A stretch of 64,000 nucleotides of DNA from Rikenellaceae bacterium (lineage in GTDB: Bacteria; Bacteroidota; Bacteroidia; Bacteroidales; UBA932), in NCBI GenBank assembly GCA_022777205.1, contig JALFGP010000027.1, forward strand, positions 30,333 through 94,332. Direction: 5' to 3'. Position numbers and translations under genes: made by a program. Shown here in pieces: positions 1-64,000 of the stretch (position 1 is its first letter; every line of letters begins with the position of its first letter). A model generated the notes under the pieces. That model was not told the origin of the DNA. It saw only the letters and a program-made list of their open reading frames with translations, and ran no database searches.

Positions 1-950
1 GTGCAGGCGCAATCGGAGTGACCCAGAATCTTGTCGATGCCTTCTTTATGAACAATGGACTTGTTCCTATCCTCGGGTATGACGGAAACGGCAATCCTGT
101 AATCAATGCCAATTCCGGCTACACCGAGACCGGCTATTCTACTCAGGACTACAAAGACGACACGAAATATTTCTATGCTGAGCAGGGTGCTGTAGAAGGA
201 CAGAAGACCAATCACGTCATTACGACCGCAGGTACCTACAATATGTATTGCAACCGTGAACCTCGCTTCTACATTTCCGTGCTCTACAATGAGCAGTACC
301 ACTGGGGCAAGGACAAGCACAAATCCTCCAACAAATTCACCGACTTCTTCTCCGGTGGACAGGACGGAGGTCCGAGTCACGATTCTCCGACTGCCGGCTA
401 CCTCGTCAGAAAGATGGTCGATCCGTCAGCCATCCCTTCTGACGGTTCTGGAAAATTCAAGACCCGTCACGGAGCAATCTACCGTCTTGCTGAGGCATAT
501 CTTTCATACGCGGAATGTCTGTTTGAGTACAGTGTCGCAAGGGGAACCCTCGGAGCCAACAAGAACGAGATATTTACATATATCAACAAAATCAGGGAGA
601 GGGCAGGCATTCCTCTCTACGGTAACGGTGTTGACGGGGACGGAGTTGCGATGATTCCGCTTTCGGACAATGAGAACGAACTGCGTGATCTGATTCACAG
701 GGAGAGAAGGGTCGAATTGAATTGTGAGGCAGGAAGCCGCTTCGATGACCTCCGTCGTTGGAAAGAGGCAGCAGATGTCCTTAACGGGCCTTTCTATGGA
801 ATGGATTCCCGTGCTACCAAAGCAAACAGGGATGAATATTACAAAAGAACCCAGTACCAGACCCGCCGTTTCATCAGCTATTGGTGGCCGATTCCTCAGG
901 ATGACATTGACAAGAACCTCAATCTCCGTCAGGTGCCGGGTTGGAGATAG
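1..950 (+). CDS. SusD/RagB-family glycan-binding lipoprotein, C-terminal part (5' end outside window)
   Basis: SusD proteins are surface lipoproteins that cap a SusC TonB-dependent channel and bind the glycan being imported. The reading frame is open from base 3, so the track start at 18 (a GTG) is only the first start-like codon inside a truncated gene; the signal peptide and N-terminal TPR-like part lie off the left edge. What remains shows the usual SusD C-terminus: the helical stretch AEAYLSYAECLFEYS, INKIRERAGIPLYG, RDLIHRERRVELNCEAGSRFDDLRRW, and the final YWWPIPQDDIDKNLNLRQVPGW. It is followed directly by a SusE-like lipoprotein, the standard SusC-SusD-SusE order, so the matching SusC should lie just upstream of the window. 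Family certain; ligand unknown. Confidence 0.95.
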   Translation, partial: AGAIGVTQNLVDAFFMNNGLVPILGYDGNGNPVINANSGYTETGYSTQDYKDDTKYFYAEQGAVEGQKTNHVITTAGTYNMYCNREPRFYISVLYNEQYHWGKDKHKSSNKFTDFFSGGQDGGPSHDSPTAGYLVRKMVDPSAIPSDGSGKFKTRHGAIYRLAEAYLSYAECLFEYSVARGTLGANKNEIFTYINKIRERAGIPLYGNGVDGDGVAMIPLSDNENELRDLIHRERRVELNCEAGSRFDDLRRWKEAADVLNGPFYGMDSRATKANRDEYYKRTQYQTRRFISYWWPIPQDDIDKNLNLRQVPGWR

Positions 951-977
951 TAAATGGACAATTTGATTTTATTTAAT

Positions 978-2336
978 ATGAAACACGGATATATTTTGGG
1001 TTTTACGGCAGGTCTGCTTTCACTTGCTGCCTGCAACAAGGGAGGCTTCCCCGGACCGGACAGAAGTTTGTATGACGTTGTAGAGACAATGACTCTCGAA
1101 GCTTCATCCACCGAGATTGTACTTGATGCCGAGGCGCTGGATGAGGTCGCCCTGACACTGAACTGGACTCCTGCAAGGGAGATGTCCGATGACTATATAG
1201 TCACTTATGTGACCTACCTCGACATTGAGGGTAACGACTTTAGCAATGCCGTCCGTCAGGTTGAGGATGACGGGGTGTTCTGCAAGGAATACACTACCAG
1301 CCAGCTTCAGACCCTCCTTACGGAGAAATGGAACAAGAATTACTCACGCGCGGTGAGTATGGAGTTCAAGGTCATCGCTAAATGGGACGGCGGTGAGAAA
1401 TATGTTATGCCAGAGGTCAGGACAACAAGTTTCAGCGTCCGTCCGTACCGTCCTCTCACTTTTGATGCCGACAGGATCTATCTGTCGGGAGATGCCGTGA
1501 CCGGAACGACCAAAAAGGCAATCGGCAAGACGCCGGAGAATGAATACATCTATGCCGAGGAACTTTATCTCAAACCTGGAAAGCTTACTATTCCAATTGA
1601 ATATCAGGGGATAACCTCATACATTTGTCCTGAAGAGGGTGATGTTGACATTCCTGATGCTGACCAGGTCGACGGGAAACCTGCAGGAACAAAGGCTTAT
1701 CCTGCAACTGTCAAGGAACTGAAGGAGGGAGTTGAACTTCCTGCTTGGAATGTTCCGTCAGAGGGTTACTGGAGAGTAATCATTGACATTGAGAACAAGA
1801 CAGTCAAGTTCTTCTCTCCGAAGAACAGGCTTGAGCCTTTGAAAGTCGAGTTCGCATACGAGGGCAGGGACCCTGCATACTGGATTCTCACAAAGACTCT
1901 TCTTGCCGGCAATTACTACATCAACTCAATGACAGGTTGGGATAGCTGGAAAGGAAAAGCCTATCCGTTCCAGGCATCGAAGGTGGATCCGCAGATCATT
2001 TTCTGGCAGGGATCAACGTTCACAATGACCGATGGCTTCTGTATCAAGCTCGCCCAGGGACCTGCCGAGGTGGATAACATCCGTCAGGGAGAAGGTACGA
2101 CCGGGAACGACCCTAACAAGGACGGTGCAGGAATGACCTTCATCTCCAAAGTTATGGCATTTGTGCCTGCTGAACAACCGGGAGTCCCTGTGACAGCCGA
2201 CATTGAACTCAAGATGGGAGAATGGATCCCGACAGCGACCGCCGTTTCCAACAGAAAATGGAAACCTGCTGCAGGAGGAGTAAGGCTCAGCAGGATAACC
2301 ATTGATGCAAGAAACAATCTTATTCGTTTTGACTGA
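978..2336 (+). CDS. SusE/SusF-like outer-surface lipoprotein
   Basis: Likely a surface glycan-binding lipoprotein that accompanies the SusCD pair. I place the start at the ATG at 978 rather than 954, because that gives MKHGYILGFTAGLLSLAAC, a signal peptide ending in a lipobox with Cys about 20 residues in. Residues about 45-165 form an N-terminal Ig-like domain typical of SusE (LDAEALDEVALTLNWTPA). A short SusE/F-type beta segment (AWNVPSEGYWRVIIDIENKT) precedes a C-terminal domain of about 160 residues (from LEPLKVEFAYEGRDP to the end) that is clearly homologous to the end of the lipoprotein at 3961-6051, including GWDSWKG, FISK and IDARN motifs. It starts 27 bases after the SusD stop and is surely in the same operon. 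Confidence 0.82.
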   Translation: MKHGYILGFTAGLLSLAACNKGGFPGPDRSLYDVVETMTLEASSTEIVLDAEALDEVALTLNWTPAREMSDDYIVTYVTYLDIEGNDFSNAVRQVEDDGVFCKEYTTSQLQTLLTEKWNKNYSRAVSMEFKVIAKWDGGEKYVMPEVRTTSFSVRPYRPLTFDADRIYLSGDAVTGTTKKAIGKTPENEYIYAEELYLKPGKLTIPIEYQGITSYICPEEGDVDIPDADQVDGKPAGTKAYPATVKELKEGVELPAWNVPSEGYWRVIIDIENKTVKFFSPKNRLEPLKVEFAYEGRDPAYWILTKTLLAGNYYINSMTGWDSWKGKAYPFQASKVDPQIIFWQGSTFTMTDGFCIKLAQGPAEVDNIRQGEGTTGNDPNKDGAGMTFISKVMAFVPAEQPGVPVTADIELKMGEWIPTATAVSNRKWKPAAGGVRLSRITIDARNNLIRFD

Positions 2337-2342
2337 TAGATT

Positions 2343-3929
2343 ATGCGATATACAGTAAAAAACAGTATCCTTTTGGTTGCGGCGGTAATCGTTTCCGCCT
2401 GCGCCTGCGCGAAAGAACCGGGTTCCCAGAATACTGGGAACCCCGGGGAAATCGCAGGCAATACCACTGTGAAAATCACTGCCGACAAGACATCAGTCCT
2501 GCGGAACCCTCTGACGGGGTGGGTGATGTATGTCTCCGGTACAGCCGATCCTTCTTATTTTGACACGAAAGTCAGTGTCCCGGATCTTGGCAAGGAAGTC
2601 TATGTCAGGGATTATGCTTCTGCCTGCTACATCAGGACCGGATGGAAGAATCTGAATCCTTCGAAAGGTAAATATGCGTGGGAAGATCCTTCCAGCAGCA
2701 TTTACAAATTGGTGAAAAGGGCTGAAGAGCTTGGACTGCCAATTGCGTTCCGCGTCGTTGTGGACGGAAGGGACCAGAGGGAAAACACTCCGCAGTTCGT
2801 ATTTGATGACGGAGCCGAATACTGGCTTTCGGACAGCAAATTTCCGGACAGAAAGACTCCTTTGGCAATCGATCCGATCTGGAGAAAGCACTATGAGACT
2901 TTTGTAAAGGCATTTGCTGAATATTTCAATGATCCGAAGAAAACAGCATTCATTGATGCTTATGGCCTTGGAAAATGGGGTGAAGGACACAATGTCTGCT
3001 ATGAGCAGAACAATGCCATCACCTCGAAGACTTCCGAGTACAAGGCTGAGACAATGCGCTGGATTACGAAACTCTATGCGGACAATTTCACAAAAGTTCC
3101 TCTCGTGATAAATTATCACCGTCAGATAGGACATCCTATCAGTGAGGGTAAGAACCCGCAGCCGGACAGCGAAACCGTCCTTCAGATAGCAATCGACAAC
3201 GGCTACTGTCTGCGTGCAGATTCATTCGGAATGAACAACCAGGATTGGGGCTATAATGACTGGGAGAAGGCTTATGTCCAGAAATGGCTGTACAAACTGC
3301 CTGTCCTTATGGAGGGAGGTTGGATCGTTTCCAGCCATTCTTACTGGAATGACCCTGCCGGTTATAGGAAAGGCCATCCTGAAGATGTCCGCAAGGGAGA
3401 ATTCGATTCCTCAATGGAGGCACACGTGAATATGATGGACTTCCGTGTCGGGGATGAGACGAAGAGCTGGTTCGAGAATGCCTACGAATACGTTGAGCGC
3501 TTCATCTCGGAAGGCGGTTACAGGCTCTATCCGACTCAGGTCTCTTTCCCGACCAAGGCGAAATTTGGAGACAAAGTCACCATTGCCCACAGTTGGGCCA
3601 ATCTGGGATGGGGCTTCTGTCCTGTGAATCTCCCGCAGTGGAACTACAAATTCAGGGTTGCAGTCGCTCTTCTTGACAGCAACGACAATCCTGTCAAGAT
3701 TTTCGTGGATGAGCAGACTGATCTGTCGCAGTGGCTCAAGGGCAATATCACTTCCTACAAGACCGAAGTGGAGATGAAGGGAGTGGCTGTCGGAGGCTAT
3801 TCCTGGGCAGTTGGCATAGTTGACACCACACGTGACAATGAAATAGGAATCCGTCTTGCAGCAGCATCGAAGTACCAGACTGAATCCGGTTGGGTACGTG
3901 TCGGGACGGTTTCAGTTTCAGCAAGATAA
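2343..3929 (+). CDS. DUF4832-type TIM-barrel lipoprotein, candidate glycoside hydrolase
   Basis: A lipoprotein (MRYTVKNSILLVAAVIVSAC) with the look of the DUF4874/DUF4832 family. It has an N-terminal NPLTGW motif, the barrel strand pattern RTGWKNLNPSKGKYAWED, a conserved GKWGEGH, and a C-terminal beta-sandwich (about residues 400-528) starting at YRLYPTQVSFPTKAKFGD with HSWANLGWGFCPVN. The family resembles clan GH-A glycosidases, and the acidic residues in GKWGEG and in VLMEGGW sit where an acid/base and nucleophile pair would be; that is inference, as no activity is established for the family here. It begins 4 bases after the SusE-like stop codon, in the PUL operon. The cysteine-rich stretch SACACAK makes the exact lipobox Cys uncertain. 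Confidence 0.7.
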   Translation: MRYTVKNSILLVAAVIVSACACAKEPGSQNTGNPGEIAGNTTVKITADKTSVLRNPLTGWVMYVSGTADPSYFDTKVSVPDLGKEVYVRDYASACYIRTGWKNLNPSKGKYAWEDPSSSIYKLVKRAEELGLPIAFRVVVDGRDQRENTPQFVFDDGAEYWLSDSKFPDRKTPLAIDPIWRKHYETFVKAFAEYFNDPKKTAFIDAYGLGKWGEGHNVCYEQNNAITSKTSEYKAETMRWITKLYADNFTKVPLVINYHRQIGHPISEGKNPQPDSETVLQIAIDNGYCLRADSFGMNNQDWGYNDWEKAYVQKWLYKLPVLMEGGWIVSSHSYWNDPAGYRKGHPEDVRKGEFDSSMEAHVNMMDFRVGDETKSWFENAYEYVERFISEGGYRLYPTQVSFPTKAKFGDKVTIAHSWANLGWGFCPVNLPQWNYKFRVAVALLDSNDNPVKIFVDEQTDLSQWLKGNITSYKTEVEMKGVAVGGYSWAVGIVDTTRDNEIGIRLAAASKYQTESGWVRVGTVSVSAR

Positions 3930-3960
3930 ATAAGAACATATTTAATAAAACATAAAACTG

Positions 3961-6051
3961 ATGAAAAAGAATTTCGTAAGATTCGCTTCGGCGATTGCCA
4001 TCCTTTCTCTCGGAGTGGCCTGTACGGACCTCTCCGGTGTGGAGGAAAGAATTGAGACCCTTGAGACCCAGATGGCCGCAATGGCAAATCAGCTCAATGC
4101 ATTCAATGCAAATATAAGGGCACTTGAGGACTTTACCCAGTCGGGACAGACTGTAAAGGACATTGTCAAGAACGGGAATGTCTATACCATTACCCTTGGA
4201 AACGGTACTGTACACAACATAACAATTGAGAATGGACCTGTACAACTCAATGTCTCAATTGATTCAGAAGGCTACTGGACAATCGACGGAAGCCGCATCA
4301 AGGATGCGAGCGGCAATCCTGTGAAGGCCCTGGGCGAGAAAGGCGACAAGGGTGAGAACGGTTCCAACGGACAGGACGGAGCCAACGGAAAGGATGGAAA
4401 GACTCCGATCTTCGGCGTTGATTCAGAAGGTTACTGGACCATCAAATATTCAGAGACCGAAACTCCTGCAAGGGTGACCGACGAGAACGGAAATCCTGTC
4501 AAGGCTGTCGGTTCATCATCTTCCACAGGTGAACCTTCCACAGGAAGCTGCCTGTTCAAGAGTGTTTCCGTTGAGAACGGATACCTTGTGATTGTTCTCA
4601 ATTCAACTCCTGACCAGACCTACAGACTCCCGATTGAGGCTGGTTTCCGCATTTCAGTGAGCAAGGATTTCATCGCAGTACTGCCGGGACAGAGCGTTGA
4701 CGTACCTTTCGAGGTGATTGGGAAAGATGCCACAACTCACGTTTTCGTTGAAGCTCAGGGTTACACTGCAACTCTCGGGGATGGCGTGGTTACTGTCACT
4801 GCTCCCGATCCGCTTCCTGAAACAGGTTACCTCATCATCAAGGCCATCAGGAATTCCGATTCTTCTACAAAGGCCGTTTATCTCACTTTCGAGAGTGGGG
4901 AACTTACTTTTGTGTATGATGCAAAAACCGTCCTCAGCGAAGGTGGCAAAGTCACAATCCCCGTCAGCGCAAACGTTGACTACACTGTGAATATTCCTGA
5001 AACCGCTGCTTCCTGGATTCATCTTGCCGGATCGACAAAGGCTCTTGTTTCGTCAACAATCGAACTCATCATCGACGGGAACACCGGTGAGCAGCGTGCT
5101 GCAACTGTCAGCATAGTTCCGTCACTTGGAGAGACGAAAAACATTCAGATTGTTCAGGCAGGTGCCGGCGAGGCAGTCTTCAATCAGGTTGACCTTGCAA
5201 CCGTAGCATCATTCTCTCTTTCAGGAACTTCTCTTGATGCTCCAGCTGCCCTTGCACAGACAGTTGAGAATAAGGATGTGTTCGCATTCTATTCTACCTT
5301 GAAAGCCGGTAAACTCTATGTCGAGATGTTCGATGCCGAGAGCAAATCCCTCGGTTCCATCATCCCTGCATCCGGAACAGACATCAATGCCGGCAATGCT
5401 TCAGAATTCAAACAGGATTTTGTCGGCAACGGCGCCTGGGAGATTCCTGCAGAAGGAACCTACCGTGTTGTTCTCAACCGTGCGGCAAAGACAATCTCAT
5501 TTTACGATGAAGCTACCGATTTGCAGCCTTTGACAGTGAAATTCGCTTATGAGAACGGTACATCGTGGTACCTCACCAAGACCCTTGTTCCTGGTACTTT
5601 CTATGTCAGCACCAACAGCGGATGGGACAGCTGGAAAGGCAGAAAATACACTTTCCTGGCTTCAGCGGCAGACCCTCAGGTGTTCTACTGGGAAGGCGAG
5701 TGCGCCATCGACGGAGATGGGGATCCGAAGCAGGTCAGCTTCAAGATTGCTCAGAGCAAGGCCGACGTTGATTTGATTGAGGCCGGTACTGGAACAGGTG
5801 GTGCAGATCCTAACACCCAGTCAGGAATGAACTTCATTTCGAAATCATACGCATTTGCTCCGGCAGATGCTGATGGAACTGCACTTTCAACTGACGCAGA
5901 ACTGATTGTGAATGAGTGGTTGCCTTGCGCAGGTGCAGTCAGCAACAAGAGGTGGGTTCTTGCAAAGGGCTCGAAAGTCAATGTCATCCGGTTCATAATC
6001 GACGCGAGGAATATGAGAGTCCGCTTTGATGTTGAAGAAACAGCTGAATAA
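3961..6051 (+). CDS. DUF4988/BACON lipoprotein with SusE-like C-terminal domain
   Basis: Surface lipoprotein (lipobox LSLGVAC) probably involved in glycan capture. Domains in order: a short coiled coil (VEERIETLETQMAAMANQL, residues about 25-50) with a DUF4988 domain as found at the N-terminus of PL29-type proteins; two DSEGYWTI repeats separated by a collagen-like linker (GEKGDKGENGSNGQDGANGK); a region of Ig/BACON type (residues about 300-400, ending IVPSLGETKNIQIVQAG); and from about residue 415 a SusE/F-like part whose last 170 residues match the SusE-like lipoprotein at 978-2336 (GWDSWKGRKY, ADPQVFYWEG, NFISKSYAF, IDARNMRVRFD). It ends in TAATG, overlapping the next start by one base, so the two are translationally linked. 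A binding role is inferred from domains only. Confidence 0.8.
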   Translation: MKKNFVRFASAIAILSLGVACTDLSGVEERIETLETQMAAMANQLNAFNANIRALEDFTQSGQTVKDIVKNGNVYTITLGNGTVHNITIENGPVQLNVSIDSEGYWTIDGSRIKDASGNPVKALGEKGDKGENGSNGQDGANGKDGKTPIFGVDSEGYWTIKYSETETPARVTDENGNPVKAVGSSSSTGEPSTGSCLFKSVSVENGYLVIVLNSTPDQTYRLPIEAGFRISVSKDFIAVLPGQSVDVPFEVIGKDATTHVFVEAQGYTATLGDGVVTVTAPDPLPETGYLIIKAIRNSDSSTKAVYLTFESGELTFVYDAKTVLSEGGKVTIPVSANVDYTVNIPETAASWIHLAGSTKALVSSTIELIIDGNTGEQRAATVSIVPSLGETKNIQIVQAGAGEAVFNQVDLATVASFSLSGTSLDAPAALAQTVENKDVFAFYSTLKAGKLYVEMFDAESKSLGSIIPASGTDINAGNASEFKQDFVGNGAWEIPAEGTYRVVLNRAAKTISFYDEATDLQPLTVKFAYENGTSWYLTKTLVPGTFYVSTNSGWDSWKGRKYTFLASAADPQVFYWEGECAIDGDGDPKQVSFKIAQSKADVDLIEAGTGTGGADPNTQSGMNFISKSYAFAPADADGTALSTDAELIVNEWLPCAGAVSNKRWVLAKGSKVNVIRFIIDARNMRVRFDVEETAE

Positions 6052-7205
6052 TGACTGGAAAAAATATATTAAAATCCTTGGCACAGGCGTTGCTTGCATT
6101 CATTCTTATGTTTGCATCCGGCACAGCCTGTGCCAAGATTGATCCCTACAGGGGACTTTCTCTTGAACTGTCCGAAGTCTCTGAAAACCTGACTGTAGGA
6201 CAGACAGCCCGAATTGAGGCCGAAGTCAGGGGCGACAATGCCTCTTCTGTAAAAACGACAATCAAATGGCAGTCCCTCAATCCGACTGTCCTTTCTCTCA
6301 ATTCAGAAGGAAACACCGCGACCGTAAAGGCCCTCAAGGGCGGTGTCGCTTCCATTCGAGTTTCCGTCGCTGAATGCGAAAATCTCAACCAAAAACTGAC
6401 CTTCAAAATCAAGGAGGAAGGCGACGGAATTCTCCGCATCCTGGCAATAGGAAACAGCTTCTCCCAGGATGCCGTGGAGCAGTATCTCTATGAACTGTTT
6501 GCAACCAGCGGACAGAAGGTAATCATCGGAAACCTCTACATAGGAGGATGCAGCCTTGAGAAGCACTACAACAACATTATGGGTGACAAGGCTGCATACG
6601 AATACAGAAAGGTGGTCAATGGCCAGAAGACCAATCTCTCGGGCGTGAAGATTTCAACGGTGCTGGAGGAGGAACCGTGGGATTATGTGAGCATCCAGCA
6701 GGTAAGCGGCCTTTCGGGGCAGTACGAGACCTGCACACCTTATCTCCCGGAAATATTGAACTATGTCCGTTCACATTCGAAATTCGACGTGAAACTCATC
6801 TGGCATTCCACCTGGGCATACTCCAAGGACTCGACCCACGGTGATTTTCCGAAATACAACAAGGACCAGATGACGATGTACAATGCGATTGTCGAAGTAG
6901 GGCAGAAAGTTATGGCTAATACATCATATTCTTTCGACCTTCTGGTTCCTTCCGGTACGGCAATCCAGAATGGAAGAACCTCGTCTCTGGGTGACACCTT
7001 CAACAGGGACGGTTATCATCTGGAGGTCAATTACGGAAGATACACCGCCGCCTGCACCTGGTTCGAGGCAATTTCAGGCAAGAATGTAGAAGATGTGTCA
7101 TACGCTCCTTCAACTGTAAGCGAGGCCAATGCACGGATTGCCCGTGCAGCCGCCCACAGGGCAGTTGCCTCACCTTATTCAGTAACTGAGCTGACGGGAT
7201 TCTGA
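6051..7205 (+). CDS. Big2 plus DUF4886 (SGNH-hydrolase-like) lipoprotein
   Basis: A lipoprotein (FASGTAC lipobox) with a bacterial Ig-like Big2 domain at residues about 38-122 (SLELSEVSENLTVGQTARIEAEV and ATVKALKGGVASIRV) followed by a DUF4886 domain. The latter opens with ILAIGNSFSQDAVEQYLYE, the SGNH/GDSL-like serine block of this family, and closes near DTFNRDGYHLEVNYGRY, which supplies the D-x-x-H of the catalytic block. It is therefore probably a carbohydrate esterase or deacylase in the outer envelope or periplasm, acting with the PUL glycosidases; the reaction is not established. The start codon overlaps the preceding stop (TAATG). Confidence 0.8.
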   Translation: MTGKNILKSLAQALLAFILMFASGTACAKIDPYRGLSLELSEVSENLTVGQTARIEAEVRGDNASSVKTTIKWQSLNPTVLSLNSEGNTATVKALKGGVASIRVSVAECENLNQKLTFKIKEEGDGILRILAIGNSFSQDAVEQYLYELFATSGQKVIIGNLYIGGCSLEKHYNNIMGDKAAYEYRKVVNGQKTNLSGVKISTVLEEEPWDYVSIQQVSGLSGQYETCTPYLPEILNYVRSHSKFDVKLIWHSTWAYSKDSTHGDFPKYNKDQMTMYNAIVEVGQKVMANTSYSFDLLVPSGTAIQNGRTSSLGDTFNRDGYHLEVNYGRYTAACTWFEAISGKNVEDVSYAPSTVSEANARIARAAAHRAVASPYSVTELTGF

Positions 7206-7268
7206 CATTGATGAAACTCAAACCTGAATTTTGTCGTCCTCAAGCATACTAAAAAATTGAATACATAT

Positions 7269-10200
7269 ATGAAATTTATTCATCTATTTACAGGAATATT
7301 CTTGATTTTCTCAATAACCGCCTCTGCCCAACACCGGCTCACCCCTGAGGACGAGGCGCGTGCGAAGGAACTGGTCAGCAGGATGACCATTGAGGAGAAA
7401 ATCGATTATATCGGTGGACTGAAGTCATTTTATATCAGGGCAATCCCACGGTTGGGAATACCTCAGATCAGGATGGCGGACGGTCCTTGCGGTGTGAGGA
7501 ACAACACCAAAAGCACCCTGTACCCGTGCGGTATATGCTCGGCGGCATCCTGGAACCGTGATGCGGTTGAGGCTCTTGGGCACGGACTGGGGGCTGACGC
7601 GAAGGCAAGGGGTGTTGACATAATGCTCGGTCCGGGGGTGAACATCTACCGTTCGCCTTTGTGCGGCAGGAATTATGAATATTTCGGTGAAGACCCTTAC
7701 CTTGCTTCGGAAGTGGCGAAGCACTATATCCTCGGAATGCAGGATGAGGGAGTGATGGCGACAGTCAAGCATTTTGCCGCCAACAACCAGGAATATGCCC
7801 GCCACACCGTCAGTTCCGATGTCGATGAAAGGACTTTGAATGAAATATATTTCCCTGCATTCCGCAAGGCGGTCCACGAGGCAGGCGTCGGTGCGGTGAT
7901 GGACAGTTACAATCCGGTGAACGGGGTTCACGCGACTGAGAATGCCTGGATGAACATTGATGTCCTCCGCAATCAGTGGGGTTTCAAGGGAATATTGATG
8001 TCCGACTGGACTTCTACCTATTCCACTGTCGGAATTGCAAACGGAGGGCTTGACCTTGAGATGCCGAAGGGAGTCTTTTTTACACAGGAAAGGCTCAAGG
8101 CTGCCATTGAAAACGGGACTGTCAGAGAGGAGGACATCGACTTGAAAGTTCAGCACATCCTCCAGACACTCATTTCATTCGGGATGCTGGATGCGCAGAA
8201 ACCCGAAGTGAACGATCTCGATGAAAGGCAGGAATCCCGGGATGCAGCCCTTCAGGTTGCCAGGGAAGGCATCGTGCTTTTGAAAAATGAAGGCAGTCTT
8301 CCAATGGCCAAAAGGGGAAAGATTCTTGTCATGGGCCCGAATGCCGACCGCATTGCGACAGGAGGCGGAAGCGGGTTTGTGACTCCGATTTCTTCTGTTT
8401 CAGTGTATCAGGGACTTGTTGATGCAAAGGGTGCGAAGAATGTGAAACTTCTCTCGGAAGACATGCTCTACAAGGACATATATTCCGAAATATTTACTGA
8501 TGAGACATTCTCTGCCCGGGGCTTCAAGGCGGCATATTACCCCAACAAGAAGTTCGAGGGCGAGCCTGTGATGGAAAGGATTGACGGTAGGATTGACTTC
8601 CATTGGAAATATTCATCCCCTTGCGAAGGACTTCCTGATGACGGTTTCTGTGCCCGATGGGAAGGTGTTTACAAGCCTGCCCAGGACGGGACCCTGCGTT
8701 TCAGAATGAGCGGGGACGACGGCTACAGGATTATCGTGAACGGGAAACAAATCGGCGGCGACTGGGGCAACCATTCGCTTTCCTCAAAATCCGCCTTTAT
8801 GGATGTGAAGGCAGGACAGACCTATAATTTCCGTTTTGAGTATTTTGAGAATGTCGGGGAGGCGACGGTCATTCTTGAGGCCGGGATGATGGACAGCGCG
8901 ATGATGTATGCTGCCTTGAAGAATGCGACGGCAGTCGTCTATTGCGCCGGTTTCGACAGCGACATTGAAGGAGAGGGATTCGACAGGGGATTCGCCCTTC
9001 CGCAAGACCAGAGGCGTGTTATCGGGATGCTCTCCGAAGCCCATCCGAATGTAAATGTGGTGCTGAATGCAGGCGGGGCAGTTGATTTCAGAGGCTGGTC
9101 CGAGGATGTGGAGTCCGTCCTTTTGGCCTGGTATCCGGGACAGGAAGGCGGAACGGCCGTTGCGGACATTCTGACGGGAAAGATTTCTCCGAGCGGGAAA
9201 CTTCCGATTTCAATGGAAAATGACTGGAACGACAATCCTGTCCGGAACAGCTACTACGAGAATGCAAAGCAGCAGAAGCACGTGGAGTACACAGAAGGTA
9301 TTTTTGTCGGCTACAGGGGATATGACCGCAGCGGCAAGACTCCGCGCTATCCTTTCGGCTACGGCCTTTCATACTCTTCATTCGGCTACTCGGATTTGAA
9401 GGTGGAAGTCCTTCCTGACGGGAATGTGAAGGTCGGAGTGACTCTCACCAACACGGGAAAGATGGATGCCGCTGAAGTGGTCCAGGTCTATGTCAAGGAC
9501 TGCGAGGCTTCTGTAGTGCGCCCGGAAAAGGAACTCAAGGGCTTCAGCAAGATTTTCCTGCGAAAGGGTGAAACCGCGACAGTTTCGCTCCTCCTGAAAC
9601 CGGAAGACTTTGCATTCTACGATGTTGACATTAAGGATTTCAGGGTTGAGCCGGGCGAGTTCGTCATCTATGCCGGAGGCTCTTCCGCTGATCTGCCTCT
9701 GTCGGAAAGGATTTCATATTCATATAATTGCAGGGAAGTGTCTGAACCTGCCGCCGTGGCAGAGGGGACTGTTCCTTTTATGACGAACATATATGGAAGG
9801 AAACATACGTCCCTGAACGGAAAATGGAACGCCTTCACTGACCTCTACGACCAGGGACGGAAAATGGAGGTTTACAAGAACCGCAAGCCACAGGACGGGA
9901 CACAGTTCTTTGAATATTCATTCGAGGGCGGAATGCGTCTGGATGTCCCCGGGGACTGGAACTCCCAATCTCCGGAGTTGAAATACTACGAAGGGACGAT
10001 GTGGTACGCCCGCCATTTTGATGCTCCTGCGGTTTCGGAGCGCGACTTTCTTTACTTCGGGGCCGTCAGCTATAGGTGCAGGGTCTATCTCAACGGGGAA
10101 TTCATTGCGGAGCACGAAGGTGGTTTCACTCCTTTCCAGGTTGAGGTGACTGGGAAACTGAAGGAGAAAGACAATTTCCTCTGCATCGAGGTGAGCAACC

Positions 10201-11501
10201 GCCGTACTCCTGACGCGATACCGGCAATGAATTTCGATTGGTGGAATTACGGCGGAATCACCCGGGATGTTATGCTTGTGCAGACTCCCGGGGTGTTTGT
10301 CGAGGATTATTTCATCCGGCTTGACAAGCACAGGGCGGACCTTGTGCACGCCTCTGTGAAACTTTCGGAAAAACGGTCTCTGGAATGCTGCATTGAGATT
10401 CCGGAACTGAATATAAGGCAGACTGTTACGACGGATTCGCTTGGAACGGCCACCATCTCTTTCCCTGTGACTGGACTTCAGAGATGGTGCCGGGAGAACC
10501 CCAAACTTTACGATGTGACGGTTTCCTGCGCCAATGACAGTGTCAGTGAGAGGATTGGTTTCAGGAACATTGAGGTCAGGGGCGAGAAAATCCTCCTCAA
10601 TGGTGAGCCTGTGTTTATGCGCAGTGTTTCGTTCCACGAGGAGATCTCGCAGAGGATGGGCAGGGCCTTCTCCCGCCCTGACGCGCAGATGCTGATTTCC
10701 GAGGCGGAGGCGCTCGGGGTCAATATGATAAGACTTGCGCACTATCCCCAGAATGAGCACATTGTCCGCCTTGCGGAAGAAAGAGGGATTCTTGTCTGGG
10801 AGGAAATCCCTGTGTGGCAGGGAATTGCCTTTGATGATGAGGGAACCCTTGCAAAAGCGCAGAGAATGCTTGCCGAAATGATTTACAGGGACAGGAACCG
10901 CTGTGCAATCGGATATTGGAGCATAGCGAATGAGACAAAGCCTTCGCCTGAAAGGAATGCCTTCCTCCGATCCCTTCTTGCTACAGGGAAGGCGATTGAC
11001 ACCTCAAGGCTCTACATTGCGGCCTTTGACCTTGCGTATTTCGACAAGGACAAAAAGACTTTCGTGATGGAGGATGACTTCACAAAGGAGCTGGATGTCG
11101 TTGCGGTGAACAAGTATATGGGCTGGTACCATCCCTGGCCGTGCGACCCATCTGAAGCCGTTTGGGATGTGGCGGCTGGCCAGCCTCTGATTATCTCCGA
11201 ATTCGGAGGGGAGGCCCTTTACGGACAGAACGGTCCTGATGACGAGGCTTCTTCCTGGAGCGAGGACTATCAGGCAAGGCTCTACCGTGACAATCTTGAG
11301 ATGTTCAACCACATCCCGAACCTTGCGGGAGTCTCGCCGTGGGTGCTCTTCGATTTCCGTTCCCCTTACCGTTTCCACCCGACCAATCAGGATGGCTGGA
11401 ACCGCAAGGGACTCGTCTCCGACAAGGGACAGCGCAAGAGAGCCTGGTATCTTATGAATGAATATTATAATATAAAACAATCATTATCTTATGAAAACTA
11501 A
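7269..11501 (+). CDS. GH3 (with PA14) - GH2 bifunctional glycoside hydrolase fusion
   Basis: A 1410-residue secreted enzyme with two complete glycosidase modules. The start is the ATG at 7269 (signal peptide MKFIHLFTGIFLIFSITASAQ), not the TTG at 7257. Residues about 25-415 are a GH3 TIM barrel (KHFAANNQEYARHTVSS; nucleophile Asp about 246 in ILMSDWTS); about 417-545 a PA14 insert (RFRMSGDDGYRIIVNGKQIGG); then the GH3 alpha/beta sandwich (EGEGFDRGFALP) and FnIII-like domain to about 815. From about 838 a GH2 enzyme follows: sugar-binding domain (SLNGKWNAFTDLYDQ, YLNGEFIAEHEGGFTPF), Ig-like domain and barrel with acid/base Glu about 1222 (YWSIANETKPS) and nucleophile Glu about 1311 (LIISEFGGEA). 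The GH2 part resembles the beta-glucuronidase/beta-galactosidase group. Both active sites look intact, so one polypeptide probably removes two different sugars. Confidence 0.9.
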   Translation: MKFIHLFTGIFLIFSITASAQHRLTPEDEARAKELVSRMTIEEKIDYIGGLKSFYIRAIPRLGIPQIRMADGPCGVRNNTKSTLYPCGICSAASWNRDAVEALGHGLGADAKARGVDIMLGPGVNIYRSPLCGRNYEYFGEDPYLASEVAKHYILGMQDEGVMATVKHFAANNQEYARHTVSSDVDERTLNEIYFPAFRKAVHEAGVGAVMDSYNPVNGVHATENAWMNIDVLRNQWGFKGILMSDWTSTYSTVGIANGGLDLEMPKGVFFTQERLKAAIENGTVREEDIDLKVQHILQTLISFGMLDAQKPEVNDLDERQESRDAALQVAREGIVLLKNEGSLPMAKRGKILVMGPNADRIATGGGSGFVTPISSVSVYQGLVDAKGAKNVKLLSEDMLYKDIYSEIFTDETFSARGFKAAYYPNKKFEGEPVMERIDGRIDFHWKYSSPCEGLPDDGFCARWEGVYKPAQDGTLRFRMSGDDGYRIIVNGKQIGGDWGNHSLSSKSAFMDVKAGQTYNFRFEYFENVGEATVILEAGMMDSAMMYAALKNATAVVYCAGFDSDIEGEGFDRGFALPQDQRRVIGMLSEAHPNVNVVLNAGGAVDFRGWSEDVESVLLAWYPGQEGGTAVADILTGKISPSGKLPISMENDWNDNPVRNSYYENAKQQKHVEYTEGIFVGYRGYDRSGKTPRYPFGYGLSYSSFGYSDLKVEVLPDGNVKVGVTLTNTGKMDAAEVVQVYVKDCEASVVRPEKELKGFSKIFLRKGETATVSLLLKPEDFAFYDVDIKDFRVEPGEFVIYAGGSSADLPLSERISYSYNCREVSEPAAVAEGTVPFMTNIYGRKHTSLNGKWNAFTDLYDQGRKMEVYKNRKPQDGTQFFEYSFEGGMRLDVPGDWNSQSPELKYYEGTMWYARHFDAPAVSERDFLYFGAVSYRCRVYLNGEFIAEHEGGFTPFQVEVTGKLKEKDNFLCIEVSNRRTPDAIPAMNFDWWNYGGITRDVMLVQTPGVFVEDYFIRLDKHRADLVHASVKLSEKRSLECCIEIPELNIRQTVTTDSLGTATISFPVTGLQRWCRENPKLYDVTVSCANDSVSERIGFRNIEVRGEKILLNGEPVFMRSVSFHEEISQRMGRAFSRPDAQMLISEAEALGVNMIRLAHYPQNEHIVRLAEERGILVWEEIPVWQGIAFDDEGTLAKAQRMLAEMIYRDRNRCAIGYWSIANETKPSPERNAFLRSLLATGKAIDTSRLYIAAFDLAYFDKDKKTFVMEDDFTKELDVVAVNKYMGWYHPWPCDPSEAVWDVAAGQPLIISEFGGEALYGQNGPDDEASSWSEDYQARLYRDNLEMFNHIPNLAGVSPWVLFDFRSPYRFHPTNQDGWNRKGLVSDKGQRKRAWYLMNEYYNIKQSLSYEN

Positions 11502-11640
11502 TCCAGCAACTTTCAGGATAGACTATATTTCTCCTGAAATGGAAATGATTGCCCTGAATACAGGTGACGTCCTAATTGGATACAGCAATCAGTCCTCAGA
11601 AAGCGAGGACCTTAATGATGAATATGATTACAATTATTGA
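11491..11640 (+). CDS. Small acidic peptide, 49 aa, of the kind that precedes surface lipoproteins in Bacteroidales
   Basis: An ORF below the track cut-off: ATG at 11491, TGA at 11638-11640. The product starts MKTNPATFRIDYISPEMEMI and ends in the acidic, tyrosine-rich tail SEDLNDEYDYNY. Its start overlaps the end of the GH3-GH2 gene by 11 bases in another frame, and its stop is 10 bases before the ATG of the fimbrillin-like/beta-helix lipoprotein, so it sits tightly inside the operon. It has no signal peptide or membrane segment. Short peptides with a Y-x-x-PE-x-E-like start and an acidic tail recur in Bacteroidales genomes, and I recognise the type, but no function is established. Codon use looks normal for a coding frame. 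Confidence 0.6.
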   Translation: MKTNPATFRIDYISPEMEMIALNTGDVLIGYSNQSSESEDLNDEYDYNY

Positions 11641-11650
11641 TTTTGTTGCT

Positions 11651-14530
11651 ATGAAGAGATATCATCTTATTTTTGCTGTCGCTTCCATCGCGGCACTTTT
11701 CTCCTGCTCAAAGGAAGCTGCCTCCAATGTAGAAAATGAGGACATCAAAGAACCTTCAACAGGTGTGACAATTCCTGAAAATCCCCAGACTGTGACTCTC
11801 AGTGCGTGCTTTGAGACGGATGCTCCTGAGGTCAAGACTGTCCGTGACGGAAAGAAAGTGCTTTGGGAAAGCACTGATAAAATTGCCGTAGTGGCAAAGT
11901 ACAATGATGAGGTAAGGTTCTATTATTCAGAGCCAGCCGGAGAAGGCGGATCTTCTGTTAAGTTCCAGGTCGGTGTTGACGACGGGGCGGAACTTCTATA
12001 TGCAATCTATCCTGCGGAACTTGTGAAAACAGTCCCTGTCATTGGCGAATCCTCAGTCACAGTACCTGTGCCTGCAGTTCAGGACGGCAGTTTTGCAAAT
12101 GCCAACATAACTGTCGCTGAAATCAAGGGAAAAGGAATCACTTTCAGAAATATCTGTAATTTGGTCAAGTTTACGACGACATCAGACATTACCAAGGCTC
12201 AGCTTTGTGTCCTTGACAGCCGTAATCTTGCCGGTGAAGCGGTTGTGTCTTTCGACGAATCCGGGATTTCCATCACTGCTTATGCAACTGCCGACAGGGT
12301 TACTCTTGAAAATCTGAAAGGTGCAGGAGAATATTACTTCGCCACACTTCCTGATGAAACTGCCTGGACAGGTTTCGGACTCAGAATTGGTGACGCTTCA
12401 GGCTACAAGCCTGGAATTATTGGCTCAAAACCTTTCCCTAAGAACACACGCGGCACTGTCACCAATGTCGGCACTGTTGACAAGCACATCCAGGAAGGTG
12501 ATTACAATCTGACTTCCGACCAGGCTAACGTGCTCGCAGATTTGATCGCTTCGGACTTGACGTCAAGCACTACACGCAAAAACATAGCGAAGGCGTGGAG
12601 GATTCACAATAAGACCATCAATCTGGCTGCAGGAGAGTATGATATGGGCAAGGAAATTATGGTGGAGTTTGGTGGTGCTGACGAATGGGTTAATGTCAAT
12701 ATCGTCGGTGAAGACTTAACATCCGTGAATATTGTCGGAGGATATTCCAAGAATGAAAGCCGCCGTATTATGGAAATCGGCAACAAAACCCGCCTTTCTT
12801 GCAAGCAAATCACTTTCAAGGATGCTTTTCTTTCCGGAACAGCAGGAGACGGGGCCGGTTTTATGTTCCAGACCTACAATTCCGGAATCAGTTTTGAAAG
12901 TTGTCGTTTTACCAATCTTAAAAACAGTACTGACAGAAGTGGCGGCGTGTTCAAGCTTCAGAAACCGACTGTAAATTTCACCAATTGTACTTTTGACGAC
13001 AATTTCGCAAAGAACGGAGGTGTTTATTTCCAATATGAGGGAACTGCGAATTTCACTAATTGTACATTTGAGAACAACACAGCATCCAGCGTAGGAGGTG
13101 TGTTCAGCGACGCAAACGGCAAAAGTAATTTTGACGGATGTGTTTTCAAGAACTGTTCGGCAGTTGAGGGAGGTGCAATGGCATCATACGACAACAATGT
13201 GACCGTGACAGTGAAAAATTCAAGGTTTGAGGCTTGCCATTCCCGTAAAGGAGGTGCCATCATAGCAAAGAAAAAATCCACCACCACATTGGAGAATGTT
13301 GTTTTTGAAGGATGTTATTCAGACGGACAGGGTGACAATTCTGGTGGAGGTGCCTTGTATATACTTGGTGATGGTTCTGCAACAATCAATGCCAAAAAAT
13401 GTACCTTCAAAGGCTGTTATACTTTGTCTAACGGAGAAGGTGGAGCCTATCAGCTCCGTGGTGGAACATTGAATGTTGAGGATTCCGATTTTAACGGAAA
13501 CTACACAAATGAATCCAAACCGGGTGGTGTAGGACACAATTGGGGAAGTTCAACGATGAGTTTTACCCGTTGCAATTTCGTCGGCAATATATCGTCGAAG
13601 AAAGAATATCAGGGAACAGGTGGAAGTACCGCAGGGGTTCATTTCGCAGGTACGGGTGCGACTTTGAAGTATACTGAATGTGTGTTTGACGGGAATGCCG
13701 CTTCAAATGCCTCCTGCTTTGATGTCAGGGCTGACTGCTATGTGGCGTTCGATGGCTGCGAGTTCAAAAACAATGAAGCAGGTTCAAACGGGGTAATCAG
13801 GAATACTGATGATGCCGCCAGCATAGTCCTGGTGAACAATTGCTCCTTCCATCACAACAACCAGAGGAAAGATGACAATGCCCAGATCTTCAACGGCGGA
13901 AAAACAGGACAGTTCTTTTGCTATAATACTACGATTTATGGAAACACCCAATCAGGTACTGTAGGAAGTGGCTCCTTGATTTCCACCCTCGGTTCTATGG
14001 CGATAGTGAGTAGTACTCTCATAGCCAACTCTTCCCGTTCGGTCATCCAGCAGAATAAAAACTGGTGGAATGTTGTTGCTCTCATTATGAATTCAATATT
14101 GCTGAATGAAAACGAATCTGCTCAACTTCTTATATTCGGTAATAACGAGACCACTCCGCATATGAAAAATGGAGGTTACAACATAGTGGCTCCTCAAGAC
14201 CCGAATGCCCAAAAGAAGTTCACTCTTGGAGAGACGGATGTCCCGAATGCAAATATGTCATATCTTACCGGTGGCCAGTTCAATGCTGAAACAGGGAAGT
14301 ATATGTGGAATGGCCCGTCTGCGGAGAGGTCGCTTGCAAGCGTGGATGCAATCAAGACTTTCCTGAATGAAAATCTGAAACCGGACAACAAAAACAACAA
14401 TGTGAATATTAATAAAGATAAAGTAAAAAACCTTGGAGCAGAATTTGTGGCTTGGTTGGAATCAATAAACGCTTTCGATTCCAGACCTGTGACAGGTCTG
14501 TGGCCGGGAGCTTATCAGAATAATCAGTAG
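11651..14530 (+). CDS. Fimbrillin-like / right-handed beta-helix lipoprotein
   Basis: Start set at the ATG at 11651 (MKRYHLIFAVASIAALFSC gives a lipoprotein signal); the track start at 11576 reads through the small upstream ORF. Residues about 30-280 resemble the fimbrillin-like fold of Bacteroidales adhesins (VKTVRDGKKVLWESTDKIAV, YYFATLPDETAWTGFGLRI). From about residue 315 to the C-terminus there is a long parallel beta-helix built of repeats such as FTNCTFENNTASSVGGVF and FDGCVFKNCSAVEGGAM, the CxFxxN/GG pattern of polymorphic-outer-membrane-type repeats. The beta-helix could bind or cleave polysaccharide (pectate-lyase fold), but I see no lyase catalytic signature, so a binding or adhesin role is more likely. 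It sits between two large glycosidase genes in the PUL. Confidence 0.75.
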   Translation: MKRYHLIFAVASIAALFSCSKEAASNVENEDIKEPSTGVTIPENPQTVTLSACFETDAPEVKTVRDGKKVLWESTDKIAVVAKYNDEVRFYYSEPAGEGGSSVKFQVGVDDGAELLYAIYPAELVKTVPVIGESSVTVPVPAVQDGSFANANITVAEIKGKGITFRNICNLVKFTTTSDITKAQLCVLDSRNLAGEAVVSFDESGISITAYATADRVTLENLKGAGEYYFATLPDETAWTGFGLRIGDASGYKPGIIGSKPFPKNTRGTVTNVGTVDKHIQEGDYNLTSDQANVLADLIASDLTSSTTRKNIAKAWRIHNKTINLAAGEYDMGKEIMVEFGGADEWVNVNIVGEDLTSVNIVGGYSKNESRRIMEIGNKTRLSCKQITFKDAFLSGTAGDGAGFMFQTYNSGISFESCRFTNLKNSTDRSGGVFKLQKPTVNFTNCTFDDNFAKNGGVYFQYEGTANFTNCTFENNTASSVGGVFSDANGKSNFDGCVFKNCSAVEGGAMASYDNNVTVTVKNSRFEACHSRKGGAIIAKKKSTTTLENVVFEGCYSDGQGDNSGGGALYILGDGSATINAKKCTFKGCYTLSNGEGGAYQLRGGTLNVEDSDFNGNYTNESKPGGVGHNWGSSTMSFTRCNFVGNISSKKEYQGTGGSTAGVHFAGTGATLKYTECVFDGNAASNASCFDVRADCYVAFDGCEFKNNEAGSNGVIRNTDDAASIVLVNNCSFHHNNQRKDDNAQIFNGGKTGQFFCYNTTIYGNTQSGTVGSGSLISTLGSMAIVSSTLIANSSRSVIQQNKNWWNVVALIMNSILLNENESAQLLIFGNNETTPHMKNGGYNIVAPQDPNAQKKFTLGETDVPNANMSYLTGGQFNAETGKYMWNGPSAERSLASVDAIKTFLNENLKPDNKNNNVNINKDKVKNLGAEFVAWLESINAFDSRPVTGLWPGAYQNNQ

Positions 14531-14536
14531 CTATTT

Positions 14537-17500
14537 ATGAGAAAAACATTCATCACCGCTTTGCTTCTAGCCGTTTGCGGCCTGTTCCCCGGAGTCCTGT
14601 CTGCAAAAACGTCCGGCATTCTCGTTGAGGCAGAAAGTTTCACACACAAGGGAGGCTGGGTCGTGGATCAGCAGTTCATGGACATTATGGGGTCGCCTTA
14701 CCTCCTTGCCCACGGACTGGGAGTTCCTGTCTCGGATGCGTCCACGCAGGTAACTGTTCCTGAAAGTGGTGTTTACGAGGTCTGGGTGAGAACCTACAAC
14801 TGGGTGTCCCCCTGGACTTCCGGCAGGGGACCTGGACGGTTTGTCGTGAAGATTGACGGGAAGACACTTCCGAATGAACTCGGGGCGGATGGTGATGAAT
14901 GGATGTGGCAGTCTGCCGGCAAGGTCCGCCTGAAGGAAGGGACCGTCTCCCTTGCTCTGGGTGACCTTACCGGTTTTGACGGACGTTGTGATGCGGTTTT
15001 TCTCACAAAGGACAGGAACTGTCCTCCTGCATCCGTGGAGGAACTCGCTGCTTTCAGGAAAGAGAAGCTGAATCTCCCCGATGCGTCTGTCAAACAGTTT
15101 GACTTCGTTGTTGCCGGTGGCGGAATCGCCGGGATGTGCGCTGCTGCGGCAGCCTCGAGAAACGGCCTGAAGGTGGCCCTCGTGAATGACCGTCCGGTTC
15201 TTGGCGGCAACAACAGTTCGGAAGTCAGGGTGCATCTGGGCGGTTATGTCGAGATGGAACCCTACACCGGTCTGGGCAGGATGCAGCGTGAGTTCGGACA
15301 CACCAGGGGCGGAAATGCCAAGCCGGCTGAATACTACGAAGATGAAAAGAAACAGCAGTTCATAGAGGCGGAGGAAGGCATAAAACTGTTCTCCAATTTC
15401 AGGGCTGTGGATGTCGTGAAAACCGGAAACAGGATTTCGGCTCTCAGAATCAAGCATATAGAGACCGGTGAGGAAATCCTTCTGGAGGCTCCTCTTTTCT
15501 CTGATTGCACGGGTGACGGAACTGTTGCCGTCCTTGCCGGGGCATCATATATGACCGGCAGGGAGGCCCGGAGCGAATTCGGGGAATCCCTTGCCCCTCA
15601 GCAGGCGGACAAGATGACGATGGGGGCATCCGTCCAGTGGTATTCTGAGGACAGGGGAGAGAAGACCTCCTTCCCGGAATTTGCCTACGGCATCGATTTC
15701 AATGCCTCCAACTGCGAGAAGGTCACGATGGGCGAATGGAAATGGGAGACGGGAATGAACCTCGACCAGATCGCGGATGCAGAAAGGATCAGGGACTACG
15801 GCCTTCTTGTGGTCTATTCCAACTGGAGTTTCCTCAAAAATCATCTTGAAAACAATTCAAAATGGGCGAACCGTTCCCTCGTTTGGGTTGCATATATAGC
15901 CGGCAAAAGGGAATCACGCCGCATTGTCGGGGATTACATCCTCACACAGAACGACATAGACAGGAACATCCCCCACGAGGACGCTTCATTCACAACCACC
16001 TGGGCAATCGACCTGCATTCACCTGACAGTGACAATTCGGCAAAATTCCCGGGCAACGAGTTCAAGGCCTCGACGGTGCACAACTGGATTCATCCATATC
16101 CCGTTCCTTACAGATGTCTGTATTCCCGGGATGTGGACAATCTTTTCCTCGCCGGCAGGAACATCAGCGTGACCCACGTCGCCCTCGGCACTGTCAGGGT
16201 GATGCGCACCACTGGAATGATGGGCGAGGTGGTCGGTATGGCGGCCTCAATCTGCTCCCGGAACGGCTGCACACCAAGGGGAGTCTATGAGTCCCATCTT
16301 GATGAACTCAAGGCAATGATGAAAGAGGGGGCAGGAAAGAGGGAAGGTCTGAACAACCAGAAATTCAATCTGCCCAACCGCTTGCTTGACAGGCCTGTCG
16401 CTGCAGGCTGGAGCCGTCTTGAAAACGACACCCTCATTGTCGGGAATCGTCTGATTGAAAGGAAGTTCGTCTGGAACGGAGGCAATCTGATGACCTTCAG
16501 CGTCACCAACAAGGAAACGGGAGTCACCAGAAAAAGCGTTGCCCTCAAACCGGATTTCTCCGTGTCCAGGGACAGTTCACCCGGCAGAGAAGCCTCTTTT
16601 GAATCTGTGGATGTCCCTTCTGACGGCATCACACCGGGCTTCCACAAGGCAGTCGTGACCACGATTGTCGGACAGGTCACGGTCCGCAGGGAGTTCAGAG
16701 TCTATGCCGATGTGCCTGCAATCGCCTGTGACACCTATCTCAAAGGCTGTCTCCCGGGGATGGAGCCTTCTGCTGAGACCTCAGCGGCGGACCGGAAGAA
16801 CATTGAATCCGTTGCCGATATGGCTACAAAACCGGTTCAGGCTGTCCTTGACCAGGTGGATTTCGGTGGAAGGCACTGGCACTCCAAAGCCGTTGAATTC
16901 TGGGACGTGACCGACTGGAACAACACTCTTGTGGCTGAAAGGGAGTTCATTCCGTACCACAAGATGTCCTACCGTGGCAATCTGCTGTTTTTCAGGGATG
17001 CTGCCGCTTCCGACGGCTATTTCTTCCTGAAGGAGGCCCCTTGCTCCAGCACCCAGCTCAGCTATCCGGGCTCGGACTTCACTGCTGAATACGGCCATTT
17101 CACCGTTACAGGGCTTGGAATAAAAGGCTCCGACGTCAGTCCTGACCAATGGACCGGTGTCTATTCCTGTGTCCTCGGAGTGTGTGACGGCACTGAACTG
17201 TCGGCTCTCAAAGCCCTCAGAACCTATCAGAAGCAGCTCCGCCTCCACAGTCGCGGCCGTGACGAGATGATAATGATGAACACCTGGGGAGATCGCAGCC
17301 AGGACTCGAAGGTCAATGAGAAATTCTGCCTTGAGGAACTGGAGAAGGCTGCCCGTCTGGGAGTCACACACTTCCAGATTGATGACGGCTGGCAGGCCGG
17401 CAAAAGTCCGAACTCCGCCGTTGCGAAAGGCTCTTTCAAGAACATTCACGACAATCCCGACTACTGGACTCCCGATCCTGTGAAATATCCCCGTGGTCTG

Positions 17501-18397
17501 ACCCCGATTGTCCAAAGGGGCCGGGAACTGGGAATCACCATAGGTCTGTGGTTCAACCCGAGCGTCCAGAACGACTTCGAGGACTGGAAAAAGGACGCGG
17601 ACATTCTTGTAGGCCTGTTTGAGAAATACGGCATCTATGTCTTCAAGATCGACGGCTTGACCATCACCTCGAAGAAGGGCGAGACCAATCTCCACCGTCT
17701 TTTCGACGACGTGCTCCAGCGCACCGGAAACAAGGTCCTGTTCAACCTGGATGCCACTGCAAGCCGCAGGGGAGGCTATCATTCCTTCTGCAGTTACGGC
17801 AACATTTTCCTTGAAAACCGCTACACCGACTGGGGCAACTACTATCCTTACCAGACCCTGCGCAACCTCTGGATGCTTTCGAAATATGTCCCGGCTGAAA
17901 GGCTCCAGATTGAGTTCCTGAACAAATGGAGGAATGCCGGGAAGTACGGCGATGACCCTTTTGCTCCGGGAAGGTATTCCTTCGACTATCTTTTTGCCGT
18001 CTCTATGGCCGGACAGCCCCTTGCCTGGATGGAGGCGTCCAATCTTCCGGAGGAGGCTTTCTCCGTCGCTCCTATGCTTGAAACATACAAATCATTCAGT
18101 TACGATTTCCATGAAGGTCTGATTTTACCAATCGGGGAGGAACCTTCAGGAAAGTCCTGGACAGGATTCCAGTCAATCCGCAGCGACCGTTCCGGCTATG
18201 TCCTTGTCTTCCGTGAGATGACCGGTGAGTCCGAATCGCGGGTCGCCACCTGGCTTCCTGAGGGCTCCGAAGTCTCTTTCAAACCATTGGCGGGCAGCGG
18301 CGAAGCCTTCGAGGGCATCGTGGAAGAAGACGGCAAGGTCCGCTTCCGTCTTCCGGAAGACAACTCCTTCTCTTTGTATGAATATGAAATAAAGTAG
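14537..18397 (+). CDS. FAD-dependent oxidoreductase - GH36-like (melibiase) fusion
   Basis: A 1286-residue secreted protein (signal MRKTFITALLLAVCGLFPGVLSA). Residues about 28-165 form a carbohydrate-binding-like beta-sandwich (GILVEAESFTHKGGW). At about 190 a Rossmann FAD site appears (FDFVVAGGGIAGMCAAAAAS, then NDRPVLGGNNSSEVRV), and the FAD_oxidored domain runs to about 590 (FLAGRNISVTHVALGTVRVM). About 620-900 is a GH36-type N-terminal beta-sandwich (NRLIERKFVWNGGNLMTFSV), and from about 905 a GH36/GH27-like barrel: FQIDDGWQAG, nucleophile Asp about 1039 in FKIDGLTI, probable acid/base Asp about 1098 in RYTDWGNY. Linking a flavin dehydrogenase to a glycosidase suggests an oxidise-then-cleave route for an alpha-linked sugar; that is inference. 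It starts 6 bases after the beta-helix gene's stop. Confidence 0.85.
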   Translation: MRKTFITALLLAVCGLFPGVLSAKTSGILVEAESFTHKGGWVVDQQFMDIMGSPYLLAHGLGVPVSDASTQVTVPESGVYEVWVRTYNWVSPWTSGRGPGRFVVKIDGKTLPNELGADGDEWMWQSAGKVRLKEGTVSLALGDLTGFDGRCDAVFLTKDRNCPPASVEELAAFRKEKLNLPDASVKQFDFVVAGGGIAGMCAAAAASRNGLKVALVNDRPVLGGNNSSEVRVHLGGYVEMEPYTGLGRMQREFGHTRGGNAKPAEYYEDEKKQQFIEAEEGIKLFSNFRAVDVVKTGNRISALRIKHIETGEEILLEAPLFSDCTGDGTVAVLAGASYMTGREARSEFGESLAPQQADKMTMGASVQWYSEDRGEKTSFPEFAYGIDFNASNCEKVTMGEWKWETGMNLDQIADAERIRDYGLLVVYSNWSFLKNHLENNSKWANRSLVWVAYIAGKRESRRIVGDYILTQNDIDRNIPHEDASFTTTWAIDLHSPDSDNSAKFPGNEFKASTVHNWIHPYPVPYRCLYSRDVDNLFLAGRNISVTHVALGTVRVMRTTGMMGEVVGMAASICSRNGCTPRGVYESHLDELKAMMKEGAGKREGLNNQKFNLPNRLLDRPVAAGWSRLENDTLIVGNRLIERKFVWNGGNLMTFSVTNKETGVTRKSVALKPDFSVSRDSSPGREASFESVDVPSDGITPGFHKAVVTTIVGQVTVRREFRVYADVPAIACDTYLKGCLPGMEPSAETSAADRKNIESVADMATKPVQAVLDQVDFGGRHWHSKAVEFWDVTDWNNTLVAEREFIPYHKMSYRGNLLFFRDAAASDGYFFLKEAPCSSTQLSYPGSDFTAEYGHFTVTGLGIKGSDVSPDQWTGVYSCVLGVCDGTELSALKALRTYQKQLRLHSRGRDEMIMMNTWGDRSQDSKVNEKFCLEELEKAARLGVTHFQIDDGWQAGKSPNSAVAKGSFKNIHDNPDYWTPDPVKYPRGLTPIVQRGRELGITIGLWFNPSVQNDFEDWKKDADILVGLFEKYGIYVFKIDGLTITSKKGETNLHRLFDDVLQRTGNKVLFNLDATASRRGGYHSFCSYGNIFLENRYTDWGNYYPYQTLRNLWMLSKYVPAERLQIEFLNKWRNAGKYGDDPFAPGRYSFDYLFAVSMAGQPLAWMEASNLPEEAFSVAPMLETYKSFSYDFHEGLILPIGEEPSGKSWTGFQSIRSDRSGYVLVFREMTGESESRVATWLPEGSEVSFKPLAGSGEAFEGIVEEDGKVRFRLPEDNSFSLYEYEIK

Positions 18398-18414
18398 TAT
18401 ATTTAAAGCTTTAT

Positions 18415-19767
18415 ATGAAATTGAAAAATATACTTTTGTCTTTGGCATCACTTCTCCCGGTCGTTTCCTGCAACGCCGGCTCCTCCCCGGAGATGTCGTC
18501 AGTTTCATCGCTTTTCATATACGGAGAGGCTGCGGAAGGCTTGACCCAGGCCCGCAAGGCGGCCTTGAGCAAGGTGTATGACGGCGGAAACAATGCTGTC
18601 GCCGGAGTGTTCGAGACTTACCTGAATTTCTCCGAAGGGGGATTTTCAGTCGTTGATGCTGAAGGCAATGCCTGGACACTGTACGAAGGAGGAAAAGTGA
18701 TGAAAGACGGCGGAGCGAGTGTCTTCAGCGGGGAAAGTGGCGTTTGCCGCCTCAGGATTGACACCAACACCGGTCTGTGGTCCATGGTCAAGGTCAATGC
18801 CGTGACATTCCGTTCATTCTATGGTGACAGGGTTTCCGTCGAAGGTGAATATTCCGGACTTGGAAAATGGAAATTCTCAGGGATTCCTCTTGATTCAAAG
18901 GCAGGCGAGGTGAAATATTACAGGTTTGACGTGGCTTCTGACAATCCTGAGGAACTTGCATACCTGTGCTCCACAATGGACCTGAACACATCCGATCCTG
19001 AATCCTACAAATCCCCTTACCAGTATGTCAGAACCCTCGGGAAGACCGCCTTCGAATCAATTGCCGGACAGGATGACGGCAGTGCTGCGGCCTTCCGTTT
19101 TGCTGCTGCGGATGAGGGGACGACTGAAATAACCCTTTCACTGAATTCCGGACAGTCAAGGTACATTCACTCGGTGGAAATCGCCCCTCCGGGACCTCCT
19201 GCTGCATTTATGGGTGATTCAATCACGGAAAACTGGAGGAAATCCTCCACCGGCCATCCCGAGTTCTTCACTGACAACAATTATCTGAATTTCGGTATCA
19301 GCGGACAGACAACCACACAGATGCTTGCCCGTTTCGGGCAGGAGGTAGTGGCGAACAAACCTCAATGCGTGGTGATTTGCGGCGGAACCAACGACATCGC
19401 GGGAAACGGAGGTGCGATTGATAACGAGGCGATTCTGAAAAACATCGCGGAAATGGGAGATATGGCCCAGGAGGCCCGCATCAAGGTGATTCTGTGCTCG
19501 ATTCTGCCGACTGACCATTACTGGTGGAAAGCCGATATGACTCCCGGGGAAATCGTTTCGAGAATCGCCGATATGAACGTCCGCATCCGCAACCTGTGCA
19601 ACACCAGGGATTGGACATACGTGGATTATTTCACCCCGATGGCGGACAAGACCACGGGCGCCATACTCACTCAGTATTCCGATGACAGAATCCATCCGAA
19701 CAAGGACGGCTACACGGTGATGGAGGGCATCATCCGGCCGGTAATACGTGAAGTTACAGAAAAATAA
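18415..19767 (+). CDS. SGNH/GDSL esterase lipoprotein with SusF-like N-terminal domain
   Basis: Lipoprotein (signal ending LPVVSC) of 450 residues. Residues about 30-115 look like a SusE/SusF-type beta domain (SLFIYGEAAEGLTQARKAAL, then WTLYEGGKVM and CRLRIDTNTGLWSMVKV), followed by a middle beta domain. From about 262 an SGNH hydrolase is complete: block I FMGDSITENW (Ser about 269), block II FGISGQTT, block III CGGTNDIAGN and block V DDRIHPNKDGY, giving the Asp and His. It probably removes acetyl or other acyl groups from the PUL substrate at the cell surface. It follows the FAD-GH36 gene by 17 bases and precedes the GH3 gene by 13. Confidence 0.88.
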   Translation: MKLKNILLSLASLLPVVSCNAGSSPEMSSVSSLFIYGEAAEGLTQARKAALSKVYDGGNNAVAGVFETYLNFSEGGFSVVDAEGNAWTLYEGGKVMKDGGASVFSGESGVCRLRIDTNTGLWSMVKVNAVTFRSFYGDRVSVEGEYSGLGKWKFSGIPLDSKAGEVKYYRFDVASDNPEELAYLCSTMDLNTSDPESYKSPYQYVRTLGKTAFESIAGQDDGSAAAFRFAAADEGTTEITLSLNSGQSRYIHSVEIAPPGPPAAFMGDSITENWRKSSTGHPEFFTDNNYLNFGISGQTTTQMLARFGQEVVANKPQCVVICGGTNDIAGNGGAIDNEAILKNIAEMGDMAQEARIKVILCSILPTDHYWWKADMTPGEIVSRIADMNVRIRNLCNTRDWTYVDYFTPMADKTTGAILTQYSDDRIHPNKDGYTVMEGIIRPVIREVTEK

Positions 19768-19780
19768 AAGGTAATATTAT

Positions 19781-22000
19781 ATGAAGAAATCAATGACTCT
19801 TATTTGGCTGGTTGTGGCAGCCGTTATTTCATTTTCTTTGGACAGTGACTGCTTTGCAAGGAAGCGGACAAAGGAGCCTGTGTACAAGAATTCCGCGGCA
19901 TCTGTCGAGGACAGGGTCAGTGACCTGCTTTCAAGGATGACCCTTGAGGAGAAACTGCTCCAGCTCAGCCAGTACACCCTGGGCAGGAACACTGTGGAAA
20001 ACAATCTCGGGGAGGCTGTCAGGGACGTGCCTGCGGAAATAGGTTCCCTGATATATTTCGGCGACGATGCCGTCCTGAGGAATGAGATGCAGAGAAAGGC
20101 CGTGGAGGAGTCCCGGCTGGGCATTCCGATTCTGTTCGGCCACGACGTAATCCACGGTTACAGGACAATGTTCCCCGTACCTCTTGCGCAGGCTTGTTCG
20201 TGGAACCCTGAAATGGTCAGGAAAAGTTGTACCGTTGCTGCCCAAGAGGCTTATTCCTGCGGTGTTGACTGGACTTTTTCTCCTATGGTGGACATCGCCA
20301 GGGACCCCCGTTGGGGAAGGATAATGGAGGGCTATGGGGAAGATCCTTACGCGGCCTCCGTCTATTGCCGTGCAGCGGTGAAAGGATATCAGGGAGACGA
20401 CCTTTCGGCTGAAAACACGATTGCTGCCTGCCTGAAGCATTATGTGGGTTACGGTGCTTCGGAAGCCGGAAGGGATTATGTCCCGACTGAAATCTCCGAC
20501 CAGACGCTTTGGGACACATATCTTCCTCCGTTCGAGGCCGGAGTGAAGGCCGGGGCGGCGACTCTGATGAGCGCTTTCCACAACATAAGCGGGACACCTG
20601 CCACAGGAAACAGATACATTCTCACCGAAGTGCTCAAGGAAAAATGGGGACACGACGGATTCGTGGTCTCGGACTGGGATGCCGTGCGCCAGCTTGTCAA
20701 TCAGGGAATGGCAAAGGACGCGAAGGAGGCGGCTATGATTGCGTTCAATGCCGGTGTGGAGATGGATATGGTCGATGACCTTTACAAGAACCATCTTCCG
20801 GAATTGATCAGCGAGGGCAAGGTCAGGATGGAGCAGCTGGACGATGCCGTGAGGCGTGTCCTGAGAATCAAGTTCAGACTGGGACTGTTTGAGCATCCTT
20901 TTGCCAGCGAGACGCCTCAGGAGGAAAGGTATCTTTTTCCGGAGAGCGTCGCTCTGGCAGAGGAGGCGGCAGCTGAGACAATGGTGCTTCTGAAAAATGA
21001 GGGAGGCATTCTTCCTTTGAACCCGGAGTGCAATCTGGCCGTTGCCGGTCCTGTTGCCCTTTCAAGGGAGGTCCACAACGGCAACTGGATCGCAAGGGCC
21101 CGTGCGGAGGATGTCATTACCGTTGCAGAAGGTCTGGAAAAGGAGTTCAAAGGCAGAATCCTGACGGCGGAAGGCTGCGGTTTCGAAGGGGATGACAGGA
21201 GCGGCTTCGAGCAGGCCCTCAAGGCTGTCCGGGAGTCTGATGTCGCTGTCGTCTGCATCGGACACAAGGCAGGTTGGAGCGGAGAGAACTGTTCACGCTC
21301 CACCATTGAAATTCCTCAGATACAGATTGACTTCTTGAAGGCTGTCAAGGCTGTCGGTAAACCGGTTGTCACCCTTGTTTCCGGGGGACGTCCTTTGGAC
21401 CTTCGTGAGGTGGTTGACAATTCGGACGCCGTCCTGATGATCTGGCATCCGGGTACGATGGCAGGACCTGCGGTTGCAGGAATCCTCGACGGCAGGTACA
21501 ATCCTTCCGCGAAGCTTGCCGTGACATTCCCTTACAGCACCGGCCAGATTCCGATCTATTACAACAGGAGGAACAGCGGCCGACGTGGCACCCAGGGACT
21601 GTACAAGGACATCCAGAGCGAACCTCTTTTTGAATTCGGCTACGGATTGAGCTATTCCACATTCGAGTACCGGAACCTTACCTTGGACTCAGATAAGGTC
21701 AGCCCGGAAGGCAAGGTCACCGCGTCTGTCGAAGTGGTGAACACAAGTTCCCGTGACGGACAGCAGGCGGTTCTGTGGTTTATCCGTGACCCTTACAGCC
21801 TCATCACAAGACCTGTCAAGGAACTGAAATTCTTCGAGAAGAAGATGATTCCTGCCGGTGAATCAATGGTTTTCAAGTTTGAAATCGACCCGTTGAGGGA
21901 TCTCGGATTCGTGGACCGGACCGGACGGAAATATCTGGATTCCGGGGAATACCGGATTATGGTCGGCGGTCTGGAAGCCGTTCTGGAAGTTGTTGAATGA
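19781..22000 (+). CDS. bglX: GH3 beta-glucosidase (BglX type)
   Basis: A 739-residue secreted beta-glycosidase of family GH3. It has a signal-like N-terminus (MTLIWLVVAAVISFSLDSDC), the opening barrel motif LLSRMTLEEKLLQLSQY, the substrate-binding FGHDVIHGYRTMFPVP and KHYVGYGASEAGRDY, and the nucleophile Asp about 298 in FVVSDWDAVRQL. The alpha/beta-sandwich domain (MVLLKNEGGILPLN, GHKAGWSGENCSRS) and the FnIII-like C-terminus complete the BglX layout, with no PA14 insert, unlike the fusion at 7269. Members release terminal beta-linked glucose, and sometimes other sugars, from oligosaccharides in the periplasm. Confidence 0.92.
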   Translation: MKKSMTLIWLVVAAVISFSLDSDCFARKRTKEPVYKNSAASVEDRVSDLLSRMTLEEKLLQLSQYTLGRNTVENNLGEAVRDVPAEIGSLIYFGDDAVLRNEMQRKAVEESRLGIPILFGHDVIHGYRTMFPVPLAQACSWNPEMVRKSCTVAAQEAYSCGVDWTFSPMVDIARDPRWGRIMEGYGEDPYAASVYCRAAVKGYQGDDLSAENTIAACLKHYVGYGASEAGRDYVPTEISDQTLWDTYLPPFEAGVKAGAATLMSAFHNISGTPATGNRYILTEVLKEKWGHDGFVVSDWDAVRQLVNQGMAKDAKEAAMIAFNAGVEMDMVDDLYKNHLPELISEGKVRMEQLDDAVRRVLRIKFRLGLFEHPFASETPQEERYLFPESVALAEEAAAETMVLLKNEGGILPLNPECNLAVAGPVALSREVHNGNWIARARAEDVITVAEGLEKEFKGRILTAEGCGFEGDDRSGFEQALKAVRESDVAVVCIGHKAGWSGENCSRSTIEIPQIQIDFLKAVKAVGKPVVTLVSGGRPLDLREVVDNSDAVLMIWHPGTMAGPAVAGILDGRYNPSAKLAVTFPYSTGQIPIYYNRRNSGRRGTQGLYKDIQSEPLFEFGYGLSYSTFEYRNLTLDSDKVSPEGKVTASVEVVNTSSRDGQQAVLWFIRDPYSLITRPVKELKFFEKKMIPAGESMVFKFEIDPLRDLGFVDRTGRKYLDSGEYRIMVGGLEAVLEVVE

Positions 22001-22047
22001 TGAATATTGAGGCTTAGTCTCAGCCTCTGAATGATATATATTCCGTT
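22001..22047 (+). other. Short gap between the GH3 and GH2 genes
   Basis: Contains GAGGCT/AGCCTC, a 6-bp hairpin with no T-run, before the GH2 ATG at 22048. It may modulate rather than end transcription. Confidence 0.3.
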
Positions 22048-24597
22048 ATGAGATTGAAATCAATATTAATTTCATTGCTTGCATCGTCAGCCTTCCTTTC
22101 GGGGCTGCCGGTCTCTGCCCAGAGAACCGAAGTCCTTCTGGAAAAAGGTTGGAAATTCCATCTTGGAGATGCCCCTGGCGCCGAGTCTGTTGATTTTGAC
22201 GATTCCCGCTGGGAGAGTGTGACCATCCCGCACGACTGGGCGATAACCGGTCCTTTCGACATCGCCAATGATCTTCAGAGTGTTGCCGTGACACAGAATA
22301 TGGAGAAGACGGCCACTTTGAAGACAGGGCGCACCGGAGGATTGCCATACGTCGGTGCCGGCTGGTACAGACTTCGTTTCGACGTCCAGCCGGGACGTAC
22401 TGCTCAGCTGCTCTTTGACGGGGCGATGAGCGGAGCCAGGGTTTACGTCAACGGACGGGAGGTCTGCAGTTCCCCTTACGGCTACAGCCCTTTCCACACG
22501 GATGTCACTGATGCTCTCAATGATGACGGAAAGGGGAATGTCCTGGCGGTGCGGCTGGAGAATCTGCCTTCCTCTTCCAGATGGTATCCCGGAGCGGGAC
22601 TTTACAGGAATGTACATCTCATAACAACAGGAAAGGTCCATATACCCGTGTGGGGTACTCATCTCACCACACCGCACATTGAGCAGGACTATGCCTCGGT
22701 GCACATCGAGACTGAAGTCGCCTCAGGGGAGGGACGTTCCCTAAGCATCCGGACTTCCATCTATGCCCCTGACGGGACGGAAGTGTCGCAGAACGTTTTC
22801 GCCGGAAAGACTGCCCAGGGACAGCCTCTTGTGCAGAATCTCATAGTGGAGAATCCGCAGTTGTGGAGCCCTGAGACACCGTCTCTGTATGTGGCGGAGT
22901 CGAAGCTTTTCGATGGTGACAGCCTTGTCGATATTTACAGGACACGTTTCGGCTTCCGGACTGTTGAATTTGTTCCGGAGAAGGGATTTTTCCTCAACGG
23001 GCAGCCCCGCAAATTCCAGGGTGTCTGCAACCACCACGACCTCGGCCCTCTCGGAGCCGCAGTCAATGTGTCGGCCCTCAGGCACCAGCTTCTGCTGCTG
23101 AAGGATATGGGCTGCGATGCAATCAGGACTTCCCACAATATGCCGGCTCCGGAACTGGTGGATCTTTGTGACGAGATGGGCTTTATGATGATGATCGAGC
23201 CTTTCGATGAATGGGATGTGGCCAAATGCAGCAACGGCTACCACAGATTCTTCAATGAGCAGTCCGATGTCGAGGGAGTTACCTGGGCTGAAAGGGATAT
23301 GGTCAGGATGCTCCGCAGGTGGCGCAACAATCCGTGCGTCGTCTTGTGGAGCATCGGCAATGAGGTCCCTTCACAATGCGATCCGCAGGGTTACCGTGTT
23401 GCGAAATTCCTTCAGGATATCTGCCACAGGGAAGATCCTTCCCGCCTTTGCACCTGCGGAATGGACCAGGTGTCCTGTGTGCTTGACAACGGTTTTGCCG
23501 CTTTGATTGACGTGCCCGGGCTCAATTACAGGACATTCCGGTACAAAGAGGCCTGGAATACCCTTCCACAAAGGTTCATCCTCGGGAGTGAAACGGCATC
23601 TACGGTCAGTTCACGCGGCGTTTACAAACTGCCTGCCCAAAAGCGTTTCAGTGCGACCGATGAGGACCATCAGTGCTCGGCCTATGACCTGGATGCCTGT
23701 CGCTGGTCCAATGTTCCCGACATTGATTTTGCCCTTGCGGATGATTATCCATGGACTATGGGACAGTTCGTCTGGACCGGTTTCGACTATCTCGGGGAAC
23801 CGTCTCCGTACGACACTGACGCCTGGCCGAATCACAGTTCGATGTTCGGAATAATCGACCTCGCGTCTATCCCCAAAGACCGCTTCTATCTCTACCGGAG
23901 CATCTGGAACAGGGAGAATCCCACCCTGCATATCCTTCCGCATTGGAACTGGGAGGGGCACGAAGGGCAGGAAATCCCGGTGTTCGTCTATACTTCCTGG
24001 CCCCAGGTCGAGCTGTTTGTCAACGGAGTGAGCCAGGGTGTACGCAGAAAGGCCTCCGGGACTCCTGCCGAGGGACTTCAGACCGAGAACCACGAGGAAC
24101 GCTACAGACTCATCTGGGACGGAGTGAAATATGAAAAAGGTGAATTGAAGGCTGTGGCGTACGACCGGGATGGGAATGTCGTGACGGAAGAAACGGTCCG
24201 CACGGCCGGCAAGCCTCATCACATAGAGATTGTCAACGGATTGTCATTCACCGGTGTGGAGGAACTGCCCGTCCTGAAAGCGGACGGAAAGGACCTCTGT
24301 TACCTGACCGTCAGGATAGTTGACAAGGACGGCAATCTCTGTCCGGGGGCAGGGAATCTTGTGGAGTTTTCAGTCACAGGAGCCGCTTCGTACAGAGCTG
24401 CCGCAAACGGTGATCCGACTTGCCTTGACATTTTCCACCAGACGCGGATGCACGCTTTCGGAGGAATGCTCACAGTGATTCTCCAGGCAGGAGAAACCCC
24501 AGGTGAAGCCACAATAAAAGCTTACTCCAAAGGTCTCCGGAGCGCTTCAGTTTCCCTTGGGGTAATGTTCACAGAAGTGGACAAAACGGCATTTTAG
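22048..24597 (+). CDS. GH2 beta-galactosidase-like enzyme with DUF4982
   Basis: An 849-residue secreted GH2 enzyme (signal ending GLPVSAQ). It has the N-terminal sugar-binding domain (LEKGWKFHLGDA, WESVTIPHDWAI, YVGAGWYRLRFD), the Ig-like domain, and a GH2 barrel with acid/base Glu about 439 (LWSIGNEVPSQ) and nucleophile Glu about 515 (FILGSETASTVSS). After about 615 come a DUF4982 domain (PVFVYTSWPQVELFVNGVSQ) and a C-terminal Ig-like domain (LTVRIVDKDGNLCPGAGNLV). GH2-DUF4982 proteins are annotated as beta-galactosidases but also include other exo-beta-glycosidases, so the sugar is open. It is the last gene of the large PUL; the next genes are on the opposite strand. Confidence 0.9.
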   Translation: MRLKSILISLLASSAFLSGLPVSAQRTEVLLEKGWKFHLGDAPGAESVDFDDSRWESVTIPHDWAITGPFDIANDLQSVAVTQNMEKTATLKTGRTGGLPYVGAGWYRLRFDVQPGRTAQLLFDGAMSGARVYVNGREVCSSPYGYSPFHTDVTDALNDDGKGNVLAVRLENLPSSSRWYPGAGLYRNVHLITTGKVHIPVWGTHLTTPHIEQDYASVHIETEVASGEGRSLSIRTSIYAPDGTEVSQNVFAGKTAQGQPLVQNLIVENPQLWSPETPSLYVAESKLFDGDSLVDIYRTRFGFRTVEFVPEKGFFLNGQPRKFQGVCNHHDLGPLGAAVNVSALRHQLLLLKDMGCDAIRTSHNMPAPELVDLCDEMGFMMMIEPFDEWDVAKCSNGYHRFFNEQSDVEGVTWAERDMVRMLRRWRNNPCVVLWSIGNEVPSQCDPQGYRVAKFLQDICHREDPSRLCTCGMDQVSCVLDNGFAALIDVPGLNYRTFRYKEAWNTLPQRFILGSETASTVSSRGVYKLPAQKRFSATDEDHQCSAYDLDACRWSNVPDIDFALADDYPWTMGQFVWTGFDYLGEPSPYDTDAWPNHSSMFGIIDLASIPKDRFYLYRSIWNRENPTLHILPHWNWEGHEGQEIPVFVYTSWPQVELFVNGVSQGVRRKASGTPAEGLQTENHEERYRLIWDGVKYEKGELKAVAYDRDGNVVTEETVRTAGKPHHIEIVNGLSFTGVEELPVLKADGKDLCYLTVRIVDKDGNLCPGAGNLVEFSVTGAASYRAAANGDPTCLDIFHQTRMHAFGGMLTVILQAGETPGEATIKAYSKGLRSASVSLGVMFTEVDKTAF

Positions 24598-24613
24598 TAT
24601 GTCAATATTTCCA

Positions 24614-24844
24614 TCAGATATATCTCCTGACCTTCTTGCAGTACTCCTCATATTCGGTACCGAAGGTTTTGCGCAGGAAGTCCTCCTCCTGCCTTATCTG
24701 AAGGTGCAGCATCACTACAGGAAAGACAGCGAACAGCAGATGGATGATGTTAGGGAAAGCCATCAGCAGACCTATGTACATCAGGTCAAAGCCTACGAAG
24801 GCGGGATTACGGCTGATGCGGTATATGGGTGCCTTCACTATCAT
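24614..24844 (-). pseudogene. C-terminal fragment of an isoprenylcysteine methyltransferase-like membrane protein
   Basis: Only about 76-79 residues, matching the C-terminal half of the ICMT/phospholipid-methyltransferase-like family: YRISRNPAFVGFDLMYIG, a hydrophobic membrane segment, then RQEEDFLRKTFGTEYEEYC, where the conserved Glu/Arg SAM-binding motif lies. Family members are roughly 150-200 residues with several N-terminal membrane helices, which are absent here. The track start at 24853 is a TTG overlapping the upstream stop; the first ATG is at 24844. The upstream gene is an unrelated small HTH-like protein, so the N-terminal half was probably lost by deletion. It is unlikely to be an active enzyme. 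Confidence 0.6.
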
Positions 24845-24849
24845 TTGTC

Positions 24850-25104
24850 TCAAATCATCAGCATTATCCGTCCCTCAGCCTTGACGAAGGTGTCCGGGAA
24901 GTGCATCACCACGGCATATACCTGGGCCGAGGTCACCGGCTGGCCGTCCTTGCGTACGTGCAGCTTCCTGCGGTTGATGATTTCCGCAATCTGCTCCGTG
25001 CGCAGGCCCCCGTTTCTCTCTGCAAGGACATATAATATAGCTTCCTCAATCTTCATTACAATCTCATTATCTTCTTCGACTATCTCAGCACCCTTTTCCG
25101 TCAA
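24850..25104 (-). CDS. Small HTH-like protein (HARE-HTH-type), function unknown
   Basis: An 84-residue protein. The core ILYVLAERNGGLRTEQIAEI followed by SAQVYAVVMHFPDTFVKAEG reads as a small winged helix resembling HARE-HTH domains. Its first 20 bases overlap the 3' end of the glutaredoxin-like gene; an internal ATG at 25056 (MKIEEAILYVLAERNGG) would avoid the overlap and is just as plausible. It is on the minus strand with YbjQ, glutaredoxin-like and methyltransferase-fragment genes at near-zero spacing, so the four are probably co-transcribed. I cannot assign a role beyond possible DNA binding. Confidence 0.55.
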   Translation of the reverse strand: MTEKGAEIVEEDNEIVMKIEEAILYVLAERNGGLRTEQIAEIINRRKLHVRKDGQPVTSAQVYAVVMHFPDTFVKAEGRIMLMI

Positions 25105-25378
25105 GACTGCAAGATGCCCCAGAGGAGTAGCCGTTTGGTATGAATTCTTCAGTATCGAAGCTTATTCTTCCGTCTTCAGCGACAAAGCACGGTATACCGA
25201 TGGAACCGTTAGCCTTGACGGAGTCGAAGGCAGGTGAGGTGTCCCGAAGCCGGATGAACGCCTTGAGGTTCCTCACGTGCTCACCGATGTCGATAATCTC
25301 AAAGTTCGGATTGTCCGAGAGTCTTGCCTTGACCTCAAAGCAGTCCGGGCAGGTTGACATTACATATACTTTGGTCAT
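25085..25378 (-). CDS. Glutaredoxin-related protein with CPDC motif
   Basis: A 97-residue thioredoxin-fold protein. MTKVYVMSTCPDCFEVKARL carries the CxxC redox pair right after the first beta strand, and GSIGIPCFVAEDG has the cis-proline segment expected of glutaredoxins. The C-terminus (CSLDGKGC) has an extra pair of cysteines, as in related Bacteroidales and Firmicutes proteins. Probable role: thiol-disulfide exchange in the cytosol; the partner is unknown. It is 12 bases downstream of the YbjQ-family gene on the same strand. Confidence 0.8.
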   Translation of the reverse strand: MTKVYVMSTCPDCFEVKARLSDNPNFEIIDIGEHVRNLKAFIRLRDTSPAFDSVKANGSIGIPCFVAEDGRISFDTEEFIPNGYSSGASCSLDGKGC

Positions 25379-25390
25379 AATATACTCTCT

Positions 25391-25711
25391 TTAGTCTATA
25401 ATTACGGCTGTTCCCGATGCAGTAACCATCAGCATACCGTTGTCGGCTCCGAGCACCTCGTAGTCGATGTCAATTCCTACGACGGCGTTGGCTCCCATGC
25501 TGCGTGCGCGCTCAGCCATCTCGTCCATGGCATTCTGGCGCGCCTTGACGAGCTCATTCTCATACGAGCCTGAACGTCCGCCGACGAAGTTGCGGATGCT
25601 GGCCGCAAAGTCCTTCAGGAAGTTCACTCCGGTGATGACCTCCCCGAAGACGACTCCCTTGTATTCCCTGATTGTGTGGCCTTCAATGGCCGATGTAGTT
25701 GTCAGTATCAT
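25391..25711 (-). CDS. YbjQ/UPF0145 family protein
   Basis: A 106-residue protein of the YbjQ (UPF0145) family, recognised by [20 protein letters not shown], the central helix [20 protein letters not shown] and the end [12 protein letters not shown]. Full family length. These small proteins form ring-like oligomers and are often labelled putative heavy-metal binding, but their function is not settled. First gene of the small minus-strand cluster 25711-24614. Confidence 0.92.
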
Positions 25712-25738
25712 ATTCTTTTCTAGTGTTTTGTCCTATTC

Positions 25739-26230
25739 TCAATCCCGTTTACCCGGCAATTTGTCAATAAAGTTTGCCTTTACCATCTCATACGCCCGCT
25801 GCGGGGCGAATCTGTCAGTGTCGGGACGAAGAAGGATATCAGTATCGTCAAGGAACTCCGAATCCTGAAGTTTTATTTCCATATTCTGCACGAACTGTTT
25901 ATAGGTAGGTGCTTTGTCCACGACAAAATCCATATACTTGCTGTAGCATTCAAGCACTTTGTACACATCCAAGTTTCCATAATTCAATGCTACCTGCATA
26001 TCAAATAGGTCACGTCCCTTCTTCCTTTGATATAAAGCTCGCAGTTTTGTTCCCACCAATTCATCAAGTGCATAAGTAGTTATTTCACATCTGCCGCTGA
26101 ACCACTTGTTATTGACCTCAAACGGAATTTTGCGAAAACCCAACACGCTGAAATGCTCTTTGCAGTTTATCTCAACTTTCAGTCGTATCGGTTGTATTGG
26201 AGGAATTTCAGACTCCATTCGGAAAAGCAT
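25739..26230 (-). pseudogene. AbiEii-type toxin, truncated: C-terminal half only
   Basis: AbiEii toxins are nucleotidyltransferase-like proteins of about 270-300 residues paired with an AbiEi antitoxin. This 163-residue ORF matches only the second half: ESEIPPIQPIRLKVEINCKE, NKWFSGRCEITTYALDELVG, TKLRALYQRKKGRDLFDMQ and the helical C-terminus. The N-terminal part that carries the GGTALHK-type and D-x-D catalytic motifs is missing. The frame begins inside the last codons of the antitoxin gene (22-base overlap), so a deletion has joined the antitoxin's end to the middle of the toxin. It is probably non-toxic. Confidence 0.8.
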
Positions 26231-27020
26231 AGTCTATTTCTATATCAATATTCATATCCACTCTCCAACGGTTGCTCTCCGGTGAGTCGGATGCCGGATG
26301 ACCGGGGCTCATCGTAACGGCATTGAAATAACCGACTTTTTCTTTCAGCATTCCATACAGAGCATCAGCCATATCCTTCTCAAACAGAATATTATCCAAC
26401 AGATACCCAAGCCTCTGTACTGTTGTTGCCGTTGTATGCTGGAGAACGGTTCTCATCTTGTTAATATCAATGGTATCAACCAATTCGGCGATAACTGTGG
26501 CAGCTCTTTGATAACCTCCTACGTGCGAAGCAAATTGGATGAGGTCCGTTGCCGTCAACTCTGCCGATGAATAGTATATACGACCCATCTCTCCATTTCT
26601 TGTCTCAATAAGTTCTTTCGGTATCTGCTGGCGGTAATTCCAGTCCAATAGAGAATTCCTGTTTGATGTTCTTGTCCTGGGCCCGGTGGTTACAATCTGA
26701 GTTATCATTGTTCTTTGGTGAGAAGCACCATATATGGCCGCAGCCGACAATAATCCTACATAGTAAGGCTTGCCAAGGTGCTCCATAAGCTCGTTTATGT
26801 AATAGCTTGGAGGCACTATCCCCTTTAGCTGATACTGTATAGGAATGATAACATAGAATCCCTTGTATACATTTTCAATCCTCCTTGCTGATACCAGTCT
26901 TTTGATGTCAGTTTTCAACGATTTCTCCGTCCGTTCATGAAACTCACAACGAACTTGCTGGAAAGAGAAGGAGGTAACCCCTCGTTGTTCCAATTCTTTT
27001 ATCCAGTCGTTCAAACTCAT
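26208..27020 (-). CDS. AbiEi-type antitoxin / transcriptional regulator
   Basis: The antitoxin partner of AbiE type IV toxin-antitoxin systems. The start is set at the ATG at 27020 (MSLNDWIKELEQRG) rather than 27050, since the -7 box TACCTTTG lies at 27045-27038 on this strand and would place the transcript start near 27031. The N-terminus is a winged-helix domain (SFSFQQVRCEFHERTEKSLKT, LVSARRIENVYKGFYVIIP); the rest is the AbiEi C-terminal region (PPSYYINELMEHLGKPYYVG, LSAAAIYGASHQ). Its natural end (WRVDMNIDIEID) is followed by YAFPNGV, read out of frame from toxin sequence. Antitoxins of this group repress their own promoter by binding inverted repeats, and a perfect palindrome overlaps the -7 box here. 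Confidence 0.87.
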   Translation of the reverse strand: MSLNDWIKELEQRGVTSFSFQQVRCEFHERTEKSLKTDIKRLVSARRIENVYKGFYVIIPIQYQLKGIVPPSYYINELMEHLGKPYYVGLLSAAAIYGASHQRTMITQIVTTGPRTRTSNRNSLLDWNYRQQIPKELIETRNGEMGRIYYSSAELTATDLIQFASHVGGYQRAATVIAELVDTIDINKMRTVLQHTTATTVQRLGYLLDNILFEKDMADALYGMLKEKVGYFNAVTMSPGHPASDSPESNRWRVDMNIDIEIDYAFPNGV

Positions 27021-27034
27021 ATTCGTCTGTTTTG

Positions 27035-27069
27035 TTGCAAAGGTAAGCAATTCCTGCTTACCTTTGCAA
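27035..27069. promoter_or_regulatory. Perfect palindrome carrying two outward-facing -7 boxes; candidate AbiEi operator
   Basis: TTGCAAAGGTAAGCA (27035-27049) and its exact reverse complement (27055-27069) flank a 5-base spacer. Each arm contains TACCTTTG pointing outward: on the minus strand toward the antitoxin gene and on the plus strand toward the GHKL-ATPase gene. A symmetric site on top of the -7 box is where an autorepressing antitoxin would bind. The palindrome is directly visible; the binding protein is inferred. Confidence 0.6.
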
Positions 27070-27163
27070 TATTTTTAATGAAAAATTTCAAGTCAGATTG
27101 AAGGAATTAAATGACTTTTCCTACATAAATCATCCCAGATTCTCAAGATATTCAAAAAATCAG

Positions 27164-27171
27164 TACCTTTG
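27164..27171 (+). promoter_or_regulatory. Bacteroidota -7 promoter box for the GHKL-ATPase gene
   Basis: TACCTTTG matches TAnnTTTG. Transcription would begin about 7 bases further on, just before the ATG at 27189, which argues against the GTG start at 27171 in the track. No clear TTTG -33 element is seen. Confidence 0.5.
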
Positions 27172-27188
27172 TGGAAATTGGTTTGTCA

Positions 27189-27842
27189 ATGGATGTCGCG
27201 TTTCTGATAAAAGAGTATTTTAAGGGTGCGGAGAGCAATCTTTCAATAGATGTTTTCGACGCACTTACGTTGAATTCAGTTTATTCCAATGTATTAAGAG
27301 TCCTTACATCCCACTTCGAGATAGAGACAAGCGTACTACAATCATTGAGTTATTGTTTCTATGAAATCCTCGATAACGTACATATCCATTCCGGTAAGCC
27401 GCTTGGTACCGCGATTACTCACTTTGATTCTGAAAACGATGTGCTCAAAATCCTAATTGCAGATGATGGTAAAGGGATTAGAGCTTCTTTGTCAGAGAAT
27501 GCAAAGTATAAAGATATTGATGAGGGAGAAGCTCTTCGTCTTTGCCTTGAGGATTCAGTGACAGACGGAAAGGGAATGGGCTTTGGGCTATATGCTACCT
27601 CCCGTTTGATGAAGGAAGTTGGACTGGAATTTATTATCCATTCCGGACACCATAAATTGATTGATAAGGATGGCGATATTTCGATAGTACAGAATGGCTT
27701 ATGGCAAGGTACGATAGTCTATATGGAGATATGCACCAATATAGATGTCAATCCGGATGATGTAGTTGAAAACCGAACTGATATTGAGGCAGAGTTTAAC
27801 GAGCCTTTCTTGGAGTCAGATGAATTGAATACATTATGGTAG
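27189..27842 (+). CDS. GHKL (HATPase_c) ATP-binding protein, anti-sigma/HATPase-like
   Basis: A 217-residue cytosolic protein with a HATPase_c fold. The N-box is in LSYCFYEILDNVHIHSG, the G1 box is ADDGKGIRASL, and the G2 box is GKGMGFGLYATSRLM. There is no sensor, membrane or phospho-acceptor domain, so it resembles anti-sigma-type or stand-alone GHKL ATPases rather than a two-component kinase. The start is moved to the ATG at 27189. Its end overlaps the STAS-like gene by 7 bases, so the two are translationally coupled and probably act as a pair, as an anti-sigma kinase does with an STAS antagonist. Its target is unknown. Confidence 0.78.
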   Translation: MDVAFLIKEYFKGAESNLSIDVFDALTLNSVYSNVLRVLTSHFEIETSVLQSLSYCFYEILDNVHIHSGKPLGTAITHFDSENDVLKILIADDGKGIRASLSENAKYKDIDEGEALRLCLEDSVTDGKGMGFGLYATSRLMKEVGLEFIIHSGHHKLIDKDGDISIVQNGLWQGTIVYMEICTNIDVNPDDVVENRTDIEAEFNEPFLESDELNTLW

Positions 27843-28135
27843 AGTTCAAATTTGCACAATATGGAGAGAATTTTGGCACCAGGGATATGGGTGCGAAAAT
27901 TCGTAAGGAGCTTCTTGCCCTACTGGAAGGGGGTGAACGTATCGTCTTGGATTTTACTGGTGTAAATGTGGTGACCAACTCGTTTGCAGATGAATGCATT
28001 GCTAAGTTGTTGCTGGATATGCCACTTGAGGAATTAAAGAAAAAGACGACATTTCGTGGTCTCAATCCCGTAGCTGAGAAAAGCGTCCTTGTGGCACTTC
28101 AGCGACGTTACAAAGTGCTTAAATCTCTGCAATAG
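27836..28135 (+). CDS. STAS-like (DUF4325) protein
   Basis: A 99-residue protein of the STAS-like DUF4325 family: GTRDMGAKIRKELLALLEGG, then GERIVLDFTGVNVVTNSFAD, the strand-turn-helix where STAS proteins carry their switch residue, and the C-terminal PLEELKKKTTFRGLNP. It overlaps the preceding GHKL-ATPase gene by 7 bases. The pairing mimics SpoIIAB/SpoIIAA-type partner switching, but no sigma factor is next to it. A perfect 21-bp hairpin follows. Confidence 0.8.
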   Translation: MVEFKFAQYGENFGTRDMGAKIRKELLALLEGGERIVLDFTGVNVVTNSFADECIAKLLLDMPLEELKKKTTFRGLNPVAEKSVLVALQRRYKVLKSLQ

Positions 28136-28193
28136 CTTCTTGAACGGGACTAAAGGACTTAGTTCTAACGACAACCGGCAAGATCGAATTTAT

Positions 28194-28248
28194 GTGCGAA
28201 AACCAGCGGAAACTTCAAACAAAATATAGTTTCCGCTGGTTTTCGCAC
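28194..28248. terminator. Perfect 21-bp inverted repeat between convergent genes; bidirectional terminator
   Basis: GTGCGAAAACCAGCGGAAAC and one more base (28194-28214) pair exactly with 28228-28248 across a 13-base A/T-rich loop. It lies between the ends of the STAS-like gene (+) and the AAA-DUF4143 gene (-). A 21-bp perfect stem is unusually long for a simple terminator, and there is only a weak T-run. Confidence 0.7.
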
Positions 28249-28250
28249 GT

Positions 28251-29462
28251 TTAGTAGAGGAATCCCAGCATCCAAAGAGGCAGCTTTGCGCCATCAGGCA
28301 TATCCCAGTCATCTGCAAATATATACGAATCGGGAAGTCCTGCAATTTGAGAGAAATCTTTGCTTCTCCCGCCAATTTCAAATGTGTATTTTGAATCAAT
28401 CTTGAAATCCCCTTGAGCTTTACCATACTCTACCAGATGGGATTCTGACAGACTGTTGATGGCGAAGCTCTCTCTTGCCGTCCCTATTTCAACCTTGTCA
28501 GGGGCAATGGCATACAGAAGGTTGGGATTTTCCAGATAGACTTTATCCGGTTTGGAAAGCTTGCCCGTCTTTTTCTTGTCTGAATACAGCAGATTAAGTA
28601 TTTTGGCATCTCCCAAATACTTGAGATACTCGACGACAGTATCTCTGCCGATTTCCATAGAACCGGCAAGTTTGTTCGCATTGACCTCAAACGGAACCTC
28701 TTCAGCTATGAGCTTGACCAAAGCCTGTACTTTTCGAATATTCACCACATCAACTTTGCATATCTGCGGCAATTCCGTTTCTATGATGTAGTTCACCACC
28801 TGCTCTATACGGGTGAAGTATTCCCCCTCTCCCTCAAGCAGGAACGGATAGTAGCCTTTTGCAAGATATTCCTTGAAGAGAGGAATCGGTTTGCATTTTG
28901 ACGAGACCATCTCCCACAAGTCGACAGGATGAGTAAGGATTTCCTCCAACGTCCACTTCGGAAAATCCAGCCCGTGATAGAAACGCAGCGCTCCCCGGAA
29001 CGACAAGCCGGGCATAGTGTACTTGATTGCACGTCGAGACAGGTCGGCATCACCTTCTTTGAGTTTAAGAAGAGAGGATCCGCTCACAATGAGTTTCAGT
29101 TTCGGGAAGAGCTCATATATCTCTTTTACCTCCTTGCTCCAGTTCGATGTGCCGGGCTTATACTTGTGGATTTCATCAACGACCAGCAGTTCTCCTCCAT
29201 TGATGAAGAACTGTTCGGCGAGTTCCACCAAAGAGAGTGTGGAAAAATCAACCGAATCAGCCGAGCAATAGAGCGCTCTTCTGTCTCCGATTTGGTAATT
29301 GCGCTTTACATATTGTCTCAGAAGAGTGGATTTGCCTACACCCTTCGGACCCATTATGCTGATAATCTGTGCATTCCAATGGATTTGGTCCATCTGTTCA
29401 CGAACAATATCCATTGATGTATTGGCAAGTAACCTGTCGTGTTTCCGAAATAACGTATCCAT
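28251..29462 (-). CDS. AAA ATPase with DUF4143 C-terminal domain
   Basis: A 403-residue cytosolic ATPase of the AAA_14-DUF4143 group. Walker A is IMGPKGVGKSTLLRQYV, Walker B is LLVVDEIHKYKPGTSNW, and sensor 1 is KLIVSGSSLLKL. The C-terminal DUF4143 part includes a winged-helix segment (FEVNANKLAGSMEIGRDTVV, EYLKYLGDAKILNLLYSDKK) and an endonuclease-like fold (NSLSESHLVEYGK). Such genes are abundant and variable in Bacteroidales genomes and are often in mobile or defence-rich patches; their role is unknown. The -7 box TACCTTTG at 29489-29482 supports the start at 29462. Confidence 0.9.
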   Translation of the reverse strand: MDTLFRKHDRLLANTSMDIVREQMDQIHWNAQIISIMGPKGVGKSTLLRQYVKRNYQIGDRRALYCSADSVDFSTLSLVELAEQFFINGGELLVVDEIHKYKPGTSNWSKEVKEIYELFPKLKLIVSGSSLLKLKEGDADLSRRAIKYTMPGLSFRGALRFYHGLDFPKWTLEEILTHPVDLWEMVSSKCKPIPLFKEYLAKGYYPFLLEGEGEYFTRIEQVVNYIIETELPQICKVDVVNIRKVQALVKLIAEEVPFEVNANKLAGSMEIGRDTVVEYLKYLGDAKILNLLYSDKKKTGKLSKPDKVYLENPNLLYAIAPDKVEIGTARESFAINSLSESHLVEYGKAQGDFKIDSKYTFEIGGRSKDFSQIAGLPDSYIFADDWDMPDGAKLPLWMLGFLY

Positions 29463-29481
29463 ATGAGCTTCTTTTACGTCT

Positions 29482-29489
29482 CAAAGGTA
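29482..29489 (-). promoter_or_regulatory. Bacteroidota -7 promoter box for the AAA-DUF4143 gene
   Basis: TACCTTTG read on the minus strand, 20 bases before the ATG at 29462. A near -33 element (TTGT) lies about 19 bases upstream. Confidence 0.5.
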
Positions 29490-29582
29490 CAAAATATGTT
29501 GCACATAAACAACAGTTTTATTGAAAAGTGCTGTTTAAGCGCAACACTTTCGAGTATAATCCAAGGTTACATAAGATAGATT

Positions 29583-30101
29583 TCATTTCACAATAGGGTC
29601 CCCGCAGTAGTCCTTCCTGCCGCAGTCCCGGCACCTGAACCCTGCCCATACCGAGTCTAAATGATCCATTGCGGCGGCCACGAGCGCGGAGTCGTCCGTA
29701 AGTATGCCCGCCTCAAAGTTGCGTCTGCGGCCGGACTTCATTCCCATCCCGGCGCCGGTCAGGTTGGCAGACCCTATGTAGGCCTCCTTCCCGTCGAAAA
29801 CGAATATCTTGAAGTGCACCCTGGGGCACAGGGCCCTCTCCAGCCCCGTAAAGAGTGACGGATATCGGTCGAACTCCTCACGGAAGACGGGACCGGGCTC
29901 CTTGGCGTGCAGGAGCCTCACATTTACGCCCTTGCGGACCAGATTTGCAAGGACGGCAAGGAAAGGCAGGCTGTCGAGGCCCAGCTTGATGTGCAGGTCC
30001 TTTATGTCGGCGGTCCCTATCCAGAGGGATGACTTCACCGAGGCGCAACGGGCGATGACCTCGTTGTAATGGTCAGTGTCACAGATGTATCTTGTCGGCA
30101 T
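29583..30101 (-). CDS. Phospholipase-D-like protein with a single HKD motif and C-terminal Cys cluster
   Basis: About 172 residues from the ATG at 30101 (MPTRYICDTDHYNEVIARC); the track start at 30143 overlaps a possible upstream small gene. The domain is PLD-like: SSLWIGTADIKDL, LVRKGVNVRLLHAKEPGPVF and the HKD-type motif VHFKIFVFDGKEAYIGSANL. Single-HKD proteins dimerise to form the active site and include nucleases such as Nuc/BfiI-type enzymes as well as lipases. The C-terminal CRDCGRKDYC could bind a metal. It appears to follow the 348-aa unknown gene in one transcript. Function in nucleic-acid or lipid cleavage cannot be separated by sequence alone. Confidence 0.8.
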   Translation of the reverse strand: MPTRYICDTDHYNEVIARCASVKSSLWIGTADIKDLHIKLGLDSLPFLAVLANLVRKGVNVRLLHAKEPGPVFREEFDRYPSLFTGLERALCPRVHFKIFVFDGKEAYIGSANLTGAGMGMKSGRRRNFEAGILTDDSALVAAAMDHLDSVWAGFRCRDCGRKDYCGDPIVK

Positions 30102-30124
30102 AGGCGAATTATTTGACGATAAAG

Positions 30125-30241
30125 TTAGTGAATAACTCTGCATAGCTTGCAGTTGGATATTATTCCATTGTCATAAAGAATCATTTCGCCGCTCTCTGTA
30201 GTTCCGATGGCCACCGGCCATCTGCAATCATTGTTGTCCAT
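30125..30241 (-). CDS. Possible 38-aa small protein between the unknown gene and the PLD gene
   Basis: ATG at 30241, TAA at 30127-30125; the product begins MDNNDCRWPVAIGTTESGEM and ends ISNCKLCRVIH. It begins 3 bases after the stop of the 348-aa gene and ends 23 bases before the likely PLD start, filling the gap exactly, and it has a CxxC pair like the PLD tail. No family is recognised. It could be an independent cistron or a chance frame. Confidence 0.35.
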   Translation of the reverse strand: MDNNDCRWPVAIGTTESGEMILYDNGIISNCKLCRVIH

Positions 30242-30244
30242 ATT

Positions 30245-31294
30245 CTATAATCCTTTAAGTTCCCTGTGTATCTTCCTGAGAGCCTTCAGGAAATCCCCGG
30301 CCAAATTATCGTCTTTTCGGCAGTCCGGAAGCCGGGAGATTTCCTCCAGTTCGAAATACTCAATGCCCCTCCTCCAGACGAACTCCCCGAGGCTCTCTCC
30401 TGAAGGGCGGCTCTGTGCCTCGTGCATGAACTTGTCAATGAACTCCTGCTCTGAGCAGTTCTTCCACCAGAAGAAGCGCGTCCCGTCCTGCTCGCTTATC
30501 TGCTGCACGGTCACGTCCACCTTCACCTCGAAGGTGTTCATCCTCAGAAGGTCCGGGATCGGGTAGTCCTGATGAGTCACGACTGCGTGAGTCGCATAGC
30601 ACATGCATATATGGTCGAGTTTCGGATGCCTCAGCCAGCTTTCCGCCCAGGTCGTGCCGTCGTCGAGATGATTGTCGATGTCAAGCTCGGCATCGCTCAT
30701 CGAGGACTTGTGTCCGCAGCCCGGATTCCAAAATGGACGGCAGGAGATGATTCCCAGGTCGCCTTTGACATCCCTCTGGAGGGTGTCGTTGATAAGGATC
30801 ATCCTCGTGAAGTCGGACCCGTAGAACCCGTCATCCTCCAGGTGTATAACGTCCTGCGCCGAGTCTCCCCAGTACTTCAGCGTCCCTTCCACCGTGAGGT
30901 CATCGTCCTTGGGGTCCATCGGGAGGTCGAGGATGTTCCGGTACATCCTGCCGGTCCTGGAGAACATGTTGCAGGTAAGTTTATACAGATGCGCATTGAC
31001 GCTCTCCATCCTTTTTACCTCTGCCTCGGAGCAATGGATTTCGAACATCTTCGAAAGAAGATAGTATCGTCTCCCGAGCAGGTCCTCAACCTTCTCGGCT
31101 GTCCTTTCGCTCTTCTCCCACCGTCTGGACGAGAGCTTCAGGGGGTCTCCCGTGAGGCGGAGTATGCTTTTCTCCACGTTCTGCACCTCTGCGCGGTATC
31201 TCTCTATTCTCTCTTCTTCCGGGAGTGTCTCAAGAGCATCAATGGTCTCAAACCATTTCATTTGCTGCTCATATAAATCGCCGTAATGTTTCAT
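30245..31294 (-). CDS. Conserved-looking hypothetical protein (about 349 aa)
   Basis: I do not recognise this family. The start is moved to the ATG at 31294 (MKHYGDLYEQQMKWFETIDA). The first 160 residues are predicted mostly helical and charged (LPEEERIERYRAEVQNVEKS, RRYYLLSKMFEIHCSEAEVK). The rest is mixed, with ISCRPFWNPGCGHKSSMSDA, LDHICMCYATHAVVTHQDYP and a C-terminal WWKNCSEQEFIDKFMHEAQS. Several Cys and His residues (CGHK, HICMCYATH) could form a metal site, but no known motif fits. There is no signal peptide or membrane segment. It is divergent from the DUF6557 fragment across an 18-bp inverted repeat, and upstream of the PLD gene. Confidence 0.6.
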   Translation of the reverse strand: MKHYGDLYEQQMKWFETIDALETLPEEERIERYRAEVQNVEKSILRLTGDPLKLSSRRWEKSERTAEKVEDLLGRRYYLLSKMFEIHCSEAEVKRMESVNAHLYKLTCNMFSRTGRMYRNILDLPMDPKDDDLTVEGTLKYWGDSAQDVIHLEDDGFYGSDFTRMILINDTLQRDVKGDLGIISCRPFWNPGCGHKSSMSDAELDIDNHLDDGTTWAESWLRHPKLDHICMCYATHAVVTHQDYPIPDLLRMNTFEVKVDVTVQQISEQDGTRFFWWKNCSEQEFIDKFMHEAQSRPSGESLGEFVWRRGIEYFELEEISRLPDCRKDDNLAGDFLKALRKIHRELKGL

Positions 31295-31332
31295 TGTTTT
31301 TTGAATTTTATGCTGCAAATATAGTATATATT

Positions 31333-31399
31333 ACTGCAAGAATATGGCAGGAAGAAATCCTGTCGCAGAATCTTTAATGTGCTGCCATATTCTTGCAGT
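31333..31399. repeat. Perfect 18-bp inverted repeat in a divergent intergenic region
   Basis: ACTGCAAGAATATGGCAG (31333-31350) and its exact reverse complement (31382-31399) are separated by 31 bases. The pair sits between divergent genes, upstream of both starts (31294 on the minus strand, 31443 on the plus strand). It may be a regulator's operator pair, a transcript hairpin, or the ends of a tiny non-autonomous element. No target-site duplication is obvious. Confidence 0.65.
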
Positions 31400-31442
31400 G
31401 AAACTTGCTTTCTTTGTACTCTGAAACCAATAAACAATAAAT

Positions 31443-31580
31443 ATGACACTTTCTGAACTGCTCTGCAAGGTATCGTTCGACGAGCTCATACCCACTCTGG
31501 AAGAAGTGTATGACGTGAAGGACATCTACTCCTACAGGGAGGCGTTCGATGAGCTTATGCTCAAGTCTAGAATATATTGA
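31443..31580 (+). pseudogene. N-terminal fragment of a DUF6557-family protein, 45 aa
   Basis: ATG at 31443 to TGA at 31578-31580, below the track cut-off. MTLSELLCKVSFDELIPTLE followed by YSYREAFDELM matches the N-terminal signature of the small Bacteroidales DUF6557 family (MTL-x-ELL...F-x-x-L-x-P-x-L, then YREAFD). Full members are clearly longer, so this copy appears cut short; no in-frame continuation matching the family is visible in the next 100 bases. Confidence 0.5.
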
Positions 31581-31835
31581 CAGGACTCTGGAAAGGAACG
31601 GAGGCACGATGGAAGTGAGTTCTGGCAGGAACAGCTCTCACCCACTGCCGTACAATATGTCGTTGGCGGAGCTTTCAAAGGCGAAGCCTATCATATAATG
31701 TTTTTCTAAGTAGGCGTCAAAATAGTAAGCACAAAGAATGAGTTGAATTAAATTGACTATATTTGCGTTATACTTTCGATTCATCTCAACTGTTATAGAA
31801 ATTATAACCGACAACAATTCAAATAGTAACTTTGT
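31581..31835. other. Intergenic stretch between the DUF6557 fragment and the GH36 gene
   Basis: About 255 bases with no convincing gene. It contains a -7-like TATATTTG at 31758-31765 that could drive the GH36 gene, and A/T-rich sequence. Decayed DUF6557 sequence may extend into its left end. Confidence 0.4.
31758..31765 (+). promoter_or_regulatory. Candidate -7 promoter box for the GH36 gene
   Basis: TATATTTG matches TAnnTTTG and would give a leader of about 70 bases before the ATG at 31836. No TTTG lies at the ideal -33 spacing, so support is moderate. Confidence 0.4.
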
Positions 31836-33644
31836 ATGTACAAACACATTCTCACAATCGCATTATCCACTTTGTCTATTTGCATTTCCCATGCTCAAAG
31901 CACTTGGATGGACAATCCTTTTGCATCGAAGGGCACAATTGTCGCTCCGGTGCTGAGCAGTTCGCTTGTGGATGAGATTGTGATTGTTTCCGATAATCCT
32001 GGAGACTGGAAATTCAACGCATCTTTAGAAAATGATGGAGAGAAAGAAATAATCAGCATATCGATGGACGCTCCTCAGCCTTGTGCACCGGCAAAGTTCA
32101 ACGTCTATTTCACATTTCCTCAGAAAGGCGCCTTCAACACTTGGAGTTCGGACGTCTATTGCGGAACCCATCTCGACCCGTTCTGGGGCAGCAGCAACGG
32201 TTCCAGCGCACTTGCGTTCAGAATGCCGCTCTATGAGTATTTCGACGACAACGATACAAACTGCCTGACAATCGCATGCAGCGAGACTTTCAGACGGGTG
32301 GAGGCAGCCCTCGGCGTGATGGAGGAAGGTTGCGACGTCTGTTCGGAGTTGCGTTTCTTTAGAGAAGCCGAGGCTCCGATGAGCCATTATGAAACCCGGA
32401 TTATGCTCGACGGGCGTCGCGTGTTTTGGGGAGAGACCATTCAGGAGGGCGTCAGGTGGATGATGGAAGAAAAGGGTCTACAGGCCTTTGACACTCCTGA
32501 AGCCGCTTTCGAGCCGCTCTATTCAACTTGGTACCAGTTCCACCAGAACGTGACTGACAAGACAGTCGAAGAAGAATGCAGGCTCGCGGCGGATCTCGGA
32601 ATGAAAACCATAATTCTTGATGACGGATGGCAGACTGCCGATGGAAACAGAGGTTATGCTTTTTGTGGAGACTGGAGACCGGCTCCCGAAAAATTTCCGG
32701 ATATGGCCGCACACGTCGCCGCAGTGCACAAACTCGGTATGAAATATATGATTTGGTACAGCGTGCCTTATGTCGGATTCAACAGCGAAGCATACGCAAA
32801 GTTTGAGGGAAAATATCTCTATATTGACTGGGGCAGCCGCTGCGCCGTGCTTGACCCACGTTTTCCGGAGGTCAGAAAACATCTTGTGGAATTGTATTGT
32901 AAGGCGCAGAAAGATTGGCATCTGGATGGTTTCAAACTCGATTTTATCGACAGTTTTGGGCTGCGGGGAGAGGATCCGGCCGTAAAGGAGAACTATGCCG
33001 GACGCGACATTATGAATGTCAGTGAGGCGGTGAATGTGCTGATGAAAGAAGTCTCCTCTGCGCTGAAGGCCATAAAGCCGGACATTCTCCTTGAATTCAG
33101 GCAGCAATACATCGGGCCGGCCATCAGACAATACGGCAATATGTTCCGCGCTGCCGACTGTCCCGGAAATGCGAAGGACAACAGAATGAGAATAGCTTCG
33201 CTGAGGCTCACGAGCGGCTCGACGGCCGTACACTCGGATATGTTGGAATGGAATCTGGAAGAAACTCCGGAGAATGTCGGACGCGCGATAATCAACTCTA
33301 TTTTCGGAGTCATCCAGTATTCCGCGATGTTGAAGGATATTCCGCAAGAACATCTTGCTGTAATGCGAAAATGGATGGCATTTGCATCAGAGCACCGCGA
33401 GACTCTGCTGCATAGCGAGTTCCGCCCTCATCACCCCGAACTTGGCTACCCGCTCATCGAGGCAGAGAGTGACTCAGAACTCATAATTGCCGTCTATCAG
33501 GACAACGCCGTCGTTGAGGCTGCCCCTCGCGGCAAGCGTCTCTACATCCTCAACGCATCCGGATCTGAGCGCATAGTCATCCGCCGCGGTGACAAACTCC
33601 GCACTGTAAAGGTTCCTTGCGGTGACTGGAAAGAGGTGAGATGA
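31836..33644 (+). CDS. GH36 alpha-galactosidase (melibiase family)
   Basis: A 602-residue secreted enzyme (signal MYKHILTIALSTLSICISHAQ). A large N-terminal beta-sandwich (residues about 25-230) is followed by a TIM barrel: TIILDDGWQTADGNRGYAF, MKYMIWYSVPYVGFNSEAY, nucleophile Asp about 369 in LDGFKLDFIDSF, and acid/base Asp about 441 in MFRAADCPGNAKDN. A small C-terminal beta domain ends the protein. Both catalytic residues are in place. The family hydrolyses alpha-galactosides, with some N-acetylgalactosaminidases and transferases. It lies upstream of the SusC/SusD pair but is separated from it by a strong terminator-like hairpin, so it probably has its own transcript. Confidence 0.9.
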   Translation: MYKHILTIALSTLSICISHAQSTWMDNPFASKGTIVAPVLSSSLVDEIVIVSDNPGDWKFNASLENDGEKEIISISMDAPQPCAPAKFNVYFTFPQKGAFNTWSSDVYCGTHLDPFWGSSNGSSALAFRMPLYEYFDDNDTNCLTIACSETFRRVEAALGVMEEGCDVCSELRFFREAEAPMSHYETRIMLDGRRVFWGETIQEGVRWMMEEKGLQAFDTPEAAFEPLYSTWYQFHQNVTDKTVEEECRLAADLGMKTIILDDGWQTADGNRGYAFCGDWRPAPEKFPDMAAHVAAVHKLGMKYMIWYSVPYVGFNSEAYAKFEGKYLYIDWGSRCAVLDPRFPEVRKHLVELYCKAQKDWHLDGFKLDFIDSFGLRGEDPAVKENYAGRDIMNVSEAVNVLMKEVSSALKAIKPDILLEFRQQYIGPAIRQYGNMFRAADCPGNAKDNRMRIASLRLTSGSTAVHSDMLEWNLEETPENVGRAIINSIFGVIQYSAMLKDIPQEHLAVMRKWMAFASEHRETLLHSEFRPHHPELGYPLIEAESDSELIIAVYQDNAVVEAAPRGKRLYILNASGSERIVIRRGDKLRTVKVPCGDWKEVR

Positions 33645-33698
33645 TGGAAAGATGCGGTCTCCATTAGCCCAGCCTGTTATCTAAAGCAAATTGATTTT

Positions 33699-33756
33699 GA
33701 AACTCAGCGAAAATGGTCGATTTCTGGCCATTTTCGCTGAGTTTCTTGGAATTTTT
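33699..33756 (+). terminator. Rho-independent terminator after the GH36 gene
   Basis: GAAACTCAGCGAAAATGG (33699-33716) pairs perfectly with 33728-33745 over an 11-base loop and is followed by a T-rich run (GGAATTTTTT). It separates the GH36 gene from the SusC gene. Confidence 0.8.
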
Positions 33757-33879
33757 TCATAATACCGGCAACGGCTGAGGATGGTTTCATCCCCAATAAA
33801 CTTTTACGTAAAAATATGATTTTTCTACATTTGCTCAAAAAATATCACCACAGCGCAAAGACTTAAGCCGGATTTTGTG

Positions 33880-33887
33880 TAAGTTTG
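33880..33887 (+). promoter_or_regulatory. Bacteroidota -7 promoter box for the SusC/SusD operon
   Basis: TAAGTTTG matches TAnnTTTG and lies 15 bases before the ATG at 33903, so the track start at 33885 overlaps the promoter and is rejected. The leader would be short. Confidence 0.5.
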
Positions 33888-33902
33888 CGGAAATTGCGTT
33901 GT

Positions 33903-36587
33903 ATGAGAAAATTTTTAGTCTGCATAACCTGTCTGTTGTTTCTGATAAGCCAGGTGGCGGATGCGGCTCCGAGACGGCGGAAGAAGGCGGTCAAGAGGAT
34001 GGCTCCGTTGGAACAAGTCGGTTTTCAGATGCCTTCAACGATAACGGATACCGTTAAAGCTGTTCCGGCCAAGGGGCTGTATATGAATGCGCTCGATTTG
34101 CTTCAGGGACAGTCTGCCGGTGTCAATGTCACTAACGACGGAATCAATGGCAGCGCTGTGCTCAACAGTGTGAGGGTGAGAGGATCTTCTTCCATCTTGG
34201 GCGCTAACGACCCTATGGTCATCATTGACGGAGTGATTTCAGACATCACTGCTCTTTCTGCTCTCTATCCGTCCGACATCGAGAGTTTCACGATTTTGAA
34301 AAACACCTCAGAAACAGCTGCTTATGGTTCCGACGGATCTGCGGGAGTGATTCAGGTCAAGACCAGGATGAACTCCGGAGAGGGGTTCCGCATAGCCTAT
34401 GAGGGCCATTTGGCGGTTTCAGCTCCATACGGCGGTCTGCAGATGCTCTCCGCCGATGAATACCGTGCCGTGGCAGCGGACAGAGGCCTGTATATCAACG
34501 ACGGAGGCAGTTCCACGAACTATTACTCCGCTCTCACCCGTCCTTCCTTCGTGCAGAACCATTATGTGGCATTGGGAGGGGGCTCCGGTCCTTTCGGCTA
34601 CAGGGCATCCGTGGGATATGCCCAGGACAACAGTGTGCTCAAGGACAAGGGCAACGATAATATAGTCACAAAACTGGATGTGAATCAGACACTTCTGAAT
34701 GACCGCATAAATCTGGACCTGGGTGTAGTGGGGTCACTTTCAAGAAACTATGGACTGAATGACCCGAAGAAAATATTCTATTCCGCCGCCTGTCAGAATC
34801 CCACCTACGACGCGGAAGCAAATTTCCGTAATCCCAACGCCGTTCTCATAGGTGCGCCTCTCGCGATGATTGCTGCCAAAAACGACAGCCGCAATATGAA
34901 CATCGCCACTCACGCATCATTCAGTTACGATATCCTTGACTGTCTTGCCCTGAATGCTTTCGGCTCCTATTATTTCACATCCTATGAAACTGCATTTACG
35001 GATGGAGGCAGTGCATCCCGCAGCGAATCCAAAAAGGACGACCTTTTGTGCAATGTCTCCCTGCACTACGACAAAACCTGGGGTGACCATAATTTCTCAT
35101 CACACATCAGGACTGAATATCACGTCGAGCGCAACTCCGGATTCCGGACTGGGGTACGCTCACTTGCCAATCCTCTTTTCGGTTACGACAATCTCGGGGC
35201 AGCCTCCTCAATTCCGCTGGGTGGTACCGGCAGCAACTATCTCGAAAAGAAACTGCTCTCCTTCGGAATTGAACTGGATTACAATCTGATGGGACGTTAC
35301 AAATTCGCACTTAATGCCCGCACCGACGGCTCCAGCCTGCTCGGCGATGCCCACAAGTGGGGATTCTTTCCGTCTGCTTCGTTCGTTTGGGATGTCAAGA
35401 AGGAAGACTTTCTCGTTGACAACCAAACCGTTTCATCCCTTAATTTCAAGGTCGGATACGGGCGTTCCGGAAATATCGGAGCCATAAATTCTTATGTGAA
35501 CGGCAATTATGCTCAGCCCCTAGGTGTGGTGCCTGTCTATGGCTATCCCCTCCTCGCTCTCGGAACCACTTACAATCCCAATCCCGACATAGGTTGGGAA
35601 AGAGTATCTTCGGTCAATGCAGGCGCTGAACTGGGGATGTGGAACAGCCGCTTCCTTTTTACCATAGAGTACTACTATTCCAGGACAGACAATATGCTCT
35701 ATTCCTACGACGTGCCCGTGCCTCCCTTCACCTACGACAAGATGCTCGCCAACCTCGGCAAAATGAGCAATATGGGTGTGGACCTGGGCGTTGCCTTTGC
35801 GCCAGTCAAAACCAGTGACATAGACCTTGTCATAAGTGCAAACGTCTCCTGGCAACGCAACCGTCTGGAATCGCTCAGTGGCACCTGGATGGGTATGGAA
35901 CTGGATGCCGACCGGATTTCTCCCATTGCCTCAGTTTCTGGGGCAGGACAGGTCGGGGGTGACAACAATGTGGTTTACCAAATCGTGGGAGAGCCTGTCG
36001 GAGTCTTCTATCTGCCTCATTGTGAAGGACTTGTGCAGAATGAAGACGGGACCTGGCGCTATAATATAGTGGACCTTGACGGCGATTCAAGCGTGGACCT
36101 CGGTGATTACGGAGACCGTCAGGTGGCGGGGCAGGCAATTCCGAAATTCACTCTTGGCTCAAGTATCAGTTTCAGATGGAAAAGTCTCTATCTCATAATG
36201 CAGATCAATGGGGCCTTCGGTCATAAAGTCTTCAACGGAACGGCTTTGGCTTATAGCAATATGACCTCATTTCCATCCTACAACGTGCTCAGAACTGCCC
36301 CCGGGAAAAATATTGCAGACCAGAGAGTTTCCGACTATTGGCTCGAAAAGGGAGACTATGCCAATATTGAGCATCTGACCTTGGGCTACGAATTCCTGCT
36401 TCCCAAGTCGGCTGTCCAATCCCTGCGTATCTCCTTCTGTGTCAAGAATCTGGCTCAAATGACATCCTATTCCGGCCTCACACCTGTGATAAACAGTTAT
36501 GTGGTGAACGGCACTCTTGGAATAGACGACAAGATGTGCTGGCCGCTTTTCCGTACCTACTCTCTGGGATTCAGTATAAGATTTTGA
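33903..36587 (+). CDS. Short SusC/RagA-family TonB-dependent outer-membrane receptor
   Basis: An 894-residue importer. After the signal peptide (MRKFLVCITCLLFLISQVADA) comes a very basic stretch (RRRKKAVKR), then the plug domain: ALDLLQGQSAGVNVTNDGIN, VRVRGSSSILGANDPMVIID, and the SusC signature SDIESFTILKNTSETAAYGS. The barrel follows (ARTDGSSLLGDAHKWGFFPS) and ends in GFSIRF with the terminal aromatic residue required for outer-membrane insertion. Canonical SusC proteins of roughly 1000 residues or more begin with a carboxypeptidase-regulatory-like domain and a TonB box before the plug; that domain is absent. It pairs with the SusD gene 2 bases downstream. Confidence 0.92.
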   Translation: MRKFLVCITCLLFLISQVADAAPRRRKKAVKRMAPLEQVGFQMPSTITDTVKAVPAKGLYMNALDLLQGQSAGVNVTNDGINGSAVLNSVRVRGSSSILGANDPMVIIDGVISDITALSALYPSDIESFTILKNTSETAAYGSDGSAGVIQVKTRMNSGEGFRIAYEGHLAVSAPYGGLQMLSADEYRAVAADRGLYINDGGSSTNYYSALTRPSFVQNHYVALGGGSGPFGYRASVGYAQDNSVLKDKGNDNIVTKLDVNQTLLNDRINLDLGVVGSLSRNYGLNDPKKIFYSAACQNPTYDAEANFRNPNAVLIGAPLAMIAAKNDSRNMNIATHASFSYDILDCLALNAFGSYYFTSYETAFTDGGSASRSESKKDDLLCNVSLHYDKTWGDHNFSSHIRTEYHVERNSGFRTGVRSLANPLFGYDNLGAASSIPLGGTGSNYLEKKLLSFGIELDYNLMGRYKFALNARTDGSSLLGDAHKWGFFPSASFVWDVKKEDFLVDNQTVSSLNFKVGYGRSGNIGAINSYVNGNYAQPLGVVPVYGYPLLALGTTYNPNPDIGWERVSSVNAGAELGMWNSRFLFTIEYYYSRTDNMLYSYDVPVPPFTYDKMLANLGKMSNMGVDLGVAFAPVKTSDIDLVISANVSWQRNRLESLSGTWMGMELDADRISPIASVSGAGQVGGDNNVVYQIVGEPVGVFYLPHCEGLVQNEDGTWRYNIVDLDGDSSVDLGDYGDRQVAGQAIPKFTLGSSISFRWKSLYLIMQINGAFGHKVFNGTALAYSNMTSFPSYNVLRTAPGKNIADQRVSDYWLEKGDYANIEHLTLGYEFLLPKSAVQSLRISFCVKNLAQMTSYSGLTPVINSYVVNGTLGIDDKMCWPLFRTYSLGFSIRF

Positions 36588-36589
36588 CA

Positions 36590-38191
36590 ATGAAGAAGTT
36601 AATCATATTGTCCGCGTTGCTTCCGTGCTTTGTTTCCTGTCTCTACGTGAAGGTGGGGGACAGTTTGCCGCACGATGAGATTTACTCCACTCCGGCAGAT
36701 GTTTACAGGAATGCAGTCGCAGCCCTCTACAACAATTTGGGCAGCAATCAGGAATCCATAGGCCTGCAGGGCACCTGTCGTGGAATCTACGACTACAACA
36801 CCCTCACAACTGATGAGGTCATTGTACCGATCCGGGGAGGGGACTGGTATGACGGAGGTTATTGGGAGAACCTATATTTTCACACCTGGGAATCCTCTGA
36901 CCGTTGCCTCTATACCGTATGGACCTATCTTTTCAGCAATATCAGCAGGTGCAACGCATCTCTGGATGTGCTGGCGCGATCTTCGGAACTTTGCGGTGCA
37001 GAAACAACCAATGCCTGGATTGCAGAAGTGAGGGCGCTGAGGGCCATTTTCTTTTGGTATGCTATGGATTTGTTCGGAAACATTCCGATAGTGGATGAAC
37101 ACAATAAATGGCAGGAGCTACAATCTCCCCGAAGTCAGACATTCCGGTTTATTTTCAACGAGTTGCAATACTCTCTGGAGTATCTCCCCATAGCCCGGAG
37201 CAACGAAGAGGGTCTTCACTACGGCAAGGTCACTGCGCCCGTGGTGTGGTTCGTGCTGGCAAAACTGGCTCTGAATGCCGAAATTTACTCCGATGACGAC
37301 TGCACGGACGGAATCGGGCAGGACGGTTCCGCAATAATGTTCGAGGTGGAAGGAAGCAAGCTGAATGCTTGGGAGACCTGTATCTTTTATTGCGACAGGC
37401 TGGCGGACATATATGGCTTGGAATCAATGATCTCGAGCAATTTCAGCACCGGGAATGAGAAGTCGCTTGAGAATATCTTCACCATCCCGGCTGACAGGGA
37501 GGCATACAAGGTGGAATACCATTACCAGTTCCGCTCCATCCACTACAGCCACGGTGCCGCCTATGGCTTTGAAGCTGAAAACGGCCCCTCAGCCACGCGT
37601 GAGGCAATGCAAGTTTTCGGATATGGCACCCCGTCTCCCGATCCGAGGCTATGGGCAACATTCAGTTTCGATGAAGTGAAGGTGGGAGGTGAACCGGTTT
37701 TGACGGAAGATGGAAGTCCTCTGGTCTATTACCCTATGGAAGTGGCTCCGAATCTGACAGGCAGCCCTTTCAGGACTACAGCAGGAGCCCGTTTCAACAA
37801 ATATGAAACCGACATTCACGCCTACGAAAACGGCAAACTCCAGGACAATGACATAGTCCTGTTCAGATTTGCGGATGCACTTCTGATGAAGGCAGAGGCA
37901 CTTGTGCGCAATGGTCAGGACGGTACGCCGTCTATGGCATGTTTGCGTGAAAGGGCCGGAGCATCCCCAAGGGAGTGTAATCTGGACACACTTCTGGAAG
38001 AGCGTATGCTGGAACTGGCTTTGGAAGGCTGGCGGCGTCAGGACCTCATACGTTTCGGGAAATACCATCAGGAATACGATATGAGACCGCAACTGCCTTC
38101 CGAGACAGATGCCCACACAATCTTATTCCCCATTCCGCGCAAATGCATAGAACTCAACGGAAAATTGAAGCAGAACAAAGGCTACGAATGA
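36590..38191 (+). CDS. SusD/RagB-family glycan-binding lipoprotein
   Basis: A 533-residue lipoprotein starting at the ATG at 36590 (MKKLIILSALLPCFVSC, lipobox Cys 17), 2 bases after the SusC stop. It has the SusD features TPADVYRNAVAALYNNLGSN, WIAEVRALRAIFFWYAMDLF, DIVLFRFADALLMKAEALVR and LLEERMLELALEGWRRQDLIRF, and ends with HTILFPIPRKCIELNGKLKQNKGY, the conserved closing motif. It forms the surface lid over the short SusC. The ligand is probably an alpha-galactoside-bearing glycan if the upstream GH36 is part of the same system, which is inferred from position only. Confidence 0.93.
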   Translation: MKKLIILSALLPCFVSCLYVKVGDSLPHDEIYSTPADVYRNAVAALYNNLGSNQESIGLQGTCRGIYDYNTLTTDEVIVPIRGGDWYDGGYWENLYFHTWESSDRCLYTVWTYLFSNISRCNASLDVLARSSELCGAETTNAWIAEVRALRAIFFWYAMDLFGNIPIVDEHNKWQELQSPRSQTFRFIFNELQYSLEYLPIARSNEEGLHYGKVTAPVVWFVLAKLALNAEIYSDDDCTDGIGQDGSAIMFEVEGSKLNAWETCIFYCDRLADIYGLESMISSNFSTGNEKSLENIFTIPADREAYKVEYHYQFRSIHYSHGAAYGFEAENGPSATREAMQVFGYGTPSPDPRLWATFSFDEVKVGGEPVLTEDGSPLVYYPMEVAPNLTGSPFRTTAGARFNKYETDIHAYENGKLQDNDIVLFRFADALLMKAEALVRNGQDGTPSMACLRERAGASPRECNLDTLLEERMLELALEGWRRQDLIRFGKYHQEYDMRPQLPSETDAHTILFPIPRKCIELNGKLKQNKGYE

Positions 38192-38212
38192 TCAGCGGCT
38201 TGCGCTCGGCGG

Positions 38213-39502
38213 CTATATGAAATTGAAAATGAAGACCACAATCAGAGTTGCAGGCGCAAGATAGCGGATTGCGAAATACACCAGATTGTAAATGGCTGTG
38301 TTGCAGCTGCCTTTGTTGGTGAGTTCATCCCTAACTGCGGTTTTGTCCATTTTCCAGCCTACAAAAAGCACTGCAATCAGGGCTCCGAAAATAAGCAGTA
38401 TGTTGGAGCAGAGATTATCCACAAACCCGAAAATCTCCTGGGAGAATGCGCTTCCGACCCCAATCAGCCATATCACTGAAAACATTATGATGCAGGCTTT
38501 CCTGCGGGGGATTCTCTTTTCTTCCACCAGCCAGGCAATGCCGGGTTCCACAAGGGAAATGGTCGAGGTGAGGGCGGCGACAACAACGGTCAGAAAGAAG
38601 AGTACGCTGATTGCCCTGCCCAGGAAAGGTGAAGCCTGGCCCATCTGCACAAATATTTCAGGGAGGGTTACGAAAAGCAGCCCGGGACCGGATTCAGGGT
38701 CGATGCCCTTGGCAAAGACTGCCGGCATTATGGCGAAGCCTGCGATTATTGCGAAGACAATAGAGGAAATGGCTGTCCAGATGCCTGAGGTCATCATATT
38801 TTCCTTTTTGCTGACATAGGAGGAATAGGTTAGAATGATGCCCGAACCTAAGGACATAGAATAGAAGGACTGGCCTATGGCTGCAACTATGGTCCGGCCT
38901 GTGATTTTGGAGAAATCGGGATGAATCAGATATTCAACACCTTTCATCGCTCCGGGCAGCCTGAGGGCATATATCATTATTATGATTATGAAGAGGAACA
39001 GCGCCGGGATGGAGTATTTGCTGAATTTTTCTATCCCGTTCTTCACCCCGCAGGCCACCACCAGGCAAGTGATACCGAGCATCACCGTGCCGAATGCCAG
39101 GGCTTTGTAGCCGGAGGGCAGGAATTCGCCGTAATTCAAATTGAAAGAGCGGAGAAAATATTCCACTGACCATCCGCCCACTATGCTATAATATGAAAGC
39201 AGCACGGTGGGGGTTAAAACTGAAAGTACACCTAAAATGTTCCAAAAAGACTTGGGAGCGAGTTTTTTCATGGACCCCACTGCGTTGAGCTGCGCGTGAC
39301 GGCCGATTACAGCTTCTGCAAGGAAGATGGGCAGGGATAGTAACAGTGTGCAAATCAGATAGATAAATATGAAGGCAGCGCCTCCGTTTTCCCCCGCCAT
39401 ATACGGGAATCTCCATAGGTTTCCAAGTCCGATGGCAGAGCCTGCATAAGCCATTATTACTGCGAAACTGCTGCCGAAACTGTCTCTTTTTGCTGCTGAC
39501 AT
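38213..39502 (-). CDS. Sodium-dependent transporter of the neurotransmitter:sodium symporter (NSS/SNF) family
   Basis: A 429-residue inner-membrane symporter. The N-terminus SFAVIMAYAGSAIGLGNLWR, followed by FPYMAGENGGAAF, is the TM1 signature of LeuT-type carriers, including the unwound Na+/substrate site. SFYSMSLGSGIILTYSSYVS is the TM6 region and LTSTISLVEPGIAWLVEEKR the TM8 region. Length and membrane pattern (about 11 helices) fit bacterial 11-TM members. It probably imports an amino acid with sodium; the substrate cannot be told. A -7 box TACCTTTG lies upstream on its strand. Confidence 0.93.
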   Translation of the reverse strand: MSAAKRDSFGSSFAVIMAYAGSAIGLGNLWRFPYMAGENGGAAFIFIYLICTLLLSLPIFLAEAVIGRHAQLNAVGSMKKLAPKSFWNILGVLSVLTPTVLLSYYSIVGGWSVEYFLRSFNLNYGEFLPSGYKALAFGTVMLGITCLVVACGVKNGIEKFSKYSIPALFLFIIIIMIYALRLPGAMKGVEYLIHPDFSKITGRTIVAAIGQSFYSMSLGSGIILTYSSYVSKKENMMTSGIWTAISSIVFAIIAGFAIMPAVFAKGIDPESGPGLLFVTLPEIFVQMGQASPFLGRAISVLFFLTVVVAALTSTISLVEPGIAWLVEEKRIPRRKACIIMFSVIWLIGVGSAFSQEIFGFVDNLCSNILLIFGALIAVLFVGWKMDKTAVRDELTNKGSCNTAIYNLVYFAIRYLAPATLIVVFIFNFI

Positions 39503-39529
39503 AACAATTTGTAAGTAGATTTAGGTGCG

Positions 39530-39537
39530 CAAAGGTA
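39530..39537 (-). promoter_or_regulatory. -7 promoter box for the NSS transporter gene
   Basis: TACCTTTG on the minus strand, 27 bases before the ATG at 39502; no convincing TTTG at the -33 spacing. Confidence 0.45.
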
Positions 39538-39558
39538 ATATAATTCTGGAAAATTCAT

Positions 39559-39566
39559 TATCTTTG
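39559..39566 (+). promoter_or_regulatory. -7 promoter box for tRNA-Arg
   Basis: TATCTTTG followed by CAGTCC. The identical 14-mer TATCTTTGCAGTCC precedes tRNA-Thr at 58537, so this is probably a shared stable-RNA promoter form. Confidence 0.6.
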
Positions 39567-39603
39567 CAGTCCTTTTTTGATATTGTCAGTCAGAAAGGGC
39601 TAT

Positions 39604-39675
39604 GCCTCCGTAGTTTAATGGATAGAATTTCAGATTCCGGTTCTGACGGTTGCGGTTCGATTCCGCACGGGGGTA
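39604..39675 (+). tRNA. tRNA-Arg(CCG)
   Basis: A 72-base cloverleaf folds by eye: acceptor GCCTCCG/CGGGGGT (with G-U pairs), D arm GTTT/GAAT, anticodon stem TCAGA/TCTGA around TTCCGGT (anticodon CCG), a 4-base variable loop, T arm TGCGG-TTCGATT-CCGCA, and discriminator A. CCA is not encoded. It reads CGG arginine codons. Confidence 0.93.
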
Positions 39676-39698
39676 CAAATTTGGTACAAATTTGTACC
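39672..39698. repeat. Tandem 11-bp repeat and 16-bp palindrome starting inside the tRNA-Arg 3' end
   Basis: GGTACAAATTT occurs twice back to back (39672-39682, 39683-39693); the first copy begins within the last bases of the tRNA. The second copy opens the perfect palindrome GGTACAAATTTGTACC (39683-39698). Duplicated tRNA 3' ends are typical of integrase attachment sites, but no integrase gene is present in the window. Confidence 0.55.
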
Positions 39699-39716
39699 CA
39701 ATTTATCCAACCCCCA

Positions 39717-39793
39717 GTCACTTCGTGACAGCCCCTGAGGGGCGCGGGGAAAGGATTCCCCGAAACCCCTTCGGTCGCTACGCTCCTGGTAGC
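39717..39793. repeat. Run of four short perfect hairpins downstream of tRNA-Arg
   Basis: Four consecutive small stem-loops: GTCAC/GTGAC (39717-39729), GCCCC/GGGGC (39731-39743), CGGGGAA/TTCCCCG (39745-39762) and GCTAC/GTAGC (39777-39793). The stretch is GC-rich against AT-rich flanks. One of them may terminate the tRNA transcript; the cluster may also be a remnant of a mobile element. Confidence 0.5.
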
Positions 39794-39812
39794 TAAAAAA
39801 TCAAGAAAAAAC

Positions 39813-39843
39813 TTTGCAATTGGAAATATCTTTTATACTTTTG
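39813..39843 (+). promoter_or_regulatory. Consensus promoter of the ilv-leu operon
   Basis: TTTG (39813-39816), a 19-base spacer, then TACTTTTG (39836-39843): an exact TTTG-N19-TAnnTTTG Bacteroidota promoter. Transcription would start near 39850, about 47 bases before the leader-peptide ATG. Confidence 0.8.
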
Positions 39844-39896
39844 CAATCGCATTTGCAGCGGAGCACATTCCGCAAAAACTAAAAAAATAGAGAATT

Positions 39897-39965
39897 ATGT
39901 TAGTAGTCGTGAACGTCATTAGCTTGCTAGTCCTTGTCATTAAGATAGTTGGACCGGGAAAGTGA
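39897..39965 (+). CDS. ilv-leu operon leader peptide, 22 aa
   Basis: ATG at 39897, TGA at 39963-39965. The product begins MLVVVNVISLLVLVIKIVGP; 14 of its 22 residues are Leu, Val or Ile, the three end products of the operon behind it. This is the expected signature of a ribosome-mediated attenuation leader: shortage of charged Leu, Val or Ile tRNA stalls the ribosome within it. The last codons (CCGGGAA at 39954-39960) can base-pair with TTCCCGG (40001-40007) in the following hairpin. It lies between the consensus promoter and ilvD and is too short for the ORF track. Confidence 0.85.
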   Translation: MLVVVNVISLLVLVIKIVGPGK

Positions 39966-40026
39966 TGGCATCACGTGTGATAAAGCATACTGGAGCGCTC
40001 TTCCCGGAAAATCGGAAAGAGCGCTT
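39954..40026 (+). promoter_or_regulatory. Transcription attenuator of the ilv-leu operon
   Basis: Two mutually exclusive pairings are visible. The terminator-like hairpin AGCGCTCTT (39994-40002) / AAGAGCGCT (40017-40025), with an inner CCG/CGG, is followed by the T-rich TTCGATATTATT. The alternative pairs CCGGGAA (39954-39960), at the end of the leader ORF, with TTCCCGG (40001-40007), the inner 5' side of that hairpin. A small hairpin GTGAT/ATCAC (39962-39974) spans the leader stop codon. A ribosome finishing the leader covers the first segment and lets the terminator form; stalling upstream frees it. Confidence 0.72.
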
Positions 40027-40059
40027 CGATATTATTAGAAGTAACAATTTGAAAGGACT

Positions 40060-41892
40060 ATGAAACACGAACTCAGAAGTGCAGTGACCCAAAACGGCAG
40101 ACGAATGGCCGGAGCCAGAGCCCTGTGGATGGCAGCAGGAATGAAGAAGGAACAGATGGGACGACCGGTAATTGCCGTAGTGAATTCTTTCACCCAGTTT
40201 GTTCCGGGTCACACTCATCTTCACGAAATTGGCCAGATAGTCAAGGCGGAAATTGAAGCCCAGGGATGTTTTGCAGCTGAGTTCAATACCATCGCAGTTG
40301 ACGATGGAATCGCAATGGGCCACGACGGAATGCTCTATTCCCTGCCTTCCAGAGACATCATAGCCGATTCGGTGGAATATATGGTCAATGCCCACAAGGC
40401 AGACGCGATGATTTGCATAAGCAATTGTGACAAAATCACTCCGGGAATGTTGATTGCTGCAATGAGGCTCAATATCCCTGCGGTTTTCGTGTCGGGAGGC
40501 CCTATGGAGGCAGGAGTTATGGGCTCGCAGAGACTCGACCTGATTGATGCAATGGTGAAGTCCGCAGACCCTTCCGTAAGCGACGAAGATGTTGCTGAAA
40601 TTGAAAATTCCGCATGCCCGGGTTGCGGCTGCTGTTCCGGAATGTTCACGGCCAATTCAATGAACTGTCTCACGGAAGCCATAGGCCTTTCACTCCCTGG
40701 TAACGGCACTGTTGTCGCCACCCATAGCCGGAGAATAGAACTCTTCCGCAAGGCCGCCCGTCTGGTAGTCAGCAACGCATACAAATACTACAGGGATGGG
40801 GATGAGTCCGTGCTGCCACGTTCGATAGCCACCCGCGGAGCTTTCCTCAATGCAATGGCCCTGGACATAGCTATGGGCGGTTCTACCAATACCGTGCTTC
40901 ATCTCCTTGCAGTTGCAAATGAGGCCGGAGCGGACTTCAAGATGTCGGATATAGATGCACTTTCCCGCAGGGTGCCTTGCCTGTGCAAGGTGGCCCCCAA
41001 CACCAACAAATATCACGTTCAGGATGTGAACAGGGCAGGCGGGATTGTCACCATTATGAACGAACTTGCAAAAGGCGGTCTCGTGGACACTTCCCTCAAG
41101 AGAGTGGACGGAATGACACTGGCGGAGGAGATTGACGCATATTGTATTGATAGTCCTAATGTTACGGAGGAGGCTAAGGGAATTTACGCAAGTGCCCCGG
41201 CCAACCGTTTCAGCACCCGGATGGGCTCGCAGGACAATGATTATGAAACTTTCGATACGGACCGCAGCAATGGTTGCATCAGAGACCTTGCCCACGCCTA
41301 CACCACAGACGGAGGCCTCGGAGTGCTTTTCGGCAACATAGCAAAGGACGGCTGCGTAATCAAGACCGCCGGAGTGGACAAGTCCATCTGGAAATTCTCC
41401 GGCCCTGCTAAAGTCTTTGATTCTCAGGAGGCTGCCTGTGAAGGGATTTTGGGCGGAAAAGTCAAGGCAGGGGATGTCGTGGTCATTAGTTACGAAGGTC
41501 CTAAGGGAGGCCCTGGAATGCAGGAAATGCTTTATCCGACCTCCTATATCAAGTCAATGCATCTGGGAAAGGAATGTGCCCTGATAACTGACGGCCGTTT
41601 CAGCGGGGGTACCTCAGGACTCAGCATAGGACATATTTCCCCGGAAGCGGCAGCGGGTGGCAACATAGCCCTGGTACGCGATGGGGACATCATAGAGATA
41701 GACATACCTGAAAGGAAAATCAATGTCCGGCTCAGCGATGAGGAGCTTCAACTCAGGCGTGAGGAGGAACTTTCGCGCGGAAAAATGGCATTCACACCTT
41801 GGGCGCGCAAAAGGGAGGTCTCAAAGAGTCTCAAAGCCTATGCTGCAATGGTCAGCTCTGCGGACAAGGGTGCAGTCAGGATTATCGAATAA
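40060..41892 (+). CDS. ilvD: Dihydroxy-acid dehydratase
   Basis: A 610-residue Fe-S enzyme that dehydrates 2,3-dihydroxy-3-methylbutanoate (and the methylpentanoate analogue) to the 2-keto acid precursors of valine and isoleucine. Motifs: [12 protein letters not shown] with the cluster cysteine, [20 protein letters not shown], and [20 protein letters not shown] near the C-terminus. Length is as expected for IlvD. It is the first structural gene behind the attenuator, 94 bases after the leader stop. Confidence 0.97.
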
Positions 41893-41944
41893 CAATCTGA
41901 ATACCCGATATTACTGTAAACACGGAGGAACAAAACTGAAAGAT

Positions 41945-43669
41945 ATGGAAACAGACCAGACACATAACCGGCTTACCGGAGCCGAAATTCTACTGCAATC
42001 TCTTGTGGAGGAAGGCGTTGACACCGTTTTCGGTTATCCGGGAGGTCAGGTAATGGCCTTGTATGATAAACTTTTAAACTATTCCGACAGGCTTAGGCAT
42101 ATACTTGTCCGCCACGAGCAGGGAGCCATACACGCGGCCCAGGGCTATGCAAGGGTGAAGAATACCCCCGGAGTTGTCTTCGTTACCTCCGGTCCAGGCG
42201 CGACCAACATCATCACGGGTGTGGCCGACGCAATGTCCGATTCTACTCCGGTGGTGGTGATTACGGGCCAGGTGCCCTCCAGTTCTCTCGGAACGGACGC
42301 ATTTCAGGAGGCCGACATCATAGGTCTCACTACTCCTATTTCCAAATGGAATTATCAGATCAGGCGTGCCGAAGACGTGGCCTGGGCAGTGGCAAGGGCA
42401 TTCTACATTGCCGGTACAGGCCGTCCGGGACCGGTGGTGCTGGACTTTACCAAGGATGCGCAGACTGGATTTGCCGAGTTCAATTATTCCAAGTGCGATT
42501 TCATCCGTAGCTATGTACCTGAGGCTGAGGCTTGTGAGGCTGAGCTTGACGAGGCTGCAAGAATGATAGACCAGTCCTCCAGGCCTTTCGTGGTCTTCGG
42601 TCAGGGCATATTGATGAGCGGGGCAGAACAGGCTCTTATGGATTTTCTCAAGAAAGGGGATATACCGGCAGGTTCCACTCTTCTCGGACTGAGCGCCCTG
42701 CCTTCCGGATTCAGCCATTTCGAGGGTATGCTCGGAATGCACGGCAATCTCGCTCCTAATGTCAAAACCAATGAATGTGACCTGCTCATTGCTGTGGGTA
42801 TGCGTTTCGACAACAGGGTGACCGGACCTGTCTCTACTTATGCCCGTCAGGCCAAAGTGATTCATATAGACATAGATGCATACGAAATAGGCAAGCTTGT
42901 GCCGGTGGACTTGGGCATTAATGCTGATGCGCGCAAAGTTCTCGAGGCCCTGACTGCCAAGATTTCCCGCGCTGACAGGCACGAGTGGAGGGAGAGTTTC
43001 AGACAGGTTAGAAAAGTGGAAGATGAAAGGGTCATCCGTCCGGAACTTGAGCCGGAGACAGGCGACATAAGGATGGGCGAGGTTGTCGATATGGTTTCCC
43101 AAGTTACTGAAAACAAGGCTATTGTGGTCACGGATGTGGGTCAGAACCAGATGGTTGCAGCCAGATATTCCCGTTTCAATCAGACCCGCAGTTTCATTTC
43201 TTCCGGAGGATTGGGCACTATGGGATTCGGCCTTCCTGCAGCCATAGGCGCAAAAATCGCAGAGCCATCCAGACCGGTTTGCCTTTTCTGTGGAGACGGA
43301 GGCATTCAGATGACCATAGAGGAACTGGGAGTGGTGATGCAGGAAAATGTCGGAGTCAAAGTGGTCATACTCAACAACAACTGGCTCGGCAACGTGAGAC
43401 AGTGGCAGGAGATGTTCTTTGACCGCCGCTATTCCGCAACCAGGATGATGAATCCGGACTACACTCTGATTGCCCGGGCTTATGGCATTGACAGTGAGGT
43501 AGTTGAGTCCCGTGAGGAATTGAGGGGAGCCGTGCATAGACTTTTCGCTGACGAGCGCGCCCGCATTCTCATAGTTCACGTTGCGGAACAGGAAAACGTG
43601 ATGCCTATGATTCCGCCGGGCAAAGGGGTCAACGAGATAATGATTTCTGAAACTGAATGGTATAAATAA
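41945..43669 (+). CDS. ilvB: Acetolactate synthase, large (catalytic) subunit
   Basis: A 574-residue thiamine-diphosphate enzyme that condenses pyruvate with pyruvate or 2-ketobutyrate. The track start (41723) lies inside ilvD; the ATG at 41945 (METDQTHNRLTGAEILLQ) gives the normal length. Visible motifs: GYPGGQVMALYDKL, the activating Glu in LVRHEQGAIHAAQGYARV, and the ThDP/Mg2+ motif starting at CGDGGIQMTIEELG with NNNWLGNVRQWQ. It is 2 bases upstream of ilvN, with which it forms the holoenzyme. Confidence 0.96.
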   Translation: METDQTHNRLTGAEILLQSLVEEGVDTVFGYPGGQVMALYDKLLNYSDRLRHILVRHEQGAIHAAQGYARVKNTPGVVFVTSGPGATNIITGVADAMSDSTPVVVITGQVPSSSLGTDAFQEADIIGLTTPISKWNYQIRRAEDVAWAVARAFYIAGTGRPGPVVLDFTKDAQTGFAEFNYSKCDFIRSYVPEAEACEAELDEAARMIDQSSRPFVVFGQGILMSGAEQALMDFLKKGDIPAGSTLLGLSALPSGFSHFEGMLGMHGNLAPNVKTNECDLLIAVGMRFDNRVTGPVSTYARQAKVIHIDIDAYEIGKLVPVDLGINADARKVLEALTAKISRADRHEWRESFRQVRKVEDERVIRPELEPETGDIRMGEVVDMVSQVTENKAIVVTDVGQNQMVAARYSRFNQTRSFISSGGLGTMGFGLPAAIGAKIAEPSRPVCLFCGDGGIQMTIEELGVVMQENVGVKVVILNNNWLGNVRQWQEMFFDRRYSATRMMNPDYTLIARAYGIDSEVVESREELRGAVHRLFADERARILIVHVAEQENVMPMIPPGKGVNEIMISETEWYK

Positions 43670-43671
43670 TT

Positions 43672-44217
43672 ATGGACAATACAGTCAGAAGATATACGGT
43701 AGTTCTGCACTCCGAAAACCAGATCGGTGTGCTCAATCAGGTGGCCAACATATTCACCAGACATAGCCTGAATATGTCCAGTATGTCTGCAAACGCCTCT
43801 CCGCTGGAGGGAATTCACACGATTTCCATAGTTACATACACGGTGGAGAAGAAAATTATCGAGGTGGTGCAGCAGCTGGAGAAGAAGGTGGACATAGTGA
43901 GGGCCTTTTACTATTCCGACGAGCAGACCGTCTATAGGGAGCTTGCCCTGTACAAAGTGCCGACTGACAAGATTTTAGGCTCCGGCAACATAGAGGACAT
44001 ACTCCAGGGCTATTATGCAAAAATCATAGAAATCAACAGGGACTTCACGGTAATTTCCAAGGTCGGCACCACTGAGGAAACTCAGCAGCTCTACAACGAG
44101 CTCAGCCGTTTCGGGGTGATGCAGTTCCAGCGTTCCGGCCAGATTATGGTCTCCCGCGAGAAACAGGAGCCTCTGTACAAATATCTTGAAGAAAGAGAAA
44201 AAGTTAAATCCAAATAA
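43672..44217 (+). CDS. ilvN: Acetolactate synthase, small (regulatory) subunit
   Basis: A 181-residue regulatory subunit. The N-terminal ACT domain (YTVVLHSENQIGVLNQVANI, SMSANASPLEGIHTISIVTY) binds valine for feedback inhibition in this family; the C-terminal domain (residues about 85-175) includes QLYNELSRFGVMQFQRSGQI. It starts 2 bases after the ilvB stop codon. Confidence 0.95.
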   Translation: MDNTVRRYTVVLHSENQIGVLNQVANIFTRHSLNMSSMSANASPLEGIHTISIVTYTVEKKIIEVVQQLEKKVDIVRAFYYSDEQTVYRELALYKVPTDKILGSGNIEDILQGYYAKIIEINRDFTVISKVGTTEETQQLYNELSRFGVMQFQRSGQIMVSREKQEPLYKYLEEREKVKSK

Positions 44218-44229
44218 TTATTCAAAATT

Positions 44230-45273
44230 ATGGCAAAGATTAATTTTGGTGGTGTAGAAGAAAATGTCATCACTCGTGAAGAATTCACACTCGAACAGGC
44301 AAGGGAAACACTCAAAGGCGAGACCATCGCTGTCATCGGTTACGGCGTGCAGGGTCCGGGTCAGTCTTTGAACCTCAGGGACAATGGTTTCAACGTGATC
44401 GTGGGCCAGCGTCCGGGCAAAACCTACGACAAGGCAGTAGCTGACGGCTGGGTACCGGGCGAGACTCTTTTCGGCATTGAGGAAGCTTGCGAAAAGGGTA
44501 CCATCATTATGTGTCTGCTTTCAGATGCAGCAGTGATGTCCGTATGGCCACGCATCAAACCTTACCTCACTCCGGGCAAGGCTCTGTATTTCTCACACGG
44601 TTTCGCAATCACCTGGAGCGACCGCACAGGCTGTGTGCCTCCTGCTGACGTGGACGTGATTATGGTGGCTCCTAAGGGTTCAGGCACAACTGTGCGTTCA
44701 CTCTATCTCGAAGGCCGCGGAATCAATGCTTCTTTTGCTGTATATCAGGATGTTACAGGCCGTGCATACGAGCGTACCGTAGCCCTCGGCATAGGCATAG
44801 GTTCAGGATATCTTTTCGAGACCACCTTCCAGAGAGAGGCAGTTTCAGATCTCACAGGAGAGCGCGGATCTCTTATGGGTGCAATTCAGGGCCTGCTTCA
44901 GGCACAGTACGAAGTTCTCCGCGAGCACGGTCACACTCCGAGCGAGGCCTTCAATGAGACAGTTGAGGAACTTACCCAGTCTCTTATGCCGCTGTTTGCC
45001 CAGAAGGGTATGGACTGGATGTATGCAAACTGCTCAACTACAGCCCAGAGGGGTGCCCTTGACTGGTATCCTCGTTTCCACGATGCCATCAAGCCTGTAG
45101 TGGAGCAGCTCTACGAGAGCGTACAGAATGGAACAGAGGCTCAGATTTCCATTGATTCCAACTCCAAGCCTGACTATCGCGAGGGTCTTGAGAAGGAGCT
45201 CAAAGTCCTCAGGGACAGCGAGATGTGGAAGACTGCCGAAACTGTCCGCACCCTCCGTCCGGAGAATAAGTAA
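44230..45273 (+). CDS. ilvC: Ketol-acid reductoisomerase
   Basis: A 347-residue class I enzyme that isomerises and reduces acetolactate or acetohydroxybutyrate. The Rossmann motif is [20 protein letters not shown], followed by the cofactor loop [13 protein letters not shown]. The active-site region includes [14 protein letters not shown] and [20 protein letters not shown] with the Mg-binding acidic residues. Bacteroidales enzymes share this GPGQ-type loop. Located between ilvN and leuA, 12 and 11 bases apart. Confidence 0.96.
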
Positions 45274-45284
45274 TCTCCTGCATT

Positions 45285-46787
45285 ATGGACAAGAATCGAG
45301 TCTATTTCTTTGACACAACCCTGAGGGACGGGGAGCAGGTGCCGGGATGTCAGCTGAATACGGTTGAGAAAATCCAGGTGGCCAAGGCTCTCGAGTCCCT
45401 CGGAGTCGATGTTATCGAGGCGGGTTTTCCGGTGTCCAGTCCGGGGGATTTCAATTCCGTCATCGAGATTTCCAAGGCTGTGACCTGGCCTTCGGTCTGC
45501 GCCCTCACCAGAGCTGTGCAGAAGGATATCGATGTGGCTGTGGATGCCCTCAAATATGCAAAGCGCAAGAGAATCCACACCGGAATAGGCACTTCCGACT
45601 CGCATATCAGATACAAGTTCAACTCCAACCGTGAGGAAATCCTGGAGAGGGCTGTGAAGGCTGTGAAATATGCCAGGAATTTTGTGGACGAGGTGGAATT
45701 CTATGCCGAGGATGCTGGAAGGACCGAGAATGAGTATCTTGCAAGGGTAATTGAAGCTGTGATTGCCGCAGGTGCGACCGTAGTCAACATACCTGACACA
45801 ACGGGCTATTGTCTGCCTGCAGAATATGGGGCAAAAATCAAGTACCTGTGTGACAATGTGCCCAATATCGAAAACGCCATCATCTCAACCCACTGCCACA
45901 ACGACCTCGGAATGGCAACCGCCAATACTATGGCCGGACTCCTGAACGGAGCGCGCCAGTGTGAGGTGACCATCAACGGAGTGGGCGAGAGGGCCGGCAA
46001 CACCTCCCTTGAGGAAATAGCGATGATCATCAAGTCCCACAACGACATAGACCTGCAGTCCAATATCAACACCACGAGGATTTATCCTGTGAGCCGTATG
46101 GTTTCCAACTTGATGAATATGCCGGTGCAGCCCAACAAGGCCATAGTGGGACGCAATGCCTTTGCCCATTCCTCCGGCATACATCAGGACGGCGTGCTCA
46201 AGAATGTCTCCACCTATGAAATCATAGATCCGAAAGACATAGGTCTGGACACCAATTCCATAGTCCTCACTGCCCGCAGCGGCCACGCGGCACTGAAATA
46301 CCGTCTGGAGTCTCTCGGAGTCAAGCTCAGCGAGGAAAAGCTGGACAAGGTATATCAGGAGTTCCTCAAACTTGCGGACAAGAAAAAGGAAGTCTGCGAT
46401 GATGACATACTTATGCTTGCAGGTGCGGACCGCAGTCACGAGCAGGTCATCAAGGTGGACTGGCTGCAGGCCACCAGCGGCATAGGAATGAAACCCGTGG
46501 CATCCATAGGAGTGGATATAGCCGGGGAGAAATTCGAGGCGGCCGCAACTGGAAACGGCCCTGTGGATGCTTCCATCAATGCCCTCAGGCAAATCGTCAA
46601 ACGCAAAATCAACATCAACGAATTCACAATCCAGGGTGTCACCAAGGGTTCCGACGACTCCTGCAAGGTGCATATGCAGGTGGAGCACGAAGGGCGGATT
46701 TATTACGGCTTCGGGTCCAACACGGACATAGTCACAGCTTCGGTGGAGGCCTATGTGGACTGTGTGAACAAAATCCACAGCGTCTGA
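45285..46787 (+). CDS. leuA: 2-isopropylmalate synthase
   Basis: A 500-residue enzyme that commits 2-ketoisovalerate and acetyl-CoA to leucine synthesis. The barrel opens with [20 protein letters not shown] and carries the metal-binding [20 protein letters not shown] and the [13 protein letters not shown] loop. From about residue 385 the C-terminal regulatory domain ([31 protein letters not shown]) that senses leucine is present, so it is the feedback-regulated type rather than a short homologue. Confidence 0.95.
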
Positions 46788-46788
46788 G

Positions 46789-48183
46789 ATGAATACCCTA
46801 TTCGACAAAATCTGGGACTCCCATATTGTGGACCGCATAGAGGACGGCCCTCAGCAGATCTATATCGACAGACTCTACTGCCACGAAGTGACCTCACCAC
46901 AGGCTTTCGAAGGCCTGCGTGCAAGGGGCATCAAGTGTTTCCGTCCGGAGCGCATCTTCTGTATGCCGGACCACAACACCCCCACCCACGACCAGGACAA
47001 ACCGGTTCAGGATCCGGTGTCGAGGAAACAGCTGGAGACTTTGGATGCAAATGTCAGGGAATTCGGACTGACATATTTCGGGATGATGGATCCGCGCAAC
47101 GGCATAATCCACGTGGTGGGGCCGGAGCAGGGACTGTCTCTTCCCGGTATGACCATAGTCTGCGGAGACTCGCATACATCCACCCACGGAGCTGTGGGCG
47201 CAATCGCCTTCGGAATCGGAACCAGCGAGGTGGAGATGGTGATGGCCTCCCAATGCATACTCCAGTCCAAGCCCAAATCTATGAGAATCAAAGTGGAGGG
47301 CAAATTGGGCAAGGGCGTGACTGCCAAGGATTTGGCTCTTTACATAATGAAGCAGATCAGCACTTCGGGTGCCACAGGTTATTTCGTGGAATATGCCGGA
47401 AGTGCAGTCCGGAGCCTGACTATGGAAGGCCGTCTTACCCTCTGCAACCTTTCCATAGAAATGGGGGCGAGGGGAGGATTCGTGGCACCGGACGAAACCA
47501 CTTTCGCCTACCTCAAGGGCCGCCCGTATTCACCGAAAGGGGAGGATTGGGACAAGGCTGTGGAATATTGGAAGACCTTGCGCAGCGATGATGATGCTGT
47601 GTTTGACAAGGAGATTGTTTTTGATGCAGCCGACATCGAGCCTATGATAACCTACGGCACAAATCCGGGAATGGGAGTTGAGGTGTCGGGCAAAGTGCCT
47701 GCACTTGAATCCATACCGGAGCAGGGGCGTGAATCCTTCTTCAAGTCGCTGGATTATATGGGTTTTCATCCTGGGGATGCTATGATTGGCAAGAAAGTGG
47801 ACTATGTCTTCCTCGGGGCTTGCACCAATGGCAGGATTGAGGATTTCAGGGCATTTGCCTCCATTGCTCAGGGGCGTCACAAGGCCGAAAATGTCATTGC
47901 CTGGCTGGTTCCGGGGTCCTGGGCAGTTATGGAGCAAATCAAGGACGAGGGTCTGGACAAGGTGCTGGAAGCTGCAGGTTTTGAAATCCGTCAGCCGGGT
48001 TGTTCGGCCTGTCTGGCTATGAATGACGACAAGGTGCCTGCAGGAAAATACTGTGTCTCAACCAGCAACCGTAATTTCGAAGGCCGTCAGGGACCTGGGG
48101 CAAGAACCCTTCTCGCCAGCCCTCTCACTGCAGCGGCTGCAGCCGTAACCGGTTGTGTCACAGATCCAAGAGATTTACTATGA
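46789..48183 (+). CDS. leuC: 3-isopropylmalate dehydratase, large subunit
   Basis: A 464-residue aconitase-family subunit that holds the [4Fe-4S] cluster. Motifs: [20 protein letters not shown], the cluster cysteines in [14 protein letters not shown] and in [19 protein letters not shown], and [20 protein letters not shown]. It starts 1 base after leuA's stop and shares ATGA with leuD. Confidence 0.96.
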
Positions 48184-48794
48184 AACAGAAATTCAATATT
48201 ATCGAAAGCACCTGCGTGCCTCTGAAGGTGGAGAATGTGGACACGGACCAGATCATCCCGGCCCGCTTTCTCAAGGCGACCACAAAGGACGAAAAATATT
48301 TTGGCGATATGCTGTTCAGGGACTGGAGATTCGATGCTGAAGACAAACCCAAACCGGAATTTGTTCTCAACCGTCCGGAGTTTTCTGCCTTTCCTGCGGA
48401 GGGAGTGCATCAGATTCTTGTGGCAGGCAAGAATTTCGGCAACGGCTCCAGCCGTGAACACGCTGCCTGGGCCTTGGCCGGATATGGATTCAGGGTGGTG
48501 ATTTCCAGCTTTTTCGCCGACATCCACAAGAATAACGAACTGAACAATTTCGTGCTTCCTGTAGTGGTGCCCGAAGATTTTCTTCAGGAACTTTTCGATA
48601 CCATTGAAGCTGACAGCGAGGCTAAAGTGAGGGTGGATGTGCCGTCCCAGAGAGTCACCAATCTCACCACCGGACACAGTTTCAGCTTCGAACTGAATGC
48701 GTACAAGAAGTATTGTCTGATGAATGCCCTTGATGACATTGACTATCTTCTTGAAAATCAGGATAAAATAATTGCATACGAGAATAAGAAATGA
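48180..48794 (+). CDS. leuD: 3-isopropylmalate dehydratase, small subunit
   Basis: A 204-residue swivel-domain partner of LeuC. The start is the ATG at 48180, overlapping the leuC stop (ATGA); the track start at 48153 lies inside leuC. Signature segments: [40 protein letters not shown] and [20 protein letters not shown]. It overlaps leuB by 4 bases. Confidence 0.96.
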
Positions 48795-49873
48795 AACTTC
48801 GAATAGCAAGGCTTCCGGGTGACGGAATAGGACCCGAAGTGGTGGAACAGGCCGTAAAGGCCGTGGATGCTGTTTGCGCAAGCTTCGGACACGAGGCTGA
48901 ATATGCTCACGGCTTTGTAGGGGCCTGTGCCATAGACAGATATGGAGATCCGTTTCCGGATGAGACTTTCCGCCTGTGTATGGATTCCGATGCTGTGCTT
49001 TTCGGCGCAGTGGGGGATCCGAAATATGACAATGATCCCACAGCCAAAGTGCGTCCCGAACAGGGATTGCTTGCAATGCGCAAGAAACTGGGCCTCTATG
49101 CCAATCTGCGTCCGGTCGAGACTTTCAAGTCTCTGGTGCACAAATCTCCCCTTAAGGAGCATCTTGTGGACGGAGCTGACTTCCTGTGTGTCAGGGAATT
49201 GACCGGAGGAATGTATTTCGGGGAAAAGGGCCGCAGGGATGATGGCAACACTGCCTACGACACCAATCTCTATCACCGCTATGAAATCGAAAGAATCCTC
49301 AGACTCTCCTATGATTACGCTAGGCGCAGACGCAAACACCTGACCGTGGTGGACAAGGCAAACGTGCTGGAGTCTTCCCGTCTCTGGAGGCAGATTGCTC
49401 AGGAAATGGCCCCGCAGTATCCGGATGTGACCACCGACTATATGTATGTGGACAATGCCGCTATGAAACTCGTTACGGGACCGAAGTTCTTCGATGTGAT
49501 GGTGACTGAAAACACCTTCGGAGACATACTCACGGATGAGGCAAGCTGCATTTCCGGTTCTATGGGTCTGCTGGCATCGGCATCGGTGGGGGAACATACC
49601 TCAGTTTTCGAACCCATTCACGGCTCTTATCCCCAGGCGGCAGGCAAGGACATAGCCAATCCGGTGGCTACCATACTTTCGGCTGCAATGATGTTCGAAT
49701 ATGCTTTCGGACTTATGGACGAGGGGAAGGCCATCAGGGATGCTGTGGCAGCTTCGCTTGAAGCCGGAGTGGTCACAGAAGACCTTGCAGACGGAGGTCC
49801 TGTATATGGCACTGCTGCTGTGGGAGACTGGATTGCATCATATATTTCGAAAAATTATAAATCAATCAAATAG
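48791..49873 (+). CDS. leuB: 3-isopropylmalate dehydrogenase
   Basis: A 360-residue NAD+-dependent decarboxylating dehydrogenase of leucine synthesis. Motifs: [20 protein letters not shown], the substrate-binding [30 protein letters not shown], and the NAD-binding [20 protein letters not shown], then [18 protein letters not shown]. The start overlaps leuD (ATGA), pointing to translational coupling. Confidence 0.96.
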
Positions 49874-49875
49874 TT

Positions 49876-50919
49876 ATGGCAAATATCGATTGGGGCAAAC
49901 TTGGTTTTGATGCCTATAGGACCAAGACCCTTGTATTGGCAAGATGGACAAAAGGCAAATGGTCTGAAATTACAGAATCTGATGAGTTCCAGTTCGTGCT
50001 GGACCCTTTCACCTGTGTCTTCCACTATTCCTTCGCCTGCTTTGAGGGTTTGAAGGCTTTCACCCAGAAGGACGGTAAGGTGGTGTTGTTCAGACCTTTC
50101 GAGAATGCACACAGAATGCAGCGTACTGCAAGGTTTCTCGGGCTGCCGGAACCTTCTGACGATATGTTCATTGAGATGTGCGAGAGGGCTGTGAAGGCCA
50201 ATCGTGAATTCCTGCCTCCTTATGGCCACGATGCTTCACTCTATGTGCGTCCTTTGCTTATGGGTGTGCAGCCTAAGATGCAGCTTACACCTCCGAATGA
50301 TGTGCTCTTTGCAGTGATGGTGGCTCCTGCGGGAAGCTATTACGGAGCGAATATGAAATCCTTCTCCGCAGTCATTCCGCTCAACTACGACCGTGCAGCA
50401 CCAAAGGGCTCCGGAAGCTACAAGGTTGCAGCGAACTATGCCGCCACTTTCAGGCCTTACCAGATTGCGCACGACCAGGGACATATGGAACTGCTCTATC
50501 TGAATGCCAGCACCCACGAATATATCGACGAGTTCGGTTCATCCAACTTCTTCGGTATCAAGAACAATACTTATGTCACTCCGCTTTCTGACAGCGTGCT
50601 GCCTTCCATCACCAACAAGTGTCTGCAGGAGATTGCCGTTGACCTCGGACTTAAGGTGGAGAAGAGACCGGTTCGTCTTGAGGAACTTGAGGAGTTCGAG
50701 GAGGTGGGAGGCTGCGGCACTGCAGTGGTCATCAATCCTATGTCTCATATAGTGGTCAAGGAAGTGCTTGAGGAAGAACCTGTCAAGAAGGTTTACCGCT
50801 TCTGCCCTGACGGCGAGGTGGGACCTGTCAGCACTAAACTCTACAAAACCATCACAGGTATTCAGAAAGGTGAAATAGAGGACATCCACGGCTGGTGCCA
50901 CGAAATCAAAAATTTCTGA
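49876..50919 (+). CDS. ilvE: Branched-chain amino-acid aminotransferase
   Basis: A 347-residue PLP enzyme of fold type IV that makes Val, Leu and Ile from their keto acids with glutamate. It has the class II BCAT layout: FHYSFACFEGLKAFTQKDGK, LYVRPLLMGVQPKM, the catalytic Lys region PKGSGSYKVAANYAATF, and EFGSSNFFGIKNN. It closes the operon, 2 bases after leuB, and a GCCCGG/CCGGGC hairpin (50925-50941) follows. Confidence 0.95.
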   Translation: MANIDWGKLGFDAYRTKTLVLARWTKGKWSEITESDEFQFVLDPFTCVFHYSFACFEGLKAFTQKDGKVVLFRPFENAHRMQRTARFLGLPEPSDDMFIEMCERAVKANREFLPPYGHDASLYVRPLLMGVQPKMQLTPPNDVLFAVMVAPAGSYYGANMKSFSAVIPLNYDRAAPKGSGSYKVAANYAATFRPYQIAHDQGHMELLYLNASTHEYIDEFGSSNFFGIKNNTYVTPLSDSVLPSITNKCLQEIAVDLGLKVEKRPVRLEELEEFEEVGGCGTAVVINPMSHIVVKEVLEEEPVKKVYRFCPDGEVGPVSTKLYKTITGIQKGEIEDIHGWCHEIKNF

Positions 50920-50924
50920 TCCCC

Positions 50925-50941
50925 GCCCGGCCTTACCGGGC
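50925..50941. terminator. Short hairpin between convergent ilvE and nitrilase genes
   Basis: GCCCGG and CCGGGC pair around CCTTA. The stem is only 6 bp and has no T-run, and it covers the stop codon of the opposite-strand gene, so terminator function is tentative. Confidence 0.35.
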
Positions 50942-51688
50942 AACCAAAACGAATGTTTCGGCGTCGTCAAGCACCGGGAATTTCTCCCTGTACTCATTCA
51001 GAATATTCAAATTGACATCGCCTTCCGCCACCTCTTCCATAGAGTCCGTGCAGGAGGCGATGGCTGTTCCATAAGGGTCAAGCAGCACGCTGCCCCCGTC
51101 ATAGACACAGGAAGGATCCGTCCCCACCCTGTTAACGCCCGCCACAAAACATTGGTTCTCAATGGCCCGGGCCTTAAGCAGACTGTCCCAGGCAAACCTG
51201 CGCGAAGACGGCCAGCTCGCCACATACAGAATCATATCATAATCCCCCCTGTTCCTGCTCCAGACGGGAAACCTCAAATCGTAGCACACCAGCAGCAGAA
51301 TCCTCAGCCCCTTCCACTCCACAATCACCCGTTCTGTACCTCCTGTGAACTTCTTGTGCTCTCCGGAATAGGTGAAAAGATGTTTTTTGTCGTAATACCG
51401 CACAGAATCCGGAGTGACAAAATAAAATCTGTTCACCCTAGCACCTCCCTCCAGCTCTATGGCAATGCTCCCGGCCACTGCGCAGTCCCTTTCCCGGGCA
51501 ATCTCCTGCATAGCCTTCAGGCCTTCAGCCGGTTCTTTCTCGCACTCCCCGTTGAAACCCGTGCTGAACATCTCCGGCAGAATGTACAAATCCGCCCCCG
51601 GATGCTCCCCAATCAAAGTTATTGCCCGGTTAATGTTCTTCTGAACATCTCCCCAGGCAATATCCATTTGTATCAGTGATGTTTTCAT
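50933..51688 (-). CDS. Carbon-nitrogen hydrolase, omega-amidase (YafV/Nit2) type
   Basis: A 251-residue nitrilase-superfamily amidohydrolase. The start is the ATG at 51688 (MKTSLIQMDIAWGDVQKNIN); the track start adds residues from within the Dabb gene. The catalytic triad is visible: Glu in LYILPEMFSTGF, Lys in YYDKKHLFTYSGE, and Cys in ILLLVCYDLRFPVWSRN. The sequence is closest to the YafV/omega-amidase group, which hydrolyses 2-oxoglutaramate and 2-oxosuccinamate in glutamine/asparagine-transaminase or methionine-salvage cycles; being next to ilvE is suggestive but not proof. It begins 1 base after the Dabb stop. Confidence 0.9.
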   Translation of the reverse strand: MKTSLIQMDIAWGDVQKNINRAITLIGEHPGADLYILPEMFSTGFNGECEKEPAEGLKAMQEIARERDCAVAGSIAIELEGGARVNRFYFVTPDSVRYYDKKHLFTYSGEHKKFTGGTERVIVEWKGLRILLLVCYDLRFPVWSRNRGDYDMILYVASWPSSRRFAWDSLLKARAIENQCFVAGVNRVGTDPSCVYDGGSVLLDPYGTAIASCTDSMEEVAEGDVNLNILNEYREKFPVLDDAETFVLVAR

Positions 51689-51689
51689 A

Positions 51690-51989
51690 TCAGCGCTCGT
51701 ACTCCACCCGTGCGCGGACATCCACTCTCTTATCGACATATTTGGTCAGTTCATCGCGTATAGGGTCTGCCTTGTAGGCTGCGAGGTCCTGCCAAGTGTC
51801 GAAATCTTCAATCAGGACTGCATCGTAAGATGTGGCTGATTCATTGCGGTTTACGCCCACTTCAACGTTTTTTAGCCCAGGGACGATGCCGAGGATTGCC
51901 TGATAGCGTTCTTTGATGTCTTCTGCAATTTCGCGTGGAGTCTGGCCATCTGATGCCTTGAATTTCCACATTATTGTGTGTCTAACCAT
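51690..51989 (-). CDS. Dabb (stress-responsive alpha/beta-barrel) family protein
   Basis: A 99-residue dimeric alpha/beta-barrel protein: MVRHTIMWKFKASDGQTPRE with the conserved H-x-x-x-x-F/W-K start, then VPGLKNVEVGVNRNESATSY and YKADPIRDELTKYVDKRV. Full length for the family. Function is poorly known; some relatives are plant stress proteins or small cyclases. Co-directional with the nitrilase gene, probably one transcript. Confidence 0.92.
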   Translation of the reverse strand: MVRHTIMWKFKASDGQTPREIAEDIKERYQAILGIVPGLKNVEVGVNRNESATSYDAVLIEDFDTWQDLAAYKADPIRDELTKYVDKRVDVRARVEYER

Positions 51990-52141
51990 AGTTATAGTTT
52001 ATAAAATATACAATTATGTCGTTTGCGAGCCGGGATGGGATGACCAAAAAGCCTTTTGTTCATCCCCTTCGGGACTTTTTAGCCACCCACTTTGATGTCC
52101 ATAAAGTTAGGCAGAAAAATGGATATAGCAAAAAATATTTA

Positions 52142-52149
52142 TAATTTTG
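52142..52149 (+). promoter_or_regulatory. -7 promoter box for the glycosyltransferase genes
   Basis: TAATTTTG matches TAnnTTTG, 33 bases before the ATG at 52183. It overlaps the track start at 52147, which is therefore rejected. Confidence 0.5.
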
Positions 52150-52182
52150 CGCTTCATTCCGCTGTCTTGTATTGAAAATTGT

Positions 52183-53241
52183 ATGAGCAAGAGAATAAGC
52201 ATCATCGTGCCGGTCTATAATGCCGCCAGAACCCTTGAATATACCATAGGGTCTGTCTTGTCGGGCAATTTCAGCAAAGACTGTGAACTCATACTCATAG
52301 ATGACGGCAGCACTGATGATTCACCCGGAATATGCGACCGTTTCGGTAGCCTGAACCCGGACATAAAGGTAATCCACCAGCCGAATTCCGGAGTTAGCCA
52401 GGCCCGTAATGCCGGTATGGATGCATCTGATGGCGAATATCTTATGTTTCTAGATGCCGATGACATCCTTCCCGAACTCACGCTCAGCCTCTGCCTCTCT
52501 GCCCTGGAGTCATCTCCGGACATAGTCATAGGCGGTTATTCGACCCGTTCTGCAGAAGGCCGCCCCATCAGGCAAATTCCGGTTTTTGACCGGATTTATC
52601 AGGATTGGGAACTGTCCATGTTCTGGGATGACAATTTCTCCCACTATGGAAGTTTTCTCAGGCCGGTGTGGGGCAAACTTTTCCGCCGCTCGCTCATTTA
52701 TTCGGAAGAGCCGCTGCGTTTCCGCAAATCCCTGAACTATGGCGAAGACTTTCTCTTCCTTTTCGAATATCTGTGCCGGTGCCGCAAGGTGGTGACTCTA
52801 TCCGAAACCTTATATATATACAGAGATGGAGGCACCGGGCTTTCTTCAGACCTGAGTTCGGACAGGCATCTGCTACAGTTGATTCAGCTGGTCGGACTGT
52901 ATGACGCTCTGACGGTAAAGATGAAAGCTGCTTTCCCCCAGAGCCGCGCGGTTGCCGGGATGTATCACAAGGACCTTGTGGGAAGGTTGATCTGTCGTGC
53001 CCTGACAGTGTTCTCCACTCGAAAAACCAAGATCTGCACCTCTGACAACATTTCCCGTTTCTACTCTCTGATGAAAAAAGACGCCGGGCTGAAAGGCCTG
53101 AAGGGGCTGTTTTCCTTGCGCGCGGGACAGATTCCGAACCTGCTGCTTTTCAAAATCGGCTCGCCACGGTTTTCTGCAATGGTCTATGGGATGAGCTCAG
53201 CCCTGTGTGAACTGTTCCATTTGAGGCCCAGGCGGTATTGA
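52183..53241 (+). CDS. GT2-family glycosyltransferase
   Basis: A 352-residue GT-A-fold glycosyltransferase with start at MSKRISIIVPVYNAARTLEY. The nucleotide-sugar site is LILIDDGSTDDSPGICDRFG, and NSGVSQARNAGMDASDGEYL is followed by MFLDADD, which supplies the DxD metal ligand. The C-terminal half is helical and lacks clear membrane segments. It probably adds a sugar to a surface polysaccharide, O-antigen or glycoprotein. Neighbour of a second, divergent GT2-like gene. Confidence 0.9.
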   Translation: MSKRISIIVPVYNAARTLEYTIGSVLSGNFSKDCELILIDDGSTDDSPGICDRFGSLNPDIKVIHQPNSGVSQARNAGMDASDGEYLMFLDADDILPELTLSLCLSALESSPDIVIGGYSTRSAEGRPIRQIPVFDRIYQDWELSMFWDDNFSHYGSFLRPVWGKLFRRSLIYSEEPLRFRKSLNYGEDFLFLFEYLCRCRKVVTLSETLYIYRDGGTGLSSDLSSDRHLLQLIQLVGLYDALTVKMKAAFPQSRAVAGMYHKDLVGRLICRALTVFSTRKTKICTSDNISRFYSLMKKDAGLKGLKGLFSLRAGQIPNLLLFKIGSPRFSAMVYGMSSALCELFHLRPRRY

Positions 53242-53262
53242 CAATAGAAATTAGTATTGATT

Positions 53263-54036
53263 ATGCGACTTAATTTATTGATTCCTTGCTATAATGACAG
53301 TGTGAATGACATTCCGGCAAACCTGTTGCCGCAAAGATCTGATGTCAGGTATTTTGTCTCCCATCAGATATCCCCGGACCGGGCAGGAATTGAAATGCCC
53401 GCGGAACTTGACCGTCCGGATGTAATCTATTCTGCATTCACAGGCAAAGGTGTGGCCCTCAATCGTAGCCATTGTCTGGACATGGCGCGTCAGGCCCCTC
53501 GCGGTGAGGATGAAATCTGCCTGATGACCGATGACGATGCCAGCTACAGACCCGATTCTTTCGACATTGTTATGGATACTTTCCGGGAGAATCCGGATAT
53601 TGACATTGCGGCATTCAGGATCTGCACTCCTGAGGGGCAGCCGCCCTACAAGGCATATCCCGACAAAGTGAAGGACATACGGAAGATTCCTCTGAGCGGA
53701 AAATTTTATTTCAGTACAGTTGAAATCGCATTCAAACTCTCTTCAGTCGGAGATTTGAGATATGATGAGGATTTTGGCGTGGGCGCGGAAAAGTGGCCGG
53801 AAGGGGGCGAAGAAACAATTTTCCTGAGTGATTGCCTCAAAATGGGGTTGAAGATGAGGTATTTCCCGAAAGAGATTGTAATCCACGCATATATGAGTAC
53901 CGGAAAGGCCCGAAAGAGCGTGCGCAAAGCACAGATGATGAGAGCCGTTGCCTGCCGTTGCCGCGGTCCGTTCAGCTTTGAAGCCATACTCGGATCTCTC
54001 AGGGTGCTCTATCGAAAACTGCTAAGGATGCTCTGA
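53263..54036 (+). CDS. GT2-like glycosyltransferase
   Basis: A 257-residue GT-A-like protein. The start is the ATG at 53263 (MRLNLLIPCYNDSVNDIPAN) rather than the TTG at 53257. The metal-binding acidic motif is CLMTDDDASYRPDSFDIVMD; the acceptor region has EKWPEGGEETIFLSDCLKMG. It has no membrane domain. Compared with the upstream GT2 the N-terminal part is shortened (DVRYFVSHQISPDRAG), so it belongs to a different subgroup. The two glycosyltransferases are probably co-transcribed and may serve the same glycan. Confidence 0.85.
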   Translation: MRLNLLIPCYNDSVNDIPANLLPQRSDVRYFVSHQISPDRAGIEMPAELDRPDVIYSAFTGKGVALNRSHCLDMARQAPRGEDEICLMTDDDASYRPDSFDIVMDTFRENPDIDIAAFRICTPEGQPPYKAYPDKVKDIRKIPLSGKFYFSTVEIAFKLSSVGDLRYDEDFGVGAEKWPEGGEETIFLSDCLKMGLKMRYFPKEIVIHAYMSTGKARKSVRKAQMMRAVACRCRGPFSFEAILGSLRVLYRKLLRML

Positions 54037-54073
54037 CCGGTGGTTTACGATTGATTATTTGTGGAACTTTCCT

Positions 54074-54081
54074 TAATTTTG
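54074..54081 (+). promoter_or_regulatory. -7 promoter box for the small membrane protein and S9 peptidase genes
   Basis: TAATTTTG, 18 bases before the ATG at 54100. Confidence 0.5.
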
Positions 54082-54099
54082 TGGAAAATTGACAAGAAT

Positions 54100-54483
54100 A
54101 TGAAACTGAAAGGCAAAATCATAACATCGGTGACAGTGCTGCTTCTTGCTGCTGCGGCACTTTTCGTTTACATCAAATTTTACTATGTGTTCGGGGAAGG
54201 CGTGAAGGCCGGCGAGCTCAACTTTGTGGTCTATAAGGGCTATGTCTGGAAAACATATGAAGGCAGGGCCATCCAGGCCGGTTTCCAGAAGGGGAGCAAG
54301 GGCGCAACCACTGCTGTCCAGTCCTATGAGTTCGACTTTTCTGTCGCAGACAAAGCCATAGCCGACACCCTTATGCGCTGCAGCGGACGCAATGTGCAGC
54401 TCCATTACAAGGAGTACCTTGGGGCATTGCCTTGGAGGGGACAGCAGAAATACATAGTGGACAGAATCGTATCAGTGGAATGA
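54100..54483 (+). CDS. Small membrane-anchored protein of a Bacteroidales family often mislabelled 6-phosphogluconate dehydrogenase
   Basis: A 127-residue protein starting at the ATG at 54100. One N-terminal membrane segment (MKLKGKIITSVTVLLLAAAA) precedes a soluble domain with FGEGVKAGELNFVVYKGYVW, KTYEGRAIQAGF and VQLHYKEYLGALPWRGQQKY. I recognise this as the short Bacteroidales family that databases sometimes call 6-phosphogluconate dehydrogenase; nothing in it supports that activity (no Rossmann fold, far too short). Function unknown. Its stop overlaps the next gene's start (ATGA). Confidence 0.8.
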   Translation: MKLKGKIITSVTVLLLAAAALFVYIKFYYVFGEGVKAGELNFVVYKGYVWKTYEGRAIQAGFQKGSKGATTAVQSYEFDFSVADKAIADTLMRCSGRNVQLHYKEYLGALPWRGQQKYIVDRIVSVE

Positions 54484-56483
54484 GAATCTTTTCATCAGTC
54501 GGCATTGCCGTAAGGAATCGGGCCGGGATAATCAGAGCATTGGTTATCCCCGCTTTTGTACTGTGCTCCGTAGTGGGAGCCTTTGCCCAGGAGGGCATAA
54601 TAGACATCAGGCCTGCATCTGGAGACGGAGGGACTATGACTATGGAGGATGCTGTGTCCGGCAGGCCGTTCCGTGTCCGTGTACCCCGCATCGAGGGTTT
54701 CAATGATAAGGTCGTGAAAAATGAAGGGCCAGTGGCGACATCTTCCCGCGAGAACGGTTTGTCCACCATCAGGATAGACTCTGCGGTTGTCGTAAGGGCT
54801 GAATCTCCGGATATAGTTTACGGAGAGAGCGTCAGCCGCAATGAATTCGGCATAAGTGGCGGACTTTTCTGGTCACCGGACCGCAGCAGGCTGGCTTTTT
54901 ACCGCAAGGATGAGTCGAGAGTGGGCAGTTTCCCGCTTCTGGACATCACCACACGCACCGGGTCGCTCAAGATGATAAAATATCCTATGGCGGGAACCGA
55001 TTCGGAAATCGTGAGCCTCGGGGTCTATGACCTGGCATCGGGATCCATTGTCTATCTGAAGGTTACTGACTTCGACCAGGAGCGTTACCTCACTAATGTG
55101 ACCTGGAGCCCGGATTCAAAGGAGATACTGGTGCAGGTGCTGGACAGGGCGCAGAAGAATATGCACCTTAACCGCTACTGTGCCCAGACCGGGGAGTATG
55201 TCTCCACTGTCCTGACAGAGCACGACGACAGATATGTGGAACCTTTGGACGTGCTGCATTTCCTAAGGGACCCCCAGTCGTCAACCGGCTTTTCCGAGAA
55301 TTGGTTCATCTACCGCACCGACACTCGCGACGGCTTCCGCAATCTCTATCTATGCAATAAGCAAAGCGGTGAGGTCCAGAGGATTACACGAGTGGATGCA
55401 GACGTTCAGTATGTCTATGACGACGGTCACTGGGTGTATTACCATTCCTCCGAACTGAGCCCGGCCGAGCAGCATCTTTTCCGTACTGAGCTCAAGCGCA
55501 ACCGCAAGGGGGATTTCTCATTGCCCAAAAAGTTTGTTGCTCAGAGGCTTACTCAGGAGAGCGGCTGGCATACAGCCTCCGGATTCGGGGAGGACGGGAG
55601 CTATTATGACCTTTTCAGCAGTCTGAACTGTCCTTACAGGCTTTGGAAGTGCAAGGCCGGGGCAGAGGAAAGGGAACTGCTCTTTGCTGCGGAGGACCCT
55701 ACCGTGGGCTATGGATTTTGCGAGATGGATTTCGGGAGCATCAAAAGTGCCGACGGGAAGTACGACAATCATTACAGGCTTATCAAACCCAAGGATTTCG
55801 ACCCCTCAAAGAAGTATCCTGTGATTGTCTATGTCTATGGTGGGCCTCATTTCCAGATGGTCAACAATTCCTGGCTGGCCAGCCTGCGCTACTGGGAGAT
55901 GCTTATGGCGCAGAGAGGCTACCTTGTGTATGTGCAGGACAACAGGGGTACGCTTTATCACGGTGCAGAGTATGAGAAAGCCATCTGGGGCCAGTGCGGA
56001 AAGGCTGAGATGGAGGACCAGATGGAAGGTGTCAAGATGCTGTGTTCACTCCCTTATGTGGATGCCTCAAGAATCGGGGTGCACGGATGGAGCTACGGCG
56101 GGTTTATGACCATTTCGCTTATGACCACCTATCCGGATGTTTTCAAGGTGGGGGTGGCAGGCGGCCCGGTAATAGACTGGAAATGGTATGAAGTGATGTA
56201 TGGGGAGAGATATATGGACAGTCCTCAGGCAAATCCTCAGGGGTATGAGTCCACTTCGCTGGTCGGGAAGGCCGGGAATCTGAAGGGCAAGTTGCTTATA
56301 TGTCAGGGGGCTGTGGATGATACTGTGGTTCAGCAGCATTGCCTGAATTTTCTGCAGGCCTGCATAGACCTTATGGTGCCGGTGGACTACTTCACTTATC
56401 CTGTGGCTCAGCACAATGTGTTCGGGAAGAACAGGGTGCATCTGATGAACAAGGTGACTGATTATTTCGATTTGTACTTATAA
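54480..56483 (+). CDS. S9 family dipeptidyl peptidase (DPP IV type)
   Basis: A 667-residue secreted serine peptidase. The start is the ATG at 54480, overlapping the previous stop; a signal peptide follows (RALVIPAFVLCSVVGAFAQ). The N-terminal beta-propeller (residues about 60-420) contains GLFWSPDRSRLAFYRKDESR and VTWSPDSKEILVQVLDRAQK. The alpha/beta-hydrolase domain has the triad Ser about 538 in HGWSYGGFM, Asp about 613 in QGAVDDTVVQ, and His about 645 in VAQHNVFGK. Such enzymes remove dipeptides (often X-Pro) from peptides in the periplasm of Bacteroidales. Confidence 0.94.
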   Translation: MRIFSSVGIAVRNRAGIIRALVIPAFVLCSVVGAFAQEGIIDIRPASGDGGTMTMEDAVSGRPFRVRVPRIEGFNDKVVKNEGPVATSSRENGLSTIRIDSAVVVRAESPDIVYGESVSRNEFGISGGLFWSPDRSRLAFYRKDESRVGSFPLLDITTRTGSLKMIKYPMAGTDSEIVSLGVYDLASGSIVYLKVTDFDQERYLTNVTWSPDSKEILVQVLDRAQKNMHLNRYCAQTGEYVSTVLTEHDDRYVEPLDVLHFLRDPQSSTGFSENWFIYRTDTRDGFRNLYLCNKQSGEVQRITRVDADVQYVYDDGHWVYYHSSELSPAEQHLFRTELKRNRKGDFSLPKKFVAQRLTQESGWHTASGFGEDGSYYDLFSSLNCPYRLWKCKAGAEERELLFAAEDPTVGYGFCEMDFGSIKSADGKYDNHYRLIKPKDFDPSKKYPVIVYVYGGPHFQMVNNSWLASLRYWEMLMAQRGYLVYVQDNRGTLYHGAEYEKAIWGQCGKAEMEDQMEGVKMLCSLPYVDASRIGVHGWSYGGFMTISLMTTYPDVFKVGVAGGPVIDWKWYEVMYGERYMDSPQANPQGYESTSLVGKAGNLKGKLLICQGAVDDTVVQQHCLNFLQACIDLMVPVDYFTYPVAQHNVFGKNRVHLMNKVTDYFDLYL

Positions 56484-56485
56484 TG

Positions 56486-56516
56486 TTTGTGATTGAGTTA
56501 AATTCTCGTAACTTTG
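56486..56516 (+). promoter_or_regulatory. Consensus promoter for the outer-membrane barrel gene
   Basis: TTTG (56486-56489), a 19-base spacer, then TAACTTTG (56509-56516): an exact Bacteroidota promoter. The leader to the ATG at 56577 is about 50 bases. Confidence 0.78.
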
Positions 56517-56576
56517 CATTTTGTTCGGTATGGGACATAAGTTTATGATACTCAACAATAATCAATTATCTTTTTT

Positions 56577-57161
56577 ATGAACAGATTTTTAGCGGCAGGC
56601 TTGATTGCATTGGTATTGTCTGCTTCCGTTTCCTTCACGGCATCCGCACAGGACACAAAGGCTGCTCAGGACAGTGGCTTCTGGTTTGATGTGGCAGCTT
56701 CAGCCGGCGGTATGATTATGCGTAATCCGGATATTTCCAAGGCAAGTTTCGGAATGAACAGGACTTCCTATGGAATCGATGCTGTTTTCGGATACCGTTT
56801 CAACAACTATGTGGCGCTTGGTGCAGGTGCACAGTTTGTGGGGGAAATCAACCGCGATGACGTTGCTCTTCCTCTTATTGTCAGGGTCCGTTACGATATC
56901 CTGGACAAGATGGTGTCTCCGTTTGTGGCTGCGGATTTGGGTTATACGGTCTATCCATACAAGGAGCGTCCGAGGCCTCAGTTCGCAAGGGAAGGCTTGA
57001 TTGGGTCCGCATCGGTGGGCGTGGCCATCAAGTCTGACGGCAACCACAGGGCTTATCTCGGCCTCGTGGCTTCTGCGGTGCAGGTGACCAACAAGGAAAC
57101 GAACAACTGGTTCAGAAAGTTCAGACCGGAGTTCAGAATTAAATTGGGGTACGAATTCTGA
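56577..57161 (+). CDS. Small outer-membrane beta-barrel protein
   Basis: A 194-residue protein with a signal peptide (MNRFLAAGLIALVLSASVSFTASAQ). The rest consists of alternating amphipathic strands (FGYRFNNYVALGAGAQFVGE, LIVRVRYDILDKMVSPFVAA, RPEFRIKLGYEF) ending in Phe, as needed for outer-membrane insertion. This is the OmpX/OprF-like 8-strand barrel type common in Bacteroidales. Function may be structural or porin-like. It has its own consensus promoter. Confidence 0.85.
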   Translation: MNRFLAAGLIALVLSASVSFTASAQDTKAAQDSGFWFDVAASAGGMIMRNPDISKASFGMNRTSYGIDAVFGYRFNNYVALGAGAQFVGEINRDDVALPLIVRVRYDILDKMVSPFVAADLGYTVYPYKERPRPQFAREGLIGSASVGVAIKSDGNHRAYLGLVASAVQVTNKETNNWFRKFRPEFRIKLGYEF

Positions 57162-57186
57162 TTCTCTGCCGTAACCGTCAGGGACG

Positions 57187-58512
57187 TCATCCAAGGGATT
57201 TGGCGGCAGACTTTCCAGCGAGAAATCCTGTGCTGAACGCGGTCTGTATGTTATAGCCTCCCGTGTCAGCATCCAGATCGAGAATCTCTCCGCAGAAATA
57301 CAGGCCCGGGACCAGAGCTGATTCCATAGTCTTCTTTTTGACTTCTTTCAGACTCACGCCCCCGGCTGTTATCACGGATCGCTCGTAGCCGACATATCCT
57401 TCCGCATCCAGAACCCAGTTTTTGAGATTTGACCCGAGACTGCGATTGTCCAGTCTCGGGTTTGTCGTGCAGAACGGGCGGACTAGTTCGGACGGAAGCA
57501 ACTTGGACAGAATCACTTTGAGGCGGTCTTTGCGGGGTTGCAGCATTTTCCAGAGCCCGTCGATTCTCGCCTGAAGTTCAGCCTCTTCCACTGCCGGTTT
57601 CAGGTCTATGTGCAGTTTTACCTTGCCTCCGTTGGCCAGGGTTTTGACAGCCGGACGACTCAACCTGAAACCCAGAGGTCCTTCCAGACCTCCGTCCGTA
57701 AAATCCAGGTCTCCGAATTCGGAGCCGGCAATTCTTCCGTCACATTCCACCGAGAGCCGCACATTCTTGAGCTGCAGGCCTTTAAGACTTTCTCCCCATT
57801 CACTCAGGGGAGTGCTGCGGTCTATATGGGCTTTAAGGCCGGCATAGACATTTTCCCTATAGGGCGAAAACTCCTCCGGCGCATTTTCTCCGGCTTTGCT
57901 TATTTTGTAACCTTTGGGAACTATTGCGGTGAGGGAGGGGAAACGTTGGGTGATTTTGTGTCCAAGCTGGGAGGCCCAGTCATATCCGTCTCCGGTCGAG
58001 CCTGAACCGGGGTAGGACAGTCCTCCTGTGGCTATTATCACTTTGTGGGTGAGGAAGTTCTGTGAGGAAGATGTTTTTATCTGAAAGCCTTCCGGAGTGC
58101 GGAGGATTTCTTTCACTTCGCAATTGCAGCGCAGTTCTGCACCGGCATCCAGGGCTTTCTGCCGGAGCGCGTCCACCACGTCGGAGGCTTTGTGGGACTG
58201 GGGGAAGGCACGGTTCCCACGTTCCACCACGCAGGGGCAGTGGCACTCTTCAAGCAGTTGCAGCATTTTCGGGGGGCCGAAGGTGAAGAAGGCGGGTTTC
58301 AGGAAGTCGGTTCCGTTTCGCAGGTGGGCCGAGAAGTCGGGCCAGTCTGAGAGATTGGTGAAGTTACAGCGCCCCTTTCCGCTTATCATTATTTTGCGGG
58401 CGGGACGGGGCATTTTTTCCAGAATCAGAAGGCTTGGGTTGCCGGTCGAAAAAGCTCCGATTGCCGCCAACAAACCCGATGCTCCGCCACCTATGATAAT
58501 TATATCGTACAC
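57187..58512 (-). CDS. HI0933/YhiN-family flavoprotein (NAD(P)/FAD-dependent oxidoreductase)
   Basis: A protein of about 441 residues. The track start at 58596 extends through the oppositely oriented tRNA-Thr promoter; the GTG at 58512 gives (M)YDIIIIGGGASGLLAAIGAF, placing the dinucleotide-binding loop at the extreme N-terminus as in the family. Other motifs: MISGKGRCNFTNLSDWPDF, VIIATGGLSYPGSGSTGDGY, VITAGGVSLKEVKKKTMESA and GLYFCGEILDLDADTGGYN. The family (HI0933-like, sometimes called aminoacetone oxidase) binds FAD; its substrate is unsettled. Cytosolic. Confidence 0.9.
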   Translation of the reverse strand: MYDIIIIGGGASGLLAAIGAFSTGNPSLLILEKMPRPARKIMISGKGRCNFTNLSDWPDFSAHLRNGTDFLKPAFFTFGPPKMLQLLEECHCPCVVERGNRAFPQSHKASDVVDALRQKALDAGAELRCNCEVKEILRTPEGFQIKTSSSQNFLTHKVIIATGGLSYPGSGSTGDGYDWASQLGHKITQRFPSLTAIVPKGYKISKAGENAPEEFSPYRENVYAGLKAHIDRSTPLSEWGESLKGLQLKNVRLSVECDGRIAGSEFGDLDFTDGGLEGPLGFRLSRPAVKTLANGGKVKLHIDLKPAVEEAELQARIDGLWKMLQPRKDRLKVILSKLLPSELVRPFCTTNPRLDNRSLGSNLKNWVLDAEGYVGYERSVITAGGVSLKEVKKKTMESALVPGLYFCGEILDLDADTGGYNIQTAFSTGFLAGKSAAKSLG

Positions 58513-58536
58513 CTGTACAGAATTCAAAAATATTTG

Positions 58537-58544
58537 TATCTTTG
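58537..58544 (+). promoter_or_regulatory. -7 promoter box for tRNA-Thr
   Basis: TATCTTTG followed by CAGTCC, identical over 14 bases to the box before tRNA-Arg at 39559. Confidence 0.6.
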
Positions 58545-58597
58545 CAGTCCCTTTCGGAAACGGCTTATGATAAAGTTCGAAGCCGATTGAGGACAAA

Positions 58598-58670
58598 GCC
58601 AGTTTAGCTTAGTTGGTAGAGCATCGCATTCGTAACGCGAAGGTCGTGGGTTCGAATCCCATAGCTGGCT
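58598..58670 (+). tRNA. tRNA-Thr(CGT)
   Basis: A 73-base cloverleaf: acceptor GCCAGTT/AGCTGGC, D arm GCTT...AGC, anticodon stem TCGCA/CGCGA (one mismatch) with loop TTCGTAA (anticodon CGT), variable AGGTC, T arm GTGGG-TTCGAAT-CCCAT, discriminator T. CCA is not encoded. Its last base is shared with the stop codon of the opposite-strand kinase-like gene. Confidence 0.95.
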
Positions 58671-59557
58671 CAATTTCCAAGCAGAGTGTCGTGCGACAGT
58701 TCAGCCGCAGCAATGTCCGGAAGACATTCCAGATGGTACACCGGCACTTTTTCCAGAATATCGGATATGTAGGTATAAAGCGCGTCAGTGGTCTCCTCGC
58801 AATAGTTGAGCATAGGCGGAGCTGAAGGTAGCAGTGCACCTATGGACTCCATAGGACTGAGCCTTTTGATTTTGTTGTATGGAGCCTGACTGAGCCTTAC
58901 GATGCCGTGCAAAGTGTGGTGTTCATTCTTGTAGCAGGGAGTCTTGCCGCTCCACGGTGAGCCGTAAACCATCACCGTCCCGTCCTTTTCCACCTTGATG
59001 AAAGGACTGTCGTCATTGAGCAGGAATGATTCCGGATACCTCTCGCGCAGAAGCCTTGTGTGGGTGCTCTTGCCCGTTCCGGACTCGCCGAGGAAGATCA
59101 GGGTCTTGTCCCCGAAAACATTGGCAGAGGTGTGGATCGCAAAGCAGTTCTCTTTGATAAGCAAGTAGTTGAGTGCAACCCAAAGGGCGTAACGATAAAG
59201 GGTTGCAGTTGCTCTTACAATGGAAGTGTGAACGGTGTCGGAACCGATTTCCCAGCTTTCCCAGAGTTCCTTGCCGCTGTGCTCCTCGTGGGTGTAGAAG
59301 ATTATGCTGCTCTTCACTTTGTAGAAATTGCAGGTGATATCCTCAAATGACACGTCAAAGAAAGGTTCAACCGCATCAGTGGCCTCTTTCAATGATTTCA
59401 CATCATCCTCACCAAGGTCTTCAGTAATATAGAAGTCTGCCCCGGTCTGGTCATCCACCATAAATGGCCTGAAAAACGGCATAGCCTTCACAAACGCACT
59501 CAAATCCGCCCCATCGAAACGGAATACCGAACCGGCAACCTTAACTGTAGCAACCAT
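58670..59557 (-). CDS. HprK/PEPCK-like kinase partner of a PqqD-family protein
   Basis: A 295-residue cytosolic protein. The C-terminal half has a P-loop in the HprK/PEPCK arrangement, LIFLGESGTGKSTHTRLLRE, followed by LLNDDSPFIKVEKDGTVMVY, where the acidic pair fits the Mg/ATP site, and GSPWSGKTPCYKNEHHTL. The N-terminal half (FRFDGADLSAFVKAMPFFRP) resembles the accessory domain seen in lasso-peptide and RiPP-associated HprK-like kinases. It is 4 bases downstream of a PqqD-family gene. HprK-like enzymes in such clusters phosphorylate peptides or sugars; the substrate here is unknown, and no precursor peptide, B1/C protein or radical-SAM gene is visible. Confidence 0.75.
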   Translation of the reverse strand: MVATVKVAGSVFRFDGADLSAFVKAMPFFRPFMVDDQTGADFYITEDLGEDDVKSLKEATDAVEPFFDVSFEDITCNFYKVKSSIIFYTHEEHSGKELWESWEIGSDTVHTSIVRATATLYRYALWVALNYLLIKENCFAIHTSANVFGDKTLIFLGESGTGKSTHTRLLRERYPESFLLNDDSPFIKVEKDGTVMVYGSPWSGKTPCYKNEHHTLHGIVRLSQAPYNKIKRLSPMESIGALLPSAPPMLNYCEETTDALYTYISDILEKVPVYHLECLPDIAAAELSHDTLLGN

Positions 59558-59561
59558 AATC

Positions 59562-59828
59562 CTATTCAGTCAATCCGCATTCCACAAGTTTGTCACACCA
59601 GTTCCGCGCATCTTCTGCGGCCCTTTCCGCGTCCACCTCATATTCTTCAAGAAGAGCCGCGGCCACATCTTCAGCCGTAAATTCTTCACCCTGGAATTTG
59701 TTCCAAAGAAAGAGGGATGTCCCGTTGAGTGAAATGATTTTGGTCATATCCGCTCCGAACTTCCCCTGTTTGATGATGACATTCTCGCCCGCAATGGAGC
59801 GCACTTTGAACTTGGATGATATTTTCAT
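59562..59828 (-). CDS. PqqD-family peptide-chaperone protein
   Basis: An 88-residue protein of the PqqD family: MKISSKFKVRSIAGENVIIK, ISLNGTSLFLWNKFQGEEFT and AEDVAAALLEEYEVDAERAA form the three-strand, three-helix RiPP-recognition-like fold. PqqD proteins bind the leader of a peptide substrate and present it to a modifying enzyme. Here the partner is the HprK-like kinase immediately downstream. This Bacteroidales pair is common outside recognisable RiPP clusters. Confidence 0.85.
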   Translation of the reverse strand: MKISSKFKVRSIAGENVIIKQGKFGADMTKIISLNGTSLFLWNKFQGEEFTAEDVAAALLEEYEVDAERAAEDARNWCDKLVECGLTE

Positions 59829-59837
59829 AACAATATG

Positions 59838-60133
59838 CCGTTTTACACTTTAGCCTGCGAAAATAATCATTATTGCGGAATTATTCAAAATATTTCTATA
59901 TTTGTCCGCCAATTGTAATCAAGACACTTGAATTCATTGGTCATCAAGGAAATGCCCATATTGGAGATATAACAGTCAGGGAATTGGCTCTGGAGCCCTG
60001 AATATGGGTCTTAAGTCCTCAATTTCGCTTTTTGGAACGAAAAAGTTGACTAAATGTTTGCTTGTTAATTTATTTCTGCATACCTTGCAACGGTTTTTCC
60101 AAGAACACATTAACTAACTTTAATTTTAATACG
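59838..60133 (+). ncRNA. Long leader or small RNA upstream of the mini-histone gene
   Basis: About 296 bases without a gene. A -7 box TATATTTG (59898-59905) would start a transcript near 59912, over 200 bases before the histone ATG. Within it CCCATATT pairs with AATATGGG, enclosing CAGGG/CCCTG and a GGCT/AGCC tip, and ACTTGA may close the structure with TTAAGT. The folding suggests a structured leader or separate small RNA. I compared it loosely with the 6S RNA shape; it is asymmetric and I do not assign it. Confidence 0.35.
59898..59905 (+). promoter_or_regulatory. -7 promoter box upstream of the histone leader
   Basis: TATATTTG matches TAnnTTTG; a TTG lies 22 bases upstream, slightly off the 19-base optimum. 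Confidence 0.45.
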
Positions 60134-60307
60134 ATGAAAGAGCTTGTAGCAAAAATCAATGCTGAAATCGCTGAATTTCAGAAGAACGCAGAGGCGCAGG
60201 TAGAGAAGGGCAATAAGGCTGCCGGCGCGAGAGCACGTAAGAATGCGTTGGAGCTTATGAAGGATCTTAAGGAATTCCGCAAGGTTTCTGTTGAGGCATC
60301 CAAATAA
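60134..60307 (+). CDS. Hc1-like mini-histone (histone H1-like protein)
   Basis: A 57-residue basic, helical DNA-binding protein. The ATG at 60134 gives MKELVAKINAEIAEFQKNAE; the track start at 60062 adds an implausible hydrophobic extension. The family (histone H1-like Hc1) is known from chlamydiae and is standard in Bacteroidales as a very short form; KGNKAAGARARKNALELMKD is the conserved segment. Probable role: nucleoid compaction. It has a long leader and is followed by a rho-independent terminator, so it is monocistronic. Confidence 0.9.
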   Translation: MKELVAKINAEIAEFQKNAEAQVEKGNKAAGARARKNALELMKDLKEFRKVSVEASK

Positions 60308-60332
60308 TTCCAAAGCGTACTTGGTTTTACTG

Positions 60333-60374
60333 ACGGGGGAGAGGCTTCACGGTCGTTCCCCCGTTGTTTTTTCG
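60333..60374 (+). terminator. Rho-independent terminator of the mini-histone gene
   Basis: ACGGGGGA (60333-60340) pairs with TCCCCCGT (60357-60364) over a 16-base loop, followed by TGTTTTTTCG. Confidence 0.85.
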
Positions 60375-60394
60375 TATTAATTTGATTATTAATA

Positions 60395-61729
60395 ATGAAA
60401 ACAAGATTATTTTTCCTTTGTGTGCTGTTCTGTCTGACTGCCGTGCAGTCTTCGGCTCAAACTGACTCCTGTACTTCCTGTTCAGAGAATATCAAACTTG
60501 ACTTCAGCAGGACACTACGGGCGGACTATATTTTCACAGGTACTGCTTCCGAACAGCAGATTTCTCTGGATGAACTTTCCTGCTTCGACGGTTGGGCTGG
60601 TCGCAGGCACAATATGGACAGCCTTCCTGTGCGCGGTAACGGCCAGATTTCTATGACTTCGCTTGCAGACGGGTCGGTGCTGTATATCAACAGTTTTTCC
60701 ACCCTTTTTCAGGAATGGCTGGCGACTGAGGAGGCTGTGAACCTGCGCCGCTCGTTTGAAGCTGTGTTCCTTTTGCCCATGCCTGCGGAGAAGGTTTCTG
60801 TGCGGGTGGAACTTTACGGGTTCAAGGGGGAGGTGATTGCAGGGATTGAGCATACGGTTGACCCTGCCGACATTCTCATACGTCGCAAGGCCGTTTCCCA
60901 GGCTCCCTGTTTCGACTTGCTCAAGAGTGGAGATGCGTCGGAGTGCATTGATGTCGTGATACTTGCAGAAGGATATACGGTTTCTGAAAGGGAGTTGTTC
61001 CTGTCTGATGCACGCACTGCGATGGAGGAGATTCTCTCGTATGAACCGTTCAAAAGTTTCAGGGACAGGTTCAATTTCAGGGCTGTGGCTTTGGAATCTG
61101 CAGAGAGCGGGGTGAGCGTGCCTCTGGAGGGCTTATGGAAGAATACCGCACTTTCGGCACATTTCAGCACCTTCTATATGGACCGCTATCTCACCACATT
61201 GAGGATTAAGGACTTGCATAATTCTCTGACTGGCATTCCCTACGAGCACATAATCATTCTTGCCAATACTGACACCTATGGCGGAGGCGGAATCTACAAC
61301 AGCTACACTCTCACCACTGCCCATCATCCTCAGTTCAAGCCTGTGGTTGTTCACGAGTTCGGTCACAGTTTCTGCGGCCTGGGGGATGAGTATTACTATG
61401 ATGATATGTACACGGAATACTATTATCCTGATGCCGAGCCGTGGGAGCAGAACCTGACCACACTCAAGGATTTCAGCAGCAAATGGGCGGATATGTTGCC
61501 TGAAGGGGCGTCTATACCGACAGCGCCTGTTGAGGATGCTCAGATGTGGCAGCGGATTGCTTCCGGAGAACCGGCGGAGGCCTTTGTCGGCGTCTATGAA
61601 GGCGGAGGATATCAGTCCAAGGGGGTTTACCGTCCATTTCCGGACTGCCGTATGAAGACTAATGCGGCTCCTGTGTTCTGTCCGGTCTGTCAGGCTGCCA
61701 TACGCAAATTCATTGAGTTCAATCTCTAA
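60395..61729 (+). CDS. M64 family (IgA-peptidase-type) metallo-endopeptidase
   Basis: A 444-residue secreted zinc peptidase (signal MKTRLFFLCVLFCLTAVQSSA). An N-terminal M64 beta domain (residues about 30-165) is followed by the catalytic domain: DVVILAEGYTVSERELFLSD, GGGGIYNSYTLTTAHHPQFK and the zinc motif VVHEFGHSFCGLGDEYYYDD (HExxH with a downstream acidic ligand). A Cys pair near the end (CRMKTNAAPVFCPVCQ) matches the family. M64 includes the IgA peptidase of Clostridium ramosum, but Bacteroidales members have not been shown to cut IgA. Its stop codon overlaps the stop of the convergent FecCD gene. Confidence 0.92.
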   Translation: MKTRLFFLCVLFCLTAVQSSAQTDSCTSCSENIKLDFSRTLRADYIFTGTASEQQISLDELSCFDGWAGRRHNMDSLPVRGNGQISMTSLADGSVLYINSFSTLFQEWLATEEAVNLRRSFEAVFLLPMPAEKVSVRVELYGFKGEVIAGIEHTVDPADILIRRKAVSQAPCFDLLKSGDASECIDVVILAEGYTVSERELFLSDARTAMEEILSYEPFKSFRDRFNFRAVALESAESGVSVPLEGLWKNTALSAHFSTFYMDRYLTTLRIKDLHNSLTGIPYEHIIILANTDTYGGGGIYNSYTLTTAHHPQFKPVVVHEFGHSFCGLGDEYYYDDMYTEYYYPDAEPWEQNLTTLKDFSSKWADMLPEGASIPTAPVEDAQMWQRIASGEPAEAFVGVYEGGGYQSKGVYRPFPDCRMKTNAAPVFCPVCQAAIRKFIEFNL

Positions 61730-62517
61730 TCCCGGGCGCGTATGAAAACGATTGCCATAAGCGGCAGAGCGATAATGGACATAGTAGCACTGATAGGCAG
61801 GTATATCCCGAAATTGACGTATTTGACAACAAGCCAGGTTATAATCAGCAATGCCACCCCTATGCCGGCGGAAATCAGATAATGCAGTCGGATATCATCC
61901 TTTTTGCATAATATCCGGCTGAGGTTAGGCACTCCCAAGGATATGAAACCTATTGGCCCGCAGATGCTTACGGCACTTGTCACCAGAAACATTATGGCGA
62001 GCAGCTGCAGTGCCTTGAACATTGGGCTGAGCTCGATTTCTCCCCTCAGATGCTTTGTGAGTGCTCCCGCCGACCATAGAGCCGACACCAGGCCTATCGC
62101 GAAAAGTATCAGCGAAAAGACTATGTCCCAGGAGGTTACTCCTTCAAGGTTGAAATTTGCGGCTCCCCAGAGGTAGTATTGCTTGAGCAGATCCCCGTTT
62201 GGAGCATTTGTCACCACTATGGTTCCCAGCGAACCTATGAAGGTGCCGAAGAGTATGCCGAAGGTGATGAGGTTGCGTGTGCTGACTTTCAAGGTGACGA
62301 AAAAGCAGACGAGGGTGCAGATGAGGGTGCAGACGAAACTGCCTACAGTCAGAGAGCACCAGCCGGTCATAGTGGCAGCAGCGGCTCCCAGACAGGCGGC
62401 ACTGCCCAGCCCGAGGCTGTACACGTCCCCGAGCTGGTTGCGCCAGAGATACTGCATTTGTATGCCCCCGACCGGCAGAGCGATTCCGGAAAGTATTACA
62501 TAGAGCAGACTGAGCAT
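61726..62517 (-). CDS. FecCD-family iron/cobalamin ABC-transporter permease, short form
   Basis: An inner-membrane permease of about 263 residues from the ATG at 62517; the track start at 62568 overlaps the receptor gene. FecCD signatures: ILSGIALPVGGIQMQYLWRN (the GxxxQ-x-x-x-x-N/D-L region), LYVILSG, SICGPIGFISLGVPNLSRIL (the GPIxFVGL-x-x-PH-like segment) and ALPLMAIVFI. Typical members are 320-340 residues; the N-terminal one or two membrane helices are missing. It lies 25 bases after a TonB receptor stop, so the two probably import one siderophore, haem or cobamide. The ATPase and binding protein are not in view. Confidence 0.85.
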   Translation of the reverse strand: MLSLLYVILSGIALPVGGIQMQYLWRNQLGDVYSLGLGSAACLGAAAATMTGWCSLTVGSFVCTLICTLVCFFVTLKVSTRNLITFGILFGTFIGSLGTIVVTNAPNGDLLKQYYLWGAANFNLEGVTSWDIVFSLILFAIGLVSALWSAGALTKHLRGEIELSPMFKALQLLAIMFLVTSAVSICGPIGFISLGVPNLSRILCKKDDIRLHYLISAGIGVALLIITWLVVKYVNFGIYLPISATMSIIALPLMAIVFIRARD

Positions 62518-62542
62518 AGTAATACGAAAATAATAAGTTGTG

Positions 62543-64000
62543 TCAGAATTTGAATTCCACGCCTCCATAGAAGCCGAGTCCGGGCATAGGGTAGTCGCGT
62601 ATGATTTCGTAGTAGTTGTCAGTGAGGTTCTGCAAGCTGAGTTTGAGTTTTAGCGGCCCGCAGTGAGGTATCTTTATGGCCTTCCCGACGGTCATATCCA
62701 AACTGTTCCAGTCCGGCATCTGCCCTGCGGAATCAAAGCGTCCTGCCCTGATGTTCCACAGTGCCGTGATGAACCATCCCCTCCAGTCGCCCTTTGCGCT
62801 GATTCTTCCGCTGTGGAGGGCCACATAGGGAATCTGCTGTCCGAAACTGTAGCTGTCGGGAGTTTTGTCCACCGCCTGCTGCCAGCTGTAGTTAGCGTCA
62901 ATATTGAGGGATAAGTCACCGGATTTGAAACCGAATCCGGCTCCGAGGTCTATGCCTGCGGACTGGACTTTGCCTATGTTGTAGGGCAGCCAGATGTATG
63001 GGTCGTCGGGTGAAGGGGCGGATATTATTTTGTCTGTCAGGTAGTTGTAGAAGCCGTTGGCCTTGGCTTTAAGGCTGTATTTGCCGGAGAGGAAACTGCG
63101 GCTGTAATTCACTCCGAAATCGGTAATCCAGGCATCTTCCGGTTTGAGTGCAGTGTTTCCGTATCCCGGGTAGAATTTGTCGTTGAATGTAGGCACACGA
63201 TAGGACCTGCGGCCTGAAAGCACTATGTCGAACCCACGGAATGCGGTGAGTCTCAGACCGAGGGAAGGGGAGACGGCGTAGTTGTGGCCTCCGTCTTTGT
63301 CGAATACTCCATTGTATTCAACTGCCAGGTCAGCTTTGAAGATATTGAGGATGAATGAGGTCGCGATGGAGGTGAAGACTCCGTTGCGTGTGGCCGTGTA
63401 GAGGTTGGACTCCAGATTGTTCCATTGGTAGTCCAACGCTGCTGATGCTGTCCACCAGTCGAAAATCCTGAACTGGTGGGAGGTGTTGAGCTGCACTTCG
63501 TTTTGGGTGTAGTTGGAGTTGCCCCAAGTGGAGAAGTAGTCGAGTTTGTCCAGGGCGTATTTCACACTTGCGTTGAGCTTGTAAACACTGCCGAAATTCT
63601 GGCTGACAAGCCCCTGGATGAAGCCGTTCATATCTCCCTGACGGTCTGTGGACGGCCAGCTCAATGAACCCGGAGTGCCTCTTCTGGCAAGGTTGAAGTG
63701 TGCCTTTGCCTTCCAGAAGCCTCCGTTTGTGCTGCCCTTGAGGTCCAGACCGGCTTTCATTTGTTTTATGTCATTGTTGCCAAGCGGGTCGTTGTCCGGC
63801 TTCAGATAGTCTCCCTTGCTGTAGATGCCCGACATATTGGCCCCGAGCACGATTTTGTCCCCCAGTTTGAAATCCATCCTTGCATAAGGAAGGGCGGTGC
63901 CGAAAGAGCCTCCGCTGAGCCTGAAATCGCCTGCAACTATCCTTCCGTCAATGAATTCCGGCTCCGAGGACAGAAAGGAAATGCTGTTCTGGGTGTAGTC
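62543..64000 (-). CDS. TonB-dependent receptor, C-terminal barrel part (5' end outside window)
   Basis: The minus-strand frame is open to base 64000, so the track start at 63877 is internal. The visible 485 residues are all beta-barrel: FRLSGGSFGTALPYARMDFK, SFILNIFKADLAVEYNGVFD, FRGFDIVLSGRRSYRVPTFN, the TonB receptor box FYPGYGNTALKPEDAWITDF, and the closing LQNLTDNYYEIIRDYPMPGL ending in EFKF with a terminal Phe. The plug domain lies to the right. It resembles BtuB/ferric-siderophore receptors rather than SusC, consistent with the downstream FecCD permease. Confidence 0.92.
   Translation of the reverse strand, partial: DYTQNSISFLSSEPEFIDGRIVAGDFRLSGGSFGTALPYARMDFKLGDKIVLGANMSGIYSKGDYLKPDNDPLGNNDIKQMKAGLDLKGSTNGGFWKAKAHFNLARRGTPGSLSWPSTDRQGDMNGFIQGLVSQNFGSVYKLNASVKYALDKLDYFSTWGNSNYTQNEVQLNTSHQFRIFDWWTASAALDYQWNNLESNLYTATRNGVFTSIATSFILNIFKADLAVEYNGVFDKDGGHNYAVSPSLGLRLTAFRGFDIVLSGRRSYRVPTFNDKFYPGYGNTALKPEDAWITDFGVNYSRSFLSGKYSLKAKANGFYNYLTDKIISAPSPDDPYIWLPYNIGKVQSAGIDLGAGFGFKSGDLSLNIDANYSWQQAVDKTPDSYSFGQQIPYVALHSGRISAKGDWRGWFITALWNIRAGRFDSAGQMPDWNSLDMTVGKAIKIPHCGPLKLKLSLQNLTDNYYEIIRDYPMPGLGFYGGVEFKF

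Follow-up and report, generated by a model that had tools for sequence, protein, structure and literature searches.

A candidate leader-peptide attenuator of the ilv-leu operon that recurs across Bacteroidales

Organization of the ilv-leu locus

We analyzed a 64,000-nt stretch of a Rikenellaceae genome (the window), in which a nine-gene operon, ilvD-ilvB-ilvN-ilvC-leuA-leuC-leuD-leuB-ilvE, spans positions 40060–50919 of the forward strand. Its first gene, ilvD, encodes dihydroxy-acid dehydratase (40060–41892; NCBIfam NF009103/TIGR00110). It is followed by ilvB for the acetolactate synthase large subunit (41945–43669, start codon uncertain; TIGR00118) and by an ilvN/ilvH-like gene for the small subunit (43672–44217), which matches NF008864 below its curated cut-off. 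The next genes are ilvC for ketol-acid reductoisomerase (44230–45273; TIGR00465), leuA for 2-isopropylmalate synthase (45285–46787; TIGR00973), leuC and leuD for the large and small subunits of 3-isopropylmalate dehydratase (46789–48183, TIGR00170, and 48180–48794, TIGR00171), leuB for 3-isopropylmalate dehydrogenase (48791–49873; TIGR00169), and ilvE for a branched-chain aminotransferase (49876–50919; TIGR01123). All nine genes lie on the forward strand, directly after the leader described below.

The leader begins with a promoter of the Bacteroidota type, TTTG-N19-TAnnTTTG (39813–39843), which was assigned by sequence match. Its −33 element TTTG (39813–39816) and its −7 element TAnnTTTG (TACTTTTG, 39836–39843) are both exact and are separated by 19 nt. 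Downstream of the promoter, a 22-codon ORF (MLVVVNVISLLVLVIKIVGPGK) starts with ATG at 39897 and extends to 39965 including the stop codon. The peptide is strongly hydrophobic, with Leu, Val or Ile at 14 of its 22 positions; as the operon encodes enzymes of the branched-chain pathway, these residues match the pathway products. The promoter is preceded by a tRNA-Arg (CCG) gene (39604–39676) and, between this gene and the promoter, by a dispersed repeat (39694–39800), five more partial copies of which are present in the genome with 74–92% identity, some of them near contig ends.

A terminator-like hairpin (segments 3:4) with a 14-bp stem and a 6-nt loop follows the ORF at 39992–40027. Its core strands are AGCGCTCTT at 39994 and AAGAGCGCT at 40017, to which the closing pairs are added in the full stem, and its arms match perfectly over 9 bp. 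The predicted stability of −22.2 kcal/mol is among the strongest of the 74 leaders compared in this study. A degenerate U-tract, GATATTATTAG, lies directly downstream at 40028–40038. The sequence TTCCCGG at 40001, inside the hairpin, is complementary to CCGGGAA at 39954, in the last codons of the leader ORF. With a one-base bulge, this alternative pairing reaches 11 bp and −17.0 kcal/mol, and it joins the antiterminator strand at the end of the ORF (segment 2, GGACCGGGAAAGTG, 39951–39964) to segment 3 (CGCTCTTCCCGG, 39996–40007), which is common to the terminator and the antiterminator. In the window, the leader ORF also folds against segment 2 (−16.0 kcal/mol), forming a candidate 1:2 protector or pause hairpin. 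The leader as a whole folds better than each of 200 dinucleotide shuffles (z = −4.9). The promoter, the Leu/Val/Ile-rich ORF, the hairpin and the alternative pairing had all been proposed in a first-pass annotation of this DNA, and each was recovered at the positions given here.

Leader ORFs upstream of ilvD in related bacteria

The region 5' of ilvD was taken from 206 loci, in 190 of which the ilvD start could be located. A match was defined as an ATG-started short ORF scoring 6 or more for Leu/Val/Ile runs, and 20 dinucleotide shuffles per locus served as the control. Such an ORF is present in 80 of the 190 relatives, compared with 1.1% of the shuffled regions; about half of the 190 upstream regions yielded none. 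The matches include records named Bacteroides, Phocaeicola, Tannerella, Alistipes, Odoribacter, Prolixibacteraceae and Marinifilum, together with many from the window's own genus, indicating that the ORF type is kept across many Bacteroidales families. The distance from the leader ORF to ilvD is mostly 140–200 nt and reaches approximately 340 nt in some relatives. The peptides themselves diverge widely between genera (e.g., MITSTSINLSLLDIISVVVVPSRA and MKALNNISILVLLVVVVIFKK), and only their Leu/Val/Ile content and position are kept. The −7 element of the promoter is also recurrent: 66 of 72 relatives (9.5% of shuffles) carry TAnnTTTG within 160 nt 5' of the leader ATG, at a median distance of 29 nt from the ATG.

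Elsewhere in the phylum, among orders and classes whose ilvD is divergent, the leader search was mostly negative, with one clear match (L191) and one match with a TTG start (L190). The L191 locus, which belongs to the same class and another order, carries the leader ORF MFANIIVVVVVILCTQTV 142 nt 5' of ilvD. This occurrence outside Bacteroidales suggests a wider range of the leader type within the class. In probable Chlorobia with a divergent ilvD (L111–L139), Val/Ile-rich ORFs, sometimes with a non-ATG start, end approximately 110–120 nt 5' of ilvD and may represent a different attenuator design. The ilvD gene is absent from many members of the window's genus, some of whose genomes are incomplete.

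Competing RNA structures

The hairpin and its tail were scored together in 74 non-redundant Bacteroidota leaders, 70 of which lie above the 99th percentile of the shuffled controls. A T run of at least 4 directly follows the hairpin in 64 of the 74. The window is weak in this respect. Its tail, GATATTATT, has five T in nine nucleotides, which is among the five weakest of the 74 (median, 7), whereas the sister locus L082, with an ilvD 87% identical to that of the window, has the tail TTTTTTTAT. The sequence GATATTATTAG is not a U-run, and a strict terminator scan found no site at the window hairpin. Therefore, the efficiency of termination in the window genome is doubtful. The first-pass annotation had described the attenuator as complete, a description that holds for the family and only in part for the window copy.

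For each of the 74 leaders, we computed the duplex energy between the ORF end and the 5' arm of the terminator, with swapped partners as the control. Leader ends pair with their own terminator arms at a mean of −15.9 kcal/mol, compared with −11.0 kcal/mol for swapped partners, and no permutation out of 10,000 gave a mean as favorable as that observed, a count that differs from a strict probability because the loci are related to each other. The arms are of unrelated sequence types (CCTTTCTCAC, CCCTTCTCAGTC, CGCTTGCCTGCGG, CTTGCTTAATGG and GTTGGATTTCACC), and each type pairs with its own leader end. Since own-partner pairing is seen in several unrelated arm types, the leader end and the terminator arm coevolve. 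Among 34 distinct anchored pairs, standard pairs make up 80% of the anchored columns in register and 41–54% when the strands are slid by 1–3. The core GRGAA/TTCYC is near-invariant through the choice of anchor and contributes no evidence of covariation; at the flanking pairs, both sides are exchanged (e.g., G-C 13, C-G 7, A-T 2 and T-A 1). Both the conserved ORF and the compensatory changes by which the first-pass annotation had proposed to check its attenuator reading were thus found in the relatives, and that reading is supported by them.

We also modeled the folding with the ribosome represented by a simple footprint, the size of which was assumed from E. coli. For the window, the model predicts antiterminator pairing of 0.77–0.80 with the A site on codons 2–15 and of 0.03–0.07 from codon 20 to the stop codon. 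In 72 of the 74 loci, moving the ribosome from the Leu/Val/Ile codons to the stop codon lowers the predicted pairing. At equilibrium, the window terminator beats the antiterminator at every ribosome position (0.90–0.91), implying that the modeled switch would have to be kinetic, i.e., operate during transcription. In the same model, the antiterminator of L082 wins at equilibrium with the ribosome on codons 2–15.

Proposed mechanism and its alternatives

A Leu/Val/Ile-rich ORF and a switchable hairpin 5' of ilv-leu genes indicate that ribosome stalling can probably turn these genes on. We propose that the element very probably attenuates transcription of the ilvD-to-ilvE operon through a ribosome-mediated (leader-peptide) mechanism, for which we infer ribosome stalling, termination and the response to amino acids from the leader sequence and the folding model. 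Transcription would start just 3' of the TTTG/TAnnTTTG promoter, and a ribosome would translate the Leu/Val/Ile-rich leader. A shortage of charged Leu-, Val- or Ile-tRNA would stall the ribosome within approximately codons 2–15. The end of the ORF (39951–39964) would then be left bare and could pair with the 5' arm of the hairpin (39996–40007) before the 3' arm is made; with segments 2:3 paired, no terminator would form and the operon would be transcribed. When charged tRNA is plentiful, the ribosome would reach the stop codon and cover 39951–39964, allowing the hairpin at 39992–40027 to form and transcription to end near 40026–40038.

The weak tail of the window bears on two other readings. 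The same attenuator may be present with a terminator that has decayed or become leaky in this genome, leaving the operon largely unregulated at the attenuation step. The poor T content, the contrasting tail of L082 and the negative result of the strict scan all favor such decay, but this genome has retained the ORF and the antiterminator as well as a highly stable hairpin whose arms match perfectly over 9 bp, and we regard this explanation as unlikely, albeit one to be reckoned with. Instead of being an intrinsic terminator, the hairpin could cooperate with Rho or serve in pausing or processing, with leader translation still in control. In favor of such a role, Rho-assisted attenuation occurs in other leader-peptide systems and no U-run is present in the window. 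Against it, 64 of 74 relatives have a canonical U-run of four or more in the corresponding position, and we consider this role distinctly improbable.

Two further readings would dispense with attenuation by a leader peptide. The strong hydrophobicity of the peptide would suit a functional micropeptide beside which the RNA structures are incidental, but its sequence is not kept between genera beyond Leu/Val/Ile content and position, and pairing with the downstream hairpin constrains the end of the ORF, making this explanation very improbable. A riboswitch or T-box that senses a metabolite or tRNA directly would be compatible with a structured 5' UTR containing a terminator and an antiterminator. 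However, the window matches no T-box or riboswitch model in Rfam, and the antiterminator strand sits at the end of a conserved ORF, so that direct sensing appears the least probable of the explanations considered. Ribosome-mediated attenuation remains our preferred reading of the locus.

Leaders at other amino-acid operons

A scan of the same kind in relatives revealed leaders with His runs 5' of hisG and leaders with Trp runs at trp operons. In most Bacteroidales relatives (L207–L228; e.g., MRFYSRHRVHHHHHHLSG in L219), hisG is preceded by short ORFs that contain 3–6 His codons in succession and are themselves followed by terminator-like hairpins, and none was found at hisG of the window's own genome (L218). 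Leader ORFs with WW or WWW are located 5' of trp operons in relatives (L231–L243). In the window's genus, WW/WWW ORFs lie approximately 1.4 kb 5' of the trpE match, and trpE is therefore probably not the first gene. The trp leader of L236, from a relative of the window's genus, matches the Rfam family Bacteroid-trp (RF01692) and provides an independent positive control. A search for trpE in the window's genome gave no family match; together with the absence of ilvD from many congeners, some with incomplete genomes, this suggests patchy amino-acid auxotrophy. For Thr leaders 5' of thrA-type genes, 12 loci were scanned and none was convincing.

Discussion

The predicted mechanism is classical ribosome-mediated attenuation, which is known in Bacteroidota for trp and whose putative ilv-leu version recurs across Bacteroidales and is absent from Rfam. 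None of the Rfam leader families (Leu_leader, His_leader, Trp_leader, Thr_leader and Bacteroid-trp) matches the window, in which only tRNAs reach the gathering score; up to E = 10, the search returned no leader family and only noise such as microRNA models. Annotation misses the element because its leader ORFs are too short for gene calling and Rfam has no family for it. On balance, we lean toward the view that leader-peptide attenuation is the ancestral and default control of branched-chain synthesis across Bacteroidales, and probably beyond, and that it constitutes an uncatalogued RNA family. If so, transcription-translation coupling would work in a phylum mostly without Shine-Dalgarno-led initiation. 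The widespread Bacteroidales set, with ilv leaders described here and his and trp leaders in relatives, would allow a direct test of ribosome-RNA polymerase coupling in the phylum. In gut Bacteroidales, control of ilv-leu would affect the branched-chain amino acid output of abundant bacteria, and the literature found names no regulator for this control.

Our literature search, which had most subscription journals outside its coverage, found no paper on the Bacteroidales ilv leader. A comparative attenuator paper by Vitreschak et al. (2004, FEMS) reportedly mentions Bacteroidetes/Chlorobi. A 2010 survey stated that leader-peptide systems were known only in Proteobacteria and Actinobacteria before its own addition of Firmicutes (PMC2965389). 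Bacteroid-trp is listed in PMC2864571, short ORFs reminiscent of leader peptides are mentioned for B. thetaiotaomicron (PMC7366714), and a transcriptome and 5' UTR mapping study of F. psychrophilum gives strong clues for leader-peptide attenuation at amino-acid operons (PMC9723704). The remark in the first-pass annotation that this arrangement is far less documented in Bacteroidota is therefore fair, though not absolute given RF01692 and the F. psychrophilum study.

The putative attenuator resembles the enteric systems of E. coli (ilvGMEDA/ilvL, leuABCD/leuL, trp and his) in having a short ORF enriched in the amino acids that its pathway makes, a putative terminator 5' of the first gene, and an antiterminator that excludes this terminator. 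It differs from them in its Bacteroidota promoter, its lack of similarity to the Rfam leader models, and an antiterminator strand that overlaps the last codons and the stop codon of the leader. Bacteroid-trp RNA (RF01692, PMC2864571) belongs to the same phylum and has the same design with Trp codons, whereas the window has different amino acids, a different operon and a different sequence, which the Bacteroid-trp model does not match. The attenuation proposed for Flavobacterium psychrophilum (PMC9723704) also lies 5' of amino-acid biosynthesis operons in the same phylum; it concerns another lineage, and the main text of that study names no ilv leader. Branched-chain leader peptides control ilv operons in Corynebacterium glutamicum (the ilvBNC attenuator, PMC11857589) and in Staphylococcus aureus (a leucine-rich attenuator peptide, PMC5794164). 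Those systems belong to other phyla and are experimentally supported.
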